From positions 62,001 to 126,000 of the forward strand of contig NZ_JACJPF010000046.1 in the NCBI RefSeq assembly GCF_014695915.1: a stretch of DNA of 64,000 nt, read 5' to 3'. This stretch comes from Trichocoleus sp. FACHB-40. Its GTDB lineage: Bacteria > Cyanobacteriota > Cyanobacteriia > Cyanobacteriales > FACHB-T130. Made by a program: the position numbers and the translations under genes. The notes under the pieces were generated by a model. That model made no database searches. It had not been told where the DNA came from and saw only the letters and a list, made by a program, of their open reading frames with translations. Shown here in pieces: positions 1-64,000 of this stretch; the stretch's first letter is position 1; each line of letters opens with the position of its first letter.

Positions 1-1
1 G

Positions 2-3000
2 CCTAACGCCAATGCCCAGACTGTTGCAGGTGCCTTACCAAATCCAGGAACTGGCTTGTTACCGGGCAATGCAGCTTCTGCGGGTTTACAGGCAAGAATA
101 AATCATCAAGCAAATTTGAAGTTTCCGAACGGACGCTTTGTTAATGAGCCGCTGCGAAATGCTCTGATTCGGAAAGGCAAAGGTGAGACCCTAACGCTTT
201 CAGAGCAATCTGCTATCGACTCTACCGTTTGCGCTTTGCAAATTTTGAGCGGTACTATAAATCCCAACCCTGCTCTCATTCCTCACGGTGCAATCAAAGA
301 AGTGGCTTTTCTGGATGCCCGACAAATTAAGGCAGTAGAAACCGATAATCCAGTCACTACAGCACTAGAAACATTTACAAATGATGGCAATGCACAACTA
401 ACTGGGAACTACAACATCTTGCCGCCACCGCCTGGTAGCCCTACGGCTACTACTGCTACAGCCCTTAGCGTTGAGCAGCGTCAGCCCCTGGAAGTTCGCG
501 CCACTGTACTAGATATCAATAGACTCCGTACAAAAACAATAACTGGGGCCAATGTACTGGCAACACCAGAGTACCTGCTGCCAAACAGCGGCATAATTTA
601 CGCTTCTCGCGATGATGCGCTGCTGGATTTAAGCAACAAAGACCCGCGTTACCTTGGCAAAGACGATATTGAAAGTCGCAAGCAGCTGAGTGCCAATGAC
701 TTCCAGTTAGACCCCACTCGCCGTCCCAACGGCATTGTGTTGACTAACGGTAGCGCACTCTGGCGGGATCAAAACTTTAGGGAGGCAGAGAAAGGTTTAA
801 TCTTAGCCACAGATTTACCTACATACATCTGGGGAGAATTCAATAAGCACAGTAATGAAGAGTTTGGCACCCTATTAACTCCGAATTGGAATAACTTCTA
901 CGCCAGAAGCAACATTAATGATAACTTTGCTTGTCGCCCCCAAGATCCCAGACTGCCTAAATGCACAACTGGCGACTACTGGCGACCGGCAACGATTTTG
1001 GCAGACTCCATAACACTGCTTTCTAAGAGTGATAATGATCTCAACCCTATTAATGACAATCCAGCTTTAGGCTTCCGGTTTGGATACCGAAATGAGGGAG
1101 ACTACAACCTGAATAATAACCAGGGAGATAGAGACTCACTCAAGAAACGTCTGAAGAACGGTTTCTGGGATAACAACTTTGTCACTAACGGTCTTAGCAG
1201 CGGTAGCCTACCTGTAACTGTAAATGGATCTACATTCACAGATGCTTCGTACTCTGGTAACAACGCGACTGCCCCCAACAGTTCTTACTTCAACAATTTC
1301 GTTACACCTGTACAGCGACGGGTAAACGGAGCACCTGAGTATGTGATGGAAATCTGCCGGAAACTGCCAGTTTCCGAATGTACGGCAGATGACTGGGTGG
1401 TAGGTTTTGATGTCAATGGCGATCGCGACTTTTATCAAGATACTGTTGCGCCGCCTGGAGTCATAACATCTGCCGAATATGACCCTGCTGGTTTTGATGT
1501 TAACGGCGACGGCTTAACAGATTCTCAAGACAGAGAAATAGACATCAAGGCAAGTCAGCTGGGTAAAGCTTTTGCTGTTGCAGGAAAAGCGTCTGCATTA
1601 CCTTGGACTACTCCCTTTCAAACCCCAGGAGGTGGTAATCGGAATGTGGTAGACCGTCTGGGAGCAGGGACTACTGCTAGAACCTCGGAAATCAAGCCTC
1701 CAACCTTGGCAATTCAACAACTAATTCCAGTAGACCAAGGCTATGCTCGTCGGGTTGCTTTTGCCAGAAATCAATTAGGCGAACTGGTATTTACAGAAAT
1801 TGGTGCTAATACAGCTGCAAAACCATTGGGAGTTGGCTGTCCTGTTGATCCCACTGGCAATGCCCCTGAAAATAATGGCTGTCAGTATGGAGGTAATGCA
1901 CCAGGAACGAATATCGGGTTACCAGCTAATAATGGAAATGGACTCTGGTTTAGAACAACCAACAATGTAGCTGGCAACCCAGGCACACCTACGGATATAA
2001 CATACGTAAATGCCAGACCGCTCTACTACGAAACAGACCCGACAAAGTACGTAGAAGAGCTAGTTTTGCCCAATACTCCTGATATAGCAGGACGAAGCCT
2101 AAATGCTGTTGCTCCTACTATAGGCGCTTCAGACTACGCAGTGTGCACCAATGGTGCTGGTGGTGGGAGGACTTCAAGGAAATACTCAATTAACCTTGCT
2201 GCTGCCATAACTCCTGGCGCCTGTCCAGCTAATGCTGAAATTGAAGCTTTTAGAGCCGCCCTTACAGCTTTGACTCCTGACTGGATAGCTAATGGCACAG
2301 GTACCACCAATAATCCCGACACTTGGAACGGCCAGAAAGACCTAATTCTAAATTCCAACGATCCTGTCTATAACGATAAGGGAGATGGAATTTTTGTATA
2401 CGAGCTGCCTGTTACTACCGCTACTATATCTCGAATTGGCTCCCCTGTACCTCCAGCAACTCCTCTAACGATTACTCTCAAAGGCACCCCAGATTCTATA
2501 TTTGTCCTCAAAACTCCACTGAACAGGCGTATGGATCTTGGTCTAAATGGTGGAAAAAGGATAGAACTTAAACTTGAGGGAGTTGATGCTAACAAAGTTT
2601 TCTGGGTTTCCAATCGGGGCATCAGATTCAATGCTGTTAGTGGTTCACACCGCCTAGCAGGTAACTTCCTGGGAAGCAATGCGGCAGGCGCTGCTAATGC
2701 TCTGTTCATAAGCAATCCTACTCAAATCCTTGGCGGTCGCTTCCTGGGATTCTCTGGAAGTAACCTCCCAGCTGCTTTAGGAGCGGGAAATCTCAAGATG
2801 ACTGCGATGACTTCCCAAGAGCAGCCATTGTTGGTGCCAGTATTGCAGGTTCAGTACACAGATAGCACTCCTAGTGCTACTTTGAATAACCCAGGTACGC
2901 GGGTTGGGGAAACCCGGTGGATGATGAAAGCTAATCCTACAACCTTCAATTTAGTAGCTGCTACGGGCGATACGCCGACGCGAGTCAATCCTGCAACCGG

Positions 3001-3529
3001 ATTAGCTGAAATCAATGGTGGTCTGCATAACTTTGTGCGCTTCTTGGAAAACTGGACAGATAATAGCGGTACTGCGGACATTGCCGCCAGAATTAGCGGA
3101 TCGTTTATTCAGCTAAAGCGCAGTAACTTTGCGACGGCTCCCTTCGATACTGTTGCTTCGGATGCTGTTGGTGGGATTTTTGGATATCGGCAGGCTTATG
3201 CCACGGACAACCTTTCCGTTACCCCAGGAAGTAATTGGGGTAAACTGCCTTACTATAAGCCACCCTTACGGCAATGGGGTTTTGATGTAGGGTTGCTCTC
3301 GCAGTTACCTGACTTGTTCGCTCAAAGATTTACACTGCCAGAAACCAGCTCTCCCGATGAGTTCTTCAGACAGGTTGGTCGGGATGACCCTTGGGTGAAA
3401 GCCTTGCTGTGCGGTGCTGTTGGTGCACAAAATGGCAACACATACACCTACAACAGGTTTGCTGCTAACGACGGTAGTGACACTAACAAACCGGATGCGT
3501 CTTGTCGGAATTTGGGCGACTACCAGTAA
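2..3529 (+). CDS. hpsA: HpsA-like hormogonium polysaccharide protein (5' end outside window)
   Basis: The reading frame is open from the first bases, so the N-terminus lies upstream of the window; the TTG at 56 is only an internal codon. HpsA proteins are very large cyanobacterial surface proteins linked to hormogonium polysaccharide secretion and gliding. The assignment rests on the C-terminal segment (near 3250-3420: a PPLRQWGFDVGLLSQ stretch, then a DEFFRQVGRDDPWVKALLC stretch), which I recognise from this family, and on the four pseudopilin genes that follow. The visible 1,150 or so residues are rich in Asn, Thr, Gly and Pro, as expected of an exported beta-rich protein. Two DVNGD loops at 1409 and 1496 resemble dockerin/EF-hand calcium sites. 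Cysteines occur in scattered pairs. It probably heads an operon with hpsB 45 bp downstream. Confidence 0.85.
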   Translation, partial: PNANAQTVAGALPNPGTGLLPGNAASAGLQARINHQANLKFPNGRFVNEPLRNALIRKGKGETLTLSEQSAIDSTVCALQILSGTINPNPALIPHGAIKEVAFLDARQIKAVETDNPVTTALETFTNDGNAQLTGNYNILPPPPGSPTATTATALSVEQRQPLEVRATVLDINRLRTKTITGANVLATPEYLLPNSGIIYASRDDALLDLSNKDPRYLGKDDIESRKQLSANDFQLDPTRRPNGIVLTNGSALWRDQNFREAEKGLILATDLPTYIWGEFNKHSNEEFGTLLTPNWNNFYARSNINDNFACRPQDPRLPKCTTGDYWRPATILADSITLLSKSDNDLNPINDNPALGFRFGYRNEGDYNLNNNQGDRDSLKKRLKNGFWDNNFVTNGLSSGSLPVTVNGSTFTDASYSGNNATAPNSSYFNNFVTPVQRRVNGAPEYVMEICRKLPVSECTADDWVVGFDVNGDRDFYQDTVAPPGVITSAEYDPAGFDVNGDGLTDSQDREIDIKASQLGKAFAVAGKASALPWTTPFQTPGGGNRNVVDRLGAGTTARTSEIKPPTLAIQQLIPVDQGYARRVAFARNQLGELVFTEIGANTAAKPLGVGCPVDPTGNAPENNGCQYGGNAPGTNIGLPANNGNGLWFRTTNNVAGNPGTPTDITYVNARPLYYETDPTKYVEELVLPNTPDIAGRSLNAVAPTIGASDYAVCTNGAGGGRTSRKYSINLAAAITPGACPANAEIEAFRAALTALTPDWIANGTGTTNNPDTWNGQKDLILNSNDPVYNDKGDGIFVYELPVTTATISRIGSPVPPATPLTITLKGTPDSIFVLKTPLNRRMDLGLNGGKRIELKLEGVDANKVFWVSNRGIRFNAVSGSHRLAGNFLGSNAAGAANALFISNPTQILGGRFLGFSGSNLPAALGAGNLKMTAMTSQEQPLLVPVLQVQYTDSTPSATLNNPGTRVGETRWMMKANPTTFNLVAATGDTPTRVNPATGLAEINGGLHNFVRFLENWTDNSGTADIAARISGSFIQLKRSNFATAPFDTVASDAVGGIFGYRQAYATDNLSVTPGSNWGKLPYYKPPLRQWGFDVGLLSQLPDLFAQRFTLPETSSPDEFFRQVGRDDPWVKALLCGAVGAQNGNTYTYNRFAANDGSDTNKPDASCRNLGDYQ

Positions 3530-3574
3530 AGACTAAAAAGGTTCAATCTCAAAACTAGTGACTGCCGATTAACT

Positions 3575-4399
3575 ATGATTACACCCAAAAAACAGCAACA
3601 TCTATCTAGTCACTCAGGTGTCAGCAGTGTTGGGTTAACCTCTCCCCAACCCCTCTCCTACAAGGAGAGGGGCTTGAGTTCCCTTCCTACTAAGGAAAGG
3701 GCTAGGGGGTTAGGTCTGCGCACTCTGAACAGTAGCGAGTCAGGTTTCACCCTTATTGAGTCTTTGCTGGCGATTATTGTAGTAGCGATTTTGCTGAGTG
3801 CGATCGCCCCCGTGATTGTCCTCTCGACAGCTACGCGAGTCCAGGCAAGGCGGGTGGAACTGGGAAGCCAAGCTGCTAGAACCTACATTGATGGTATTCG
3901 TTCTGGAAGAATTACGCCTCCTCTTGCCACCGTTGCAACTACTAAAAACCCAACTAAAGCCCAAGTAACCGACGATCTCGCTAAATTTTCTGCTGTTAAA
4001 GGCCCCAACAGTTCAGGCTCTTTGAGCATCCCAAATGCTCAATATAAAGATGGTTTGTACTGCATTGATGGCGATGGGGATGGTTCCTGTCTACATACCA
4101 GCCTCGTAGATATGGTCGTTCAGCCAATTGTGGGCGGTACTGTTGGCGTTGCACCAATTACAACAACTACAGGAGGAACAGAAGGATACCCTCTGCTAGT
4201 GCGGGTTTACAGGGCAGATGCTTTTAGCGATACTACAGCTCTGAAACCACAGACCGATGCGGATAAGGGAACTAAGCAAGCGACTTTTACTGAAGGATTG
4301 GGCGCTCGCAAATTGCCAGTAGTAGCAGTAACTACTGCAATAGCCTCAACTCAAACCAGCTTCACTCAATTATGCAATCGCCTAGGCTGTACTCCATAA
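3575..4399 (+). CDS. hpsB: Pseudopilin HpsB with a repeat-expanded leader
   Basis: This is a type IV/II prepilin-like protein of 274 residues. The class III signal SGFTLIES sits at residues 56-63: cleavage would follow Gly57, Phe58 becomes +1 and Glu62 is the +5 glutamate, followed by a hydrophobic helix to about residue 80. The protein would be processed by the prepilin peptidase and assembled into an inner-membrane pseudopilus. Its place after hpsA and before hpsC supports HpsB. The 57-residue leader is much longer than usual because residues 21-47 are encoded by a dispersed palindromic repeat (about 3637-3715). The start is uncertain: no clear ribosome site precedes ATG 3575, and later TTG codons are possible. 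Confidence 0.8.
   Translation: MITPKKQQHLSSHSGVSSVGLTSPQPLSYKERGLSSLPTKERARGLGLRTLNSSESGFTLIESLLAIIVVAILLSAIAPVIVLSTATRVQARRVELGSQAARTYIDGIRSGRITPPLATVATTKNPTKAQVTDDLAKFSAVKGPNSSGSLSIPNAQYKDGLYCIDGDGDGSCLHTSLVDMVVQPIVGGTVGVAPITTTTGGTEGYPLLVRVYRADAFSDTTALKPQTDADKGTKQATFTEGLGARKLPVVAVTTAIASTQTSFTQLCNRLGCTP
3637..3715. repeat. Dispersed palindromic repeat inside the hpsB leader
   Basis: Two back-to-back hairpins are visible. The first has a 9-bp stem at 3650-3658/3664-3672 (CCCCTCTCC with GGAGAGGGG); the second is near 3681-3702 (CCCTTCC with GGAAAGGG). Translated in the hpsB frame it yields a LTSPQPLSYKERG-type peptide, which I recognise as a repeat signature that turns up in many cyanobacterial ORF ends. 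It reads through without a stop. Confidence 0.75.
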
Positions 4400-4431
4400 T
4401 TTTTGATAGGTCAATTAACGCAGGAAAGGGT

Positions 4432-5358
4432 ATGAAAAGCATAGTGAAATGGCTTCTGGCTGTTCAGATGAGACAATCGCATCTGAGCAGGAAAATAAGC
4501 GGCTTTACTTTAATTGAAGTGCTGGTCGCCATGATCATCGCTGCACTGGTTCTTACACCTCTGCTGGGGTTTATGGTCAATATTCTCGATACAGACCGCA
4601 AGGAACAAGCCAAAGCTAGTACAGAGCAAGAAATTCAAGCCGCCCTTGACTTCATTGCTCAAGACATGGAACAGGCATTTTATGTCTACGAGCCTGGCGC
4701 ATTGACTAAAAGCACAAGTACAACAGATGCGGCTGCGTCTGGGATTGCAAATCAAATACCTGGACCAGGACTTACCTTCGCTGGCTGTGCCGACGGTGGG
4801 GCAAACATTTGTAAACCAATTGTTGTGTTTTGGAAGCGTGACTATAGAAAAGAAGCAGTGAAAGTTCTTGGAAACACCAAACAAGATGATACTTTTGTCT
4901 ATTCGTTGGTTGGCTATTATCTAATAAAAGGTAATGATTCCAACAACACCTGGTCTAAAGCTGCTCGTATTGCTAGATTTCAAATTCGAGATGGTGTCCC
5001 AGATACTAGCACTGCTAACGCAAACGATTATGCGCCAAACGAAAGTCCTAGCGCAGGATTTAAGCCTTTTGACCGTAAGAAATCTTTCACCCAGTGGGAG
5101 AAAAGCGGCGACCCCTATAATGTCCAAATGCAGGTATTAGTTGATTATATTGACGCAGATCCAACGAAAGGATTCACGCTTAACAAACCCGCTGTAGATA
5201 ATCCTAATACCCCAGAAAAAGAAAACGCGATCGCAGAGATTATTATAAGAGGAAATGCTCGCGAACGGATTAATTTGGGGGGAACGTGTGCTGCTCAAGA
5301 TACATATTGTCCGTATGCAAGGGTACAAATTAAAGAACGTGCTGTGCTGGGCGAATAA
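4432..5358 (+). CDS. hpsC: Pseudopilin HpsC
   Basis: This is a prepilin-like protein of about 308 residues. The frame is open from an ATG at 4372, but the ATG at 4432 is preferred: it follows an AGGAAAGGG ribosome site and does not overlap hpsB. From that start the prepilin signal SGFTLIEV places the cleaved Gly at residue 24 and the +5 Glu at residue 29, with a hydrophobic helix to about residue 50. The large polar C-terminal domain is like the GspJ/PilW class of minor pseudopilins. It lies 32 bp after hpsB and 50 bp before the next pseudopilin, consistent with one operon and a shared pseudopilus. Confidence 0.82.
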   Translation: MKSIVKWLLAVQMRQSHLSRKISGFTLIEVLVAMIIAALVLTPLLGFMVNILDTDRKEQAKASTEQEIQAALDFIAQDMEQAFYVYEPGALTKSTSTTDAAASGIANQIPGPGLTFAGCADGGANICKPIVVFWKRDYRKEAVKVLGNTKQDDTFVYSLVGYYLIKGNDSNNTWSKAARIARFQIRDGVPDTSTANANDYAPNESPSAGFKPFDRKKSFTQWEKSGDPYNVQMQVLVDYIDADPTKGFTLNKPAVDNPNTPEKENAIAEIIIRGNARERINLGGTCAAQDTYCPYARVQIKERAVLGE

Positions 5359-5408
5359 TAGAAATTGTAAATTTTGCTTATAGTATCTCCAGCAAATAGG
5401 AGGAATTA

Positions 5409-6080
5409 ATGAGAAACCCAGCTTTATTAAAGATTATGCAGCAATTTATATTAGACAAATCAGCTGCGAAACTTGAAAAACTTCCCTCAAAGCGATCAGC
5501 ATCGAAATCTAACTCTGGATTCACGATGATCGAGTTGCTGGTAGTAATTATAATAATCGGAGTATTAAGCGCGATCGCGGCCCCTGGCTGGCTTGGCTTT
5601 CTAAATCGGCAACGAGTGAATGCAGTTAACGATGCCGCCTTAAATGCCCTTCGAGAAGCCCAGCGAGAGGCTAAAAGAACAAAGCGCGATTATAGTGTTA
5701 GTTTTAAAACAGAAGCTCAAGTTCCACAAGTGGTTGTTCATGGTGCTGATGTTGCCGCCGCTAGTATTCCCGCCAATGAGTGGAAGAAGTTAGGAGAAAA
5801 TCAAGATATCAAACCAGGGCAAATTTTACTTTACACCAACATCACTACTCCTAACAAAGCTCCCGTTGGTGGTGTCATCAGCTATGCTCCAACAACTGCG
5901 AAAACAATTACTTTTAATTATCAGGGTACTTTACCACAGGATGCCAGCACAGGTTTAACTGTCGCCGTCGCTACAGCCAATAGTAGTTATACAGCGCCTA
6001 CAGGACCCAAGCGGTGTGTTAAGGTGACAACTTTATTGGGGGCAATTCAAGCCGAAAAAGATGATAAATGCCCTGGTTAA
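5409..6080 (+). CDS. GspH/FimT-like pseudopilin of the hps cluster
   Basis: This 223-residue protein carries a prepilin signal, SGFTMIELL, at residues 36-44: Gly37 is the cleavage residue and Glu42 is +5, followed by a hydrophobic helix ending in AIAAPGWL. That and the short helix FLNRQRVNAVNDAALNALREAQREAKR are the usual GspH/FimT layout. A strong AGGAGG site at 5399-5404 fixes ATG 5409. It may correspond to HpsD of the Nostoc cluster, but the name is not certain. The C-terminus (KRCVKVTTLLGAIQAEKDDKC) matches the end of the pseudopilin at 6530, so the two are paralogues. Confidence 0.8.
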   Translation: MRNPALLKIMQQFILDKSAAKLEKLPSKRSASKSNSGFTMIELLVVIIIIGVLSAIAAPGWLGFLNRQRVNAVNDAALNALREAQREAKRTKRDYSVSFKTEAQVPQVVVHGADVAAASIPANEWKKLGENQDIKPGQILLYTNITTPNKAPVGGVISYAPTTAKTITFNYQGTLPQDASTGLTVAVATANSSYTAPTGPKRCVKVTTLLGAIQAEKDDKCPG

Positions 6081-6104
6081 TGGCTGGAAACATAGCTGAT
6101 TAAA

Positions 6105-6186
6105 CATCAGCGAAAATACGGAATACAAAAGATGCACCCAAAGAGGAAACTTGAAAATTTGGATGCGTCTTTTAAGTCTCTAGCTA
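6105..6186. repeat. First copy of a duplicated 5' flank with hairpin
   Basis: This flank is nearly identical to the flank at 6449-6529 (about seven differences by eye across some 90 bases, including the first codons). It contains an imperfect hairpin, GATGCACCC with GGATGCGTC, followed by TTTT. It marks an ancient tandem duplication of a pseudopilin gene with its upstream region, and the hairpin may also terminate the upstream pseudopilin transcript. Confidence 0.75.
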
Positions 6187-6309
6187 ATGCGTAAGAAGCT
6201 GTTAAATAGCTCCAGCGATAGATTTACGCTGATAGAGAATTTAGTAACAATTTTGATTATCAGGATATTGAGCGCGATCGCAACTGGGAAAGATACTGAC
6301 TACAACTAA
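6187..6309 (+). pseudogene. Truncated pseudopilin fragment (first decayed copy)
   Basis: The frame from ATG 6187 gives a 40-residue peptide that closely follows the first 33 residues of the pseudopilin at 6530, then ends at TAA 6307-6309 after an unrelated tail. The signal reads SSDRFTLIEN, so the essential Gly at -1 is replaced by Arg and the prepilin peptidase should not cut it. The hydrophobic helix also contains an Arg. It is the 5' stub of a duplicated pseudopilin gene. Confidence 0.75.
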
Positions 6310-6441
6310 TAGTCAATAGAAGCTGTTAAATAGCTCCAGCGATAGATTTACGCTGATAGAGAATTTAGTAACAATTTTGATTATCAGGATATTGAGCGCG
6401 ATCGCAACTGGGAAAGATACTGACTACAACTAATAGTCAAT
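6194..6441 (+). repeat. Exact tandem duplication, 2 x 124 bp
   Basis: Bases 6194-6317 and 6318-6441 are identical as read. The unit covers most of the decayed pseudopilin start, including its HIP1 site. The second copy has no start codon because a TAG lies directly upstream in frame. Perfect identity indicates a recent event. Confidence 0.9.
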
Positions 6442-6472
6442 TGCAAAAATCAGCGAAGATACGGAATACAAA

Positions 6473-6516
6473 AGACGCACCCAGAGAGGAAACTTGAAAA
6501 GTTGGGTGCGTCTTTT
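6473..6516 (+). terminator. Hairpin with T-run ahead of the last pseudopilin
   Basis: GACGCACCC pairs perfectly with GGGTGCGTC across a loop of about 20 nt and is followed by TTTT, 14 bases before ATG 6530. It has the shape of a Rho-independent terminator placed in the leader of the next gene, so it may either end the upstream transcript or limit read-through into that gene. Confidence 0.6.
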
Positions 6517-6529
6517 AAGTCTCTAGCTA

Positions 6530-7087
6530 ATGCGTAAAAAGTTATCTAATTGCTCCAGCAGTGGGTTCACGCTGATAGAGAGTTTAGTAGTAATTTTGAT
6601 GATAGCAATATTAAGCGCGATCGCAGCCCCCAGCTGGCTAGAATTTCTCAATACCCAACGACTGAGAGCAGCTGAAGATAAAGTTTACTGGGCGATACGG
6701 GAAGCCCAGAGTAACGCCAAGCGAGACAAAATTACCTGGCAAGCCAGCTTTTTTCAAGACCAAAACGGATTAGTTCAGTGGGCTGTACATCCCGCTAGCG
6801 CTATGCCAAACCCTGGACAGTGGCAGACCTTAGATTCAAATATTAAGATAGACGATGCCAATACTACTTTAAGTGCGCGATCGCAACCACCATCAATAAA
6901 TAGTCCGCGTCGAGTCCAGTTTGATTATAAAGGCGCTGTGGTTCTTAATCCGAATCCAAGGGAAAGATTATACCTGGCACGACTAACGCTTAACAGTAAC
7001 AATGGTGGTCAAACTAAACGGTGCATATTTATTTCCACCATTTTAGGAATGCTGCGAAAAGCTCAAAATAAAGATTGCAAATTGTAA
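6530..7087 (+). CDS. GspH/FimT-like pseudopilin, intact paralogue
   Basis: This 185-residue prepilin-like protein has a short leader: SGFTLIES with Gly12 at the cleavage position and Glu17 at +5, a hydrophobic helix to about residue 36, then a FLNTQRLRAAEDKVYWAIRE helix like that of the pseudopilin at 5409. It ends in KRCIFISTILGMLRKAQNKDC, matching the cysteine-bearing tail of that paralogue, which suggests a conserved disulphide. It is the functional survivor of a local duplication whose other copy is decayed at 6187-6309. No good ribosome site is visible, so expression may be weak. A hairpin follows it. Confidence 0.8.
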   Translation: MRKKLSNCSSSGFTLIESLVVILMIAILSAIAAPSWLEFLNTQRLRAAEDKVYWAIREAQSNAKRDKITWQASFFQDQNGLVQWAVHPASAMPNPGQWQTLDSNIKIDDANTTLSARSQPPSINSPRRVQFDYKGAVVLNPNPRERLYLARLTLNSNNGGQTKRCIFISTILGMLRKAQNKDCKL

Positions 7088-7098
7088 GATTTATATTC

Positions 7099-7129
7099 TT
7101 GTAGGGCGGGCATCTTACCTGCCCTACAA
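7099..7129. terminator. Bidirectional hairpin between pseudopilin and glgB
   Basis: TTGTAGGGC pairs with GCCCTACAA across a 13-base loop in the 50-bp gap between convergent genes. A-rich and T-rich flanks suit termination on both strands. Confidence 0.6.
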
Positions 7130-7137
7130 AATAATCC

Positions 7138-9426
7138 TTAAGACATTGCCCCTGCCGTCTTCTGCGGGTCGAGCTTCAAAATCAGCACCCCCAGAGGCGG
7201 TAAACACAAGTCTAGGGAATAGGGACGATTGTGGAACGACCATTCATCAGTCCACTTACCGCCCAAATTCCCCATATTACTGCCGCCATACTCGCGGGCA
7301 TCGCTGTTAAATAGTTCCGTATAGAATCCAGGTACAGGAACACCTACGCGGTAGTGACTGTGCGGCTGAGGCGTGAAATTGCAGACCGTGACCACAAACT
7401 CCTCAGAGTCCTTAGCGCGACGGATAAACGCAACCACACTGTGGCGATTATCAGTGCAATCAATCCACTCAAAACCTTCCTGAGCGAAATCTTGAGTATA
7501 AAGTGACGGTTCAGTGCGATACACCTGGTTGAGTTCGCTCATAAACCGCTTTAGTTTTTGGTGCGGCTCATATTGCAACAAATGCCACTCTAAGTCACCC
7601 CAAACATTCCACTCACTCCACTGCCCAAACTCCATACTCATAAACAGAGTTTTCTTGCCTGGGTGAGCAAACATAAAGGCGAACAGGCAGCGCACATTAG
7701 CGCACTTCTGCCACTCATCACCAGGCATCTTGCCGATTATATTACTCTTGCCGTGGACTATCTCATCGTGAGACAGCGCCAGCATGAAGTTCTCGCTGTG
7801 GTTGTACCACATACTGAAAGTGATATTGTTTTGGTGGAATTGGCGGAACCACGGGTCCATATGGAAATAGTCCAACATATCGTGCATCCAGCCCATATTC
7901 CACTTCAAATTAAAACCTAGCCCCCCCATATAAGTAGGCCAAGACACCATAGGCCAAGAGGTAGATTCTTCCGCAATCGAGAGGATACCAGGAAAGTAGC
8001 TAAAAATCGTGTGATTCGTCTGGCGCAGGAAATCAGCTGCCTCAATATTTTCTCGCCCGCCGTACTGGTTAGTCAGCCATTCCCCCTCTTCACGGCAATA
8101 GTCTAAATAAAGCATCGATGCTACAGCATCCACGCGAATTCCGTCAATGTGGTACTTGTCAAACCAGAACAGGGCATTGGCAACCAAGAAGTTACGCACT
8201 TCATGGCGATTGTAGTTAAATACCAAAGTACCCCATTCTTTGTGTTCGCCCTTGCGGGGGTCTGCGTGTTCGTAGAGGTGAGTACCATCGAAGAATGCGA
8301 GACCGTGACCATCTTTGGGGAAGTGACCGGGAACCCAGTCTACAATTACCCCTATCCCGTTTTGGTGGCACTGGTCAACGAAATACATGAAGTCTTGGGC
8401 TGTGCCATAGCGGGAGGTGGGGGCATAGTATCCTGTTACCTGGTAGCCCCAGGAGCCATCATAAGGATGCTCTGCTACTGGTAACAATTCAATGTGAGTG
8501 AATCCCAGCTCTTTGACGTAGGGAATCAGTCGTTCTGCCAGTTCTCGGTAGGTGAGGAACCGCGCCCCTGGTTTATACTCAGAGACGACTACAACATCCT
8601 CAGTTTTGCCATTTGGCAACCGGGCAGGTTCAGCTGAGGAAGCGTGCAGCCATGATCCTAGATGAACTTCATACACGGAGATGGGATGAGTCAGCGGCTC
8701 GGTGTGGCGGCGCTTCTCCATCCAGTCTTCGTCCTTCCATTGGTAAGAATCTAGATCAGTGACGATAGATGCGGTTTTAGGTCGGACTTCCTGTTGAAAC
8801 CCGTAGGGATCAGATTTCTCGTAAATGTGACCATCAATGTTTTTGATTTCATATTTGTAGTGTTCCCCGACAGCCAAACCAGGGATAAATAGTTCCCAGA
8901 TGCCAGTGGAACCTTTACCCATTTGATGCTGGCGACCATCCCAAAGGTTAAAATCTCCCAAAACTGAGACGTTGCGGGCATTTGGGGCCCAGACAGCAAA
9001 GTAAACTCCTTTTACGCCGTCGATTTCTGTCGCATGAGCGCCCAGTTTCTCGTAGATGCGGTGATGGTTTCCTTCGCCAAACAGATGCAGGTCAAAGTCT
9101 GTGAGGCGGGGAGAACGGAAGGCGTAGGGGTCATAGATAACGCGCTCGTGTTCTCCTTCTTGAATTCGTAGCTGATAGTTTGCTAGTTCTGGGGTTTCAA
9201 TGGTGCATTCAAAAAAATGGGGATGATGCACTGATTGCATGGGGTATTCAGTCCGTTCTTCTGGGCGAACTACCCAGGCAGCGATCGCATTGGGTAGGTA
9301 GGCTCGAACTGCCCAGACGGTTTTGCCATTTTGCGTGCTGGGGTGGGCACCCAGGATTTCAAATGGGTCTTGATGTTGATTCCAAACAATCCGCTCTATC
9401 TGTTCGGGGGCAATGGTCATGGACAT
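7138..9426 (-). CDS. glgB: 1,4-alpha-glucan (glycogen) branching enzyme
   Basis: GlgB cuts alpha-1,4 chains and re-attaches them as alpha-1,6 branches during glycogen synthesis in the cytoplasm. The 762-residue length is normal for the cyanobacterial enzyme. An N-terminal CBM48-like region (about 20-230) precedes the GH13 barrel. Visible catalytic features are RVDAV with the nucleophile Asp433, IAEES with the acid/base Glu486, and LSHDE with the third carboxylate at Asp554. A beta-sandwich C-domain ends the protein. The start could be ATG 9426 or the second Met two codons on. It stands alone on the minus strand, converging with the pseudopilin genes. Confidence 0.96.
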
Positions 9427-9733
9427 AAACCTACTTATCCTAAAGGTCTTGACTAAATTGAGACGATTCGCTCAATAAGAAGCTTGCACTACCCATCAGG
9501 GTAGCTGCCACTCTCGCTTAAAGTCGTTTTGCTTCTAAGCATCTACAGGCGCTCTATGTAAGAGTGCTTTATATTTATATACATTTTTTTATGTTTGTAT
9601 ATTTTGCATCCTGCTAAGGGACAATAGCAAATTATGGCACCAGTATCCGCAGGAGAAAGGCGCAAAGGTAAAAAATTATTGGCGGGGAATCAATTGCAAT
9701 AGTCTGAGATGTCTTGCTGGGAGTGAAAAAATA
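9427..9733. other. glgB upstream spacer
   Basis: This 307-bp gap lies between glgB and the downstream-facing end of the next minus-strand gene. It contains AT-rich stretches near 9570-9610 and a small inverted repeat near 9492-9512 (CTACCC/GGGTAG). The glgB promoter should be here, but no clear -35/-10 pair could be assigned. A 22-codon plus-strand ORF at about 9635 has no supporting features. Confidence 0.4.
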
Positions 9734-10126
9734 CTATTTGATGGGAACGCCAATTCCCCGCAGAAGTTGCCGCACTCTCAGCAAAAAAACTAATTCTCGC
9801 AGTTGAGGATTGAGTGGGGATGCCCCTGGGGTAATGGTTTGCAACTCGGCTTGCAGCTGGGCGTATTCAGCGGCTGTAATCGGTTTGCCATCAATTGGCG
9901 ATCGCGCTTCGGTAATAATCTCCGTCCGCAATACTTCCTCTGGCACTTCCTCCGGCGGCGGTAATGCCCACGCAGGAAGGCAAAAGGTAAAAGGTAAAAA
10001 ACAAAAGGCAATCCCGCCTAACCCCCAGCAATAAAAGTTTTTCCCCTCTCCCCTGCTGGCGAACCAGTTGAAGGGGGTGGAAGGCTGCAAAAGGCAAAAA
10101 CTTGTTTTTTTTAATTCATCGTTCAT
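9734..10126 (-). CDS. Small secreted cyanobacterial protein of unknown function
   Basis: The C-terminal 80 residues form a compact unit (PPPEEVPEEVLRTEIITEAR, then a SPIDGKPITAAEYAQLQAEL segment and a basic RVRQLLRGIGVPIK end) that looks like a conserved cyanobacterial secreted protein. A hydrophobic GIAFCFLPFTFCLPAWA segment at about 38-54 would be the signal peptide. The first 35 residues are encoded by low-complexity AAAAGGCAAAAGGT-type repeat DNA, so the annotated start at 10126 may be too early or the signal region may have been rebuilt from a repeat. No enzyme motif is seen. Confidence 0.6.
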   Translation of the reverse strand: MNDELKKTSFCLLQPSTPFNWFASRGEGKNFYCWGLGGIAFCFLPFTFCLPAWALPPPEEVPEEVLRTEIITEARSPIDGKPITAAEYAQLQAELQTITPGASPLNPQLRELVFLLRVRQLLRGIGVPIK

Positions 10127-10129
10127 CCT

Positions 10130-10437
10130 TCAGAAGTCCTGGGGTAGAGGTTCCTTACAGATTTGTTGAATCTGCTTGATGCGCTCAAACAACCAAGGGT
10201 ATTCTTTCCGATAATTGGCAATTAGTGCTAAAGGGCTAACCAGGGCAGCTATTCTCGAAGGCGAGTAGGAAGCCTATGCTTTCACCAAACCATTCCAGCA
10301 TCAATGCTTCGGTCGGTAGCTGGGAATCTGGCAAAGAAAGCGCTGGTTTAGAACGATGGCTGTCTAAAAACTTTAAAATCGGCGATGAGTGTGCGATCGC
10401 TTTCGGTTCCCATTTTTGCCAAAAGCACCGGAACTCT
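10130..10437 (-). pseudogene. Decayed gene fragment, identity unknown
   Basis: Two reading frames on the minus strand join into one plausible protein end. From about 10434 a frame reads FWQKWEPKAIAHSSP, later LPTEALMLEWFGESIGFLLAF, and stops at 10236-10238. A second frame resumes with IAALVSPLALIANYRKEYP and continues WLFERIKQIQQICKEPLPQDF to a stop at 10130-10132. The join near 10250 looks like a short insertion and frameshift. Upstream of 10434 the first frame is closed by a stop. The family was not recognised. Confidence 0.4.
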
Positions 10438-10440
10438 CCT

Positions 10441-10846
10441 CAGCCTGGTGAGTAGTTTTAGCTTGAGAATACCTAGCCCTGGGGTTAAATTCTCACTCAA
10501 TAGGCAATTTATTTAAATCCCAGCCCCAGTTTCAGTTTCGACAATACTCAAAACTGTCTAATTGCAGTAGTAGCATTTAGCGCCAAAAGCTGCTTACCGC
10601 AATATCATATAAATCTTGTCAGCCATTACCCAAAATTTAGCTGCGCCTACATCTGAGATAAAACTTGTATTTGCTGGTAATTAAAAATCTGATACCCAGG
10701 TGGTAGTACATGCCTAACTTAATATCTTAGGAACGATTACCAACCTGAGATTCAGACTAGGGATAACCAACCAAGTGGAGAAAATCATACCCTTTCGGCG
10801 GTATGAACTTCATTCAGGGGATGAGAAGCGAAACCCAGCTTAATTA
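10441..10846. other. Spacer without recognised gene
   Basis: About 400 bp of AT-rich sequence lie between the decayed fragment and the small lipoprotein gene. No ORF of supportable length, no tRNA and no strong hairpin was seen. It may hold further remnants of the decayed gene. Confidence 0.4.
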
Positions 10847-10990
10847 CTAAGGAGATGTGGTAGGTGATGCGGTGGGTGATGCGGTGGGTGAAGGACTAGC
10901 TCCTTCTCCGCCTCCTCCCGTTTGGTCACAAGCTCCCAAGGTGGCAGCCAAGCCGAGTACCAAAACCAAACTAAGTATCTTTTTGTTCAT
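10847..10990 (-). CDS. Small lipoprotein, 47 residues
   Basis: The minus-strand ATG at 10990 follows a GAGGAG ribosome site six bases away and gives a 47-residue protein. A basic start (MNKKIL), a hydrophobic stretch and the lipobox LGAC place the lipidated cysteine at residue 21. The mature part is only about 27 residues: a DQTGGGGEG linker and a Ser/Pro/Thr/Ala tail built from SPTA repeats. This is the architecture of small cyanobacterial lipoproteins anchored in a membrane. The function is unknown. The gene is too short for a standard ORF cut-off but has all the signals of a real one. Confidence 0.75.
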   Translation of the reverse strand: MNKKILSLVLVLGLAATLGACDQTGGGGEGASPSPTASPTASPTTSP

Positions 10991-11562
10991 ACACTCCTCT
11001 TTTATGGATTGCTACTGAAGGAATCGTTTGCTATTTAATCACAATATTGTATTTTTTGCTTGAAACTCCTGTCCCTACAAAGGAGGATTTCTGGATTTTG
11101 AACTTCACTTTGCCCAATCGGCTAGAAGTGATGTTTCCGTTTCGAGTGAGTCCCGACGATTTCCGCGTGCCTCACCTTTCCTAAGCTGTCTTAGGTATTG
11201 ACGGTTTATCGCCGCCTTTGCGGATTTGCTTTTATTCGCCAGACAGCGAATTTGCTTAGGGTTTTAGGATTTTTGGAAAATCCAAAATAAACACAAAAAT
11301 TTTAGCATGAGCGGTAATTTCTGTCTATACTATTTTTAGTGTAAAATACATAACTAAAGAGTGATGCAGTTTTTTTAAGCTTTAAGTAAAAAACCCTGTA
11401 AATTGGAAAGACACTTCTATCGAAGTTGAGTATTAGTTAATCTGAATACAACTTAAGGAGGAAAAGATCCGTTATGCTGACAAAGCTTCACGGGGTCAAA
11501 TAACTTGACAAAAGGACTTGTAACCACTGCATAAAAATTTAACTAGCCCACAAGCGCCCGAA
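10991..11562. other. Upstream region of the small lipoprotein and the histidine kinase
   Basis: This 570-bp divergent spacer has several short inverted repeats near 11200-11290 (for example GGATTTTTGGAAAATCC). A very strong ribosome-site-like AAGGAGG lies at 11455-11461, followed at 11475 by a nine-codon ORF (MLTKLHGVK). It should carry promoters for both flanking genes, but none could be assigned with confidence. Confidence 0.4.
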
Positions 11563-13803
11563 TTGTTCAAGGAAAGCTTTGTGTTCCCTATTTTTGCTAA
11601 AAAAAGCAAATTACTAGCAGCCTGGATGCCATATCCTCAAAAACATTGGACACTACTACAGAAAATCGTTGACCGGATTCGGAACTCATTGGAATTGAGA
11701 GTAGTTCTGCAAACGGCGGTAGACGAAATTGCCACATTGCTAAACCTGGATAGGTGTTGTTTTTTGTGGTATTTCGAGGATACGCAACGGGTGCAAGTAG
11801 TAGTAGAGCGATCGCGCCACAATCGAAAAAATGCTCAACTGGGATACTATCCGCTAGAAAAGTTTGGAGCGATCGCGGGCGCGATCGCTACTGGCAAATT
11901 AATCATCAACAGCAAAACAGCAGTTCCTAATCCAGGCATGGTGGGTATAGTTAGCAGATGGCTTTCCCAGCTGCAGCTGATCCAACAGCAGATAAAGAAA
12001 GACCAACGATCGCCACAATTACCTATATTCCAGGGTGCGATCGCTAACTTATTGGTTCCCTTAAAACAGTCAGAAGGCTCGATAGGCTTTATTGCTTGTA
12101 TTTCAGAGCAACCCCGCATTTGGTCAAGTTCCGAAATCGAGTTTCTGCAAGCGATCGCCCAGCAGCTGGAAATTGCCATCCGTCAAGCTCAGCTTTATGA
12201 GCAAACCCAGAAACAAGCTCAAAGAGAGCAACTGGTGAATCAGATTACCAGTCTTACCCGCCAAAGTTTTGACCTAGAGACCATTCTCACCGAAGCGACG
12301 CGAGAGCTGATGCAAGCATTATCAGCAGATCGGTGTCTAATTCATCTGGTAGAAAGTCATGAACAGGAGAGTATCCGTGCATCTGAGCGGGAGAATCACC
12401 TACAACACCCCCAACCCTCTTCTGCCGCCTTCAGACGAAAACACCTTTATGAAGTGTGTAGGGAGCCTTTCCCCCCGACAATAGATGACTTTGATACTCA
12501 CGGCCCAATTACCCAGTGGGTGATTGGGCATCGTCAACAGGTGAGCATTTCCGACATTACGCGAGATGGACGAGTTGGGGAAGCCAACCTTGAGTACCAA
12601 AAAGCCCAGATAAAATCTTCTCTAGTGGTGCCAGTTCAGGCTAACGGAACGCTGCACGCAATTCTTTATCTCAATCAGTGTTCCGAGATCCGGTATTGGT
12701 CGAAAAATGACCAGAAACTAGCCCAAGCAGTTGCCGATCAGTTGGCGATTTCTATTCAACAGGCGAATCTGTACGCCCAAACTCAGCAGCAGGCACACAC
12801 GAGCGCCCAGCAAGCCGAGCAACTCTCCCAAACGCTCTTAGAACTGCGGCTAACGCAATCTCAGCTGATTCAGAGTGAAAAAATGTCAAGTTTGGGGCGG
12901 ATGGTGGCTGGGGTTGCTCACGAAATTAATAATCCAGTGAACTTTATCTACGGCAATATTCCTTATGTAGAAAATTATATCCATGACCTGATCCGGTTAG
13001 TGCAGGGCTATCAAACTCAGTATCCGAACCGAAATGCGGAATTACAAAAGCTGACTGAGCAAGTGGAGCTAGATTTTTTACTCAGAGATTTACCCAAAAT
13101 TTTAAAATCGATGCAGGTAGGTGCTGAGCGGATTCGCGAGATTGTTAACTCATTGCAGCACTTTTCTCGCCTCAATCAAGCATCCCAAAAATCGATAGAT
13201 ATCCACGAGGCGTTAGAAAGTACCCTCTCAATTCTGTACAGTTACCTGGGCGATGAAATTGAGGTGGTGCGGCATTATGGCGACTTACCCCCCGTGGAGT
13301 GTTACCCAAAGCCACTCAATCAGGTATTTATGAGTATCTTGATGAACGCTATAGAAGCGATCAGCAGGTGGTCCTCTAAAGAAAAAATTATCAAGTTGCG
13401 TACAGAATTGGTGAGTGATGGGGAAACGGGGGAAGATTTTGTGAGGATTGCGATCGCAGACAATGGCCCTGGAATTGCCCAAGAAATTCAGCCGAAAATC
13501 TTTGACCCCTTCTTTACTACCAAAGATGTTGGTCAGGGCAGGGGATTGGGCTTAACCGTAAGTTATCAAACCATCGTCTCCCAACACCAAGGCAACTTAC
13601 ACTGTCACTCCCAACCCGGTCAAGGTGCAGAGTTTATTATAGAAATTCCTCTCCAGCAACCCAAACCGTTGTCACCAAGTAAAAAAGAGATTGGGGATCG
13701 GGAATTGAGGGATGGGGACTGGGAATTGGGGGCTGGGGACTGGGAAGACACCACGATGAAATTAGGGATGGAGATTAGGAAGACACCATTGGGTAAGAAT
13801 TGA
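11563..13803 (+). CDS. Two-GAF sensor histidine kinase
   Basis: This is a soluble sensor kinase of 746 residues. GAF domain 1 spans roughly residues 30-205 and GAF domain 2 roughly 230-398, joined by coiled-coil linkers. A HisKA segment follows with VAHEINNP (phospho-acceptor His453), then an HATPase_c domain with the N-box near residue 560, the DNGPGI G1 box and the GLGLTVSY G2 box. Neither GAF has an obvious bilin-binding cysteine motif, so the signal is unknown. No response regulator is adjacent, so it is an orphan kinase. The last 40 or so residues (Gly, Asp, Trp, Glu-rich) are read from a GGGGACTGGGAATTG-type repeat and lie beyond the catalytic domain. The start codon is uncertain (TTG 11563, GTG 11581 or ATG 11626). 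Confidence 0.85.
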   Translation: MFKESFVFPIFAKKSKLLAAWMPYPQKHWTLLQKIVDRIRNSLELRVVLQTAVDEIATLLNLDRCCFLWYFEDTQRVQVVVERSRHNRKNAQLGYYPLEKFGAIAGAIATGKLIINSKTAVPNPGMVGIVSRWLSQLQLIQQQIKKDQRSPQLPIFQGAIANLLVPLKQSEGSIGFIACISEQPRIWSSSEIEFLQAIAQQLEIAIRQAQLYEQTQKQAQREQLVNQITSLTRQSFDLETILTEATRELMQALSADRCLIHLVESHEQESIRASERENHLQHPQPSSAAFRRKHLYEVCREPFPPTIDDFDTHGPITQWVIGHRQQVSISDITRDGRVGEANLEYQKAQIKSSLVVPVQANGTLHAILYLNQCSEIRYWSKNDQKLAQAVADQLAISIQQANLYAQTQQQAHTSAQQAEQLSQTLLELRLTQSQLIQSEKMSSLGRMVAGVAHEINNPVNFIYGNIPYVENYIHDLIRLVQGYQTQYPNRNAELQKLTEQVELDFLLRDLPKILKSMQVGAERIREIVNSLQHFSRLNQASQKSIDIHEALESTLSILYSYLGDEIEVVRHYGDLPPVECYPKPLNQVFMSILMNAIEAISRWSSKEKIIKLRTELVSDGETGEDFVRIAIADNGPGIAQEIQPKIFDPFFTTKDVGQGRGLGLTVSYQTIVSQHQGNLHCHSQPGQGAEFIIEIPLQQPKPLSPSKKEIGDRELRDGDWELGAGDWEDTTMKLGMEIRKTPLGKN
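13683..13760 (+). repeat. Heptamer-type repeats read as the kinase C-terminus
   Basis: Imperfect units related to GGGGATTGGGAATTGGG and GGGGACTGGGAA run through the last codons of the kinase. They belong to the short tandem repeat class common in filamentous cyanobacteria and also seen at 16515. Confidence 0.6.
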
Positions 13804-13907
13804 CAAATTGCACGAAAACAGACTAGCGACTCTAAAATGTGGACAATAGACAGCCTTTGTGTCTATGGTTTAAAGTCGTTGGTGTTTTGTCCTTTGTCAG
13901 TGGTCAT

Positions 13908-13996
13908 ACCATTTTGGATTTTGGATTTTGGATTTGAAACTCTAAGCTGTAGAAGTTTCAATAATTCAGAGTGTTACCAAAGTAAAACAAAATGGT
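13908..13996. repeat. Inverted-repeat-bounded spacer element
   Basis: ACCATTTTG at 13908-13916 pairs perfectly with CAAAATGGT at 13988-13996, and an inner GAAACT/AGTTTC pair lies within. GGATTTT units repeat in the left arm. It resembles a small non-autonomous element or a transcription-ending hairpin between the kinase and the cell-division genes. Confidence 0.4.
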
Positions 13997-14065
13997 GTCA
14001 GTAGTTAGTGGCAAGGGAAAACAACCGACAACTAACAACTGATAACCAACAACTAGAAACTGCTT

Positions 14066-14563
14066 ATGTCTGCTGTCCCTCAATCCGTTGCTTCAGACCG
14101 CCGCCTTGGGAAAAGAAAACCAGATATCTCCTCGCGGCAACCCAAAGGCGGTGTACCGTCTAGAACCAGTAGCAGAAGAACCCAAAAGCCAGCATTTCAA
14201 GCTCAATCACCAGGTTGGCTGCGATCGCTTGCCTACGTGCAGCGCGTCTCAGACATATTGTGCTTCGGCTTAATTGCCGCTACGCTGGGAGTTTATGCTT
14301 GGACAGTCTATACTCAGCAGATGTGGAGCCGGCAGTACAAGCATCTGGAAACCTTGCAACGCAATGAGCGACAGATGACGGCGGCGAATGAAGTCTTGAA
14401 AGATAAGTTGGCTCAAGAAGCTGAGCGTCCGGGAACTGGCTTGGTTTCTCCTAATCCCGCCAACACCATCTTTTTAGCGCCTGCACCGCAGCGCCAGTCA
14501 CTGCCCACACCAGCAGCGACTGCTAACCCAGAACCAACACCAACAATGCCAATGGGCTACTAG
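14066..14563 (+). CDS. FtsL-like membrane protein upstream of ftsI
   Basis: This 165-residue bitopic protein has a basic cytoplasmic N-terminus of about 70 residues, one membrane helix (about 75-94, ILCFGLIAATLGVYAWTVY) and a short coiled coil (QYKHLETLQRNERQMTAANEVLKDKL). A Pro/Thr/Ala tail ends it. The size, topology, coiled coil and position five bases before ftsI are what is expected of an FtsL-type divisome subunit. Sequence similarity in this family is always weak, so the call rests on architecture and context. ATG 14066 has no strong ribosome site. Confidence 0.7.
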   Translation: MSAVPQSVASDRRLGKRKPDISSRQPKGGVPSRTSSRRTQKPAFQAQSPGWLRSLAYVQRVSDILCFGLIAATLGVYAWTVYTQQMWSRQYKHLETLQRNERQMTAANEVLKDKLAQEAERPGTGLVSPNPANTIFLAPAPQRQSLPTPAATANPEPTPTMPMGY

Positions 14564-14567
14564 AGGC

Positions 14568-16514
14568 ATGGAGAATTCAGGATCTAGAAGTCGTAGGACA
14601 GCTACGCAGAAAGTCTCCGGAAATGGCAAAACTACGAACCTGCTGAATCACAAAGCTACTAGGATGCCAGAGTCAGCCAAAAAACTGCCCCTAGAAGCTA
14701 CTCGTGCCGGAAAAAATCATCAGGCATCAAATAATGTAGAGACGCGCAATCTCGCGTCTCTAATGGGTGGCAGAAGTCCGCAAGAAGAGAAACAAACAAA
14801 CGGCATAATTGCCTTGCAGTCTAATCCTTCATCCTTCCGGCTGCTACTCGTTTGGGGAGTGCTGTTCGCAAGTGGGTTAGGGCTGGCACTGAACGTGTAT
14901 CGGCTGCAAATTGTCAAGGCACCAACACTGCTTGCAAAAGCGCGACAGCAGCAAATGGTATATCTGCGTCCGTTTGTGCCGCGCCGCGCGATTGTGGATC
15001 GCAACGGCAACGTTTTAGCCACAGATCGCCCTGCTTATACACTGTTTGCCCACCCAAAGCTGTTCAAACAATCAAAATCTGCGATCGCTACCAAGCTAAG
15101 TGGGACTTTGGGAATTTCTGCCGACGCGCTGGTTACTATGTTTAACCAGCGCGATAGTGGGATTCGGGTTGCCTACTCTCTAACCGAAGAACAGGCTGAC
15201 AACATCGCCCAACTGCGAAACGATGGACTTGAACTGATTCAAAATTACGCCCGCCTCTATCCTCAGAAGGATTTAGCAGCAGACGTGGTCGGCTATGTCG
15301 ATGTTGACCATCGTGGACAGGCGGGTGTGGAATATAGTCAGGAAAATTTACTGGTTCGTGCTGTTCGCACCGTGCGACTTAGCCGGGCGGGGAATGGCAG
15401 GTTAATGCCTGACCATTTGCCAGAAGGATTGTTGCACTTTGATGACCTGCGACTACAGCTGACGATTGACTCTCGCTTGCAACGGGCGGCGCGATCTGCC
15501 TTGAAGCAACAGATAGAGCTGTTTAGAGCTAAGCGTGGTACGGTTATCGTTATGGATGCGCGGGATGGTGCTTTGCTGGCGCTGGTGGCAGAGCCGACAT
15601 ATGACCCGAATGAGTATTTTAATTCTGACGTGGGTTTGTTTAAGAACTGGGCGCTGGCTGACCTTTATGAGCCAGGTTCGACGTTTAAACCGTTGAATGT
15701 AGCGATCGCTCTGGAAGCTGGAGCAATTACACCAGAAACTACATTCTATGACGGCGGTAATATTCAGGTAGGTGGCTGGCAGATCAAAAACGCTGAACCT
15801 GGCCGTCACGGGAGACTCACAATTTCTGAGATTCTGCAATACTCCAGCAACATTGGCATGGTACAAATCATGCAACAAATGAAGCCAAGCGTCTACTACG
15901 GCTGGCTGGAACGCCTGGGACTGGGGCAAACAGCGGGCATTGACCTGCCTTTTGAAGCACCAGGGCAGATGAAAAGCTCTGAGCAGTTTACCTCATCTCG
16001 GATTGAACCAGCCACCACCTCATTTGGTCAGGGATTCTCCCTAACGCCTATCCATCTCGCACAGATGCACGCTTCTCTGGCCAATGGTGGCAAACTGATA
16101 ACGCCCCATCTAGTCCGGGGGTTATTTGATACTCAAGGACAGGTGTTTTGGCAACCAAATCAACCAACACCGCGCCCCCTCTTTTCCCCGAAGACTACCC
16201 AGACGGTGTTAGAAATGATGGAAGCTGTGGTGGTCAAGGGAACGGGGAAAGCAGCTCAGATTCCAGGTTATCGGATTGGTGGTAAAACGGGAACTGCCCA
16301 AAAAGCCAGTTCCACAGGAGGATACTCTAGTGCCAGAATTACAAGCTTTGTGGGTATCTTGCCTATAGATTCTCCCCGCTATGTGGTTTTAGCTGTAGTG
16401 GATGAACCGAAAGGGGAAAATGCCTATGGTTCCACTGTGGCGGCGCCAGTGGTTAAATCAGTCATGGAGGCGCTGATTAGTATCGAACAAATTCCACCTT
16501 CAGTGGAAAAGTGA
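14568..16514 (+). CDS. ftsI: Peptidoglycan transpeptidase FtsI (class B PBP)
   Basis: This septal transpeptidase crosslinks peptidoglycan at the division site. One membrane helix lies at about 92-112, followed by the PBP dimer domain (about 130-290) and the transpeptidase domain. The active-site motifs are complete: STFK with Ser371, SSN at 426-428 and KTGT at 573-576. The 648 residues include an N-terminal cytoplasmic region of about 90 residues, in which a perfect palindrome (14737-14762) has been taken up in frame. It is translated directly after the FtsL-like gene, so the two are coupled. Confidence 0.94.
   Translation: MENSGSRSRRTATQKVSGNGKTTNLLNHKATRMPESAKKLPLEATRAGKNHQASNNVETRNLASLMGGRSPQEEKQTNGIIALQSNPSSFRLLLVWGVLFASGLGLALNVYRLQIVKAPTLLAKARQQQMVYLRPFVPRRAIVDRNGNVLATDRPAYTLFAHPKLFKQSKSAIATKLSGTLGISADALVTMFNQRDSGIRVAYSLTEEQADNIAQLRNDGLELIQNYARLYPQKDLAADVVGYVDVDHRGQAGVEYSQENLLVRAVRTVRLSRAGNGRLMPDHLPEGLLHFDDLRLQLTIDSRLQRAARSALKQQIELFRAKRGTVIVMDARDGALLALVAEPTYDPNEYFNSDVGLFKNWALADLYEPGSTFKPLNVAIALEAGAITPETTFYDGGNIQVGGWQIKNAEPGRHGRLTISEILQYSSNIGMVQIMQQMKPSVYYGWLERLGLGQTAGIDLPFEAPGQMKSSEQFTSSRIEPATTSFGQGFSLTPIHLAQMHASLANGGKLITPHLVRGLFDTQGQVFWQPNQPTPRPLFSPKTTQTVLEMMEAVVVKGTGKAAQIPGYRIGGKTGTAQKASSTGGYSSARITSFVGILPIDSPRYVVLAVVDEPKGENAYGSTVAAPVVKSVMEALISIEQIPPSVEK
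14737..14762. repeat. Palindrome inserted in the ftsI N-terminal coding region
   Basis: TAGAGACGCG pairs with CGCGTCTCTA across six bases. This GTAGAGACGCG-type palindrome is a dispersed cyanobacterial repeat. Here it is read in frame and adds NVETRNLASLMG to the cytoplasmic tail of FtsI. Confidence 0.8.
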
Positions 16515-16640
16515 GGGAATTGGGAATTGGGGATTGGGGATTGGGGATTGGGGATTGGGGATTGGGAAGAATCTTAGCCAGTTCCTAGTTCCTAGTCCCT
16601 AGTCCCTAGTCCCTAGTCCCTAGTCCCTAGTCCCCAGCCC
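16515..16640. repeat. Paired short tandem heptamer arrays
   Basis: A GGGGATT array of about five units (16528-16566) is followed at 16583-16632 by a CTAGTCC array of about seven units. These are short tandemly repeated repetitive sequences as known from filamentous cyanobacteria. They occupy almost all of the spacer between convergent ftsI and the DUF255 gene. Opposite G- and C-rich strands allow partial hairpin pairing, so they may also act as a transcription barrier. Confidence 0.85.
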
Positions 16641-18689
16641 CTACCCCCTAGTTTGGCTTTGCAAAAGTTGCTCCCACATCTGATCTTGGGTTTGGGCGGG
16701 TTGCAGACAAGTTAGCCCTTGACAAACTAATCCCACCGCCTCTGATGGCATCACCTCTGCATTGCATACAGTTGTGGGGAGGTATTGAGCGATCGCGCTG
16801 GCAAGTTGGTTAACTGTAGTGCGAAGCAGCGTACAGTGAAGATACCAATCCAGCCCGGTAAACAAACCTGGACAAGCTTGCGGCGATCGCTCCATTATGC
16901 TGCTAAACGCTTGTAATGTTTGCTCTGCCCGATCGAGATATTCCAGATTTTCGGTGAGCATAGCTAGACGCACTAAGTTGGCGATCACTATCCCGTTCGG
17001 CGCTGGTGTAGCATTATCCACATAGCTGCGTTCTCGCACGATTAAATCGCTACTGGCATCCTTGGCTGTGTTATAATATCCACCCAGTTCCACACTCCAA
17101 AGAAATTCGTCAAACTCTTCTTGCAACTGTATCGCTTTCTCCATCCAAAAACGAGCTTGAGTCACTTGATGCAAATCTAGCAGCGCTTTGATAAACAGGG
17201 CGTAATCTTCCGACTGCGCCAATACGGATGGACAGCCGTCGTAGTTGAGGCGGTGGAAGCGTCCGTCAACAAATTGGCGATCTAAGATGAAGTTGGCAGC
17301 GCCGCCCGCGAGAGACAAATACTCTTCTTTGCTGAATACTCCGTAAGCTCTGGCTAAACCCGAAATCATCAGGCTATTCCATGCCACAATCATTTTAGTG
17401 TCGGTGACAGGTGGAATCCGTCCCGGCCAATTTCCAGTTTTTGCCTCTTGGTTGTTGCGGGCTGGAGGAAAAGTTTCCAATCCTGCCTTGGCACCATAAC
17501 GAGCTTCAAACAGCTTTTCTAAACCTGCTTCTAGTGTTTGAGTCAGTTTCCCTGGATGACGGCGCTGCAATACAATTTTGCCTTCAAAGTTGCCTCCCGG
17601 CGTCACTGTAAACTGTTCTTGAATTTCTGCAAATTCTTGGGGAGTTAGCAACTGAGCTATTTCTGGGTAACTCCAAATGTAAAACGCCCCTTCTTCGGGT
17701 TCTGCCTCTTCTGGAGTGGTAAAATTATCCGCATCCTGAGCAGCGTAGAAGTAACCTTCGGGTGCAGTCATTTCGCGTTTCAGCCATTTTACTGTGTGCG
17801 CGATCGCTCTCTCAAATGCCGCTTCCTTTAACCCAGCACTCCACAGATTCGCCAAATACTCGACAATTTGCCCATTGTCGTAAAGCATTTTTTCAAAGTG
17901 TGGCACCGTCCAAGTAGGATCGACTGTGTAGCGGTGAAAGCCGCCGCCTACATGGTCGTAAATTCCCCCCAGTGCTAAATCTAATCCTCGCTTGCTGCAA
18001 GCTTGCTTCGGATCTGATTTGGATTCAAAATTAAATCGGACACCCCGCAGCGCCAACTCCGTATAGGGTATCATCGGAAAACTCGCACCTTGTCCGTCGC
18101 TGTCAATTATTCCGGCGCTAGTTTCCAAACCTCGGCGCAACAAGTTTTTATCCAACCCCTGCGTCTCTACTCCCGTTTGCAATACAGCTGCTTGCTGCAT
18201 ATAACCGAGAAGTTCTTCTTTGAGACTTCGCATTTTTTCGGTTTCGGTGTCGTAGTGGCGGCGAAGCGCTTGCAACACTTGCAAAAATCCCGGTCGTCCA
18301 TAGCGCGGTTCTACGGGGAAATATGTACCGCCATAAAAAGGCACCAAATCATCAGGCGACAGAAAGATATTCAAAGGCCAACCGCCTTGACCACTCATCA
18401 TCTGCAACGCCTGCATATAAATACTATCAATGTCAGGACGTTCTTCCCGGTCTACTTTAATCGGGATAAAATTGGCATTTATATACTGCGCGATCGCGTT
18501 ATCTGAAAACGCCTCTCCTTCCATCACCGTACACCAGTGGCAGCTGGAGTAACCAATCGAGAGCAAAATTGGCTTATTCTCAGCCTTTGCCTTTTCTAAG
18601 GCTTCTTGACTCCAAGGCCACCAGTCTATGGGATTTTCAGCGTGTTTGCGGAGATAGAGGCTCGATTCTTGGGCTAGGCGATTGCTCAT
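16641..18689 (-). CDS. YyaL/DUF255-type thioredoxin-domain protein
   Basis: This cytosolic protein of about 682 residues belongs to the YyaL/SPATA20 family. An N-terminal thioredoxin-like domain carries SSCHWC (the two cysteines are residues 50 and 53 from the chosen start), followed by a [12 protein letters not shown] signature and a large alpha/alpha-barrel region like that of N-acylglucosamine 2-epimerases. The biochemical role of the family is not settled. The frame is open from a TTG at 18719, but ATG 18689 starts right at the conserved [20 protein letters not shown] segment and is preferred. Confidence 0.88.
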
Positions 18690-18827
18690 AAACGCTAATT
18701 GCAGCACTCGGTCTGACAACGGTTTTCACCTTTAGCAGTTTAGCGTGAGGCATCAAGCGATCGCTCCATCTTGCGTCGTATCCTGTTAGATTGTCTTTGG
18801 TGGTAGACGCGCCTACTCGCGATCGCA

Positions 18828-19625
18828 TCAATTCACTGAGCCTTTTATCAAAGCGTTATTTTCATTAAATTCTATATCGCTTATTTTTAATTGCCCTAGT
18901 TCCAATTCCAACTTTAGTCTTTCTTTTATTTTATCTTCAGAAATCCCCAGCCTTTGGGAAAGTTCTGATATCGTCAAGCTCAAGTTTCCCAGCTTTATTC
19001 TTGTATCTTCCTCAAATTTTAACTGACCATTTTCTACCTTAGGTTTACCTTCCATGCCAATATAAACATCTTGATTTTCTAAAAAAGGGAAAGTTTTAGT
19101 TATCTTTTCTACAAAAACTTTTTCCCTTTGCTCTAGTCGGTCTTTGGGAATCTCAGAAACATTTATTACCGCTCCACTTTCTAGATTTCCATCTTTTATG
19201 GTTGTATTAAAACCTTTGGTTGTTTCCAATACTTTACTATTTGGTGTATTTTCTGCTACCGATGAAACCACCAACTCGTTGAAATCCTTTTCGCTTAAGT
19301 CTATTTGTATAGTTCTACTATTTTCTTGGGTTTGAGGATTTTTCGTTGCATCAGTATTAACTTCATATCCATCAACCCTGGCTAATTTAGGGCTAACTTC
19401 TTGACGAGCATTAATGCTGTCTTCTATTTTAGTATCAATCTTTTCTTGTAGTTTAGTTTTTACTGCTTGTACTTCTACTTCATTAGATAGGTTAATTAAT
19501 TTATCGCTACTTACTCCTTTAGAAACGTACCAATCCGGGAGCTTTGTTGCCTGACTCCAAAAGTAATAAGCAACAGAAGCAGAACCCAATATTAGTAATA
19601 AAAATGCAATTAAACTTTTTTTCAT
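18828..19625 (-). CDS. Membrane-anchored protein of unknown function
   Basis: This 265-residue protein has one N-terminal membrane segment (about residues 4-23) and a polar outside domain. The ectodomain is rich in Lys, Glu and Asn and alternates beta-like stretches (IQIDLSEKDFNELVVSS; LKISDIEFNENNALIKGSVN at the very end). The layout resembles membrane-anchored lipid-binding or LmeA/DUF2993-like proteins, but no diagnostic motif was found. Its AT-rich codon use differs from the adjacent DUF255 gene, which may mean it was acquired. Confidence 0.65.
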   Translation of the reverse strand: MKKSLIAFLLLILGSASVAYYFWSQATKLPDWYVSKGVSSDKLINLSNEVEVQAVKTKLQEKIDTKIEDSINARQEVSPKLARVDGYEVNTDATKNPQTQENSRTIQIDLSEKDFNELVVSSVAENTPNSKVLETTKGFNTTIKDGNLESGAVINVSEIPKDRLEQREKVFVEKITKTFPFLENQDVYIGMEGKPKVENGQLKFEEDTRIKLGNLSLTISELSQRLGISEDKIKERLKLELELGQLKISDIEFNENNALIKGSVN

Positions 19626-19728
19626 ATTTAAACTCCACTTGGCTAAGCCGCACTCGTCATGAAAGCGATAGGTTGACCAGCCTTTACTAAAGTTTACAAC
19701 CTCTTTAAGATTGCTATATCGTCACTAG

Positions 19729-20028
19729 CTAACAACTAATGACTTTTGCCTTTGCAAGATAACATTTTTTTTGGTAAAGTGCATCATGAAAGCGCTGTAG
19801 GTACAAAGAAACGAAAAACTCAATTTCTTTGCGGGCGCTGTGTTGCATCTGTATAGGAAGCGTGTGCGCGATCGCTGCAAAGGATTCGGTAACACTTTCG
19901 AGTAAATCAAAGATTTCTTCTAGAGGTGCATCCTGATATTGGCGCGATCGCAAAGCAAGTGCTAATGTGGGCATTAGCTCAATTTCTTGTTGAGCTAACG
20001 CCTCTAAATCTTTAAATTGTGGTGTCAT
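19729..20028 (-). CDS. Small helical protein of unknown function
   Basis: This 99-residue, largely alpha-helical acidic protein (MTPQFKDLEALAQQEIELMP at the start) has no signal peptide or membrane helix. It lies 26 bp downstream of a small secreted-peptide gene on the same strand, suggesting co-transcription. No motif was recognised. Confidence 0.5.
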   Translation of the reverse strand: MTPQFKDLEALAQQEIELMPTLALALRSRQYQDAPLEEIFDLLESVTESFAAIAHTLPIQMQHSARKEIEFFVSLYLQRFHDALYQKKCYLAKAKVISC

Positions 20029-20054
20029 TTAGCGATTCCTTGATTAATTAAGTC

Positions 20055-20213
20055 TCAGTTTTTGAGAAATTGATCCAGCAAACTCGCTATTGGCTTTGAA
20101 GTTCTCCCGGACGGCAATTGATAAGTCGTCAGGTTTATAGTAGGTTGGTTAAGTGCCGCAATTACGTTGAGAGACAAGGTGATCGCGGCGGCTTGGAGAA
20201 GTCTTTTTAACAT
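20055..20213 (-). CDS. Small secreted peptide, 52 residues
   Basis: ATG at 20213 follows a GGAGG site six bases away on the minus strand. The peptide begins MLKRLLQAAAITLSLNVIAA, a plausible signal peptide, and has a mature part of about 30 residues ending in LLDQFLKN. It is short and unrecognised, but the ribosome site and signal sequence support translation. It appears to be the first gene of a pair with the 99-residue protein downstream. Confidence 0.5.
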   Translation of the reverse strand: MLKRLLQAAAITLSLNVIAALNQPTINLTTYQLPSGRTSKPIASLLDQFLKN

Positions 20214-20461
20214 TGGCAACCTCCGTCCATCGCAGGGTAAATATTACGATACGATGTTGTGAAGCGATCGCACTTCGTTCTATCGATTCACCCGATTGGG
20301 TGATTATTGTTAAAGTCAAAATGCCAGCGTGACTTCAGTCGCTACCCTTGTACAGTGTGGGTGTATTGCAGATTCACCTGATAGCAGGATGTATTAAACA
20401 TTCTCCAGCCAGTAGCCTATCCCTTACAATATCTCTGCACAAGGCTACTGTGCGAAATTTT

Positions 20462-21034
20462 ATGTCATCCTACAACAAAGCTGGCCTGATATTTGAAATA
20501 GGTCTTGGTGTTGCTCTTCTTGGTGGGATGAGCGTTTACGCTTACACTGAAATACAAGCTGAACAAAGCCAAGAAACGAATTTAATTAAGATGCAAAGTC
20601 CGTCAAGTCCTTTGCAAACTTCTCAAGCAAAAACCATTTTGGCAGAAGTTGAAAATCTCAAAGCTGCGGGAAAATTTGAGGAGTGCATTGTACAAGCCAA
20701 AACAGCACTTAGTAATTCAAACTATTACGCCGATGCTAATGCGCTAACTCAAGAGTGTCGATTTGAGTGGGCGAACCAGTTAGCAGCATCTAATAATTAT
20801 AAAGAAGCACTTGTTAAAGTTGGCAGAATTTCACCAAGCAGCGAATGGCATACAAAAGCTCAACCGTTAATCGCTGAATGGGCAAAACGTCTCAATCTTA
20901 CTGGTGATTGGTGGCTATGCAGTGCTTTGGGAAACTCAGAAGTGACAAATAAGCCCAGCCAAGTTGAGTTTTATAAAAATAGCAATACTTGTTATGACCC
21001 GGCATTAGAGTGTTACTGCCAAAAAATAAATTAG
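20462..21034 (+). CDS. Membrane-anchored protein with TPR-like helices
   Basis: Starting at ATG 20462 the protein has about 190 residues. The frame is open further upstream to 20348, but that part lacks character. One membrane helix lies at about residues 8-28, and the region from about 50 to 145 reads as helical pairs of TPR type (AGKFEECIVQAKTALSN, ADANALTQECRFEWANQLAASNNYKEAL). The C-terminus holds five cysteines that could form disulphides outside the membrane. The function is unknown. Confidence 0.6.
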   Translation: MSSYNKAGLIFEIGLGVALLGGMSVYAYTEIQAEQSQETNLIKMQSPSSPLQTSQAKTILAEVENLKAAGKFEECIVQAKTALSNSNYYADANALTQECRFEWANQLAASNNYKEALVKVGRISPSSEWHTKAQPLIAEWAKRLNLTGDWWLCSALGNSEVTNKPSQVEFYKNSNTCYDPALECYCQKIN

Positions 21035-21149
21035 CGATCGCTCTTATAAATTTAAACTCCTTATTTGGATATTGCCAGTAGTCAGTGGCCAGTATTTCGT
21101 GGCAACTGACCGCTGACAAAAAACAATAAAGATGTGCAGCTTCCTAAAA

Positions 21150-22868
21150 TTAGGGCGAAGCGGTGGGAGATGCTTGGGGGCTACTTTGGGGAGTAGGAGA
21201 AATACTAGGTTTTCCAGAATTACTGGGTTCGCCAATTTTTTTCGTCCGCACAAAGATGTCAAAACGGCTAGAGCGATCGCTACTAATCCCAGCTGTTACT
21301 CCAATGGAGCGAATCGCATTTGTAAATATCTTTTGATCGGGCGAAAATTGCGGCAGTGCCAGATTTCCAGTATTAATCGTGCGGTCAACATCGATGAAGA
21401 AGCTACCATTTTTGGCATTAAGTTCTGTTGGCATCCCCTGTTTAAATAACTCACTGTCGGAGAGCATTGCTTGTGGTTGCGGAACGATGGTAGTAGCAAC
21501 AGGTGCGCCCAAGGACAGGAAGGCAACATTTCCATCTAACCAGCCGTGAGTTGCGGCTAAACCACCCAACTGCGATGTCCAGTTGACTACTGGTTGATTA
21601 TTCAAGCTTCCCTGTTGCACCTGGAATTGGTATTGGCTTGCCATCACCTGATCTATTTGCTGGAGGGATTTTTCCGCACGAGAGCGATCGCTTGCTTGCA
21701 CCATAAATATCACCCCAGCACCTAAATTTGAGGGAACTCCTTTAGGTGCGGGAATTAAAGCCAAGCTAAATTCGCCTCGCATCCAAGGCAGCAAATCTTG
21801 CTCTAAATCTAGACCAAGTTGAGACTTTATCCCAGCTTTCAGGGCTTCTGGATTGATCGGGATAATCGGATTTGATTGAGCGCCCTTGACGTAATCTTGC
21901 CATAACCGCTCTAAATTGCCGCCAGAAGTCATCATCAGCGTGTTTTCTGGCAAGCGGCGGGACATAATTTTGGCATTGTTTTCAACAGCATACTTGTTTT
22001 CGCTGTTCGGCTTCAACCAAGAAACCCCTTTAAAAAGAATTCCCTCTGGTTGCAACATCACCGATGTTGCTAAACCCTGCTTTTCTTGCAAAGAAGCGAG
22101 GTTTTGGGAAGGAAGCGATCGCGCCGAATTTGCTGCGGCTACAGCAGTAGCAACTGGCACATTAAAATATAATCGCGCAAACGGATCTGTGGCCCGAATC
22201 CTACCCAACGCCTCCGAGTAACCTGGAGTAGTCCCCAAAGATGCTGCACCTTTGTAGGTATCGATTATGCGCTCCGTCCCTTTAGGATCGGTGCTGACAA
22301 CCAAAGAACGTTCTAGCAGAGTTGTGGAAAACTTCTGTGCCGCACCGCTCGGCGTTTCTCTTATCTTAATTCCCTTGTAATCGCGTTCAACAAACTTGTT
22401 CGCGGTTTGCGGTCTGGCTCTTTCCAACACTTGCTTTGCTTGCAAGGGATCGTTAATTGGCAGCACCATCACCACCGATTGTTGACCAACCGGAATCGCA
22501 TTCGGGGATTGCGGTGTTTCCGGCGGCAAAAAAGCGATCGTGACTTCTTTACCCACCCAAGGCTTAATATCTTGCTGATAGTCGTAGCCGTTGGCAGTGA
22601 GGAGATTTTTTTCCAGCTGTTGCAGCTGTTTGGCAAAGGCAGCTTGGCTTTGCGGAGTGCCATACTCCCGCAGTTGCTGCCATTGCTTTTCATCAGTAGA
22701 AACTGACACGGCAAAGAGCGCATCCTGAGGAACTAACTTGGCACCTTCTGGGACATTACCCCGTAAAATATTTTGCTGCACCAGCAGCCAGTAAGCCAAT
22801 GCGCCGCCCAGTAGCAACGCACCAGTTCCCAAAGCCAGAATTAGGGGACGTTTATTTTTCTTAAGCAT
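21150..22868 (-). CDS. DUF3352 domain protein
   Basis: This 572-residue cyanobacterial protein has an N-terminal membrane helix (about 9-29) and a long exported domain of the DUF3352 type. Recognisable stretches include VPQDALFAVSVSTDEKQWQQ near residue 45 and a DLEQDLLPWMRGEFSLALIP repeat-like element near residue 365 that echoes the YQQDIKPWVGKEVTIAFLPP segment near residue 97, so the protein is probably two related halves. A Pro/Ser/Thr tail (SPTPQSSPQASPTASP) ends it. It is usually annotated only by domain; no enzymatic motif is visible. Confidence 0.85.
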   Translation of the reverse strand: MLKKNKRPLILALGTGALLLGGALAYWLLVQQNILRGNVPEGAKLVPQDALFAVSVSTDEKQWQQLREYGTPQSQAAFAKQLQQLEKNLLTANGYDYQQDIKPWVGKEVTIAFLPPETPQSPNAIPVGQQSVVMVLPINDPLQAKQVLERARPQTANKFVERDYKGIKIRETPSGAAQKFSTTLLERSLVVSTDPKGTERIIDTYKGAASLGTTPGYSEALGRIRATDPFARLYFNVPVATAVAAANSARSLPSQNLASLQEKQGLATSVMLQPEGILFKGVSWLKPNSENKYAVENNAKIMSRRLPENTLMMTSGGNLERLWQDYVKGAQSNPIIPINPEALKAGIKSQLGLDLEQDLLPWMRGEFSLALIPAPKGVPSNLGAGVIFMVQASDRSRAEKSLQQIDQVMASQYQFQVQQGSLNNQPVVNWTSQLGGLAATHGWLDGNVAFLSLGAPVATTIVPQPQAMLSDSELFKQGMPTELNAKNGSFFIDVDRTINTGNLALPQFSPDQKIFTNAIRSIGVTAGISSDRSSRFDIFVRTKKIGEPSNSGKPSISPTPQSSPQASPTASP

Positions 22869-23214
22869 GAAATTCAGACAGGCTATGCAGTGCCATTGCC
22901 AATTTAGCAGGGAATGGGGAAAGGGAAATGGGGAATCGGGAATCGGTAATGGGTAATTGCTACTACCAATTACCAGTTACCTATTATCAATTACCTCACT
23001 GCTCATTTCTACCCTGAGAAGTAGTTACATTTTACCGATGGATGGTGATTATGGTATTTCATTTCAATACCATCGCACTTTTGGCGCGCTTTGGGTGTCA
23101 TAGGATTTAGACCTTTGCCTGCGGATATACACCAATTTAGGGAGAAGTTTACTAACTATACAAGCATTGGCTTAACCTCGTCTTTGAGTAAAATTCTATG
23201 GGAGTGTTTTCAAT
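22869..23214. other. Divergent spacer between DUF3352 and DUF389 genes
   Basis: The 346-bp gap includes low-complexity GGGAAATGGGGAATCGGGAATCGG-like units near 22915-22950, followed by an AATTACC-rich tract near 22965-22995. It also has a hairpin with TATGGTATT/AATACCAT arms at about 23051-23073. Promoters for both divergent genes must lie here. Confidence 0.4.
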
Positions 23215-24225
23215 TTGTTAAGAAACATTCAACAAGATTGGCTGAAATATCGCCGATTAAGAAAATCGGCACAGCGAAATATAACTCAGCTGCGAGAAGG
23301 GCTATTGGAAGAATCCACAATAGACCTGAACTATATGGTATTGATTGTTGGGTCTTGCGCGATCGCTACTTTCGGACTCCTGACTAACAGTGCTGCGGTA
23401 ATTATTGGGGCAATGATTATCGCCCCGTTAATGTTACCCATTCGCGGCTTAGCTTTTGGCGCATTAGAAGGCGATATTCTGCTGTTTCGCCAAGGGTTAA
23501 AATCAGTAATTGCGGGTACAGTTTTAGCGATTGTTTTAGCATTTCTTCTCGGTTCCTTTGTCGGACTGCCAGAATTTGGCAGCGAAGTGCTATCTCGCTC
23601 TAAACCGACTCTGCTAGACTTAGGAATTGCCGTATCTGCTGGGGGAATCAGCGGCTTTGCCAAAGTTCAGCCAAAAATTTCTGGTACTTTAGCTGGGACT
23701 GCGATCGCAGTCGCACTTATGCCCCCCGTTTGCGTCATTGGCTTAGGTCTTTCCCAAGCTAATTGGTCGCTCAGTTTCGGTGCAGCACTGCTGTACATGA
23801 CAAATTTGTTGGGCATTACTCTAGCTTGCATGCTGACCTTTTTAGTATCAGGCTACACCCCATTAAATCGCGCCCGGAAAGCCCTAAGTTGGACTCTGGT
23901 TTTTACAGCAATTCTCCTAGTTCCTTTAGGTATCAGTTTAGTACAATTAATCAGACAAGCCCGACTAGAAGCAAGTTTAAAACAAGCACTGCTTAAAGAA
24001 ACCATTACCTTTCAGCGAGTAGATTTAATTAAAACTGAGTCTAACTGGTTAACTAACCCACCAGAAGTTTATCTCACAGTTCGCGCTCAGGAAGTTTTAA
24101 CACCCAAACAAGTGCTGCTACTGGAAGAGTTTGTCGAGCAAAAAATGGGTCAACCTTTTACATTAATTTTTCAAGTTAGTCAAGTCAAAGATGTACGGCG
24201 AGAAGTCCCAACCTCGTCACCTTAA
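23215..24225 (+). CDS. DUF389 membrane protein
   Basis: This 336-residue integral membrane protein has about six helices. The first part (EESTIDLNYMVLIVGSCAIA, then NSAAVIIGAMIIAPLMLPIR) is the signature of the DUF389 (UPF0 TIGR00341-like) family, followed by glycine-rich helices and a soluble C-terminal domain of about 90 residues. The function is not established. The start at TTG 23215 is the first in-frame candidate before the conserved region; no ATG is available until residue 41. Confidence 0.85.
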   Translation: MLRNIQQDWLKYRRLRKSAQRNITQLREGLLEESTIDLNYMVLIVGSCAIATFGLLTNSAAVIIGAMIIAPLMLPIRGLAFGALEGDILLFRQGLKSVIAGTVLAIVLAFLLGSFVGLPEFGSEVLSRSKPTLLDLGIAVSAGGISGFAKVQPKISGTLAGTAIAVALMPPVCVIGLGLSQANWSLSFGAALLYMTNLLGITLACMLTFLVSGYTPLNRARKALSWTLVFTAILLVPLGISLVQLIRQARLEASLKQALLKETITFQRVDLIKTESNWLTNPPEVYLTVRAQEVLTPKQVLLLEEFVEQKMGQPFTLIFQVSQVKDVRREVPTSSP

Positions 24226-24279
24226 CAGCCTGAGCCTTGAACAATCTTTTATCCAACTTTTTTAATCTTCCATAAAATA

Positions 24280-24783
24280 ATGCAACCAAAATTCACAGAT
24301 ATTACCAGTTGGGGGCAAGCGGAAATCTTGATGCAGCCAGCCTTCATCCGCATCATTGACCACATCCGCAAACATTTAGATCAATCAACCTGGAAAGGAA
24401 CTTACAAAGAAGTGCTAATTTGGTCTGGGGGGACATCAGAAGAAACTAAAGCTGCTTTTACTGCTTTGCAGCAACAACTCGCCACAGCTTCACCAGAAGA
24501 AGCGTCTGTAATCGAAAATGCTTTAGCTGATATGCCAAATCCCTATCCTGGTTATCTGCTTTGTTTGCAGCAACAAGACCGCGAAGTTAGCGTTGATTTG
24601 TGGGAACTGTGCTATCAAGTTTGTTTTCGCAATTATAATCAAGCGACCCATCAAGAAAATGCAGAAGTAGAGATTGATACCAGCTTAATTGAAGAAGACA
24701 CTGGTGATGTAGACTGGAACCTTTTGGATGCTAAAGCTAAGCATCTGGTGGAAGAAATATTTGTGAATTTGCCAAGTAGTTGA
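24280..24783 (+). CDS. Conserved cyanobacterial protein of unknown function
   Basis: This is a 167-residue soluble acidic protein. It opens with MQPKFTDITSWGQAEILMQP, contains several Trp residues and a short Pro-rich link (NPYPGYLLCLQQQ), and ends in a helical acidic tail (LLDAKAKHLVEEIFVNLP). No family motif was identified. It follows the DUF389 gene by 54 bp on the same strand and may be co-transcribed. Confidence 0.6.
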   Translation: MQPKFTDITSWGQAEILMQPAFIRIIDHIRKHLDQSTWKGTYKEVLIWSGGTSEETKAAFTALQQQLATASPEEASVIENALADMPNPYPGYLLCLQQQDREVSVDLWELCYQVCFRNYNQATHQENAEVEIDTSLIEEDTGDVDWNLLDAKAKHLVEEIFVNLPSS

Positions 24784-24880
24784 AAATCTCTAAAGCCCGC
24801 AGGCTGAAGCCTAGATGCTCCACAAACAAAGTTCACCTACGCGGGCTAAGAGGAGGAAAGATAGCGCGATCGCTTTTTCT

Positions 24881-25186
24881 TCAAGCAGCAGTATCGTCAG
24901 GGAGATTATTCATGCTAATTGCGATCGCGTCGCCGTATTCGTTTAAGCCAGTAGTTTTTGGCTGTGTTTTCAGTTTGCAGAGAAATTCTTCCATCCCCGG
25001 TATTTCCAACTGATCGAATGTGGTTTGAATTTGTGTATTATTAGCCGAAATCTCGGAGATGGGTTTTGGGTTCATCTTGGTAGTTTCTGGCTGCGTTTCC
25101 AGATTGGCGAGAAATTCTTCCATACCTGGTATTTCTAACTGGTGGAATCTGAGCTGACTTTCTGTAATTTTCATTTCTTTACTCAA
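24881..25186 (-). CDS. Small protein with two copies of a 26-residue repeat
   Basis: This 101-residue protein (97 if Met5 is the start) is made almost entirely of two copies of one unit: residues 14-39 and 57-82 share F(H/D)QLEIPGMEEFL, then a (A/C)(N/K)L(E/K)TQP(E/K)TT segment. Spacing between units is 43 residues. There is no signal peptide or membrane helix, and the protein is acidic. It is divergent from the HTH protein gene at 25311. The repeated LEIPGMEEFL could be a docking motif, and a precursor-peptide role is conceivable, but no modification enzyme is nearby. The function is unknown. Confidence 0.6.
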   Translation of the reverse strand: MSKEMKITESQLRFHQLEIPGMEEFLANLETQPETTKMNPKPISEISANNTQIQTTFDQLEIPGMEEFLCKLKTQPKTTGLNEYGDAIAISMNNLPDDTAA

Positions 25187-25254
25187 ATGCTTCTGTGAAT
25201 ATCATGCTCAGAACGCAGCTACACACGACAATGGGCATCTGTTATCCTAATTTC

Positions 25255-25281
25255 AGTACGCAAAGTACGCAGAGTACGCAG
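25255..25281. repeat. Three tandem 9-bp direct repeats in a divergent promoter region
   Basis: AGTACGCAA is followed by AGTACGCAG twice, without gaps. They lie 30 bp before ATG 25311 and about 70 bp from the start of the divergent small protein. They could be operator sites for the HTH protein, but similar ACGCAGAG units also occur as ordinary dispersed repeats in these genomes. Confidence 0.55.
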
Positions 25282-25310
25282 ATAATAAAATATGCGATAT
25301 TTTGAAAGAT

Positions 25311-26300
25311 ATGAATCGTCAGCAGTTCAAAGAAACACTGGAAAAGCTGGAGCTGCGGAACCCTCGTACAGTCGAGGTATTGCGAATGGTGTTAGCTAAG
25401 TGTACAGATGCCGAAATTGCTAAGTCTCTGGATATCCATCAAGGAACTGTACGCAAGCACATCGAAAAACTTTATGCCGCCTTCGGCATCAAAAGTAAAT
25501 TTGAAGGCGATCGACGGTCGAAACGCGGTGATTTACGTGAGCCGTTCGCCCAGTACAAGCCTGAGTGGGTAAGCGATTATCCTTCTACTGTCACAAATAA
25601 CGTTAGCAACGAACAGGAACAGGTAAACCAGAACAGTGTATGCGTCCCAGTTTCGTTAAGCATGAAAAAGAGTGAAGCCGGAGAGTATTTAATGTCTTTG
25701 GCTACAAGGATACTGGAGCAATCAGGCTTCGACCAAAAGTTTAAAGTTTGTACAACATCTGAATATATAGGTTATCGGCTGAAAAATACTAACCAAAAGG
25801 AAATATTTCAAGGTTATCAACTTGTTTTATCCCCATGCAGAGAAGGCTTACATATTTATGTAAATGACGACCTATTAACTAAACATCTGCTATTTCTACG
25901 CTTTTCAGCAGATGTCGAAGAAGAACGAGTTCACGGACGTAAGGTGACGTATTCCGGTATAAGAGAGAGAGTTCTATGGGTACGACCTAGTAAAGAGGAT
26001 ATCTTCTTGGAGATATCCTTGAGATATAAATCCATTATGCACGGCGAATCAGTAGGTGGGTTTAATCTCGATCAACTTAGCAACGTTGATTGTGATTACG
26101 AAGAGATGAAGTCTTTTCATAAATCTTTTTTAAATTCTATAGATAATAGCGAATGTTGCCTAGATGTCCAATTAAATGATAGGACTTTTCGGAAGACAAT
26201 TTTGGTAATTATTAGTTCAAGTGAAGTTTTAGCAGAATTTATAAATTTCCTTCGTGAGTGTGTTTTTATTAATAACAATAAAGATGAGAGATACAAATAG
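25311..26300 (+). CDS. LuxR-like HTH protein with unknown C-terminal domain
   Basis: This is a protein of about 329 residues. Residues 1-60 form a LuxR/GerE-type helix-turn-helix: LRNPRTVEVLRMVLAKCTDA leads into EIAKSLDIHQGTVRKHIEKL. Such domains head several cyanobacterial NB-ARC/TPR-type signalling proteins, but here the rest is different: a basic linker (60-110) and a 200-residue domain with no recognised motif. TTG 25302 is an alternative start; ATG 25311 fits the conserved domain better. Its divergent neighbour is the repeat-bearing small protein, and a Uma2 gene follows after 8 bp. Codon use is AT-rich, especially in the last third. Confidence 0.65.
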   Translation: MNRQQFKETLEKLELRNPRTVEVLRMVLAKCTDAEIAKSLDIHQGTVRKHIEKLYAAFGIKSKFEGDRRSKRGDLREPFAQYKPEWVSDYPSTVTNNVSNEQEQVNQNSVCVPVSLSMKKSEAGEYLMSLATRILEQSGFDQKFKVCTTSEYIGYRLKNTNQKEIFQGYQLVLSPCREGLHIYVNDDLLTKHLLFLRFSADVEEERVHGRKVTYSGIRERVLWVRPSKEDIFLEISLRYKSIMHGESVGGFNLDQLSNVDCDYEEMKSFHKSFLNSIDNSECCLDVQLNDRTFRKTILVIISSSEVLAEFINFLRECVFINNNKDERYK

Positions 26301-26308
26301 TTTCAATT

Positions 26309-26953
26309 ATGAGTAAACTACAAATAAAAAAAACGACAGATACTTGGGTTGTAGCCAGTTGGAATGAATATATCCAGGCGATTGAAGATCCGCAACTAGA
26401 AAAAGCGAAAGGCTATTACCACAATGGACAATTGAGGATAGAAATGTCACCTATCGGCTCTGACCACGCCAGCGATCACACTATTATTATCTTTGCCGTT
26501 AACCTGTTTGCTACCCTCAAAGGCATTCCTATACATGGACGGGATAACTGTACCTATAGAAAAACAGGTGTTCAAGAAAGTCAACCAGATGTGTCTTATT
26601 ATATTGGTGAAAATGCCGATGTAATTCCTTGGGGAACATCAATCATCAACTTAGACCAGTATCCAGCGCCAGATTTAGTGATTGAGATTGCTAATACTTC
26701 ACTATCTGATGATATCGGGCAAAAACGGCTGCTGTACGAAGATTTAGGAGTAGCGGAATATTGGGTGGTGGATGTTGTGAACATCAGAATTATTGCTTTT
26801 ACCATCACATCGGCTGGGGGAAGTCAAAGAATTACTGAGTCTCAAGTGTTGCCGGGATTAGCGATTTCGGTGCTAGTGGAAGCTTTACAGCGCAGTCGCC
26901 AAGAAAATCAAAGTTTGGTTGGTGCTTGGTTATTATCCCAATTTCAACAATAA
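26309..26953 (+). CDS. Uma2-family (DUF820) putative nuclease
   Basis: This 214-residue protein has a PD-(D/E)XK-like fold of the Uma2 group, which is greatly expanded in cyanobacteria. The core is SQPDVSYYIG, then PAPDLVIEIANTSLSDDIGQKRLLYEDLGVAEYWVVD, giving the Asp and E-x-(A/S) catalytic pattern. It follows the HTH protein by eight bases, so the two are probably one transcript. The biological target of Uma2 proteins is unknown. Confidence 0.85.
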   Translation: MSKLQIKKTTDTWVVASWNEYIQAIEDPQLEKAKGYYHNGQLRIEMSPIGSDHASDHTIIIFAVNLFATLKGIPIHGRDNCTYRKTGVQESQPDVSYYIGENADVIPWGTSIINLDQYPAPDLVIEIANTSLSDDIGQKRLLYEDLGVAEYWVVDVVNIRIIAFTITSAGGSQRITESQVLPGLAISVLVEALQRSRQENQSLVGAWLLSQFQQ

Positions 26954-27013
26954 TCATTTATTGATAGTAGATAGAGCGCGATCGCATTCTCATCACTAAA
27001 CGCGATCGCTTCT

Positions 27014-27748
27014 TCAAGCTTCATCCGGCTCAATCCCCAATGCCCTCAATTGTGCTGCCAATTGCTCGGCACGTTGTTCAGCTATCTGTCGCCTTTGAGC
27101 CTCCTGCTGTGCCTGTTGTTCAGCCACTTGTCTTGCTTCTTCTGGGGATAGGTACTTTCTCCCATCTTGGTCATACCAATACAGCCACTCTCGCGTTATT
27201 CCCCAATAAGTTCCTTGTTCCCGCCCAATTCCTAAACCAATCTCCGGCATCCACACGGGTTCCCCCGGTTGCCGAACATAAGCTCCATCAACTAGGCGAT
27301 ACACCTCCAAAAGGTCGTGTCTATCGCGCTGGCTGTATTCAGGGTTGTAGATTGCATAGTACAACACTCCTAGTTGGGCATATTGGGCGGCTTTGTTGCC
27401 GTACTCTCCTCCGTAAGTGTGAGAGACAATTTCTAATACCCAAACAGGTACAACGTTATTTTCTTTCCAGACAATGTAACTCAAACGTAACTTGTCACCC
27501 TTCAACCGCTCTACCCCTAAACTGAGGAAGCCATCGGGAACAATTGGGATTCTGGGATTGGTTCCTGTTGTATGGTAAATTCCCATATCTACAGCAAAAA
27601 ACCAGTCCCTGCGGTCTTGCCAAATGAAGGCTAAAATCGCTCCTAATAAGTTAGGGATTAAATTTTGCAGTTCATTATCCACAGGAGTATCGTCAGAACA
27701 AGGTAGTTCTTCCTCTGATGGAAGTTGTAGCGGATCGTACTTTAGCAT
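27014..27748 (-). CDS. Uma2-family protein with Gln/Ala-rich coiled tail
   Basis: Starting at ATG 27748 the protein is about 244 residues; the frame is open to 27793. It is a Uma2 domain of the longer type: a front segment (LPSEEELPCSDDTPVDNELQ), the core IVPDGFLSLGV and VPVWVLEIVSHTYGGEYGNK, then AQLGVLYYAIYNP. The C-terminus is a coiled coil of Ala, Gln and Arg ending RALGIEPDEA, a tail also seen in the Uma2 protein at 46634 (RQMGINPDEV). It converges with the Uma2 gene at 26309. Confidence 0.82.
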   Translation of the reverse strand: MLKYDPLQLPSEEELPCSDDTPVDNELQNLIPNLLGAILAFIWQDRRDWFFAVDMGIYHTTGTNPRIPIVPDGFLSLGVERLKGDKLRLSYIVWKENNVVPVWVLEIVSHTYGGEYGNKAAQYAQLGVLYYAIYNPEYSQRDRHDLLEVYRLVDGAYVRQPGEPVWMPEIGLGIGREQGTYWGITREWLYWYDQDGRKYLSPEEARQVAEQQAQQEAQRRQIAEQRAEQLAAQLRALGIEPDEA

Positions 27749-27849
27749 GGCAGCTACTCTCTTACGGATTAAAGTTTGCTGGCTCACAAACAAAACCTTA
27801 ATTTGCTGTCAGTCCGTGCAGGCGAACTTGGTTTATGCGGTTGCGACTT

Positions 27850-27967
27850 TACAGCGTTTCTCAGTTTGTGGAATATATCAGGGTTCGGGCGTCCGGTCTA
27901 CCTTGGTAGGGACATGGCATTGCCATGTCCTTACAGATGTATCGTACCCAACCCTGGAATTGCTATA
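27850..27967. repeat. Dispersed inverted-end element, copy 1
   Basis: This block is related, in reverse orientation, to 63755-63885: shared strings include AGCGTTTCTC, GACATGGCATTGCCATGTCC-like centre sequence, TTACAGATGTA and GGAATTGCTATA. The ends are TACAGC and GCTATA. The middle contains a strong hairpin (GGACATGGCAATGCCATGTCC type). It is non-coding and looks like a small non-autonomous mobile repeat. Confidence 0.7.
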
Positions 27968-28123
27968 GTTGTCTGGTATTTTGACAAGCAGTTTACTGAC
28001 TGTATGTTAGCTTCATATTGAGTACAACATTGAAGCCAATCAGCCTGATTTGATAAGATTTTCAAGTCAAAGAACCTAGCAGGAATCCTAGGTAAAAATC
28101 GAAACTTATTAGCAACAATCACC

Positions 28124-29104
28124 ATGCCAACATCGACAATTGACGGCAACGAAGCAGCAGCTATCCAAGCGGTGCGGGACTCTGTTGCTGTGTGTGATCG
28201 CTCTCACTGGGGACGCATCCAAGTTTCTGACGATGACCGCATCCGATTTTTGCACAACCAGACGACCAACAACTTCCAGTCACTCCAACCAGGACAAGGT
28301 TGCGATACAGTTTTTGTAACATCGACGGCGAGAACTATTGACTTAACCACTGCTTATGTGATTGAAGATTCTGTACTGCTGCTGGTTTCACCTTCTCGCC
28401 GCCAGCAATTGATGCAGTTAATGGATCGCTACATCTTTTTCTCTGACAAGGTGCAATTAAAGGATGTAACGGAAGATACCGCTACTTTCAGCCTGATTGG
28501 GCCGGGAAGTGATGCCCTAGTAGAAAAGTTGGGTGCTGGTGCAATTATTGGGAAACCTTATGCCTCGCACCAATTGTTTGAGGATGTGCGGGTTGCTGTA
28601 GGTAGCGGTTTGGCAACGTCGGGATATACTCTTATCCTAAATGCTGGTAATCGCGAGAAGCTGTGGGAGAAAATAATAGAAGCTGGGGCAGTTCCGATGA
28701 GCGATCGCGTCTGGGAACACCTGCGAATCGAACAAGGACGACCTGCGCCTGACTTTGAACTAACCGAAGATTATAATCCCCTAGAAGCTGGCTTATGGCA
28801 GACAATCTCTTTTGAGAAAGGCTGCTACATCGGACAAGAGACAATTGCCCGTTTAAATACCTATAAAGGAGTCAAGCAACACCTTTGGGGAGTGCGACTA
28901 AGCGCACCCGTAAAACCTGGGAGTGTGATTACCGTGGGAGAGGAAAAAGTCGGCAAACTCACCAGCTACACCGAAACCGAACAAGGTTCCTTTGGATTGG
29001 CATATATACGCACCAAAGCTGGTGGCGAAGGGCTGAAAGTGCAGGTCGGGGAAAGCCAAGGTGAGCTTATTAATGTGCCATTTGTAACTCACGATTACGT
29101 GTAA
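28124..29104 (+). CDS. ygfZ: YgfZ/GcvT-like folate-binding protein
   Basis: This 326-residue protein has the GcvT fold and the YgfZ signature KGCYIGQE at residues 232-239 with Cys234. YgfZ-type proteins bind tetrahydrofolate and support iron-sulphur enzyme maintenance, including MiaB. The N-terminal RIQVSDDDRIRFLHNQTTNN segment is the usual folate-side motif. Its stop codon directly abuts the stop of the convergent thioredoxin-like ferredoxin gene. Confidence 0.9.
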   Translation: MPTSTIDGNEAAAIQAVRDSVAVCDRSHWGRIQVSDDDRIRFLHNQTTNNFQSLQPGQGCDTVFVTSTARTIDLTTAYVIEDSVLLLVSPSRRQQLMQLMDRYIFFSDKVQLKDVTEDTATFSLIGPGSDALVEKLGAGAIIGKPYASHQLFEDVRVAVGSGLATSGYTLILNAGNREKLWEKIIEAGAVPMSDRVWEHLRIEQGRPAPDFELTEDYNPLEAGLWQTISFEKGCYIGQETIARLNTYKGVKQHLWGVRLSAPVKPGSVITVGEEKVGKLTSYTETEQGSFGLAYIRTKAGGEGLKVQVGESQGELINVPFVTHDYV

Positions 29105-29410
29105 TTACTGCTTAACCTTCCGATAAATCATGGATGCGATCGCTCGTCCACCCCGCAAATGTCGTTCCACCACCGCCGGGACTTCATCGGGATGGACGCG
29201 ACTATACCAAACGTGTTCCGGAAGCACCAGCACCATCGGCCCATTGCCGCATTGTCCCAGACATTGACTACCAGTTACAGTAATGCCAGGAACTGGAAGT
29301 GCCTGAAATGCTGCCAAAACCTTAACCGCACCCAACTTGCGACAACTGCGGTTCTGGCAAACTAATACTTCGGTGGGTGATACATTGCCCTCAAACATCT
29401 GTAATTTCAA
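29105..29410 (-). CDS. Thioredoxin-like [2Fe-2S] ferredoxin
   Basis: This is a 101-residue single-domain protein. Four cysteines at residues 18, 23, 50 and 54 (CQNRSC and CLGQCGNGP) match the thioredoxin-like 2Fe-2S ferredoxin pattern. It may deliver electrons or act in redox sensing. The start could be TTG 29410 or ATG 29398. It converges on ygfZ with no spacer, and both products relate to iron-sulphur biology. Confidence 0.82.
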   Translation of the reverse strand: MKLQMFEGNVSPTEVLVCQNRSCRKLGAVKVLAAFQALPVPGITVTGSQCLGQCGNGPMVLVLPEHVWYSRVHPDEVPAVVERHLRGGRAIASMIYRKVKQ

Positions 29411-29853
29411 GCCACGCTAATCAACATTTGTATGGGCGTACAAAGTTACCCCCATACAAATGTTGGCTTAATTGCTATACGTTATTTATGGCTCTGTGGT
29501 TTCAAGTTTTGTGAATTGGATATCTACCTATTGGTGGGAATCATCAAACGCTGGGAACACTTGCATTCAACCCAACAAATGCTCATGGGTGTTAAGTTTC
29601 GCATTCTCCGCCCCAACCTGCGATCGCTAACATGGTAAAAAATCAAACAATCTTGTCTTAGCCTCCTTGAAAAGCAGGAAGCAGGGTGGTTTCATACAAC
29701 CCTTAGAAAATATCGAAAATTGCGATATTTTGTAGGGGCATGGTAATCAAAAAGCCCCTACCGCCAACCAGAATCAACGTTACAGAATTTTCTTTTAATA
29801 AATGAAACCACCCTGCCCCTTGAAATGCGGGTAGGGGTTGGGGGTTAATTTAT
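29411..29853. other. Spacer dominated by an inverted-repeat element
   Basis: The 443-bp gap between two minus-strand genes holds the element at 29681-29816. Near the start it has an inverted pair (GTATGGGCGTACAAAGTTACCC to CCATACAAATGT, about 29428-29462). A plus-strand ORF at 29432-29638 has no supporting motifs. Confidence 0.5.
29681..29816. repeat. 136-bp element with perfect 15-bp terminal inverted repeats
   Basis: GCAGGGTGGTTTCAT at 29681-29695 is perfectly inverted at 29802-29816. An inner hairpin (GTAGGGGC with GCCCCTAC) lies near 29732-29761. Imperfect direct repeats of CCTTGAAAAGCAGG type flank it. It is non-coding and has the shape of a miniature inverted-repeat transposable element. 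Confidence 0.65.
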
Positions 29854-30828
29854 TTAATCCGGTGAAAGTCCCTTCGATGCCAGCCATTCCTGATTAAATA
29901 GCCGCGACTGATACCGCGAACCACCATCACAAAGCAACGTAACAATGGTATGTCCTGGCCCCATCTGTTTAGCCAGTGCTACGGCGGCGGCGACGTTAAT
30001 CCCCGTAGAACCGCCCATAAACAGCCCATCTTTCCGCAGCAGTTGGTAAACCACTCGCACAGCCTCAGTGTCATCAATGCGGATGGCATCATCAACCGGG
30101 ACACCTTCCATATTCGCCGTCACGCGACTGTTGCCAATGCCTTCGGTGATGGAACTTCCTTCAGTTGTGATTTCGCCCGTCTTGACATAACTGTAAAGTC
30201 CACTACCCATTGGGTCTGCCAAAATAGTTTTAATCGCCGGATTTTGGTCTTTCAGGAACATCGACACGCCCGCGAAAGTGCCGCCCGTACCCGTCGATGT
30301 TACCCAAGCATCGATTTTACCGTTGGTTTGTTCCCAAATTTCTGGCCCCGTAGTTTCGTAGTGGGCGCGGCGATTTGCCAGATTATCAAACTGATTCGCC
30401 CAGATAGCATTCTCCATTTCGGACGCAATTCTGCCTGAGAGTTTCACATAGTTGTTGGGGTCTTTGTATGGTACGGCGGGAACGGTGCGGACTTCTGCGC
30501 CGAGTGTTTTTAGGGCATCAATCTTTTCTTGAGATTGGGTGTCTGGGATGAAAATCAGGCATTTATAGCCTTTAGCGTTGCAAATATGGGCTAGTCCAAT
30601 ACCTGTATTTCCTGCGGTTCCCTCAACTACTGTACCGCCGGGTTTGAGTAAGCCTTTTTCTTCAGCGTCTTTGATGATGTAAAGCGCGGCGCGGTCTTTG
30701 ACGGAACCGCCGGGATTGAGAAAGTCTGCTTTTCCCAGGATTTCGCACCCAGTTTCTTCACTAAAGCTGTTTATCCGAATCAGCGGCGTATTGCCAACCG
30801 CATCGACAAATCCATTTTTGATATCCAT
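29854..30828 (-). CDS. cysK: Cysteine synthase A
   Basis: This PLP enzyme makes cysteine from O-acetylserine and sulphide. The 324 residues contain the PLP lysine in GGSVKDRAA (Lys44), the substrate loop EGTAGNTGIGL and the phosphate-binding TSTGTGGTFAG loop. It is of the longer cyanobacterial CysK type with an ANQFDNLANRRAHYETTGPE segment. ATG 30828 is used. It is monocistronic by spacing. Confidence 0.93.
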   Translation of the reverse strand: MDIKNGFVDAVGNTPLIRINSFSEETGCEILGKADFLNPGGSVKDRAALYIIKDAEEKGLLKPGGTVVEGTAGNTGIGLAHICNAKGYKCLIFIPDTQSQEKIDALKTLGAEVRTVPAVPYKDPNNYVKLSGRIASEMENAIWANQFDNLANRRAHYETTGPEIWEQTNGKIDAWVTSTGTGGTFAGVSMFLKDQNPAIKTILADPMGSGLYSYVKTGEITTEGSSITEGIGNSRVTANMEGVPVDDAIRIDDTEAVRVVYQLLRKDGLFMGGSTGINVAAAVALAKQMGPGHTIVTLLCDGGSRYQSRLFNQEWLASKGLSPD

Positions 30829-30962
30829 TCTGAAATTACCTGAGTTATTCTCTATAAAAATTTTGGCTTATATTAGGTGTTTAGATAGACGCTTGATTGG
30901 AAAGCGCGATCACTCGTTTACGACAACCAGAGTAGGTAAGCGTTGCGGTACTATTTTGGCTT

Positions 30963-31547
30963 CTACCAAATTTTACTCATATTCAGGACAAATCCAGGTA
31001 ATACGCGATCGCCACTAACTGTAGCCGGATTATCTAGACATTCCACTTCTTCACCCGGACGATAAATATAAACTTGGCGGTTTTTCCGGTCAATCAGCCA
31101 GCCTAACTGTACTCCTGGCTCTTGCATATATTCCAACATCTTTTCTTGCAAAGGCTTAAGATTATCAGAATGCGACCTGAGTTCAACTACAAAATCTGGA
31201 CAGATGGGAGCAAACCTTTGCTTTTGTTCGGCTGATAAAGTATTCCATCGTTCCAGTCTGATCCATGACGCATCAGGCGAACGTTCTGCCCCTGTTGATA
31301 GTTTAAATCCAGCACTTGGACTAAAAGTTATACCTGTGCCATCTTGTTCTGACCAAACCCATAGCTGTCCAAATATATTACCTTCTCTGTTTCCTGTCTC
31401 TGAGCCTGTCGGAGGCATAATCACCAATTCTCCAAATTTATTTCTTTCAATGCGTAAGTCACGATTAACTTGACAGAACTCAAAAAAATCGTCATCTGTC
31501 ATTTGCATTGAGGGCGGAATTCTGACAACTAACGGGGATGAAAGCAT
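30963..31547 (-). CDS. Uma2-family (DUF820) putative nuclease
   Basis: This 194-residue Uma2 protein has the classic start MQMTDDDFFEFCQVNRDLRIE after a short leader, the GSETGNREGNIFGQL segment, RSPDASWI, and the core CPDFVVELRSHSDNL with the catalytic E-x-(R/K) pattern. It is the third member of the family in 5 kb. It has no conserved partner gene beside it. Confidence 0.88.
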   Translation of the reverse strand: MLSSPLVVRIPPSMQMTDDDFFEFCQVNRDLRIERNKFGELVIMPPTGSETGNREGNIFGQLWVWSEQDGTGITFSPSAGFKLSTGAERSPDASWIRLERWNTLSAEQKQRFAPICPDFVVELRSHSDNLKPLQEKMLEYMQEPGVQLGWLIDRKNRQVYIYRPGEEVECLDNPATVSGDRVLPGFVLNMSKIW

Positions 31548-31624
31548 AGTGTATGCGTCTATTTCCTAATGGAGATGATTTCAATGGTAGTGCGATCGCT
31601 TACTTTTCTCTACCCTTTAACAAA

Positions 31625-31649
31625 GTAGGGTGAGCAATGCCCACCCTAC
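31625..31649. terminator. Hairpin downstream of the peroxiredoxin gene
   Basis: GTAGGGTG(AG) pairs with (CC)CACCCTAC in the gap after the minus-strand peroxiredoxin gene, with A/T-rich flanks. It is likely a transcription end. Confidence 0.55.
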
Positions 31650-31674
31650 AAAATTTTACCTTTTTACTTTTGCC

Positions 31675-32313
31675 TTACTTGTCCGGTTGAGGAGTCATCC
31701 GCAGATACGGTTTGATTTCGGTGTAACCTTTGGGGAATTTCTCTTTTAACACTTCTGGATCTTTCAGAGATGGGACGATTACACAATCACCTCCCTCTGT
31801 CCAGTTAGCAGGAGTAGCGACGCTGTAATGGTCGGTCAGTTGCAGAGAATCAATCACTCGCAAAATTTCATCGAAATTGCGCCCGGTGCTGGGGGGGTAG
31901 GTGAAGGTGAGACGCAGCTTTTTCTGCGGATCGATGATGAACACAGAACGCACCGTTACTGTGTTAGCAGCGTTGGGGTGGATCATGTCGTAAAGGTCAG
32001 AAACCTTCTTATCCGGATCTGCAAGGATTGGGTAATTCAAACCAACATTCTGAGTTTCTTCGATATCGCCAATCCAGCCTTTGTGAGATTCTACGTCATC
32101 CACGCTCAAAGCCAGTGCCTTGACGTTGCGCTTGTCAAATTCCGGCTTGAGGCGGGCGACTTCACCGAGTTCAGTGGTACAAACGGGGGTAAAATCGGCA
32201 GGGTGGGAGAATAGCACTACCCAGCTATCGCCAGCCCACTGGTAAAAGTTGATATTGCCTTCACTAGAATCTTGAGTGAAGTCGGGAACCTGGTCGCCTA
32301 ATCTAAGAGCCAT
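31675..32313 (-). CDS. 1-Cys peroxiredoxin (Prx6 type)
   Basis: This cytosolic antioxidant enzyme reduces peroxides. The peroxidatic motif HPADFTPVCTTELGEV has Cys45. No resolving cysteine is found in the remaining sequence, which fits the 1-Cys class, and the C-terminal extension (DCVIVPSLKDPEVLKEKFPK) is that of Prx6. The 212 residues are the normal length. It stands divergent from psbU. Confidence 0.93.
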   Translation of the reverse strand: MALRLGDQVPDFTQDSSEGNINFYQWAGDSWVVLFSHPADFTPVCTTELGEVARLKPEFDKRNVKALALSVDDVESHKGWIGDIEETQNVGLNYPILADPDKKVSDLYDMIHPNAANTVTVRSVFIIDPQKKLRLTFTYPPSTGRNFDEILRVIDSLQLTDHYSVATPANWTEGGDCVIVPSLKDPEVLKEKFPKGYTEIKPYLRMTPQPDK

Positions 32314-32540
32314 ATCCGCTTAACTATCTTGAGGAACAATCTTTTATCTTGCCACAAAACTCCGGTTCTCCGATCGGATTTTAGCTCTTTATTAAGATTT
32401 GGTTAGACTACAAGCCTGCTAATGGTTTGGGAGTCTCAAGTATCCCCATGCTGCCATAAGATGAGAAAATAGAAAACAAAAATTAAACTAATAGAGGAGA
32501 TAATATCCTCAAAGATGCTGTGTTAGGAGGATGGAAGACT

Positions 32541-32984
32541 ATGAAACGATTGGTTCGTCTAGTGAGTGTGTTGGCTTTGTTGGTGAGCTGCCTGGGATGG
32601 CTGGGGCTGACCCAAAATGCGTATGCAGCCGATTTGACGGGCGTAACACTGCGCTCTTCATCGGTATTGGCAGCAGTTGAGGCTCCCCTAGAGAAGCTAC
32701 GGAATCGCGCGGACGATAAACTAGCCACTGAATTCGGTAAAAAAATCGATTTGAACAATACCAACGTGCGGGCTTTTCGGCAATATCCCGGAATGTACCC
32801 GACATTGGCTAGGAAGGTTGTCGATAATGCTCCATACAAGAATGTGGAGGATGTCCTGAAAATTGCCGGGCTAAGCGAAAGCCAAAAAGAACGGCTGCAA
32901 GCTAACCTGGATAACTTCACGGTAACGGAAGTGGACGAAACCTTTGTCGAAGGTGGCGATCGCTATAACAACGGCTACTACTAA
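32541..32984 (+). CDS. psbU: Photosystem II 12 kDa extrinsic protein PsbU
   Basis: PsbU binds the lumenal side of photosystem II and stabilises the oxygen-evolving cluster. The ATG at 32541 starts a lumen-directed signal peptide (MKRLVRL, hydrophobic core, cleavage after NAYA) and a mature part of about 115 residues with the PsbU fold ([38 protein letters not shown]). The frame is open upstream to GTG 32520, but the ATG gives the standard signal peptide. A very strong terminator follows. Confidence 0.96.
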
Positions 32985-33011
32985 AAACCACGTTAGTAGG
33001 TAAGCCGTTTT

Positions 33012-33043
33012 AATAACCCACTCCTCTAGGGGAGTGGGTTATT
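33012..33043 (+). terminator. psbU terminator
   Basis: A perfect 13-bp stem (AATAACCCACTCC with GGAGTGGGTTATT) with a six-base loop lies 28 bases after the psbU stop. It overlaps the earliest possible GTG of the nadB frame, which argues for a later nadB start. Confidence 0.9.
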
Positions 33044-33075
33044 TATCATTAGTGGAAGTAGCAAGGAAATTTTCG

Positions 33076-34770
33076 TTGAATCCAAAAAACTTTGATTCTT
33101 TACCGGAAATAAATATCCCCACCCAGTTTGATGTCCTAGTAGTAGGTGCTGGTGCAGCTGGACTCTATGCAGCGCTTTGCCTACCAGAATCTTATCAAGT
33201 GGGCTTAATTACCAAAGATAACCTGCCCCTTTCTGCCAGCGACTGGGCGCAAGGTGGCATTGCAGCAGCGATCGCTCCCTCTGACTCACCGATTTTGCAC
33301 GTTGAGGATACGATGTTCGCTGGTGCTGGGTTGTGTGACTTGGAAGCGGTGAAGTTTCTCGTAGAAGAGGCACCTGATTGCATCGCCTCTCTGGTGGATA
33401 TGGGTGTCGCCTTTGACCGCAAAGGAAGCCAACTAGCTATGACTTTGGAAGCGGCGCACTCTCGTCCTCGCGTACTTCATGCTGCTGATACAACGGGTAG
33501 GGCAATAATTGTTACTCTGACTGAGCAAGTCCTAAAGCGAAAGAATATTCAGGTTATATCTCAGGCATTTGCTTTGAGTCTGTGGCTTAATCCCGAAAGC
33601 AAGCGGTGTCAGGGAATTAGCCTTGTCTATCAAGGTCATGTAAGCTGGGTACGAGCGGGTGCTGTGGTGCTGGCGACAGGCGGCGGCGGTCAAGTATTTG
33701 CTCAGACGACTAACCCATCTGTGAGTACGGGAGATGGGGTAGCGATCGCATGGCGGAGTGGTGCTATCCTCCGCGACTTAGAATTTGTCCAATTTCACCC
33801 CACCGCCTTAACTAAACCGGGTGCGCCTCGTTTTCTGATCAGCGAAGCAGTACGCGGCGAAGGCGCTCATTTGGTAGATTCGGTCGGGCGACGATTTGCC
33901 TTTGATTATCACCCCGCTGGTGAACTCGCCCCTAGAGATGTGGTCAGTCGGGCTATTTTCAGCCACTTACAGAAAATTGCCGCCGATCCTTCTACAGGTC
34001 ACGTTTTCTTGGATTTGCGCCCAATCCCCGAAGAGAAAATTCGCCACCGCTTCCCGAATATTATTCAGGTTTGTCAACGCTGGGGAATTGATGTTTTTCG
34101 GGAACCGATTCCCGTTGCGCCAGCTGCTCATTATTGGATGGGAGGTGTCGCCACCGATTTGATGAACCACACCTCAATCCCCGGTTTATATGCTGTCGGA
34201 GAAACAGCAAGTACCGGAGTTCATGGTGCTAATCGTCTCGCCAGTAACTCGCTGCTGGAATGTTTGGTGTTTGGCGCTCAACTGGCGAAGCTGGAAATAA
34301 TCAAGGATGATTATTCAAAGATAAATGAAGAATTAATTCATCCTTCGCTCAACATCCTAGATCCTTCAGATATAGAGAAAATTGCCACTTTGCGGCAAGA
34401 GTTACCACGCTTAGTATGGCAAAGTGCTGGAATTTGTCGGTCACAGGAAGTTTTAGAGGATGCGATCGCGCAAATAGAAGTTTGGCAACAAGAATTTGCT
34501 GCCCTTTCTTTGAGTCAGTACCTGCTAAATTTAACCCCCGGTCAAACTGTCAGCTTCAATTTACCTGACGCCACCTCATCTGTACGAACCTGGGGAGAAA
34601 CCTATAACTTACTAGATGTGGCATACCTCATCCTGAAAAGTGCTGCTTTTCGCACCGAAAGTCGAGGAGGACACTACCGAACTGACTTCTCTGAAGTCTT
34701 ACCAAGCTGGCAAGTCCACACCTTAGTTCAAAAAAACCGTTTGTGGAAATCGTCTTTATTAAAAAACTAA
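33076..34770 (+). CDS. nadB: L-aspartate oxidase
   Basis: NadB oxidises L-aspartate to iminoaspartate, the first step of de novo NAD synthesis. The FAD dinucleotide-binding motif VLVVGAGAAGLYAAL lies near residue 20, followed by SDWAQGGIAAAI, an FHPTAL segment and the substrate region EAVRGEGAHLVD. The frame opens at GTG 33034, inside the psbU terminator; TTG 33076 has an AAGGAA site seven bases upstream and gives 564 residues, so it is preferred. The C-terminal helical domain is complete. Confidence 0.92.
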   Translation: MNPKNFDSLPEINIPTQFDVLVVGAGAAGLYAALCLPESYQVGLITKDNLPLSASDWAQGGIAAAIAPSDSPILHVEDTMFAGAGLCDLEAVKFLVEEAPDCIASLVDMGVAFDRKGSQLAMTLEAAHSRPRVLHAADTTGRAIIVTLTEQVLKRKNIQVISQAFALSLWLNPESKRCQGISLVYQGHVSWVRAGAVVLATGGGGQVFAQTTNPSVSTGDGVAIAWRSGAILRDLEFVQFHPTALTKPGAPRFLISEAVRGEGAHLVDSVGRRFAFDYHPAGELAPRDVVSRAIFSHLQKIAADPSTGHVFLDLRPIPEEKIRHRFPNIIQVCQRWGIDVFREPIPVAPAAHYWMGGVATDLMNHTSIPGLYAVGETASTGVHGANRLASNSLLECLVFGAQLAKLEIIKDDYSKINEELIHPSLNILDPSDIEKIATLRQELPRLVWQSAGICRSQEVLEDAIAQIEVWQQEFAALSLSQYLLNLTPGQTVSFNLPDATSSVRTWGETYNLLDVAYLILKSAAFRTESRGGHYRTDFSEVLPSWQVHTLVQKNRLWKSSLLKN

Positions 34771-34849
34771 TCCCAACAAAACACAAAACAAATTTCTTTC
34801 TTTTAACTTTTGCCTTTTTCCAACCAGACGCTGCGCGCTGTGGCTTTCT

Positions 34850-35095
34850 TTAGCGTCTTCCTCCACCTTGGGTCGTGCTGGGGCCACCATTATCACCTGG
34901 ATCGTAGGGCTGTTCTGCCCCCGTTTCCACGGCAGACTTCAGCGAATTTTTAGCATCAGCGTCAATCGACAAGCTGTTTGACTGGCTATCGGTAGCCACA
35001 ATGATATTTACTTTTGCGGCAGCTATCTGAGGGATAAACAATTGCAACCCTATTAGTAAAGTTGCTATTCCTGTGAGTTTGCGGCATTTACTCAT
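34850..35095 (-). CDS. Small secreted protein of unknown function
   Basis: From ATG 35095 the protein has 81 residues: a basic start (MSKCRKL), a hydrophobic signal (IATLLIGLQLFIP) with likely cleavage after IAAA, and a polar mature part ending in a Gly/Pro/Arg tail (GDNGGPSTTQGGGRR). The frame is open to 35209, but the upstream 38 residues lack any feature. No family was recognised. Confidence 0.5.
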   Translation of the reverse strand: MSKCRKLTGIATLLIGLQLFIPQIAAAKVNIIVATDSQSNSLSIDADAKNSLKSAVETGAEQPYDPGDNGGPSTTQGGGRR

Positions 35096-35209
35096 AACAC
35101 CCGTTATAGTTCCTAAACTTTTGGATGGAGCGCCACTTTTGGAAGTGTCAGTATTATCAGTATATATACCGATGACAGAATCCGGTGGCATTTTTAAGAA
35201 ATATTTCAT

Positions 35210-35851
35210 TTACATTCTTTTCATAAAAGATAGTTCTTTTATAAAGATTCTGTAAAGTTAGAAATGGTTAAAGTCAACTCGTCTAAAGGTATACAAGTTG
35301 TTCTATTGCTTTTGCACTCTCAAATTCTGAGAGCGAAATCTCAACCCAGATGCTGATGAAAGATGTTTAGCATTTCAGTATTTTCAACAATAGTAATAAC
35401 CACTATTCCGGAGTAATAACCACTCTTCCGGAAATTTATAATAATCTAAATTTTTATCTTCTTCAGGAAAAAACCTCTTTACCTTAGTGAAGACAATTAC
35501 ACATCTATCTTTAAGATGTATTTAAAAAACTTATATTATTCTTACATATTGTTGATTGAATTAAGAGGATGCTCCCAAGGGTAGATTTTGCAAAATTCCG
35601 CGTTTTCGCGTTCCTGTAAGAACACAGCACTCAATACTTCTCGGTTAGAAAAAATTTTAGTAGCGCGTCCAGGCTACTGCTTGGTTTCACATAGTCGCTT
35701 ATCCGAGAAGTATTGACACAGCACTTGCACGTATATAGGACTGGCAATGCTTACAGCGATTTAGTGTTGGCGCTTACAGGGAAGCGCCAAACATGAGCGT
35801 TTCCCCTTATAAAGCACCTCAAATTCCGCATGGCAGCAGGAACCGGAAAAC
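35210..35851. other. AT-rich spacer with an inserted element
   Basis: This 640-bp gap holds no credible gene. It contains two ATAACCACT-CTTCCGGA/ATTCCGGA near-repeats at 35396-35436, the inverted-repeat element at 35632-35715, and an imperfect palindrome near 35768-35790 (GGCGCTT-type arms). Promoters for the minus-strand small secreted protein are expected near its left end. Confidence 0.5.
35632..35715. mobile_element. 84-bp MITE-like insertion with target duplication
   Basis: CAATACTTCTCGG at 35632-35644 is perfectly inverted at 35703-35715 (13-bp terminal repeats). The element is flanked on both sides by the identical 10-mer ACACAGCACT (35622-35631 and 35716-35725), which reads as a target-site duplication. 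An inner AGTAGC/GCTACT hairpin lies at about 35662. It cannot encode a transposase, so it must have been moved in trans. Confidence 0.75.
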
Positions 35852-38023
35852 TTAAGATAATACAAATTGATTCCGACCCTGTTCTTTAGCACGGTACATA
35901 GCGGAATCGGCATTTTTAATTAACGTATTTAGCTCATTACTATCGAGGGGATAGACGCTAATACCTATACTGACCGTTACGAAAACGGTATCTCCATCCA
36001 GCACGAAAGCGCGCGAGAGAGTTTCTAGAATCTTTTCTGCTACTGTAGCGGCATCTTGCACTTTCTTAATAGCTGGAAGAATCACCGTAAACTCATCGCC
36101 CCCCAAGCGCGAGACGGTATCGCTGCCGCGCAAGCAAGCCTTTAGCCGTTGGGCTACAATTTTTAGCAGCAAGTCGCCCTTATCATGTCCGAGGCTATCA
36201 TTAACCTGCTTAAAGCCATCCAGGTCAAGAAATAGAAGCGCAACCAACTGGTTATTGCTATTAGCCCATTGCAGAGACTGATGCAAGCAGTCGTGGAAGT
36301 GTTGCCGGTTGGGTAGGCCTGTTAGCGGGTCGTGATAGGCAAGATGACGCAACTGCATTTCTTCCTGTTTTAGTTCAGCGTTATCACGGGTCAATTCTGC
36401 TGCTGTTCGCTTCAGTTCTTCTTCCAACTGCTTGCGCTCAGTAATATCGCGAATCACACCGACTAAAAATATATTGCCAGCAGCATCTTTGTGAAGCGAC
36501 CTTTTGGTGGCAATCAGATGAGTATTTCCCAAGGCATCGGTAAATTCCTCCTCATTTTCCTGCTCCTTACCAGTTTGGAAAACCCGTTCGTTGTTCTCCC
36601 AAAAAACATCAGCTTCGTGTTTAGAGAAAAAGTCATAAGGGGATTTCTCAATTAATATTTCCAGGGGATAACCGCTGAACTTACAATATGCTTGATTTAA
36701 TATAATCCAGTGATGTTCTGTGTCTTTGACAAAAATTGGGTCAGGAATAGTATTAATCACTGTCTGCAAAAAGTCTTTAGAGCGTTTTAATTCTTCCTTG
36801 AGATAGGCTAGATGACCTGTGATGACAAGGGCAGATCCATTTAACGCCAGCAAAGGAGGAATAATAGGTATCCACCAACCAATTAAAAAGGCGAGATAAC
36901 AGATACCAATCAGACCCGTACCCGCCAAAAACATACTGATAACCGACTTTTTGGGAAAAGGCAATCGCCAACTAACACTGGCACCAATCCAGCACCAGCC
37001 GAAAATCCACAAAGCTTCTACTAGGTCAGACCAGGTATTGATTAAGGGGCGTCCATCGAGGGCGGCGGAGAGGATTTGACTTAAGAAATCGGCGTGCAAC
37101 TCAACGCCAGAAATGGGCTGTGCGGCCTTGACGAGATTATTGCTGTAAGGGGTGTAGAAGAAATCCTGAAGGCTGGAGGCGGTTGAACCAATCAAAACAA
37201 CGCGATCGCGCAACAAGCCAGGTTCTACGCGGTTGAAGAGAATGTCTGACATGGAGACAATCCGAAAGCTAGAGGGCCGGCGAAAGTTTGCCAAAATCTG
37301 ATATCCTTTGGCATCAGCCTGCACATAAGCACCGTCAGTGGACTCAAAGCGGCGAAACACAGCCTGACCCATCTGCAAATACCTGGGATTAACCCGCGAT
37401 CCTTTGGGGGTAATGCCTTCCGCCTTGAGATAGATTAAAGCCAGTTGGAGCGCAAAACTTGTATGCCGTTTGCCATCCACGTGCCAATACAGAAGACTGC
37501 GGCGTACCTTGCCATCAGGGTCAACGACAACATTATTAAAACCAAATTGGTTGTTCACCTTCAGCGGCGGTGGAGGTGGGACACCTAAGCTTTTTTCATC
37601 TGGAAGTAGTTCTATCCCTATCAAGTTGGGGATGGTTTCACAAGCTTTGATAAATTCCCTATAACCGGGTTTGACTGGCAGATCGCGATAAATATCTAGT
37701 CCAATAGCGCGAGGTTTGAAGGCATTTATTTTCTGCAACAAAGTTGCCATGACAGCATCAGGGATGGGCCATTGTCCCACCTGCTGCAAGTCTTTTTCAT
37801 TAATTTCGACAATAACTATTCGCTCGTTGGGAGATTCTGGGGGACGCAGACGAAATACTTGGTCTAAAGCAGACAATTCCCAGGACTGCAAAAATCCAGC
37901 AAAACGCAGAATGATAACGCAGCTCGCTACAGTCGAGGAGGTAAGTAGGACTCTGCGCTCTTGATGGAACCATTGCCTGAGTCTTGCCCATAAAGTTTGT
38001 TTCACTATCTGGGTTGGCTGCAC
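35852..38023 (-). CDS. CHASE2-PAS-GGDEF diguanylate cyclase
   Basis: This membrane receptor of 723 residues makes cyclic di-GMP. A first helix (about 27-45) leads to an extracytoplasmic CHASE2 domain (about 50-320). Three membrane helices (about 333-405), a PAS/PAC region (about 415-530) and a coiled coil follow. The GGDEF domain has an intact active site at residues 641-645 and an RGSD inhibitory site at 632-635, exactly five residues upstream, so product inhibition is expected. No EAL domain is present. The stimulus is unknown. The gene is monocistronic on the minus strand. Confidence 0.93.
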   Translation of the reverse strand: MQPTQIVKQTLWARLRQWFHQERRVLLTSSTVASCVIILRFAGFLQSWELSALDQVFRLRPPESPNERIVIVEINEKDLQQVGQWPIPDAVMATLLQKINAFKPRAIGLDIYRDLPVKPGYREFIKACETIPNLIGIELLPDEKSLGVPPPPPLKVNNQFGFNNVVVDPDGKVRRSLLYWHVDGKRHTSFALQLALIYLKAEGITPKGSRVNPRYLQMGQAVFRRFESTDGAYVQADAKGYQILANFRRPSSFRIVSMSDILFNRVEPGLLRDRVVLIGSTASSLQDFFYTPYSNNLVKAAQPISGVELHADFLSQILSAALDGRPLINTWSDLVEALWIFGWCWIGASVSWRLPFPKKSVISMFLAGTGLIGICYLAFLIGWWIPIIPPLLALNGSALVITGHLAYLKEELKRSKDFLQTVINTIPDPIFVKDTEHHWIILNQAYCKFSGYPLEILIEKSPYDFFSKHEADVFWENNERVFQTGKEQENEEEFTDALGNTHLIATKRSLHKDAAGNIFLVGVIRDITERKQLEEELKRTAAELTRDNAELKQEEMQLRHLAYHDPLTGLPNRQHFHDCLHQSLQWANSNNQLVALLFLDLDGFKQVNDSLGHDKGDLLLKIVAQRLKACLRGSDTVSRLGGDEFTVILPAIKKVQDAATVAEKILETLSRAFVLDGDTVFVTVSIGISVYPLDSNELNTLIKNADSAMYRAKEQGRNQFVLS

Positions 38024-38145
38024 GATTTTGCCAAAAGTTCAATTTTCTTATATAGACTATGGTGCTATAGCTTGATGGAATAGTGGTAGGAATATCTGTA
38101 TGAGCGATCGCTGCAAAACTTGCGCCTCCAATAGCAGCCCTCCCT

Positions 38146-38177
38146 TGCCAGAGCTAGAAGCATTTCTGGCTCTGGCA
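38146..38177. terminator. Hairpin downstream of the VKOR gene
   Basis: TGCCAGAGC pairs perfectly with GCTCTGGCA, with further inner pairing (AGAA/TTCT). It lies 39 bases past the stop of the minus-strand VKOR gene, ahead of the diguanylate cyclase gene. Confidence 0.6.
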
Positions 38178-38215
38178 TAGCGGGCGGTTTACCAGGCTTC
38201 TAGACACAAACTTTT

Positions 38216-39193
38216 TTAAGGAGCGGGCCAAGAATAATTGAAATTACGGGGGCCTTGATAGCCGGATAGATCGGCTAGTTTCTCCAAAGATTGGACACCA
38301 GCGACAGGTTGACCCTTAATTTGCCAGGTTGGGTAGCTTTTAATCCCAGCACTGACGCAGGCATCTGGCTGTGCGTTTTTTCCATCAGCAGCACACTCAA
38401 CTAGGCCGAGTTCATTGAAACCCTCTTTACCAAACAGCTGCTTTTGCTGGTAGCAATGGGGACACCAGTAAGCGCTATACATCTTGGCTCCAATTTGGTT
38501 GAGATGACGCGCCAGAGCAATTTCAGCAGGGCCGGATTTGGTGGTAACTTCCCAGCCAATCCCAGGCTGGGGCGAACCCACTGGATTAAGGATTGCACTG
38601 GGATCTTGATTGGGAGCTATCGGGTTCGTCGCCAGCGATGACTTTGTGCTGGCATAGACACCCAGAGTGCCAATTAGCGCCACCATGCCAACCACAATAC
38701 CAGTAAAGAAGAGTTGCCCGATATCTTCCCAGGCACGACCTATCAGCGTCAGCACCAACAGGCTAAAGGAGAACAAGGCGGAGGCAAGGCAATACAGACA
38801 AACGGCTTTAATTTCAAATGCCAGCAAATACAGTAGATAGCCGCTGAAAATGGTCATGGCAGTGCCACCAGCAAAAAGCAGCAGCCAAGTCCAGTTATCT
38901 AGTTTCGAGTGCAGGTCTTTCTTTTCGGCTGGGTTGACTGCCATTGGCGCTAGGGCGAAAGCCGCCATACCGATATAAGCCAGCAAACCAAACAAAGTTA
39001 GAGGTACACCAAAGACGGTTGCGTAGGGACTGGAGAGGACTTGTTCGCAGCCGGTGGTGGGACAAGCGGCTGCACCTCCTGTTAACTTAACAACGGTAAG
39101 ATAACCAGTTACTAAGGCACCTAAAAGAGCGATCGCAGCTATTAGAAGGCGCGACCAGCGATGAATCCAAGGAGTAGAACGTCGGCGACTCAT
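38216..39193 (-). CDS. VKOR-thioredoxin fusion, thylakoid disulphide-forming enzyme
   Basis: This bimodular oxidoreductase has an N-terminal vitamin K epoxide reductase domain with about five helices and a C-terminal thioredoxin-like domain, as in cyanobacterial and plant LTO1. From ATG 39193 it has 325 residues. The cysteine pairs are complete: Cys44/Cys49 in the loop, CLYC at 132-135 and CPHC at 244-247. It oxidises lumenal thiols and passes electrons to quinone. The frame is open to 39226, but the 11 extra residues are not conserved in character. It lies next to btpA; both proteins are linked to photosystem I in the literature. Confidence 0.92.
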   Translation of the reverse strand: MSRRRSTPWIHRWSRLLIAAIALLGALVTGYLTVVKLTGGAAACPTTGCEQVLSSPYATVFGVPLTLFGLLAYIGMAAFALAPMAVNPAEKKDLHSKLDNWTWLLLFAGGTAMTIFSGYLLYLLAFEIKAVCLYCLASALFSFSLLVLTLIGRAWEDIGQLFFTGIVVGMVALIGTLGVYASTKSSLATNPIAPNQDPSAILNPVGSPQPGIGWEVTTKSGPAEIALARHLNQIGAKMYSAYWCPHCYQQKQLFGKEGFNELGLVECAADGKNAQPDACVSAGIKSYPTWQIKGQPVAGVQSLEKLADLSGYQGPRNFNYSWPAP

Positions 39194-39315
39194 ATCAGTA
39201 ATGAGGTATGAGGACTGTAAGCGCAAGCTGAGGTATTAAGACGTAAAAAGTTTTAGTTGTTGTTTTTCGGGTTAATACACAACTAAAAACTAACAATTGA
39301 TTTCACAACTAACAA

Positions 39316-40176
39316 CTACAAACTGACAGAGGAAACTGACTTTTGTTCCGATTTTGCTGGAACGCTGCGTCGGGTTGCTTCCACAAATTGGCTAACGCGA
39401 ATCGGGTCAATCGGCTGCTCAATTCGCCCGTGGCGCTTGAGAGAACTGGAAACTATTACGCCGTCTGCTGCTTGCATCAGCGTCGAAATATTTTCCCAGC
39501 TGGCTCCACTGCCAATAAATACTGGCGTGCCATTGGCTGCGGCGCTTGCCAGTTCCAAGTCTTCGAGAGTGGGCGGGCTGCCTGTCGCCCAACCGCTGAG
39601 GATAACACCATCTGCTAACCCTCGCTCGATTGTCTCTTGTACGGCTGTTGTTAGATTCGGGGAACCCAATGGGCGACCATGTTTTACCAAAACGTCTGCC
39701 AAAATTTTGACATTGCTGCCTAGTTCTCGACGGTAGCGCAGCAGTTGATGCGCCTCTCCCTCGATCAGTCCTTGGTCGGTTGCCATCACGCCTGTGAGGA
39801 CATTGACCCGGATAAAGTGGGCTTGGACGCAGGATGCGATCGCGATCGCGCTATGAGCATCATTGCGTAACACATTGATCCCCACTGGTAGTGTTACCAA
39901 ATTCATCAGCCGCTGCACAATCAGGGTCATCGCACTGACAACAGCTGGATCTACCTGGTTTTTCGTAAAAGGGGCATCAAAAAAATTTTCTACAATAATG
40001 CCGTTCACGCCCCCAGCACTCAGCGCTGTCGCTTCTTGCTCAGCCCGATCGATAACCGCTTTCAGGCTTCCCCCCCAGCGAGGGGATGTCGGCAGCGGCA
40101 GAAGATGAACCACGCCAATAATTGGGTTCGGTGTCTTGAAGATTTGATTTAAGTCCACTTGTCTACCTGAAAACAC
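39316..40176 (-). CDS. btpA: Photosystem I biogenesis protein BtpA
   Basis: BtpA is a thylakoid-associated protein needed for stable accumulation of the photosystem I core. The 286 residues follow the BtpA/SgcQ family: PIIGVVHLLPLPTSPRWGG at the start, then GGVNGIIVENFFDAPF, INVLRNDAHSAIAIA and the TIM-barrel end IGSGASWENI. A polar Ser/Lys tail of about 20 residues is extra. It precedes the VKOR gene by about 120 bp on the same strand, and the two may be co-transcribed. Confidence 0.93.
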   Translation of the reverse strand: MFSGRQVDLNQIFKTPNPIIGVVHLLPLPTSPRWGGSLKAVIDRAEQEATALSAGGVNGIIVENFFDAPFTKNQVDPAVVSAMTLIVQRLMNLVTLPVGINVLRNDAHSAIAIASCVQAHFIRVNVLTGVMATDQGLIEGEAHQLLRYRRELGSNVKILADVLVKHGRPLGSPNLTTAVQETIERGLADGVILSGWATGSPPTLEDLELASAAANGTPVFIGSGASWENISTLMQAADGVIVSSSLKRHGRIEQPIDPIRVSQFVEATRRSVPAKSEQKSVSSVSL

Positions 40177-40617
40177 CGACGAATTTTTGCCACACCTGTA
40201 GGCTAACCTCCAGCGTCTGCAAAAATAGTAGTGAAATGAATCGCACCTCGGATGATGCCTCTATAGAATTTTATCTGTTTAAGCGGGTCTACCCCTTGAT
40301 CATTTTTGATCGCCAGTAGCTACTAGATTGGAGCATCGATTGAAAGTAAGGCTCCTTGGGGCATTCTTTTAAAATCTCTACCCTTGTCCACAAGGCAGGG
40401 TAGGGAGCTTCAACTAGAATTAGCTCTTAACCCCTTGGGGAAAGCAAATCAAGGTACTTTCTCACCAAGGCTAATTGCATTTCCACGATCTGCCTTTTTC
40501 CTCCCAGTCTGGCACACTTGGCTAGGTAGTACACCGCTGTGCGTTAAATTAAGTTACAATATTTTAGCCTTGAACGAACTAACAAATTTTTTTCCTACAA
40601 CTTTGCTTACAAACGGC
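40177..40617. other. btpA-rimO divergent spacer with an imperfect palindrome
   Basis: The 441-bp gap is formally open in the rimO frame from 40384, but that part has no conserved features. An imperfect palindrome at 40377-40404 (CTACCCTTG, TCCACAAGG, GCAGGGTAG) followed by GGGAGCTTCAACTAG looks like the right end of an IS200/IS605-type element. Promoters for btpA and rimO lie in the remainder. Confidence 0.45.
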
Positions 40618-41940
40618 ATGGGCAATAAGCCAACAATTGCGATATCCCACTTGGGGTGTGAAAAAAACCGAATAGATACCGAACATATGCTGGGTCTGCT
40701 GGTACAGGCAGGCTACCAAGTAGATACTAATGAAGAATTAGCAGATTATGTTATAGTAAATACATGCAGTTTTATTGAAGCAGCAAGGGCAGAGTCAGTC
40801 CGCACCTTGGTAGAACTGGCGGAAGCGAATAAAAAAATTGTGATCGCAGGCTGCATGGCGCAGCATTTCCAAGAGCAACTGCTGGAGGAATTACCAGAAG
40901 CGGTTGCAGTCGTGGGCAGCGGCGATTATCAGAAAATCGTCGATGTGATTCAAAGAGTTGAAGACGGCGAGAGGGTCAAACAGGTTTCATCTGAGCCGAC
41001 CTACATTGCCGATGAAACGACACCTCGCTACCGCACGACATCAGAAGGTGTCGCGTACCTGCGGGTAGCGGAAGGATGTGATTACCGCTGTGCGTTTTGC
41101 ATAATTCCTCATCTCAGGGGAAATCAGCGATCGCGCTCGATTGAATCCATCGTTACCGAAGCCCAACAGCTAGCTGCTGAAGGCGTACAGGAGTTAATTC
41201 TCATATCACAGATCACCACAAACTACGGTCTGGATATTTACAAAGAGCCAAAACTGGCTCAACTCCTGCGGGAACTAGGGAAAGTGGACATTCCTTGGAT
41301 TCGGATGCACTATGCCTATCCCACTGGTCTAACGCCCCAGGTGATAGAAGCAATTCAGGAGACACCTAACGTATTGCCTTATCTAGATTTACCCTTACAG
41401 CACTCTCATCCGGACATCCTCCGCGCCATGAACCGACCTTGGCAAGGACAGGTTAATGACCAAATCATTGACCGGATTAAAACAGCGCTTCCCGATGCTG
41501 TGCTGCGGACAACGTTCATTGTCGGATTCCCAGGCGAAACAGATGAACATTTTGAACATCTGCTGGGGTTCGTCGGACGGCATGAGTTTGACCATGTAGG
41601 TGTATTTACTTTCTCACCAGAGGAAGGAACCCCAGCGTACAACTTGCCCTCTCAACTCTCCCAAGAAGTGATGGAGGCACGCCGGGATGCTCTGATGGAA
41701 GTCCAACAGCCGATATCCTTGAAGAAAAATCAAGCCCAAGTGGGTAAGGTAATGGATGTTTTGATTGAGCAAGAACATCCAGAGACAGGCGAACTAATTG
41801 GTCGATCGACCCGGTTTTCCCCGGAGGTGGATGGATTAGTGTACGTTGAAGGCGATGCTCCTCTGGGATCGATAGTATCTGTAGAAATTACAGACGCTGA
41901 CATCTACGACTTATATGGTCATGTCGTCGCTCAATCCTGA
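40618..41940 (+). CDS. rimO: Ribosomal protein S12 methylthiotransferase RimO
   Basis: This radical-SAM enzyme adds a methylthio group to an aspartate of ribosomal protein S12. From ATG 40618 the 440 residues fit the family exactly. The first cluster ligands are Cys14, Cys50 and Cys79, and the radical-SAM motif CDYRCAFC has Cys154, Cys158 and Cys161. The C-terminal TRAM domain is present. The frame runs 78 codons further upstream, but that stretch is spacer sequence. Confidence 0.94.
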
Positions 41941-42127
41941 AGGCTGAAGGATCAAGAATAAAAGCTCTCATGCTAAAAAATGAAGGCTGAAGCATAAAGA
42001 TAAAAGATAGTTTTATACTTCAAACTTCATACTGCTCTTACGCGCCCCTATCTCTATTATTCAGGCGCTTTGCTAACAATCGCTTCACTGCGAAATTGCA
42101 CACTGTACTAACTAAGAACAAACAACT

Positions 42128-43558
42128 ATGACTCTTTCGTTTACAAGCTTGGGACTATCAGAAGCCCGTGTTCAGCAGCTAGAAAAACTAGGCTTTACTG
42201 AGCCCACGCAAATTCAAACACAAGCGATTCCGCAGATGCTGGCAGGCCGGGATGTGGTAGGACAATCACAAACTGGAACTGGTAAAACAGCTGCTTTTTC
42301 GCTGCCAATTTTGGAGCGGGTAGATATCAAAAATCCCGCAGTCCAAGCTTTAATTTTGACACCGACACGAGAGCTGGCGCAGCAAGTCTCGCAAGCAATT
42401 CGCACCTTCACAAGCGAGCGCCGCTTGGGAGTGCTAACAGTATATGGTGGTCAATCGATTGACCGCCAGATCCAGTCCCTGAGAAAGGGCGTGCAAGTTG
42501 TGGTGGGAACACCAGGACGGGTGATCGACTTGCTAAATCGAGGCGACCTCAAGCTGGATCAAGTCAACTTTTTGGTTTTGGATGAAGCTGATGAAATGCT
42601 GAGCATGGGCTTTATTGATGATGTGGAAACCATCCTCAAGCAAGTTCCATCGGAAAGGCAAACGGCATTTTTCTCTGCCACGATGCCTCCCACAATTCAG
42701 AAGCTGATCGCTAAATTCCTGCGATCGCCTATTATGCTCACAGTGGAGCAACCCAAAGCAGCTCCATCGCGAATTAACCAAGTAGTCTACATGGTGCCGC
42801 GGGGCTGGTCAAAATCCAGAGCCTTGTTGCCCATCCTGGAACTAGAAGATCCCGAATCTGCTTTGATCTTCGTGCGGACGCGACGCACCGCAGCAGAACT
42901 CACCAACCAGCTGCAAGCCGCTGGACACAGTGTAGACGAGTACCACGGTGACCTGAATCAACAAGCACGGGAGCGTCTATTAATGCGGTTCCGGCAACAT
43001 CAGGTGCGCTGGGTGGTTGCAACAGATATTGCCGCACGCGGTTTAGACGTTGACCACCTGAGCCACGTAATTAACTACGATCTACCCGATAGCGTAGAAA
43101 GCTACATCCACCGGATCGGCCGTACTGGTCGCGCTGGTAATGGCGGAACAGCTATTTCTCTGATTCAGCCAATGGATCGGCGCAAGCTGGTGCTAATTGA
43201 GCGGAAAGTCCGCCAAACCCTGAAAATTGTCCCGATTCCCACACGGGCGGAAATTGAAGGGCGGCGTTTGGAAAAACTGCAAGCTCAGGTACGGGAAGTA
43301 TTGAGCGGCGAACGCATGGCTTCCTTCTTGCCAGTGGTCGCGCAGCTAGGTGAAGAATACGACGCTCACGCGATCGCAGCAGCAGCACTGCAAATTGTTT
43401 ACGATCAGACTCGTCCTTCTTGGCTGTCAAATGAGGCAGAAATGCCACTGGACGACCGTCAAGGTTCCAAGCCAAAGCTGGTCAAGCGCCCCAAACCAGA
43501 AGTCAAAAGTCAGGATACAGAGGTCAGAAGCCCGAAGCCAGAAGGAATTCGGAATTAA
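42128..43558 (+). CDS. DEAD-box RNA helicase (CrhR-like)
   Basis: This ATP-dependent RNA helicase has 476 residues. Motifs in order: the Q-motif region (GFTEPTQIQTQAIP), motif I QTGTGKT at about 48-54, PTRELAQQ, DEAD at 152-155, SAT at 183-185, and HRIGRTGRAG in the second RecA domain. The closest known cyanobacterial type is the cold-induced CrhR, but the symbol is withheld. The C-terminal 20 or so residues (KPEVKSQDTEVRSPKPEGIRN-like, split here as KPEVKSQDTE and VRSPKPEG) come from repeat DNA. Confidence 0.92.
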   Translation: MTLSFTSLGLSEARVQQLEKLGFTEPTQIQTQAIPQMLAGRDVVGQSQTGTGKTAAFSLPILERVDIKNPAVQALILTPTRELAQQVSQAIRTFTSERRLGVLTVYGGQSIDRQIQSLRKGVQVVVGTPGRVIDLLNRGDLKLDQVNFLVLDEADEMLSMGFIDDVETILKQVPSERQTAFFSATMPPTIQKLIAKFLRSPIMLTVEQPKAAPSRINQVVYMVPRGWSKSRALLPILELEDPESALIFVRTRRTAAELTNQLQAAGHSVDEYHGDLNQQARERLLMRFRQHQVRWVVATDIAARGLDVDHLSHVINYDLPDSVESYIHRIGRTGRAGNGGTAISLIQPMDRRKLVLIERKVRQTLKIVPIPTRAEIEGRRLEKLQAQVREVLSGERMASFLPVVAQLGEEYDAHAIAAAALQIVYDQTRPSWLSNEAEMPLDDRQGSKPKLVKRPKPEVKSQDTEVRSPKPEGIRN

Positions 43559-43787
43559 GTAGGGACTAGGGACTGGGGACTAGCAATAATTGTCCCCTGA
43601 ACCCCCCTCTGACCAAGCCGATTTTGGATTTTGCGGAGGTTCCAGCTCCGCCTCCGATGATTTTGGATTGGAAAGAACATCGGTAGAAACCTTTAATTAG
43701 GTCACAAATCGTAAATGTAAAATCTAAAATCTCCAAGCCCATAGCTTTAGCTATAGGATCAATCCAAAATCAAAAATCAAAAATCGA
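43559..43787. other. Repeat-rich spacer
   Basis: Between the helicase and threonine synthase genes lie GGGACTAGGGACTGGGGACTAG units (43561-43582), GATTTTGGATT units near 43620-43670 and a CCAAAATCAAAAATC array at 43762-43785. The outer GATTTTGGATT and AATCCAAAATC blocks are inverted relative to each other, forming a long imperfect hairpin. Confidence 0.6.
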
Positions 43788-44906
43788 TTGATTGCTGTGG
43801 TAACTGTATCTGCGACTAATTCTCCTGCCGTTAACGGCACCCCTGAACGCCCCAGTTGGCCTGGACTAATTGAGGCGTATCGGCAATATCTGCCTGTTAC
43901 ACAAACAACGCCAGTGGTGACGCTGCTGGAAGGCAATACTCCGCTGATTCCCGTTCCCGCGATCGCGCAAATTATCGGGAAACAGGTACGAGTTTTTGTA
44001 AAATACGATGGTCTCAACCCCACTGGTAGCTTTAAAGACCGGGGGATGACGATGGCGATTTCCAAGGCGAAGGAAGCCGGGGCAAAAGCTGTAATTTGTG
44101 CCAGTACCGGGAACACTTCAGCAGCAGCAGCAGCCTATGCCCGTCGCGGCGGGATGAGGGCATTTGTACTCATTCCCGATGGGTACGTAGCCTTGGGCAA
44201 ATTAGCCCAGGCTTTGCTGTATGGGGCGGAAGTTATGGCAATTAAGGGAAATTTTGACCAAGCGCTGGAAATTGTCCGGGAAATGGCACAGAGTTATCCG
44301 GTCACTTTGGTAAACTCGGTGAACCCCTACCGTTTGGAAGGACAGAAAACGGCGGCTTTTGAAATTGTAGAAGTTTTGGGAAATGCCCCTGATTGGCTCT
44401 GCATTCCCGTAGGCAATGCAGGGAATATAACAGCATATTGGATGGGTTTTTGTCAATACCATCAAGACGGGAAATGTGATCGCTTGCCTCGAATGATGGG
44501 ATTTCAAGCATCTGGCGCGTCTCCTCTAGTTACGGGGAAGGTAGTGACGAATCCAGAAACCTTGGCAACAGCAATTAGGATCGGTAACCCGGCAAATTGG
44601 GAGAAAGCGATCGCGACTCAACAAGCAAGCCTTGGGCAGTTCGCAGCAGTGACAGAGGAAGAAATTTTGGATGCCTATCGTATGTTGGCATCACAAGAAG
44701 GCATTTTCTGCGAACCCGCCAGCGCTGCTTCCGTCGCCGGACTTCTAAAGGTGAAAGACCAAGTTCCTGCGGGCGCTACCGTAGTGTGCGTCCTCACGGG
44801 CAACGGCCTTAAAGACCCAGATACGGCGATTAAACACTCCCAAAATTCATTTAAGCAGGGAATTGAGCCAGAAGTAGCAGCAGTGGCTCAGGCAATGGGA
44901 TTTTAA
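43788..44906 (+). CDS. thrC: Threonine synthase
   Basis: This PLP enzyme converts O-phosphohomoserine to threonine. The 372 residues contain the PLP lysine in [11 protein letters not shown] (Lys83 by this start), the [16 protein letters not shown] segment and the glycine-rich phosphate loop [12 protein letters not shown]. The start at TTG 43788 is uncertain because it overlaps repeat DNA; GTG codons at 43797 and just after are also possible. A perfect hairpin follows. Confidence 0.92.
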
Positions 44907-44923
44907 ATAATTAATGTCAGTTG

Positions 44924-44955
44924 GTATCGCCTGTCCTAGCAATGACAGGCGATAC
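44924..44955. terminator. Hairpin after thrC
   Basis: GTATCGCCTGTC pairs perfectly with GACAGGCGATAC across eight bases, in the 54-bp gap between convergent genes. There is no T-run, but the position suits bidirectional termination. Confidence 0.6.
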
Positions 44956-44960
44956 ATCTG

Positions 44961-45473
44961 TCAGTTGTCAGTTGTTGGTGGTTGTTTGCTTTTCCACTGA
45001 CCATTGACTCCTGACGCTGGACTTTCTTGGCGAGTCATGCGTTCGCGGCTAAGTCTATCTAAAGTATCCCCGATAGCCGTAGTGAGAGTTTTACGGGTTT
45101 GAGCATGACTTGCCTGTTCAGATTTTAAGTCGATTGCAAGGCGATCGCGCTCAACCATCGCCTCCATCAGTTTCGTTTTCAATTCCTCAAAGTTTTGCAG
45201 CTGTTCCACTTCCTCTACAATCGCCGCCACAGCACCAGGATCGTCCGCCTTGGGTTGTGGCAAACTTTGGATTTGCTGTAGTTGGCTTGTGAGCTTTTTA
45301 ATCTGTTGCTGAGCAAGACGTGCCTCAGTTCGGCGTTGCTGCGCTTCTGTAGCGTACAGCTGCCGCCAGGATGCAGCACTTTCTAGCGCCGCATCGCGAT
45401 CGCGCTCTAACTCTACTATTTGCTGTTTTAGCGCCTTAATTTCACTCAACCACTGCGATACCTCGTGGCTCAT
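44961..45473 (-). CDS. Coiled-coil protein of unknown function
   Basis: This 170-residue soluble protein is predicted as two coiled coils: about 5-70 (SEIKALKQQIVELERDRDAA onward) and about 82-140, with a PQPKADDPG break between. The last 20 residues are low-complexity. No enzymatic motif. ATG 45473 is used. The family appears to be conserved in cyanobacteria, but its role is not known to me. Confidence 0.6.
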   Translation of the reverse strand: MSHEVSQWLSEIKALKQQIVELERDRDAALESAASWRQLYATEAQQRRTEARLAQQQIKKLTSQLQQIQSLPQPKADDPGAVAAIVEEVEQLQNFEELKTKLMEAMVERDRLAIDLKSEQASHAQTRKTLTTAIGDTLDRLSRERMTRQESPASGVNGQWKSKQPPTTDN

Positions 45474-45621
45474 TAAAAACAGCTCCTCATCCGTTGCAAC
45501 GATCGATTCTGCAAAATTTGTCCAATCCTAATAAAACATTATGGATAATTTCGCCCGATCCCTGTAACCTTGGCGATTGATTTGGCACATTATAGGAAAC
45601 GTTGTAGCCAAAACCAAAATA

Positions 45622-46545
45622 ATGCGATCGCTGCGCTTTTTCCGTTTCTTTCGACATCTGGGCTGGGCAACCTTAAAGAAAACCTTCCAGCGGGTAGCCC
45701 AAAGGCGGTTAACGGGTCACTCAGCAGAAATGGCATACAACGCCATGTTAGCTCTGTTTCCTGCTATCTTGGCTATCCTAACCGCCATTGGGCTGTTTGA
45801 ATTTTCAACATCCACCTTTGACCAGCTGGCTGGTCAATTAAGTGAGGTTGCCCCTAAAGAAGTTCTTTTTCTGATTGAAGGTTTCGTCCAAGAAATTAGC
45901 CAATCTAGAAATCAAGGGCTGTTTTCCATCAGCTTCTTTGCCGCAATTTGGGCTTCCTCTGGGGCCTTAAGTGCCGCTATGAACGCCCTGGATCAAATCC
46001 ATCAAATCCCCCCTGAGCGAACTCGACCCTTTTGGAAAGCCAAGTTAATTTCTCTCGGACTAACAATTGGCACAATTTTACTATTAATTACAGCTTCCTT
46101 TCTCGTATTTATCAGCGATCTAATTGTGCGATTCGTCGCTTATCAAAGTGGGCTTTTAGGGTCAGGATTGCTAGCAATTTGGCGGCTTTTTAGCTGGCCT
46201 ATGGCGCTTATAATCGTCGCCTCAGCTTTTGCTTTTATTTATCGTTATGGCCCCAGCCGCTGGGTTAAAGGAACGCCAATTATGCCGGGGGCAATAGTGG
46301 CGGCAGTATCTTGGGCGATCATATCAGCTTTGTTTCGGCTTTATGTGTCCAACTTTGGCAATTACAACAGAGCTTACGGCGCAGTGGGTGCTGTGATCGT
46401 GTTAATGCTATGGCTTTATATGAGTTCTTTGGTACTTTTAATCGGCGACCAACTCAATGTCACAGTCGGGGAATCAATGAGGCAATCAAGAAAGGCAAAA
46501 TTGGCATCTTTAGAGGCATCACCACCAGAATCGGAAGCCGGATAA
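45622..46545 (+). CDS. YihY/BrkB-family membrane protein
   Basis: This is an integral membrane protein of about 307 residues with six helices, of the YihY (formerly RNase BN-like) family. The GHSAEMAYNAMLALFPAILA segment is the family signature, and GPSRWVKGTPIMPGAIVAA near residue 240 is the second conserved block. ATG 45622 is preferred over TTG 45577. The proteins are poorly characterised. A textbook terminator follows. Confidence 0.88.
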   Translation: MRSLRFFRFFRHLGWATLKKTFQRVAQRRLTGHSAEMAYNAMLALFPAILAILTAIGLFEFSTSTFDQLAGQLSEVAPKEVLFLIEGFVQEISQSRNQGLFSISFFAAIWASSGALSAAMNALDQIHQIPPERTRPFWKAKLISLGLTIGTILLLITASFLVFISDLIVRFVAYQSGLLGSGLLAIWRLFSWPMALIIVASAFAFIYRYGPSRWVKGTPIMPGAIVAAVSWAIISALFRLYVSNFGNYNRAYGAVGAVIVLMLWLYMSSLVLLIGDQLNVTVGESMRQSRKAKLASLEASPPESEAG

Positions 46546-46568
46546 ATTTCAATTTATCCGGCTTTTTT
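46535..46568 (+). terminator. YihY gene terminator
   Basis: AAGCCGGATAAA pairs perfectly with TTTATCCGGCTT across four to six bases and runs into a T tract. It overlaps the stop codon region of the yihY-type gene. Confidence 0.9.
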
Positions 46569-46633
46569 AGGATGCGATCGCGCTCCTACCCAAACCTAAA
46601 ATAGATATAATTCTCTCCAAAATACGCAGTTCT

Positions 46634-47359
46634 ATGACTCTTGCCAACTCCCCCGAACTAGACATTACCCATCTTCCAGATCACACGGAGTTGCCCGACT
46701 CGAACGGTACTTTCGGGAAAAACTTCCAAGAAGATCCTCAAAGCATTCTACTAACTGATTCTATTAGACCTATATTGCAGCAACTTCATCCCGATAATCA
46801 ATACGCTATCGGTCAAGATTGTGGCATATATTGGCGCATCACCGAACCTCCAGAAAAAGGCGCAGAAGCACCAGATTGGTTTTACGTTCCCAATGTACCG
46901 CCGATGCTGAACGATCAGTTTCGTCGTTCTTACGTCTTATGGCAGGAATATATTGCACCATTAATAGTGCTGGAATTTGTCTCTGGGGATGGTTCCGAAG
47001 AACGAGACAATACACCCATTACTGGCAAATTTTGGGTATATGAACAGGCAATTCGCGTCCCTTTCTATGGCATTTATGAGGTGAAGAAAGCCTCAGTGGA
47101 AGTGTATCACCTGGTGGACGGTCGCTATGAACTCATGAAAGCAAATGAGCGCGATCGCTATCCAATTTCTGCAATGGGCGTTGAGTTAGGCATCTGGCAA
47201 GGACAATATAGAAATATGGAAGCGCCTTGGTTACGTTGGTGGGATGCACAAGGAAATCTCTTGCTGAGTAGCGATGAGCAACTTGAACAAGAACGCCTTC
47301 GGACTGAAAGATTAGCAGAACGTTTACGCCAGATGGGAATTAATCCTGATGAGGTGTAA
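46634..47359 (+). CDS. Uma2-family protein, long type
   Basis: This 241-residue protein is of the same long class as 27014-27748: APDWFYVPNVPPM, the core APLIVLEFVSGDGSEE and the KASVEVYHLVDGRYELM segment, then a short coiled tail ending RQMGINPDEV. The E-x-(V/I)-S pattern marks the catalytic strand. ATG 46634 follows a weak site. It is the fourth Uma2 copy of the window. Confidence 0.82.
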   Translation: MTLANSPELDITHLPDHTELPDSNGTFGKNFQEDPQSILLTDSIRPILQQLHPDNQYAIGQDCGIYWRITEPPEKGAEAPDWFYVPNVPPMLNDQFRRSYVLWQEYIAPLIVLEFVSGDGSEERDNTPITGKFWVYEQAIRVPFYGIYEVKKASVEVYHLVDGRYELMKANERDRYPISAMGVELGIWQGQYRNMEAPWLRWWDAQGNLLLSSDEQLEQERLRTERLAERLRQMGINPDEV

Positions 47360-47459
47360 TTAGCCGTGAGAGCGATCGTGCTTTCGGAAATGTCTAACTT
47401 GTGCCTAGGCGAAGGGATATGTGGATGCGATCGCTGTTGTTTAAATCAATGAACCTTGT

Positions 47460-48593
47460 CTAGATAATTTTTTCGATAATCGCTTTCCAAGATGGCAAAT
47501 CCTTTACATCTGTCAATGCTAAATCTTTTAAAGCCATTACTGTTTGCTTTTGATAAGTTCGGAATTTTGACTTAAGGAGTTCTTCCTCCTCAAGCTTTGC
47601 TCCACTTGCAAGTATGGAATTGATAGTAGCTAAGATGGCAACAGTAATACTAACAGCAATACCTGCCGCTGCAATATTAACAACTCCTGTTGGTGGCAAG
47701 AATGATTGAACCCAGATAAAAAGAGATGTTCCAGCTGCTTCAACAGCAACTACCGGAAGTATGGCAAAGGCAGCTTTCGAGGAAAGAACTTCACCAGTGT
47801 AAAGATAGTATAAGGAAACAATTGCGGCAGCTTGTGTAGCTGTCATAAGAGCTGCCCCACCAGGAATAAATGCTTGAACAGCAACTGTAACTAATGCCCC
47901 CACTATGATAGTGGTCGCAGAGGATTTTTTATCATCCATGTGGCGGGCAAGTAGTAGATCCTTTCCCTTTGAAGCTAAAAAATTTTGGAGATCCTCCCGA
48001 AGCCCGGAAACACCACGAATATCTAGTGGAATTTCAGGACGAGTTCCCGGATCGTAGCCGAATGCACACACTGGGTAAATTTTTTCGATCTGAAGTGCCT
48101 GTTTCCACTGATTAATAACCTTTTCTAAAGCTGAGGGATCTAGCCGATCCCACTCGTCGATTTTATTCAGCACTACAAATACAGAATCACAGTGCGATTG
48201 AAGGTCATCTAAGTATCTTTTCTGAGAGGCATCTGAAGCACCAGTTACAACGAGTATGCCTACATCAATATGTTTTAAAAATTCTCGTGTAATCTCACTA
48301 TTCTCTGCACGGACATCATCAAGTCCTGGTGAATCTATTAATCTAACTCGTTCATCTAGCCGCAACACTTTTAGTTTAGTAGTTACACCAGCTTCAGCAC
48401 CCACATTGGCTATAGCCTTTTTACGACTTCACTTTAGCAGTGCATTGATTAATGAGCTTTTGCCGGAACTAACCTTACCGATGACAGCTATATTCAAAGT
48501 TTTAGAGAAATCTTGGACTTTCTCTTCAAACTGAGTTTCTACATTTTCCCAAAAATCTCTCTCATTCCAGCTATCAGATGCTGCGTTGACCAT
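47460..48593 (-). pseudogene. Membrane GTPase gene interrupted by an in-frame TGA
   Basis: Read from ATG 48593 there are 378 codons with one stop, TGA at 48429-48431 (codon 55). The frame is otherwise continuous: a P-loop IGKVSSGKSSLIN at codons 38-50, then the TGA, DSPG at 87-90 and NKID at 143-146, followed by hydrophobic helices (about 215-335) and a basic C-terminal helix. The G domain is of the Era/dynamin-like type with a membrane segment. The remaining open frame from GTG 48404 lacks the P-loop and should not bind GTP normally. A C-to-T change of an Arg CGA codon would explain the stop. Confidence 0.8.
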
Positions 48594-48871
48594 TTGAAAT
48601 TCTCTGGATAACTATAGCTATTATGTAATTGGTATAAATTTAAAATAATCAGTAATTATACTGAAATTACCCAAGCTGAGTGGATGCGATCGCTCTCGTA
48701 CCCCGAAACTCACAGAAACGCAATCGCTTAAACTTGTAGCCTGGTTCTTTTTTTATAACTATTTATACTGTTTACTGCTTGCATCCTTAGCAGCTTCATA
48801 TCATCTATTCTTTTTATTAGTATATTTACTTGAAATACAGGTTGCTAGGTTGTTAACCTAAGTACAAATAA

Positions 48872-49675
48872 CTAATAATTTTTTATAAATAATTCCTTTC
48901 CTTTAGCTGCAAAATCTTTTTTGTAATTATTCATTCCATACTGTAACTCCCAATCCGTTATTTTAGCAAAGCTGAATAGATCCCTGATTTTTGGCGAGTC
49001 ATCGTATGTAATTAACCACCTGTGGTTGCATTTTTGCAAATTAGCTGCAAATCGTTCGTGATCGAATGAAGTATGTAAGTCTCCTTTCACTCCATATAAC
49101 TTCGATTTTGTGGCTTTCCAGTATGGGGGATCGAAAAATAAAAAGACATTTCCTCCATCTTCAAACAACAATTTTTCATAATCCCCATGCGTTACCTTAA
49201 CTTCTGATAAATGGGGAGAAATTTGTCTCAGTCTTTCAATAGAAGATTCAGTAAACCGCTGTTCAAAAGCTTTTTGAGAATAGCCTCCTGAGTCAACTAC
49301 TCCAGAAAAAGTGATACGATTCATAATGAAAAAGCGAACCGCTCTATCAAATTCAGTGTAAACATTGGTTTGATCTGTAAAATAAGCGTATAAATCTCTA
49401 CCATTCGCATACTTTTGGCGGAACTGCATAATTGCATCTACTAATTCTTCAATTTTGTCTTTAGCATTTTTCCAAAAGCAGTATAAATCATAATTCAAAT
49501 CATTTATCCAGTAACGTATTGGAAAAAGGTGATGCGTTTGCTTAAACCCTAAAAAAACCGAACCACCCCCAACAAATGGTTCTCTAAATTCCTCAATGTC
49601 TAGAGGAATATGATATATTATTTTTTCAAATACCCTAGATTTTCCTCCAGGGTATCTTAGAGGACTTTTTTCCAT
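48872..49675 (-). CDS. Orphan DNA adenine methylase (Dam-like, D12 class)
   Basis: From ATG 49675 this is a 267-residue N6-adenine methyltransferase of the alpha (D12) class: the target-side N-terminus SPLRYPGGKSRV, the SAM motif REPFVGGGSVF (Phe34-Gly38) and the catalytic motif FFDPPYW with Asp182-Tyr185. The frame is open to 49777, but that extension is encoded by a palindromic repeat. No restriction endonuclease lies beside it. Codon use is AT-rich compared with the housekeeping genes, which suggests transfer. The recognition site cannot be read from the sequence. Confidence 0.88.
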   Translation of the reverse strand: MEKSPLRYPGGKSRVFEKIIYHIPLDIEEFREPFVGGGSVFLGFKQTHHLFPIRYWINDLNYDLYCFWKNAKDKIEELVDAIMQFRQKYANGRDLYAYFTDQTNVYTEFDRAVRFFIMNRITFSGVVDSGGYSQKAFEQRFTESSIERLRQISPHLSEVKVTHGDYEKLLFEDGGNVFLFFDPPYWKATKSKLYGVKGDLHTSFDHERFAANLQKCNHRWLITYDDSPKIRDLFSFAKITDWELQYGMNNYKKDFAAKGKELFIKNY

Positions 49676-50225
49676 ATTACTGGTTCTCAGGTATCGAAAT
49701 ATAGCAATCCTATTCGAGTTGTTATCTAGTCCTTCACATCCCCGACTTCTTAAAGAAGTCGGGGATCTCGTCTTCACGAATTATTTAGAAATGCTAGAGA
49801 TTAAGTATAATTCATATAGGTTTCCATATTTAATCTTTTAATTATTTATACTTGGTTTTATTGAACAATCATCTAATTATGTTAGATTGCTGGCTATGAG
49901 TTTTTTTTAATAATTATTAATTGCACGTAAGTATATGTTGGGAAAATCTCGTTGAAAGTGAAGTTACATGTAAAACTCTCAATTGATAACTAGCAATTTC
50001 CTCTATATTCGTTGTTACATAAACGCATTTTGAAAAAGCAAGATTGTTTTCTGGACAATCCAGCGCGCTCAGTCCAAATATTGATGTCTATTATGACACC
50101 AGTTAAAGTTTCGCCAGCTATTCCCGTCAAGCCAAGACATCTGCTACCTCACAGAGTGATACAAAACATCAAGTTTTTACAACCAAGGAGTCTTCCCCAG
50201 ACCTAAGTGGTACAATCAACAACCA
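49676..50225. other. Spacer upstream of thiC and the methylase
   Basis: About 550 bp between divergent genes. It holds the palindrome at 49738-49766, a very AT-rich stretch near 49850-49990 and the thiC promoter region. A 64-codon plus-strand ORF (50012-50206) shows no motif. Confidence 0.5.
49738..49766. repeat. REP-like palindrome upstream of the methylase
   Basis: ATCCCCGACTTCTT is perfectly inverted as AAGAAGTCGGGGAT with a one-base centre. This ATCCCCGACTTCTT palindrome is a common dispersed repeat of filamentous cyanobacteria. It lies 63 bases before the chosen methylase start and is read through by the longer frame. Confidence 0.85.
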
Positions 50226-50226
50226 T

Positions 50227-51697
<1,471 letters not shown>

Positions 51698-51703
51698 TTA
51701 TTT

Positions 51704-51755
51704 AAAACGCAAAGGTACGCAGAGGAATAATTGCTTTGCGTACCTTTGCGTTTTT
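51704..51755. terminator. Bidirectional terminator thiC/pyrE
   Basis: An 18-bp perfect stem (AAAACGCAAAGGTACGCA with TGCGTACCTTTGCGTTTT) and a 15-base loop, with T and A runs on both sides, lies in the short gap between convergent genes. The arms are built from the ACGCAAAGGTACGCAGAG repeat. Confidence 0.92.
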
Positions 51756-51761
51756 AAAACG

Positions 51762-52382
51762 CTATTTGATTTGAGAATATTGCTGTTGAAGATCCTGAAT
51801 TGTAAACACAGCCTGAAACTTCAGCCCCTCAGACTGGTATAACTCGGCACCGCCTTGTTGTCTATCTACCAGAGAAATTACTTCGTCTACACTGTAACCC
51901 GCATCTCGCAGACGCTCAACTGCTTTCAGGGCAGATTGTCCGGTCGTAACCACATCTTCTAAAACTACGACTTTCGCACCAACGGGAAGATCCGGCCCTT
52001 CAATGTATGCTTTTGTACCGTGTCCCTTCGCCTCTTTGCGGATAATCAGAGCTGGTAAACTTCGCTTTTCATAGGCGGAAACTACGCTTACTGCCGTCAC
52101 AATGGGATCGGCTCCCAATGTCAAGCCCGCAACTGCCTGAGTATCCATTGGCAGCAGCGATAATAAAATACGACCAATTGCCAAGGCTCCTTCTGGGTGC
52201 AGTGTCACCTGCTTGCCGTTAATGTAGTAAGAACTGCGCTGTCCGGAAGATAGAACAAAGTCCCCCTCTTTATAAGCTAGACGGCAAAATAAATCCAGCA
52301 GATACTGGCGCAGCGTTGTTAAATCGGCAGTCGCAGGTAAAAAAGTTAAATCAGTCTGAGGGAGGATTTCGTTGCTCATCAC
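51762..52382 (-). CDS. pyrE: Orotate phosphoribosyltransferase
   Basis: PyrE attaches ribose 5-phosphate from PRPP to orotate in pyrimidine synthesis. The 206 residues contain VLEDVVTTGQSALKAVE, the PRPP-binding loop with the two acidic residues, and RKEAKGHGTK, the flexible catalytic loop. ATG 52382 or the next codon ATG is the start. Confidence 0.94.
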   Translation of the reverse strand: MMSNEILPQTDLTFLPATADLTTLRQYLLDLFCRLAYKEGDFVLSSGQRSSYYINGKQVTLHPEGALAIGRILLSLLPMDTQAVAGLTLGADPIVTAVSVVSAYEKRSLPALIIRKEAKGHGTKAYIEGPDLPVGAKVVVLEDVVTTGQSALKAVERLRDAGYSVDEVISLVDRQQGGAELYQSEGLKFQAVFTIQDLQQQYSQIK

Positions 52383-52478
52383 TTGGACACAGAAGTAGTG
52401 GAACTATGAAAATTTGACCATCAATTATCTTAAACTTAAAGACTAGGTATGATTGAGTAAAAGTGGTGGAGGAATGAT

Positions 52479-52949
52479 ATGGGAATGCGCTTTACTAATT
52501 TAATCGGTGTGTTGGTTCTCGCTGCCGCTTCGAGTGTAATTGCCGAGAGCGCGATCGCACAAAGAACCACTATCAGCCCAGTAGGAGTACCTGTCAGCCC
52601 TTTCACCCTTGGCATTCCAGATGTTGTGGAGCGAGCCTTTTTTGAAGACTCTCAAACTTTTTTTGAAAATAATAGCACCCGCAGGCAATTCAACCTCATA
52701 TTTGGAGTTGGGGGTATAGATCGGGCATCTTATCCCGATCTCGAAATCGTTCGCGATGCTCAGAGAATTGGTATCCTTTACCGAGAACTCCTTGAACAAC
52801 AGGTTTCTAGCGATCCAATAATTCGCACTCCAGATTTACCTAATCCCTTCAATACTTCGATTTTGCAAAGCCCCACTGTCAACGTCAATGTTAGTGGCAC
52901 TAGGGTAACAGGTAGTGAATTTGTGTTTGAAAGACAGCCTTTTCGTTAA
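52479..52949 (+). CDS. Secreted protein of unknown function
   Basis: This 156-residue protein has a clear signal peptide (MGMRFTNLIGVLVLAAASSV, cleavage after AIAQ) and a mature domain of about 128 residues without cysteines. The tail contains a VNVNVSGTRVTGSEFVF beta segment. It has a GGAGGAATGATATG ribosome region with the ATG at 52479. No family was recognised. A perfect 18-bp terminator follows. Confidence 0.6.
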   Translation: MGMRFTNLIGVLVLAAASSVIAESAIAQRTTISPVGVPVSPFTLGIPDVVERAFFEDSQTFFENNSTRRQFNLIFGVGGIDRASYPDLEIVRDAQRIGILYRELLEQQVSSDPIIRTPDLPNPFNTSILQSPTVNVNVSGTRVTGSEFVFERQPFR

Positions 52950-53287
52950 AAACGGTAAAGGTATAAAAATAGTCCTGAGTATTTTAGAGACTCAGGACTA
53001 TTTTTATTAAATTCACCCAAAGCGAATTTATCGCTTAGAAATAAAGAGCTTTGCGATCTGATTTGTCTAACCAATAAAATCAGTAAATATTACCGAGTCA
53101 GAGAAGATGCTAGAAAGCTGGAGCAACAAATAACTGTCTGTGGGTTGGCATATATAATAAGCAGGGTAAAACCTCTGGGCAGCTTTGTATTGACCGCCTT
53201 AGTTTCTTAAGTAAACCAATGGAATAATATAGCCCTTTTGTTTCCTAACTGCCATTGGAAGCTAGACAAGGGTATATAAATTTGTAA
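52950..53287. other. Spacer with terminator upstream of tRNA-Ile2
   Basis: This 338-bp gap holds the terminator at 52962-53006. The remainder is AT-rich, without an ORF of note. Because the tRNA gene is on the minus strand, the sequence next to it is the tRNA 3' flank. Confidence 0.4.
52962..53006 (+). terminator. Terminator of the secreted-protein gene
   Basis: An 18-bp perfect stem (ATAAAAATAGTCCTGAGT with ACTCAGGACTATTTTTAT) with a nine-base loop starts 12 bases after the stop codon. Confidence 0.9.
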
Positions 53288-53360
53288 TCGGCAGTGCAGG
53301 AGTTGAACCTGCCTAACACGAATTATGAGTTCGTTGCCTAAACCGCTCGGCCAACTGCCG
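53288..53360 (-). tRNA. tRNA-Ile2 (anticodon CAT)
   Basis: On the minus strand the acceptor CGGCAGT pairs with ACTGCCG, discriminator A. The anticodon arm is ACGAA-CTCATAA-TTCGT, giving CAT, and the T arm is GCAGG-TTCAACT-CCTGC. The CTCATAA loop is the form found in tRNA-Ile(CAT), whose C34 is converted to lysidine by TilS, so this is preferred over a methionine assignment. CCA is not encoded. Confidence 0.85.
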
Positions 53361-53703
53361 TAAAGTAAACGTGTAAGTGTCGAGTATTACTCTGTTGCCT
53401 CAGGAATCAGTCAAAGATACATACTCGATGTTGTTTTAGGGCAAGCCTAATAGACTAGGTAATCTGCTGGGATTTACCCGGCTTCGACTGCCATTGTATT
53501 ACAGATACAGTGTTTGCGTCTACTCGTTCGCCAATAAAGAGTAATATTCCTGATATAAAATTATAAGCGCTGTTTGCTAAAAATGAGATAAATTATCGGC
53601 GTGGCATTGACAGATTCGCTATCATAGGTTCCACTGCTGTCAGTTAGAAGCTATGTATAGCAGTAAGTCGCTGTTGTGGCAATTTTTATAGCTTGAACAA
53701 CCA
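53361..53703. other. Spacer upstream of the tRNA and of the next gene
   Basis: 343 bp without a gene. A GAGTATTACTCT palindrome lies at 53380-53391, and AGAGTAATATTCC repeats part of it at 53538. The tRNA promoter and the promoter of the membrane protein at 53704 should be here. Confidence 0.4.
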
Positions 53704-54393
53704 ATGAAACTGAATGCAACTGTCGCCCTCACGTTAGTTTTACTTGCCATGATGTTAGGCGCTGGCTTTGTGAGTGCGATCTGGGGGTTTACTGTGGGGC
53801 ATGAAGCCCTAAAAGGAGTGACGCAGCCGGATGTGCGTCCTACCAATAAACTGGCTGGTAGCAAGCGGGCAACTCTGGGCAAGGAAGGAGTGGCAATGTT
53901 GCGCGAGGCGGATATCCTGAATAATGTCTACTCACAAGTCAGTGGGAAAGGCAAAAACGCTAAGACTGAAAAGAAGGAAGAGGAAGTAAAGAGCGATCGC
54001 GAACCTACTACCGAGACTAAGACTCCTGAGGCCCAAACTAACCAGCAAGAGTTCCCGATTACAAGTCAGGACAAGGGCGTTAAGCTGGAGGTGCGCGGGG
54101 CGCGTCAAGAGTCCGGTTCTTTGTTGCTGAATGTAAGCTTAAAGAATGAGTCCGGTTCTGCTGTGAGGTTTCTCTATAGTTTCTTGAATGTGACGGACGA
54201 TCAGGGTCGTGCCTTGAGCGCTGTGACTGAAGGGTTGCCGGGTGAGTTGCCTGCAAATGGGGAAAACTTTTCTGGGACAGTGAGTATTCCCTCGGCTTTA
54301 CTAGAAGATGCCAAGCAGCTTTCTCTGACTCTGACAGATTATCCCGACCAAAAACTCCAGCTGAAAATGTCTGGGATTCCCGTGGTGCAGTAA
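53704..54393 (+). CDS. Exported protein with beta-sandwich-like C-terminal domain
   Basis: This 229-residue protein has an N-terminal membrane segment (about 5-28, VALTLVLLAMMLGAGFVSAI) and a conserved-looking VTQPDVRPTNKL block. A charged Lys/Glu/Thr linker (about 80-115) leads to a C-terminal domain of 110 residues (KGVKLEVRGARQESGSLLLN, LKNESGSAVRFLYSFLNVTD) that reads as an Ig-like/DUF4352-type beta sandwich. It has no cysteine. The function is unknown. It precedes the CNNM gene by 90 bp. Confidence 0.65.
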   Translation: MKLNATVALTLVLLAMMLGAGFVSAIWGFTVGHEALKGVTQPDVRPTNKLAGSKRATLGKEGVAMLREADILNNVYSQVSGKGKNAKTEKKEEEVKSDREPTTETKTPEAQTNQQEFPITSQDKGVKLEVRGARQESGSLLLNVSLKNESGSAVRFLYSFLNVTDDQGRALSAVTEGLPGELPANGENFSGTVSIPSALLEDAKQLSLTLTDYPDQKLQLKMSGIPVVQ

Positions 54394-54483
54394 GAAATTA
54401 AAAATTAAAAATTTCTTTTTAAATTTTAATTTGGGATTTTTAATTCTGCCTCACTTGCCCAATACCTAATACCCTCGTTACGG

Positions 54484-55944
54484 ATGGTTACTCCCGTTTT
54501 GGTGATTTTGCAGGTAAATGTTTTTCCTCAACTCACCGGGCAAGACATTCTGCTGAGATTGTTATCGGTGCTACTGCTGATTGCAATCAATGGTTTTTTT
54601 GTCACAGCTGAGTTTTCGATGGTTTCGGTGCGGCGATCGCGTATTAACCAGTTAGTCGAAGCTGGGGATGTCCAAGCGCGAACCGTCCAAAACCTGCAAC
54701 GCACTATAGAAAAGCTGCTATCTACTACTCAGCTGGGTATCACACTTTCTAGTTTGGCATTGGGCTGGATTGGCGAGAGTACGATGGCAGTTTTAGTGTC
54801 GGGAGCGATCGCGCATTTGCCGCTGTCACAGGAAGTAAACCGGGCGATCGCCCATTCTTGTTCTTTGCCAGTCGCATTCTTCCTCATCGCCTATCTGCAA
54901 ATTGTTTTAGGCGAGTTGTCTCCGAAATCCGTAGCACTCCTTTACTCGGAACAGCTGGCAAGATTTTTGGGACTCCCAATAAGAGCGATCGCGCGTTTCT
55001 TCAACCCGTTCATCTGGATTCTCAACCAATCAACTCGCTTGCTCTTGCGGCTGGTCGGCATTCAGTACACTGGTCAAGGCTGGTATACTCGCGTCACGCC
55101 AGAAGAATTGCAAATGATTATCACCACCGAGCGCGAGTCTACTGGTTTAGAAGCCGAGGCGCGAGAACTCCTCAACAACGTGTTTGAATTTGGGGAAGTC
55201 TTGGCAGGAGAAGTGATGGTTCCCCGTACCAGCATTGAAGCCATTCCCTATGATGCCACCTTCCAGACATTGCTGGATGAAATTGCCACCTCCGGTCACT
55301 CCCGCTATCCCGTCACTGGCGAATCCCTCGACGATATTCGGGGCATTATTTACTTCAAAGAGTTAGCAGAACCCTTAGCAAAAGGTCAGCTGAAGCTGGA
55401 TACACCGATTCAGCCTTGGATTCGCGCCGCCCGATTTGTGCAAGAAGGTCAGCCTTTGAGTGAACTATTACCGGTGATGCAGCGAAGTCACCTAGCAATG
55501 GTCATCGTTGTAGATGAATTTGGTGGTACCGCGGGATTAGTGACAATTGAAGATTTGATTGCTCAAATCATCGGCTCCGAGCCAAACTCCGAGAACACAG
55601 AAGAGTTAACTGTGCAAATTCTTGATGAGCAAACTTTTCTGGTGCAAGCACAGATGAACTTAGAAGAAGTCAACGAACTTCTGGATCTGAACTTTCCCTT
55701 AATTGATGAATATCAAACTTTAGGCGGCTTCCTGCTCTACCAATATCAAAAAATTCCTCTCCAAGGCGAAACCCTGCATTATGACAACCTTGAGCTAACA
55801 GTAGTTTCTGCCGAGGGGCCACGCCTGCACCAAATTCGCATTCATCGGCAGGAGCCAGGGAAACCAGAGGATGATGGGGATCAGGGTCGCAAACAGGTAG
55901 AGGAGAAAGAAATTAGGGGAGTAGAGGAGCAAGAAATCTTTTAG
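54484..55944 (+). CDS. CNNM/CorC-family membrane protein (hemolysin-like)
   Basis: This 486-residue protein has the full family layout: a DUF21 membrane domain (about 20-210; NGFFVTAEFSMVSVRRSRIN signature), a CBS pair (about 235-355; PRTSIEAIPYDATFQTLLDE, then VVDEFGGTAGLVTIEDLIAQ) and the CorC_HlyC domain (about 370-455). The family is associated with divalent-cation (magnesium) handling. The last 30 residues are charged low-complexity. It converges with queC with a gap of 11 bp. Confidence 0.9.
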   Translation: MVTPVLVILQVNVFPQLTGQDILLRLLSVLLLIAINGFFVTAEFSMVSVRRSRINQLVEAGDVQARTVQNLQRTIEKLLSTTQLGITLSSLALGWIGESTMAVLVSGAIAHLPLSQEVNRAIAHSCSLPVAFFLIAYLQIVLGELSPKSVALLYSEQLARFLGLPIRAIARFFNPFIWILNQSTRLLLRLVGIQYTGQGWYTRVTPEELQMIITTERESTGLEAEARELLNNVFEFGEVLAGEVMVPRTSIEAIPYDATFQTLLDEIATSGHSRYPVTGESLDDIRGIIYFKELAEPLAKGQLKLDTPIQPWIRAARFVQEGQPLSELLPVMQRSHLAMVIVVDEFGGTAGLVTIEDLIAQIIGSEPNSENTEELTVQILDEQTFLVQAQMNLEEVNELLDLNFPLIDEYQTLGGFLLYQYQKIPLQGETLHYDNLELTVVSAEGPRLHQIRIHRQEPGKPEDDGDQGRKQVEEKEIRGVEEQEIF

Positions 55945-55955
55945 AAGACTTCCGG

Positions 55956-56648
55956 TTATTGCTGGGAACTCCTTACCGCATAGGGAAGCGGATCTTCTAG
56001 CCCTAATTCTGCAAAAGCAGCCAGACGCAATCGGCAAGAATCGCAAACACCACAAGCAACCTCGCCACCAACATAGCAAGACCAAGTTTGCTCCCAAGGT
56101 ACGCCCAGCTGATTTCCAAGCTGGATGATTTCCGTTTTCTTGAGGTCTATCAGGGGCGTGATGATAGTAACTGGCTCTCCCTCTCGTCCCTGTTTTGTTC
56201 CCAGCCGAAATACTTCTTGCATCGCCTGGATATAGTCGGGACGGCAATCTGGATAACCGGAATAATCTAAAGCGTTTACACCAATATAAACTCGCTGGGC
56301 TTGAATGGTTTCTGCATAAGCCACAGCAAAGCTCAAAAAGATGGTGTTCCGAGCAGGTACATAGGTGACGGGGATACTTTGATTCATTTCATCAAGCGAT
56401 CGCCCTTCTGGCACCTCAATGGCGCTGTCTGTGAGCGCAGAGCCGCCCCATAGACGCAAATCAAAGGTCACTACCTGATGTTCTACCACACCAGCTAAAC
56501 GAGCGATCGCCCGGCTTGACTCTAACTCGCGCTGATGTCGCTGCTGGTAATCAAACGCCAGAGAGTACAACTTGCAGCCCTCAGCCTTTGCCTGGTACAA
56601 CACCGTCGATGAGTCCAACCCCCCAGACAACAAAACAACCGCTTTCAC
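55956..56648 (-). CDS. queC: 7-cyano-7-deazaguanine synthase
   Basis: QueC makes preQ0, the nucleobase precursor of queuosine in tRNA, from carboxydeazaguanine with ATP. The 230 residues contain the PP-loop [10 protein letters not shown] (residues 6-15) and the zinc ligands Cys191, Cys199, Cys202 and Cys205 in [18 protein letters not shown] 56648 is used. No other queuosine gene is in the window. Confidence 0.95.
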
Positions 56649-57009
56649 TTATCAATTCCCCGTCAACATATTTTCTTGCTGTTGTTAATCTTGTCAGTTT
56701 CAACTGACAACCGACAACTAATGACAGGCCGGAGAGCCTACCCTACCGAATCTTGACAGGCTCTCCGTCCTCTCCTAGCAACCGACTCCTCCCCAAATGG
56801 ACGGGAAAGAAAGTGACACATCCGCCTGCATCAAATTTACAAACCTCAACACAATGGAAGAGAAGTTAAAATCTGACTTATAGTTTATGAATTTAGACAG
56901 AGCTTTGAAATTCTTCACAAATGAAGGCACTATGGTACCATCTGGATCGTCTCAGGCAAGTAACTATTGCTAATTGACCTATATACAGGTGGTGGAGGAG
57001 CATACAGGA
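56649..57009. other. queC-oxidoreductase divergent spacer with hairpin and short uORF
   Basis: It contains a perfect 10-bp hairpin (CGGAGAGCCT at 56730-56739 with AGGCTCTCCG at 56758-56767) and a 28-codon ORF (ATG 56887 to TAA 56971-56973), which is in the same frame as the oxidoreductase that follows. Confidence 0.55.
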
Positions 57010-58095
57010 GTGCAAGATAGCATATCAGGAAGATACCCAGAGGCTCATTTACAGCGCAACCAGCCGCAACCAATCCGCATTGGCGTAATTGGAGTAGGCA
57101 ATATGGGGCAGCATCACACCCGCGTTCTAAGTCTCCTTAAAGACGTTGAACTGATTGGTGTGGCAGATATTAATGTTGAGCGGGGTTTGGACACTGCAAG
57201 TAAATATCGCGTCCGCTTTTTTGAAGACTATCATGACTTAATCCCATATGTAGATGCCGTTTGCATTGCTGTTCCCACAAGGCTGCATCACGATGTGGGA
57301 ATGACCTGTCTGCAAGCAGGGATTCATGTCTTGATTGAAAAGCCAATTGCTGCCAATATTGCCGAGGCTGAATCTCTGGTAAATGCGGCAGCCGATTCTC
57401 ACTGTATTCTACAAGTGGGACACATTGAGCGTTTTAACCCGGCTTTTCAAGAACTCAGCAAGGTTCTGAAAACAGAAGAATTGCTGGCTCTAGAGGCTCA
57501 TCGCATGAGTCCCTATTCTCAAAGGGCTAACGATGTCTCTGTGGTTTTGGATTTGATGATTCATGACATCGATCTTTTACTGGAACTGGCAGCTGCGCCA
57601 GTGGTTAAGTTGACAGCTAGTGGTAGTCGTGCTTCTGATTCTGGTTATTTAGATTATGTAACTGCGACCCTTGGCTTTGCTAATGGTATTGTGGCTACGT
57701 TAACAGCCAGTAAGGTGACACACCGCAAAATTCGCCGGATTGCTGCCCATTGCAAAAATTCCCTTACTGAGGCAGATTTTCTCAATAATGAAATTCTGAT
57801 TCATCGGCAAACAACCGCCAATTATATGACGGAATATGGGCAGGTGCTTTATCGGCAGGATGGGTTAATTGAGAAGGTTTATACCAGTAATATTGAGCCA
57901 CTGCACGCGGAGTTAGAGCATTTTGTTAGTTGTGTGCGGGGTGGTAAACAACCTTCCGTAGGTGGCGAACAGGCGCTTAAGGCTCTGCGTTTGGCAAGTT
58001 TAATTGATCAGTTGGCTCTCGATGGTCAGGTTTGGCAGGAACCGGACTGGGAGAGTCGTTGTTTGAGTTCTCCAAGTGTGGCGATTTCCTATTGA
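57010..58095 (+). CDS. Gfo/Idh/MocA-family NAD(P)-dependent oxidoreductase
   Basis: This sugar-type dehydrogenase has a Rossmann N-terminal domain (IRIGVIGVGNMGQHH with the G-x-G-x-x-G pattern) and the family block IEKPIAANIAEAESLV with the catalytic EKP lysine. A C-terminal beta-sheet domain follows. GTG 57010 is chosen because GGTGGAGGAG lies nine bases upstream, giving about 361 residues; TTG 56974 is the earliest in-frame start. The substrate is unknown. Confidence 0.88.
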   Translation: MQDSISGRYPEAHLQRNQPQPIRIGVIGVGNMGQHHTRVLSLLKDVELIGVADINVERGLDTASKYRVRFFEDYHDLIPYVDAVCIAVPTRLHHDVGMTCLQAGIHVLIEKPIAANIAEAESLVNAAADSHCILQVGHIERFNPAFQELSKVLKTEELLALEAHRMSPYSQRANDVSVVLDLMIHDIDLLLELAAAPVVKLTASGSRASDSGYLDYVTATLGFANGIVATLTASKVTHRKIRRIAAHCKNSLTEADFLNNEILIHRQTTANYMTEYGQVLYRQDGLIEKVYTSNIEPLHAELEHFVSCVRGGKQPSVGGEQALKALRLASLIDQLALDGQVWQEPDWESRCLSSPSVAISY

Positions 58096-58107
58096 GACAA
58101 TTAAAAA

Positions 58108-58162
58108 TGCCAAATTAAAAATTAAAAATTGAGTAATCCCTATTTTTAATTTTTAATTGGCA
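58108..58162. terminator. Bidirectional hairpin between oxidoreductase and SGNH hydrolase
   Basis: TGCCAA-TTAAAAATTAAAAAT pairs with ATTTTTAATTTTTAATTGGCA across about 12 bases, overlapping the 3' end of the minus-strand hydrolase gene. AATTAAAA-type repeats of this kind also occur near 54400. Confidence 0.75.
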
Positions 58163-59090
58163 ACGATCGCCCAATTTCTTGATTAACCAGCTGATTTCCT
58201 TCGATGCTGAGGTGTATATGATCTCGGTACAAGGTTTGAGGCTGCTGTTTTAAGTTGAAAATTGGTAGAAAATCTAGGTAAGCAATATTTTGCGCCTTTG
58301 TCAAGTCAATCAGGCGCTTTCTTGCTTCCAATTCATAATCGCGGGGGCCAGGTTCGCCGATTTCTCGCTTTAGAGGTGTCATCGCAAGCATTAAGTTGGC
58401 ACCTTTTTGATCTGCTATTGTCTTAATTTGTCGGATTGCTTCTAGATTAAATCCGACGCGATCGCCTGATTCTGCGTTCACCTGTGCCATCTCTGAGGGG
58501 GGCTTGTATGGCAATAAGTAGCGGCTGAAGGCTTCTACTATCCCAAGCGGCGGTTTCTGGCTGGGGTAGAAGCGATCGCGCCCTACTGGTATCGAAGTTG
58601 GAGCCGTACCGAATAAATCGTCGGTATTAATCAGTAATACAATTATCTGAGCGTCAAACGTACCAAATCGCTTGATGTAAGCTAATTCATTACGCGGACA
58701 CCAGGAATTCGCTGAAGCGTTGAGAACTTCCACCTGTTTAAAAGTATTACTATTGATAGATGATTCCAACAGCTTAGTCAGCATTGCCGAAAGCGTATTG
58801 GTTTGATCCGTCCACCAGCCACCATTAGCGATGGAATCTCCCAACAACAGCACCCGCATCGTAGACTCTGGGAGAGTTTCGGTTATTTCCGGGCTTCGCA
58901 TCGAATATTGATTTATTTCTATCCGGTTCCCAAACCTGCGAGTCCGCTGATTCGGTGCTAATAAATAACCAATCTGCTCATCGGCAACGTAAATGAGGGG
59001 ATTACCAAAACCAAACAGCAGGCGCAATCCCACTTCTACTACCACTACCAACCCCACAACAACTGCTAAAATAACCAGCGCAATTTTCAC
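58146..59090 (-). CDS. Membrane-anchored SGNH/GDSL-type hydrolase
   Basis: This is a 314-residue esterase-like protein. An N-terminal membrane helix (about 3-27) is followed by an SGNH domain: block I LLLGDSIANGG with Ser86, an Asn-bearing block near NASANSW, and the C-terminal Asp290-x-x-His293 pair (RDHIHLS). Such proteins act on cell-surface polysaccharide acyl groups or lipids. The target is not evident. It converges with the oxidoreductase gene. Confidence 0.82.
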   Translation of the reverse strand: MKIALVILAVVVGLVVVVEVGLRLLFGFGNPLIYVADEQIGYLLAPNQRTRRFGNRIEINQYSMRSPEITETLPESTMRVLLLGDSIANGGWWTDQTNTLSAMLTKLLESSINSNTFKQVEVLNASANSWCPRNELAYIKRFGTFDAQIIVLLINTDDLFGTAPTSIPVGRDRFYPSQKPPLGIVEAFSRYLLPYKPPSEMAQVNAESGDRVGFNLEAIRQIKTIADQKGANLMLAMTPLKREIGEPGPRDYELEARKRLIDLTKAQNIAYLDFLPIFNLKQQPQTLYRDHIHLSIEGNQLVNQEIGRSLPIKN

Positions 59091-59219
59091 GGATAATCTC
59101 CCTCAACGACAAAGTTATTAATATGCCCAACGACTGAAGTCGTGGCTACATAAACAAAGCCCGGATGGTGCGCGGGCTAGAGTGATGTTTTGTAGACTCT
59201 ACAGGTGCAAAATATAAGT

Positions 59220-59664
59220 TTATCTCTGCTTTTTGAGCTGTTGCTGCACTTTTTTGAGATTATCTTCAGCTTCTACATAATTAGGGTCTAATTGCACAGC
59301 TTGCTTAAACTCTTCAATAGCTTCTGTCAATTTTCCTTGGTGATGGAGTGCTAAACCCAAATTATGGTGAACCGAAGCAGCTGGTGCTTCTAGCGTATCT
59401 GCTAAACTTAAAGCTTGATGATAGGCAGCGATCGCTTCTTAGTAGATTGTTGTAAGCAGGAGAATTATTAGGATCAAGTTGAGTAGCTTGACGGTAAGAA
59501 GCGATCGCCTCCTCCAGTTGGTTCTGGTTGTATAGCACGTTACCTCGATCGCTGTAGTAAGCAGCATTTTTATAGCCCCAAGCAGTGAACAGAAGTGCTG
59601 TCGCCAGCGCCAAAGTTAATGGGATCAATAACTTGGAACTTCGGATTATCCACCTCAATCCCAA
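59220..59664 (-). pseudogene. Frameshifted TPR protein gene
   Basis: The first frame (TTG 59664 downwards) has a membrane segment (about 11-29) and one TPR (DRGNVLYNQNQLEEAIASYR), then PAYNNLL. At about 59440 the TPR pattern leaves this frame and continues in another: EAIAAYHQALSLAD, SVHHNLGLALHHQGKLTEAI, DPNYVEAEDNLKKVQQQL, stop at 59220-59222. The join lacks roughly 14 residues of a TPR, so a deletion with frameshift is likely. A small insertion at a HIP1 site (GCGATCGC) marks the junction region. Confidence 0.75.
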
Positions 59665-59709
59665 TCAAAAGTCGCCTCCATCTTACCCCAACCCATTTAT
59701 GACCCATTT

Positions 59710-59736
59710 GGGTGATAGACGAGCGCCCTATCACCC
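59710..59736. repeat. Hairpin upstream of the 45-residue membrane protein
   Basis: GGGTGATAG pairs perfectly with CTATCACCC across nine bases, about 75 bases before ATG 59810. It could be a terminator-like or leader structure. Confidence 0.5.
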
Positions 59737-59809
59737 GCTAACCTAGTGATGGATAGGATAAACTTTACAAATATTTGCTAATCTTCGATAAAAGGAGGAT
59801 CGCCGCGCT

Positions 59810-59947
59810 ATGTCAGACTTGAATCGTGGAATTATGAAGTTTAAGGGAGCTGATAGCCCAACAGCGATCGCTATCTCATCTGTGCTGGTTTTGGGCGGTA
59901 TTGGTTTCCTCATTTGGTGGGCGCTTCAATCAGCCTACGCCGTGTAA
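59810..59947 (+). CDS. 45-residue single-helix membrane protein
   Basis: ATG 59810 follows AAAGGAGG 11 bases upstream. The protein starts MSDLNRGIMKFKGADSPTAI and has one membrane helix (about 20-42, AIAISSVLVLGGIGFLIWWAL), ending SAYAV. The size and shape match the small subunits of thylakoid complexes, and the basic, Gly-rich start looks conserved. I could not name it. It stands alone between the broken TPR gene and an ABC transporter. Confidence 0.7.
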   Translation: MSDLNRGIMKFKGADSPTAIAISSVLVLGGIGFLIWWALQSAYAV

Positions 59948-60332
59948 TCTTCAAGGTGAGGATACTACCAATGCTGATAAAGCCATAAATTCAAGCCTTC
60001 GGCTTATTTCAACGTTCCTGTAATCATCCCTGTTTTAGGGATAGAATTTTCACGACGTGCAATTTATTCTTTCTTATCTCCTTTTGAAGGAAGATAAAGA
60101 AGATTAGGAAGATAGAATCTTTCTTAGCTCCTATTAAAAAGGGGTTCTGCGGAGTATAGGCTGAATATAATAAGCGGCATATCTCCCTTTTTAATAGGGA
60201 AAGTAACCTTTGGATTTGCACATCGCGTAACTTCTGTATTTAACCCAAAAAACTTTTAATTAGTTTTTCAGAGTCGCTTTTGTGAGCTTAACTCTGTAAT
60301 TTCTTGCGGAAATTTTTCACAACTAAAGAATT
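59948..60332. other. Spacer with nested inverted repeats
   Basis: 385 bp. It includes a TTATCTCC-type palindrome at about 60074-60098 and a perfect 14-bp inverted pair (CCTATTAAAAAGGG at 60130-60143 with CCCTTTTTAATAGG at 60185-60198). The latter could be a small inverted-repeat element or a terminator. No gene was found. Confidence 0.55.
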
Positions 60333-62150
60333 ATGGCAAGCATTCGGGATATCCTTGGTTATTACCGAAAATATTGGGCGATCGCGTGTTTTAGTATCGC
60401 CGCAGCTAGTATTTTTGAAATCGTCGATCTAGCGGTTCCTTACGCCATCGGACAGATTCTTAATGTGCTGTCCAATCAACCGCTAGATAAAGCATTGCAG
60501 AATGCGATCGCATTCGCAGCGGATATTACCAATTTACCAGCAAATCAGTTCTTTTCCCTATCCGTACTGATGGGTTTAATCTTCCTTGTCACCGTAGTTA
60601 GAGCGCCAGTTCAGACTTGGACGAGTTGGTGGTTCCATTGGGATATAGCCTTGCGATCGCGTCGAGATCAAGCCCAAAAAACTCTAGAAAAAATCCTCAC
60701 TCTGCCCTTAGAATTTTATGAAGAAAACAACCCCGGACGTATTGCCGGACGAGTTGCTAAAGGACTAGAAAACCACACCTGGACTTACCCAGAAATTGCC
60801 GGACAGTTTATTCCCAAGCTATTCCGAGTCCTGGGTATATTTGGAATTATCTGGCTAATCGAGTGGCGCATTGCTTTAATATTTCTAGTTTCGTTCCTGT
60901 TTATCCTCAGCTTCAGCCTCAGAGGTTTAAAGCACCTGATGCAACAAGAACGACAGCTAGATAAATACATGGAAAATACCCAAAGCCGCACCTCGGAAAT
61001 CGTCACCAACATCAAAACAGTCAAAGCATTTGCCACAGAAGGCATAGAAATCAAACGGCAACGACAACGCTTAAACCGCGAGTTTAAAGTAGTTGATTAC
61101 CGCATTCACCTCGGTTACATCAAACTCGCCACTTGGCAAAAGACTATCATTCAGTTTTGTGTTTTGATGGTGCTAGGTTTGACTCTCGACGCTGCACTAA
61201 AAGGACAGATTTCACTTGGTCACTTCGTCACGACTTTAACCATTTCCAGCATGGCTTATGCAGAGTTGGAACCAATCGCCAACATAGCCGAGATTTTTGC
61301 GCGTCGCTATGCCTCAATGCTGCGGTTTCACGAATTTATGCAGCATCCATCTGGGGCGGATGCTGGCGATTTGGCTATAGATTCATCTGCGATTGCCACA
61401 TCCTATCAATTCACCGGAAAAATCGAATTTTCCCATCTTACTTTTGGCTACGACACCAGCCGCCCAGTTTTACAAAACATCAATCTACTGATTGAACCGT
61501 ATCAAACTGTAGCTCTAGTAGGTCGTTCAGGATCGGGAAAATCTACCTTAGTTAAACTGCTGTTCCGGTACTTTGAACCCACACAGGGAAGCATTTTAAT
61601 GGATGGGCAAGACATTCGTACCCTGGATGTCAGCAGCTATCGGCGGCGGTTAGCCATTGTCCACCAAGAAGTAGACATCTTCAACGGCACCTTGCTAGAT
61701 AATCTCACTTACGGGAACCCCAAAGCCACTTTTGAGCAAGTACAGGAAGCCTGTCGCATTGCCAGAGTAGACGAAGTAATTGAGCATTTGCCGCAAGGTT
61801 ACTACACCGTTGTCGGGGAGCGGGGAATGCGGCTTTCTGGGGGACAGAGGCAGCGCTTAGGCATTGCCAGGGCGCTCCTGGTAGAACCTGACGTTTTGAT
61901 CTTTGACGAGGCGACTTCCAGCCTCGACTACGAATCTGAGCGCTCAATTCAGCTTGCCATGCGTAGCATCCTTGGCACCCGCACCACAATCATCATCGCT
62001 CATCGATTAAGCACTGTCCGAGAGGCAGATAAAATCGTCGTTCTCGACCAAGGACAAATTGTAGAAGTCGGTAGCCATGCGGAACTACTACGCAGTGAAG
62101 GAATTTACCGCCGCTTGCACTCACTACAAGAAACTGGTGAGCTAATGTAA
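60333..62150 (+). CDS. ABC exporter (fused permease-ATPase)
   Basis: This half-transporter of 605 residues should act as a dimer. A six-helix membrane domain (about 12-320) precedes a complete nucleotide-binding domain: Walker A GRSGSGKST at 397-405, the signature LSGGQ at 501-505, Walker B VLIFDE at 521-526 and the switch histidine in IAHRLST. The type is that of lipid or peptide/drug exporters (MsbA/HlyB group); the substrate is unknown. ATG 60333 is used. Confidence 0.93.
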   Translation: MASIRDILGYYRKYWAIACFSIAAASIFEIVDLAVPYAIGQILNVLSNQPLDKALQNAIAFAADITNLPANQFFSLSVLMGLIFLVTVVRAPVQTWTSWWFHWDIALRSRRDQAQKTLEKILTLPLEFYEENNPGRIAGRVAKGLENHTWTYPEIAGQFIPKLFRVLGIFGIIWLIEWRIALIFLVSFLFILSFSLRGLKHLMQQERQLDKYMENTQSRTSEIVTNIKTVKAFATEGIEIKRQRQRLNREFKVVDYRIHLGYIKLATWQKTIIQFCVLMVLGLTLDAALKGQISLGHFVTTLTISSMAYAELEPIANIAEIFARRYASMLRFHEFMQHPSGADAGDLAIDSSAIATSYQFTGKIEFSHLTFGYDTSRPVLQNINLLIEPYQTVALVGRSGSGKSTLVKLLFRYFEPTQGSILMDGQDIRTLDVSSYRRRLAIVHQEVDIFNGTLLDNLTYGNPKATFEQVQEACRIARVDEVIEHLPQGYYTVVGERGMRLSGGQRQRLGIARALLVEPDVLIFDEATSSLDYESERSIQLAMRSILGTRTTIIIAHRLSTVREADKIVVLDQGQIVEVGSHAELLRSEGIYRRLHSLQETGELM

Positions 62151-62177
62151 AGTTAAAAGGCAAAAGCTAAAAGGTAA

Positions 62178-63419
<1,242 letters not shown>

Positions 63420-63519
63420 TTGGGAAAAGTGCGATTCCCAACATCGGAGAACAAATTTGCCCAAAACCCTTTTCAATTTCTAAAAAGCTGTGCTACGATT
63501 ATTAATCGTGGATCGAAAT

Positions 63520-63604
63520 GGGTCGATGCCCGAGTGGTTAATGGGGGTGGACTGTAAATCCACTGGCTACGCCTACGCTGGTTCAAATCCAGCTCGGCCC
63601 ACCA
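63520..63604 (+). tRNA. tRNA-Tyr (anticodon GTA)
   Basis: The acceptor GGGTCGA pairs with TCGGCCC, the anticodon arm is GTGGA-CTGTAAA-TCCAC, and a long variable arm marks a class II tRNA. The T arm is GCTGG-TTCAAAT-CCAGC. CCA is encoded at 63602-63604. Confidence 0.95.
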
Positions 63605-63658
63605 CAATTTAGGTAAAATGGAAAAAGTAAAAGTTTTATTTTGCCTTTTGCCTTTTTC

Positions 63659-63730
63659 GCCCGTGTGGCTCAGTGGTAGAGCACACCCTTGGTAAGGGTG
63701 AGGTCACGAGTTCAATCCTCGTCACGGGCT
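63659..63730 (+). tRNA. tRNA-Thr (anticodon GGT)
   Basis: The acceptor GCCCGTG pairs with CACGGGC; the anticodon arm CACCC-TTGGTAA-GGGTG gives GGT; the T arm is CGAGG/TTC-type. CCA is not encoded. It lies 54 bases after tRNA-Tyr and is probably co-transcribed. Confidence 0.95.
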
Positions 63731-63754
63731 TTTAAGAATAGGAAATATAGACTG

Positions 63755-63885
63755 TATAGCAATTCAAGGGTTGGATGCTTTACATCTGTAAGGATAAGGT
63801 AATGCCATCTCCTTACTAAGGTGGACGGAACGCCGGAACCGCCACATATTATATTTCATACTTCACCCAACGGAGAAACGCTATA
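63755..63885. repeat. Dispersed inverted-end element, copy 2
   Basis: TATAGC at 63755-63760 and GCTATA at 63880-63885 bound a block that matches 27850-27967 in the opposite orientation, with extra bases in the middle. It lies directly behind the tRNA pair. The flanks show no gene. Confidence 0.7.
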
Positions 63886-64000
63886 AAGATTTTAGTTTTT
63901 GAAAATAATAGACATCTAGAAGCCCCACTTGTGACTTGTTGATGTCTATATTGGTTTTTTAGGTATAGTCGGGGCTTGAGGGATATTATTTACAACGGGT
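63886..64000. other. Window end, no recognised gene
   Basis: AT-rich sequence with a TAGACATC/GATGTCTA inverted pair near 63909-63950, possibly a terminator or another small repeat. No coding potential was seen before the window ends. Confidence 0.4.

Follow-up and report, generated by a model that had tools for sequence, protein, structure and literature searches.

A small GTPase gene upstream of thiC in Trichocoleus sp. FACHB-40, located within the 64,000-nucleotide stretch of DNA analysed herein (the window), is interrupted by a single in-frame TGA, and we consider it quite probable that this is a mobile accessory membrane GTPase gene that was recently inactivated by this one nonsense codon and resides in an exchangeable slot. 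The gene would specify a small membrane-anchored GTPase composed of an Era/dynamin-like G domain and a hydrophobic helical C-terminus. In the window, translation would halt after 54 residues to give a P-loop fragment, and since this fragment ends before G3, G4, and the membrane part, no working GTPase would be made from it.

Table 1. Coordinates in the window of the interrupted GTPase gene, its motifs, and the surrounding slot.
Feature	Position	Strand	Basis or remark
Membrane GTPase frame	47460..48593	minus	377 codons plus TAA, interrupted once
In-frame TGA, codon 55	48429..48431	minus	Translation and alignment of relatives
G1/P-loop GKVSSGKS, residues 39-46	48456..48479	minus	5' of the stop
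G3 DSPG, residues 87-90	48324..48335	minus	3' of the stop
G4 NKID, residues 143-146	48156..48167	minus	Motif position in the read-through frame
Hydrophobic C-terminal region, residues 225-322, probable membrane segments	47628..47921	minus	Kyte-Doolittle windows; helices in a low-confidence model
Possible restart frame from GTG 48404	47460..48404	minus	314 aa, without the P-loop
Segment replaced in G100 by a DUF262 + HEPN pair	47362..48685		Comparison with the same-species genome
Uma2-family gene, left border of the swapped segment	46634..47359	plus	Pfam; common to G100
D12-class (Dam-like) adenine methyltransferase, right of the swapped segment	48872..49777	minus	Pfam, PADLOC
TPP riboswitch of thiC	50221..50317	plus	Rfam RF00059, 70.3 bits
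thiC, conserved neighbour marking the slot	50324..51697	plus	Frame and comparison

As summarized in Table 1, translation bore out the first-pass annotation in describing a frame that is open apart from one TGA at codon 55; the frame was correctly delimited there, but the length given, 378 codons, had counted the terminal stop. The G3 and G4 motifs and the membrane region, which the same annotation had regarded as well kept, could all be located, the latter with 19-residue Kyte-Doolittle windows. In Pfam, the read-through protein matched MMR_HSR1 (5.9e-15 over residues 34-144) and Dynamin_N (5.2e-13), and the part following the stop still matched Dynamin_N by itself (2e-06). A chance frame was excluded because ten intact relatives align near full length with 61-79% identity. 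Among the 25 NCBIfam families listed, the generic small_GTP domain model was the sole one passed (42.7 bits against a cut-off of 42.5), and no equivalog reached its own cut-off. Judging from these motifs, the intact protein was most likely a GTP-switched membrane protein, in which the G motifs would bind GTP and the hydrophobic C-terminus would serve as an anchor. Modelling of the read-through protein with AlphaFold2 and three homologues gave a mean pLDDT of 48, too low to judge a helical bundle.

The read-through frame carries the G1, G3, and G4 motifs expected of a bacterial dynamin-like protein, and shares with the cBDLPs (NosDLP, SynDLP) both a hydrophobic region after the G domain and the extended P-loop, which a cBDLP review gives as GxxxxGKS/T-x-(L/I)NALL (PMC5827413) and which is present here as GKVSSGKSSLINALL. 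In contrast to the cBDLPs, the frame comprises only 377 residues and matched no MID or GED domain in Pfam; according to the same review, such domains often escape sequence search, and small GTPases were dropped from its list (PMC5827413). The best PDB profile matches differed as well, namely NUG1, a small GTP-binding protein, and Der. Mitofusin-1 and 5owv, the latter listed as a GTP-binding protein and presumably a dynamin-like protein, ranked lower. As for the LeoA/LeoBC bacterial dynamins, in PADLOC the read-through protein matched LeoA best (6.7e-17, residues 20-215), but this match was limited to the G domain, the NCBIfam LeoA/HP0731 model for the LeoA subfamily scored 27.9 bits against a cut-off of 325, and no other GTPase gene lies beside it in the window. 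The MMR_HSR1 domain is a feature of the Era/Der-like TRAFAC GTPases as well, from which the protein differs by its hydrophobic C-terminus and by matching no RNA-binding domain at 0.01.

Arginine, the residue that had been expected at codon 55, was found there in five of the ten aligned relatives, but four others carried Leu and one His, and a stop occurs at this position in none of the relatives that cover it. The window copy thus bears the mark of a nonsense pseudogene, namely an in-frame stop not found in intact relatives, and this was the one lesion across the 377 codons. Its dN/dS values (NG86) against the copies L013, L017, and L015 were 0.19-0.24, similar to the 0.19-0.26 among those three, a pairwise measure that is blind to very recent gene loss and that would show the same purifying selection for a functional gene with an assembly error. 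At columns invariant in the ten relatives, the window copy had 7 private changes and the relatives 1 to 12; within the closest-five set, it had 18 in 229 columns versus 6, 9, 14, and 45 in the others. These counts lie toward the high side but not clearly past the intact range, and decay beyond the stop is therefore not demonstrated.

The age of the lesion can be bounded from the frame itself. One change separates 115 of its codons from a stop, 3.9% of random substitutions would create stops, and with a transition/transversion weight of 2, approximately 4.4 further stops would be expected per 0.1 substitutions per site under neutrality. Had the frame drifted neutrally over about 0.07 substitutions per site after its inactivation, a further stop would have arisen in 95% of cases, and a greater neutral age of the loss is unlikely. 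As a scale, dS against the same-species genome G100 over ten neighbouring genes was 0.04-0.18. Because a single lesion is combined with dN/dS values like those of intact relatives, the stop either arose recently, as measured against the divergence of strains, or is an error, and the very recent stop put forward in the first-pass annotation emerged as the best-supported option.

The GTPase gene was patchily distributed, with matches at E<=1e-40 in 17 of the 388 genomes of the order (own genome included) and in 14 of the 388 genomes of a class sample, four belonging to both samples. No second copy was detected in the own genome (126 contigs, 97.8% complete), in which the next match was 32% identical (E 5.6e-9), nor was any match obtained at E<=1e-40 in the four other genomes of the family (G001-G004). 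A plasmid collection contained one full-length relative, on a plasmid of Allocoleopsis franciscana PCC 7113, and one further partial match with 32% identity. The nearest relatives, 76-79% identical and intact, were those of the metagenome-assembled genome Nostoc JL33 (L013), Tolypothrix brevis (L015), and genome G382 (L017); the G302 copy (L016) was identical in its residues to L015 over the compared stretch. Degraded frames in sister strains, which the first-pass annotation had named as a sign against its reading, were not seen in the single same-species genome, where the gene is absent at the same threshold, but decayed copies occur in more distant genomes: G167 retains only the last ~170 residues along with a small fragment in a different frame, and in G699 both ends are missing and the match opens with a TAG. 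The copy in G354, cut by a contig end, was left out of the judgement of intact versus decayed. Three relatives (L023, L024, and L025) keep the P-loop with an altered G3 (ESLGF, ESLRF, and ISTRF instead of DSPGL), and are possibly GTPase-deficient family members.

A phage or virus origin of the gene was rejected, as no relative was found in IMG/VR (54 stretches fit a pattern, 0 confirmed) or among 50,697 phage records at 1e-5. A conserved partner gene was likewise rejected in a survey of 22 homologue stretches together with the window and G100, since the families recurring outside the thiC neighbourhood, among the matches listed, were of abundant kinds: Uma2 (at least four loci, one being G100, which lacks the GTPase), response regulators (at least five loci), and short-chain dehydrogenases (at least three).

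In L013, L015, and G382 (L017, L062), the GTPase gene is also located beside thiC, with at most small frames in between. Its dS to the window copy was 0.66, 0.53, and 0.68, respectively, whereas that of thiC in the same genome pairs reached 1.48, 1.46, and 1.79; pyrE, compared in a single pair, gave 2.5. Between JL33 and T. brevis, the corresponding values were 0.55 for the GTPase and 1.26 for thiC. Since its dS is far below that of thiC, movement of the GTPase gene between lineages, with its place next to thiC retained, is probable; differing mutation rates or codon constraints could also lower its dS, and form the weaker alternative. The movement would be a transfer between lineages into the same address, for instance by recombination in conserved flanks, and the contents of the slot are probably exchanged between strains in this manner.

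Comparison with the same-species genome delimited such a slot. The DNA of the window and G100 is common up to 47361 (97%) and again from 48686 (96%), and between these points 1.3 kb of the window is replaced in G100 by ~1.9 kb carrying two other genes (L061:5462-7324). One encodes a DUF262/GmrSD_N protein matching the PADLOC models NsnA (1.1e-71) and PD-T4-2_A (7.1e-63), and the adjoining one a PF18735 HEPN protein (2e-21). For the anti-phage system PD-T4-2, a review gives the domains DUF262 and PF18735 HEPN (PMC10952713), the two that adjacent genes encode in the G100 slot, so that these form a probable anti-phage gene pair. The HEPN protein of G100 itself matched no PADLOC model at 0.01, and this putative system is absent from the window. 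This pair in the matching slot lends support to the defence-type context suggested in the first-pass annotation, and the orphan methylase that it placed next to the GTPase proved to be a D12-class adenine methyltransferase (Pfam; PADLOC type II/orphan models), whose real start is likely near 49675, the G100 copy having 267 aa.

In genome G003, of another genus of the family, the 3' end of the Uma2 gene and ~78 bases beyond it lie close to thiC (L047:1319-1457), with neither the GTPase nor the methyltransferase between this remnant and thiC. The scar suggests a deletion of the slot contents, and since it extends beyond the left end of the segment exchanged in G100, the left junction of the window is probably the older. 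In genome G004, which shares its genus with G003, the position immediately upstream of thiC is taken by a DUF262 gene. Near both swap borders (47368-47378 and 48686-48697), GAGAGCGATCG and its inverse were observed within palindromes of the abundant cyanobacterial kind HIP1. A role in guiding the exchange is conceivable, and the match may be due to chance. A dispersed hairpin repeat (CCCCGACTTCTT...AAGTCGGGG) occupies 49699-49799 of the window (hairpin 49740-49764), overlapping the N-terminal extension of the methyltransferase frame, and dozens of similar copies are present in G100 and the family genomes.

Three other explanations of the in-frame TGA were weighed against a genuine inactivation. 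A sequencing or assembly error in an intact gene, to which we assign a small though appreciable probability, agrees with the well-kept remainder of the frame and with selection measures equal to those of intact relatives. A lone substitution error in a draft assembly is possible and uncommon. The ten compared neighbouring genes are intact in both the window and G100, giving no regional excess of errors and thus mild evidence for good local sequence. Translational restart at GTG 48404, another option of the first-pass annotation, would produce a 314-residue protein with a separate role, for instance in partnership with a different GTPase. The frame is indeed open from this codon, and the altered G3 motifs of L023, L024, and L025 suggest that the family tolerates GTPase-deficient-looking members, but these keep the P-loop, which the restart product would omit and with it the phosphate-binding part of the GTP site; moreover, the frame of no relative begins at this position and the own genome has no second full-length copy to serve as a partner. 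We regard such a restart as very improbable.

Decoding of the TGA by read-through or recoding to give the full-length protein, likewise raised before, would fit the conserved frame 3' of the TGA. Against it, codon 55 varies and no relative covering the column has a stop, so that the TGA is no conserved recoding signal, and neither component of selenoprotein synthesis looked for was found in the genome (97.8% complete): SelA had no match, and the matches to the tRNA-Sec model were all below the cut-off, the best four being ordinary serine tRNAs. The TCA anticodon was absent from 69 tRNA matches, scored from 150 of 336 first-look candidates, a sampling in which a divergent tRNA could be missed; ARAGORN named 64 of them, and the anticodon loops of the other five were read by eye as TGC, TCC, TTC, TGC, and CTT. 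With no UGA-reading tRNA located, this decoding appears scarcely credible. Apart from this question, the genome carries 28 tRNA genes densely packed into 3.7 kb of a 144-kb contig (G000 contig C6:29877-33549, L086), 25 detected by ARAGORN and three by Rfam only, and many of their anticodons also occur among its dispersed tRNAs.

Genuine inactivation is accordingly preferred to these alternatives. We infer that the TGA is real in the DNA of the organism and that no GTPase product works here, the GTPase most likely being abolished by the nonsense codon; the event is best read as recent gene loss of an ordinary kind, or else a base error, in an exchangeable slot. As to the role of the intact protein, its patchy and mobile distribution and its alternation with a PD-T4-2-like pair suggest a part in phage conflict, and this context together with the G-domain match to LeoA models makes a defence-type membrane GTPase a tentative reading, for which we hold somewhat less than even expectation.

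The specificity of the slot was assessed with 40 stretches upstream and 40 downstream of thiC, in which proteins of at least 100 aa within 2 kb were searched with PADLOC at 1e-20. The 40 genomes, taken from the upper part of a thiC ranking of 113, leave out the species of the window and several others, some with short contigs. Proteins matching NsnA/PD-T4-2_A made up 4 of the 79 upstream proteins (25 of 86 PADLOC families listed), these DUF262 genes (G004, G035, G036, and G049) being 43-57% identical to the G100 gene, versus 0 matches to DUF262 models among 100 downstream proteins, one downstream stretch having only 441 bases and giving no protein. Uma2 (Pfam) was found in 6 of the 79 upstream proteins; histidine kinase, CheW, and pseudouridine synthase domains, which have no defence link, also occurred upstream (25 of 59 families listed), and on the downstream side type II methyltransferase models had at least two matching proteins and RmrA had one. 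The DUF262 contrast is suggestive, and no significance is claimed for it because the 40 genomes are related to one another. A wider proposal, which we put forward as speculative and rather doubtful, is that the DNA separating the riboswitch leader of thiC from the gene upstream may be a recurrent site at which small defence modules are exchanged in cyanobacteria, where the GTPase would be a single-gene anti-phage membrane GTPase competing with PD-T4-2-like DUF262 + HEPN pairs and its loss here one step of turnover. Among the literature titles searched, none pointed to thiC as a defence slot; this concerns titles only, and absence from print is not claimed.

The broken gene as such matters little; what deserves further attention is the exchangeable slot. 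Should this reading of the slot be correct, alternative cyanobacterial defence modules could be collected by comparing strains at a defined site upstream of thiC, and the small membrane GTPase family would become a candidate for a defence gene that is testable via its intact homologues.
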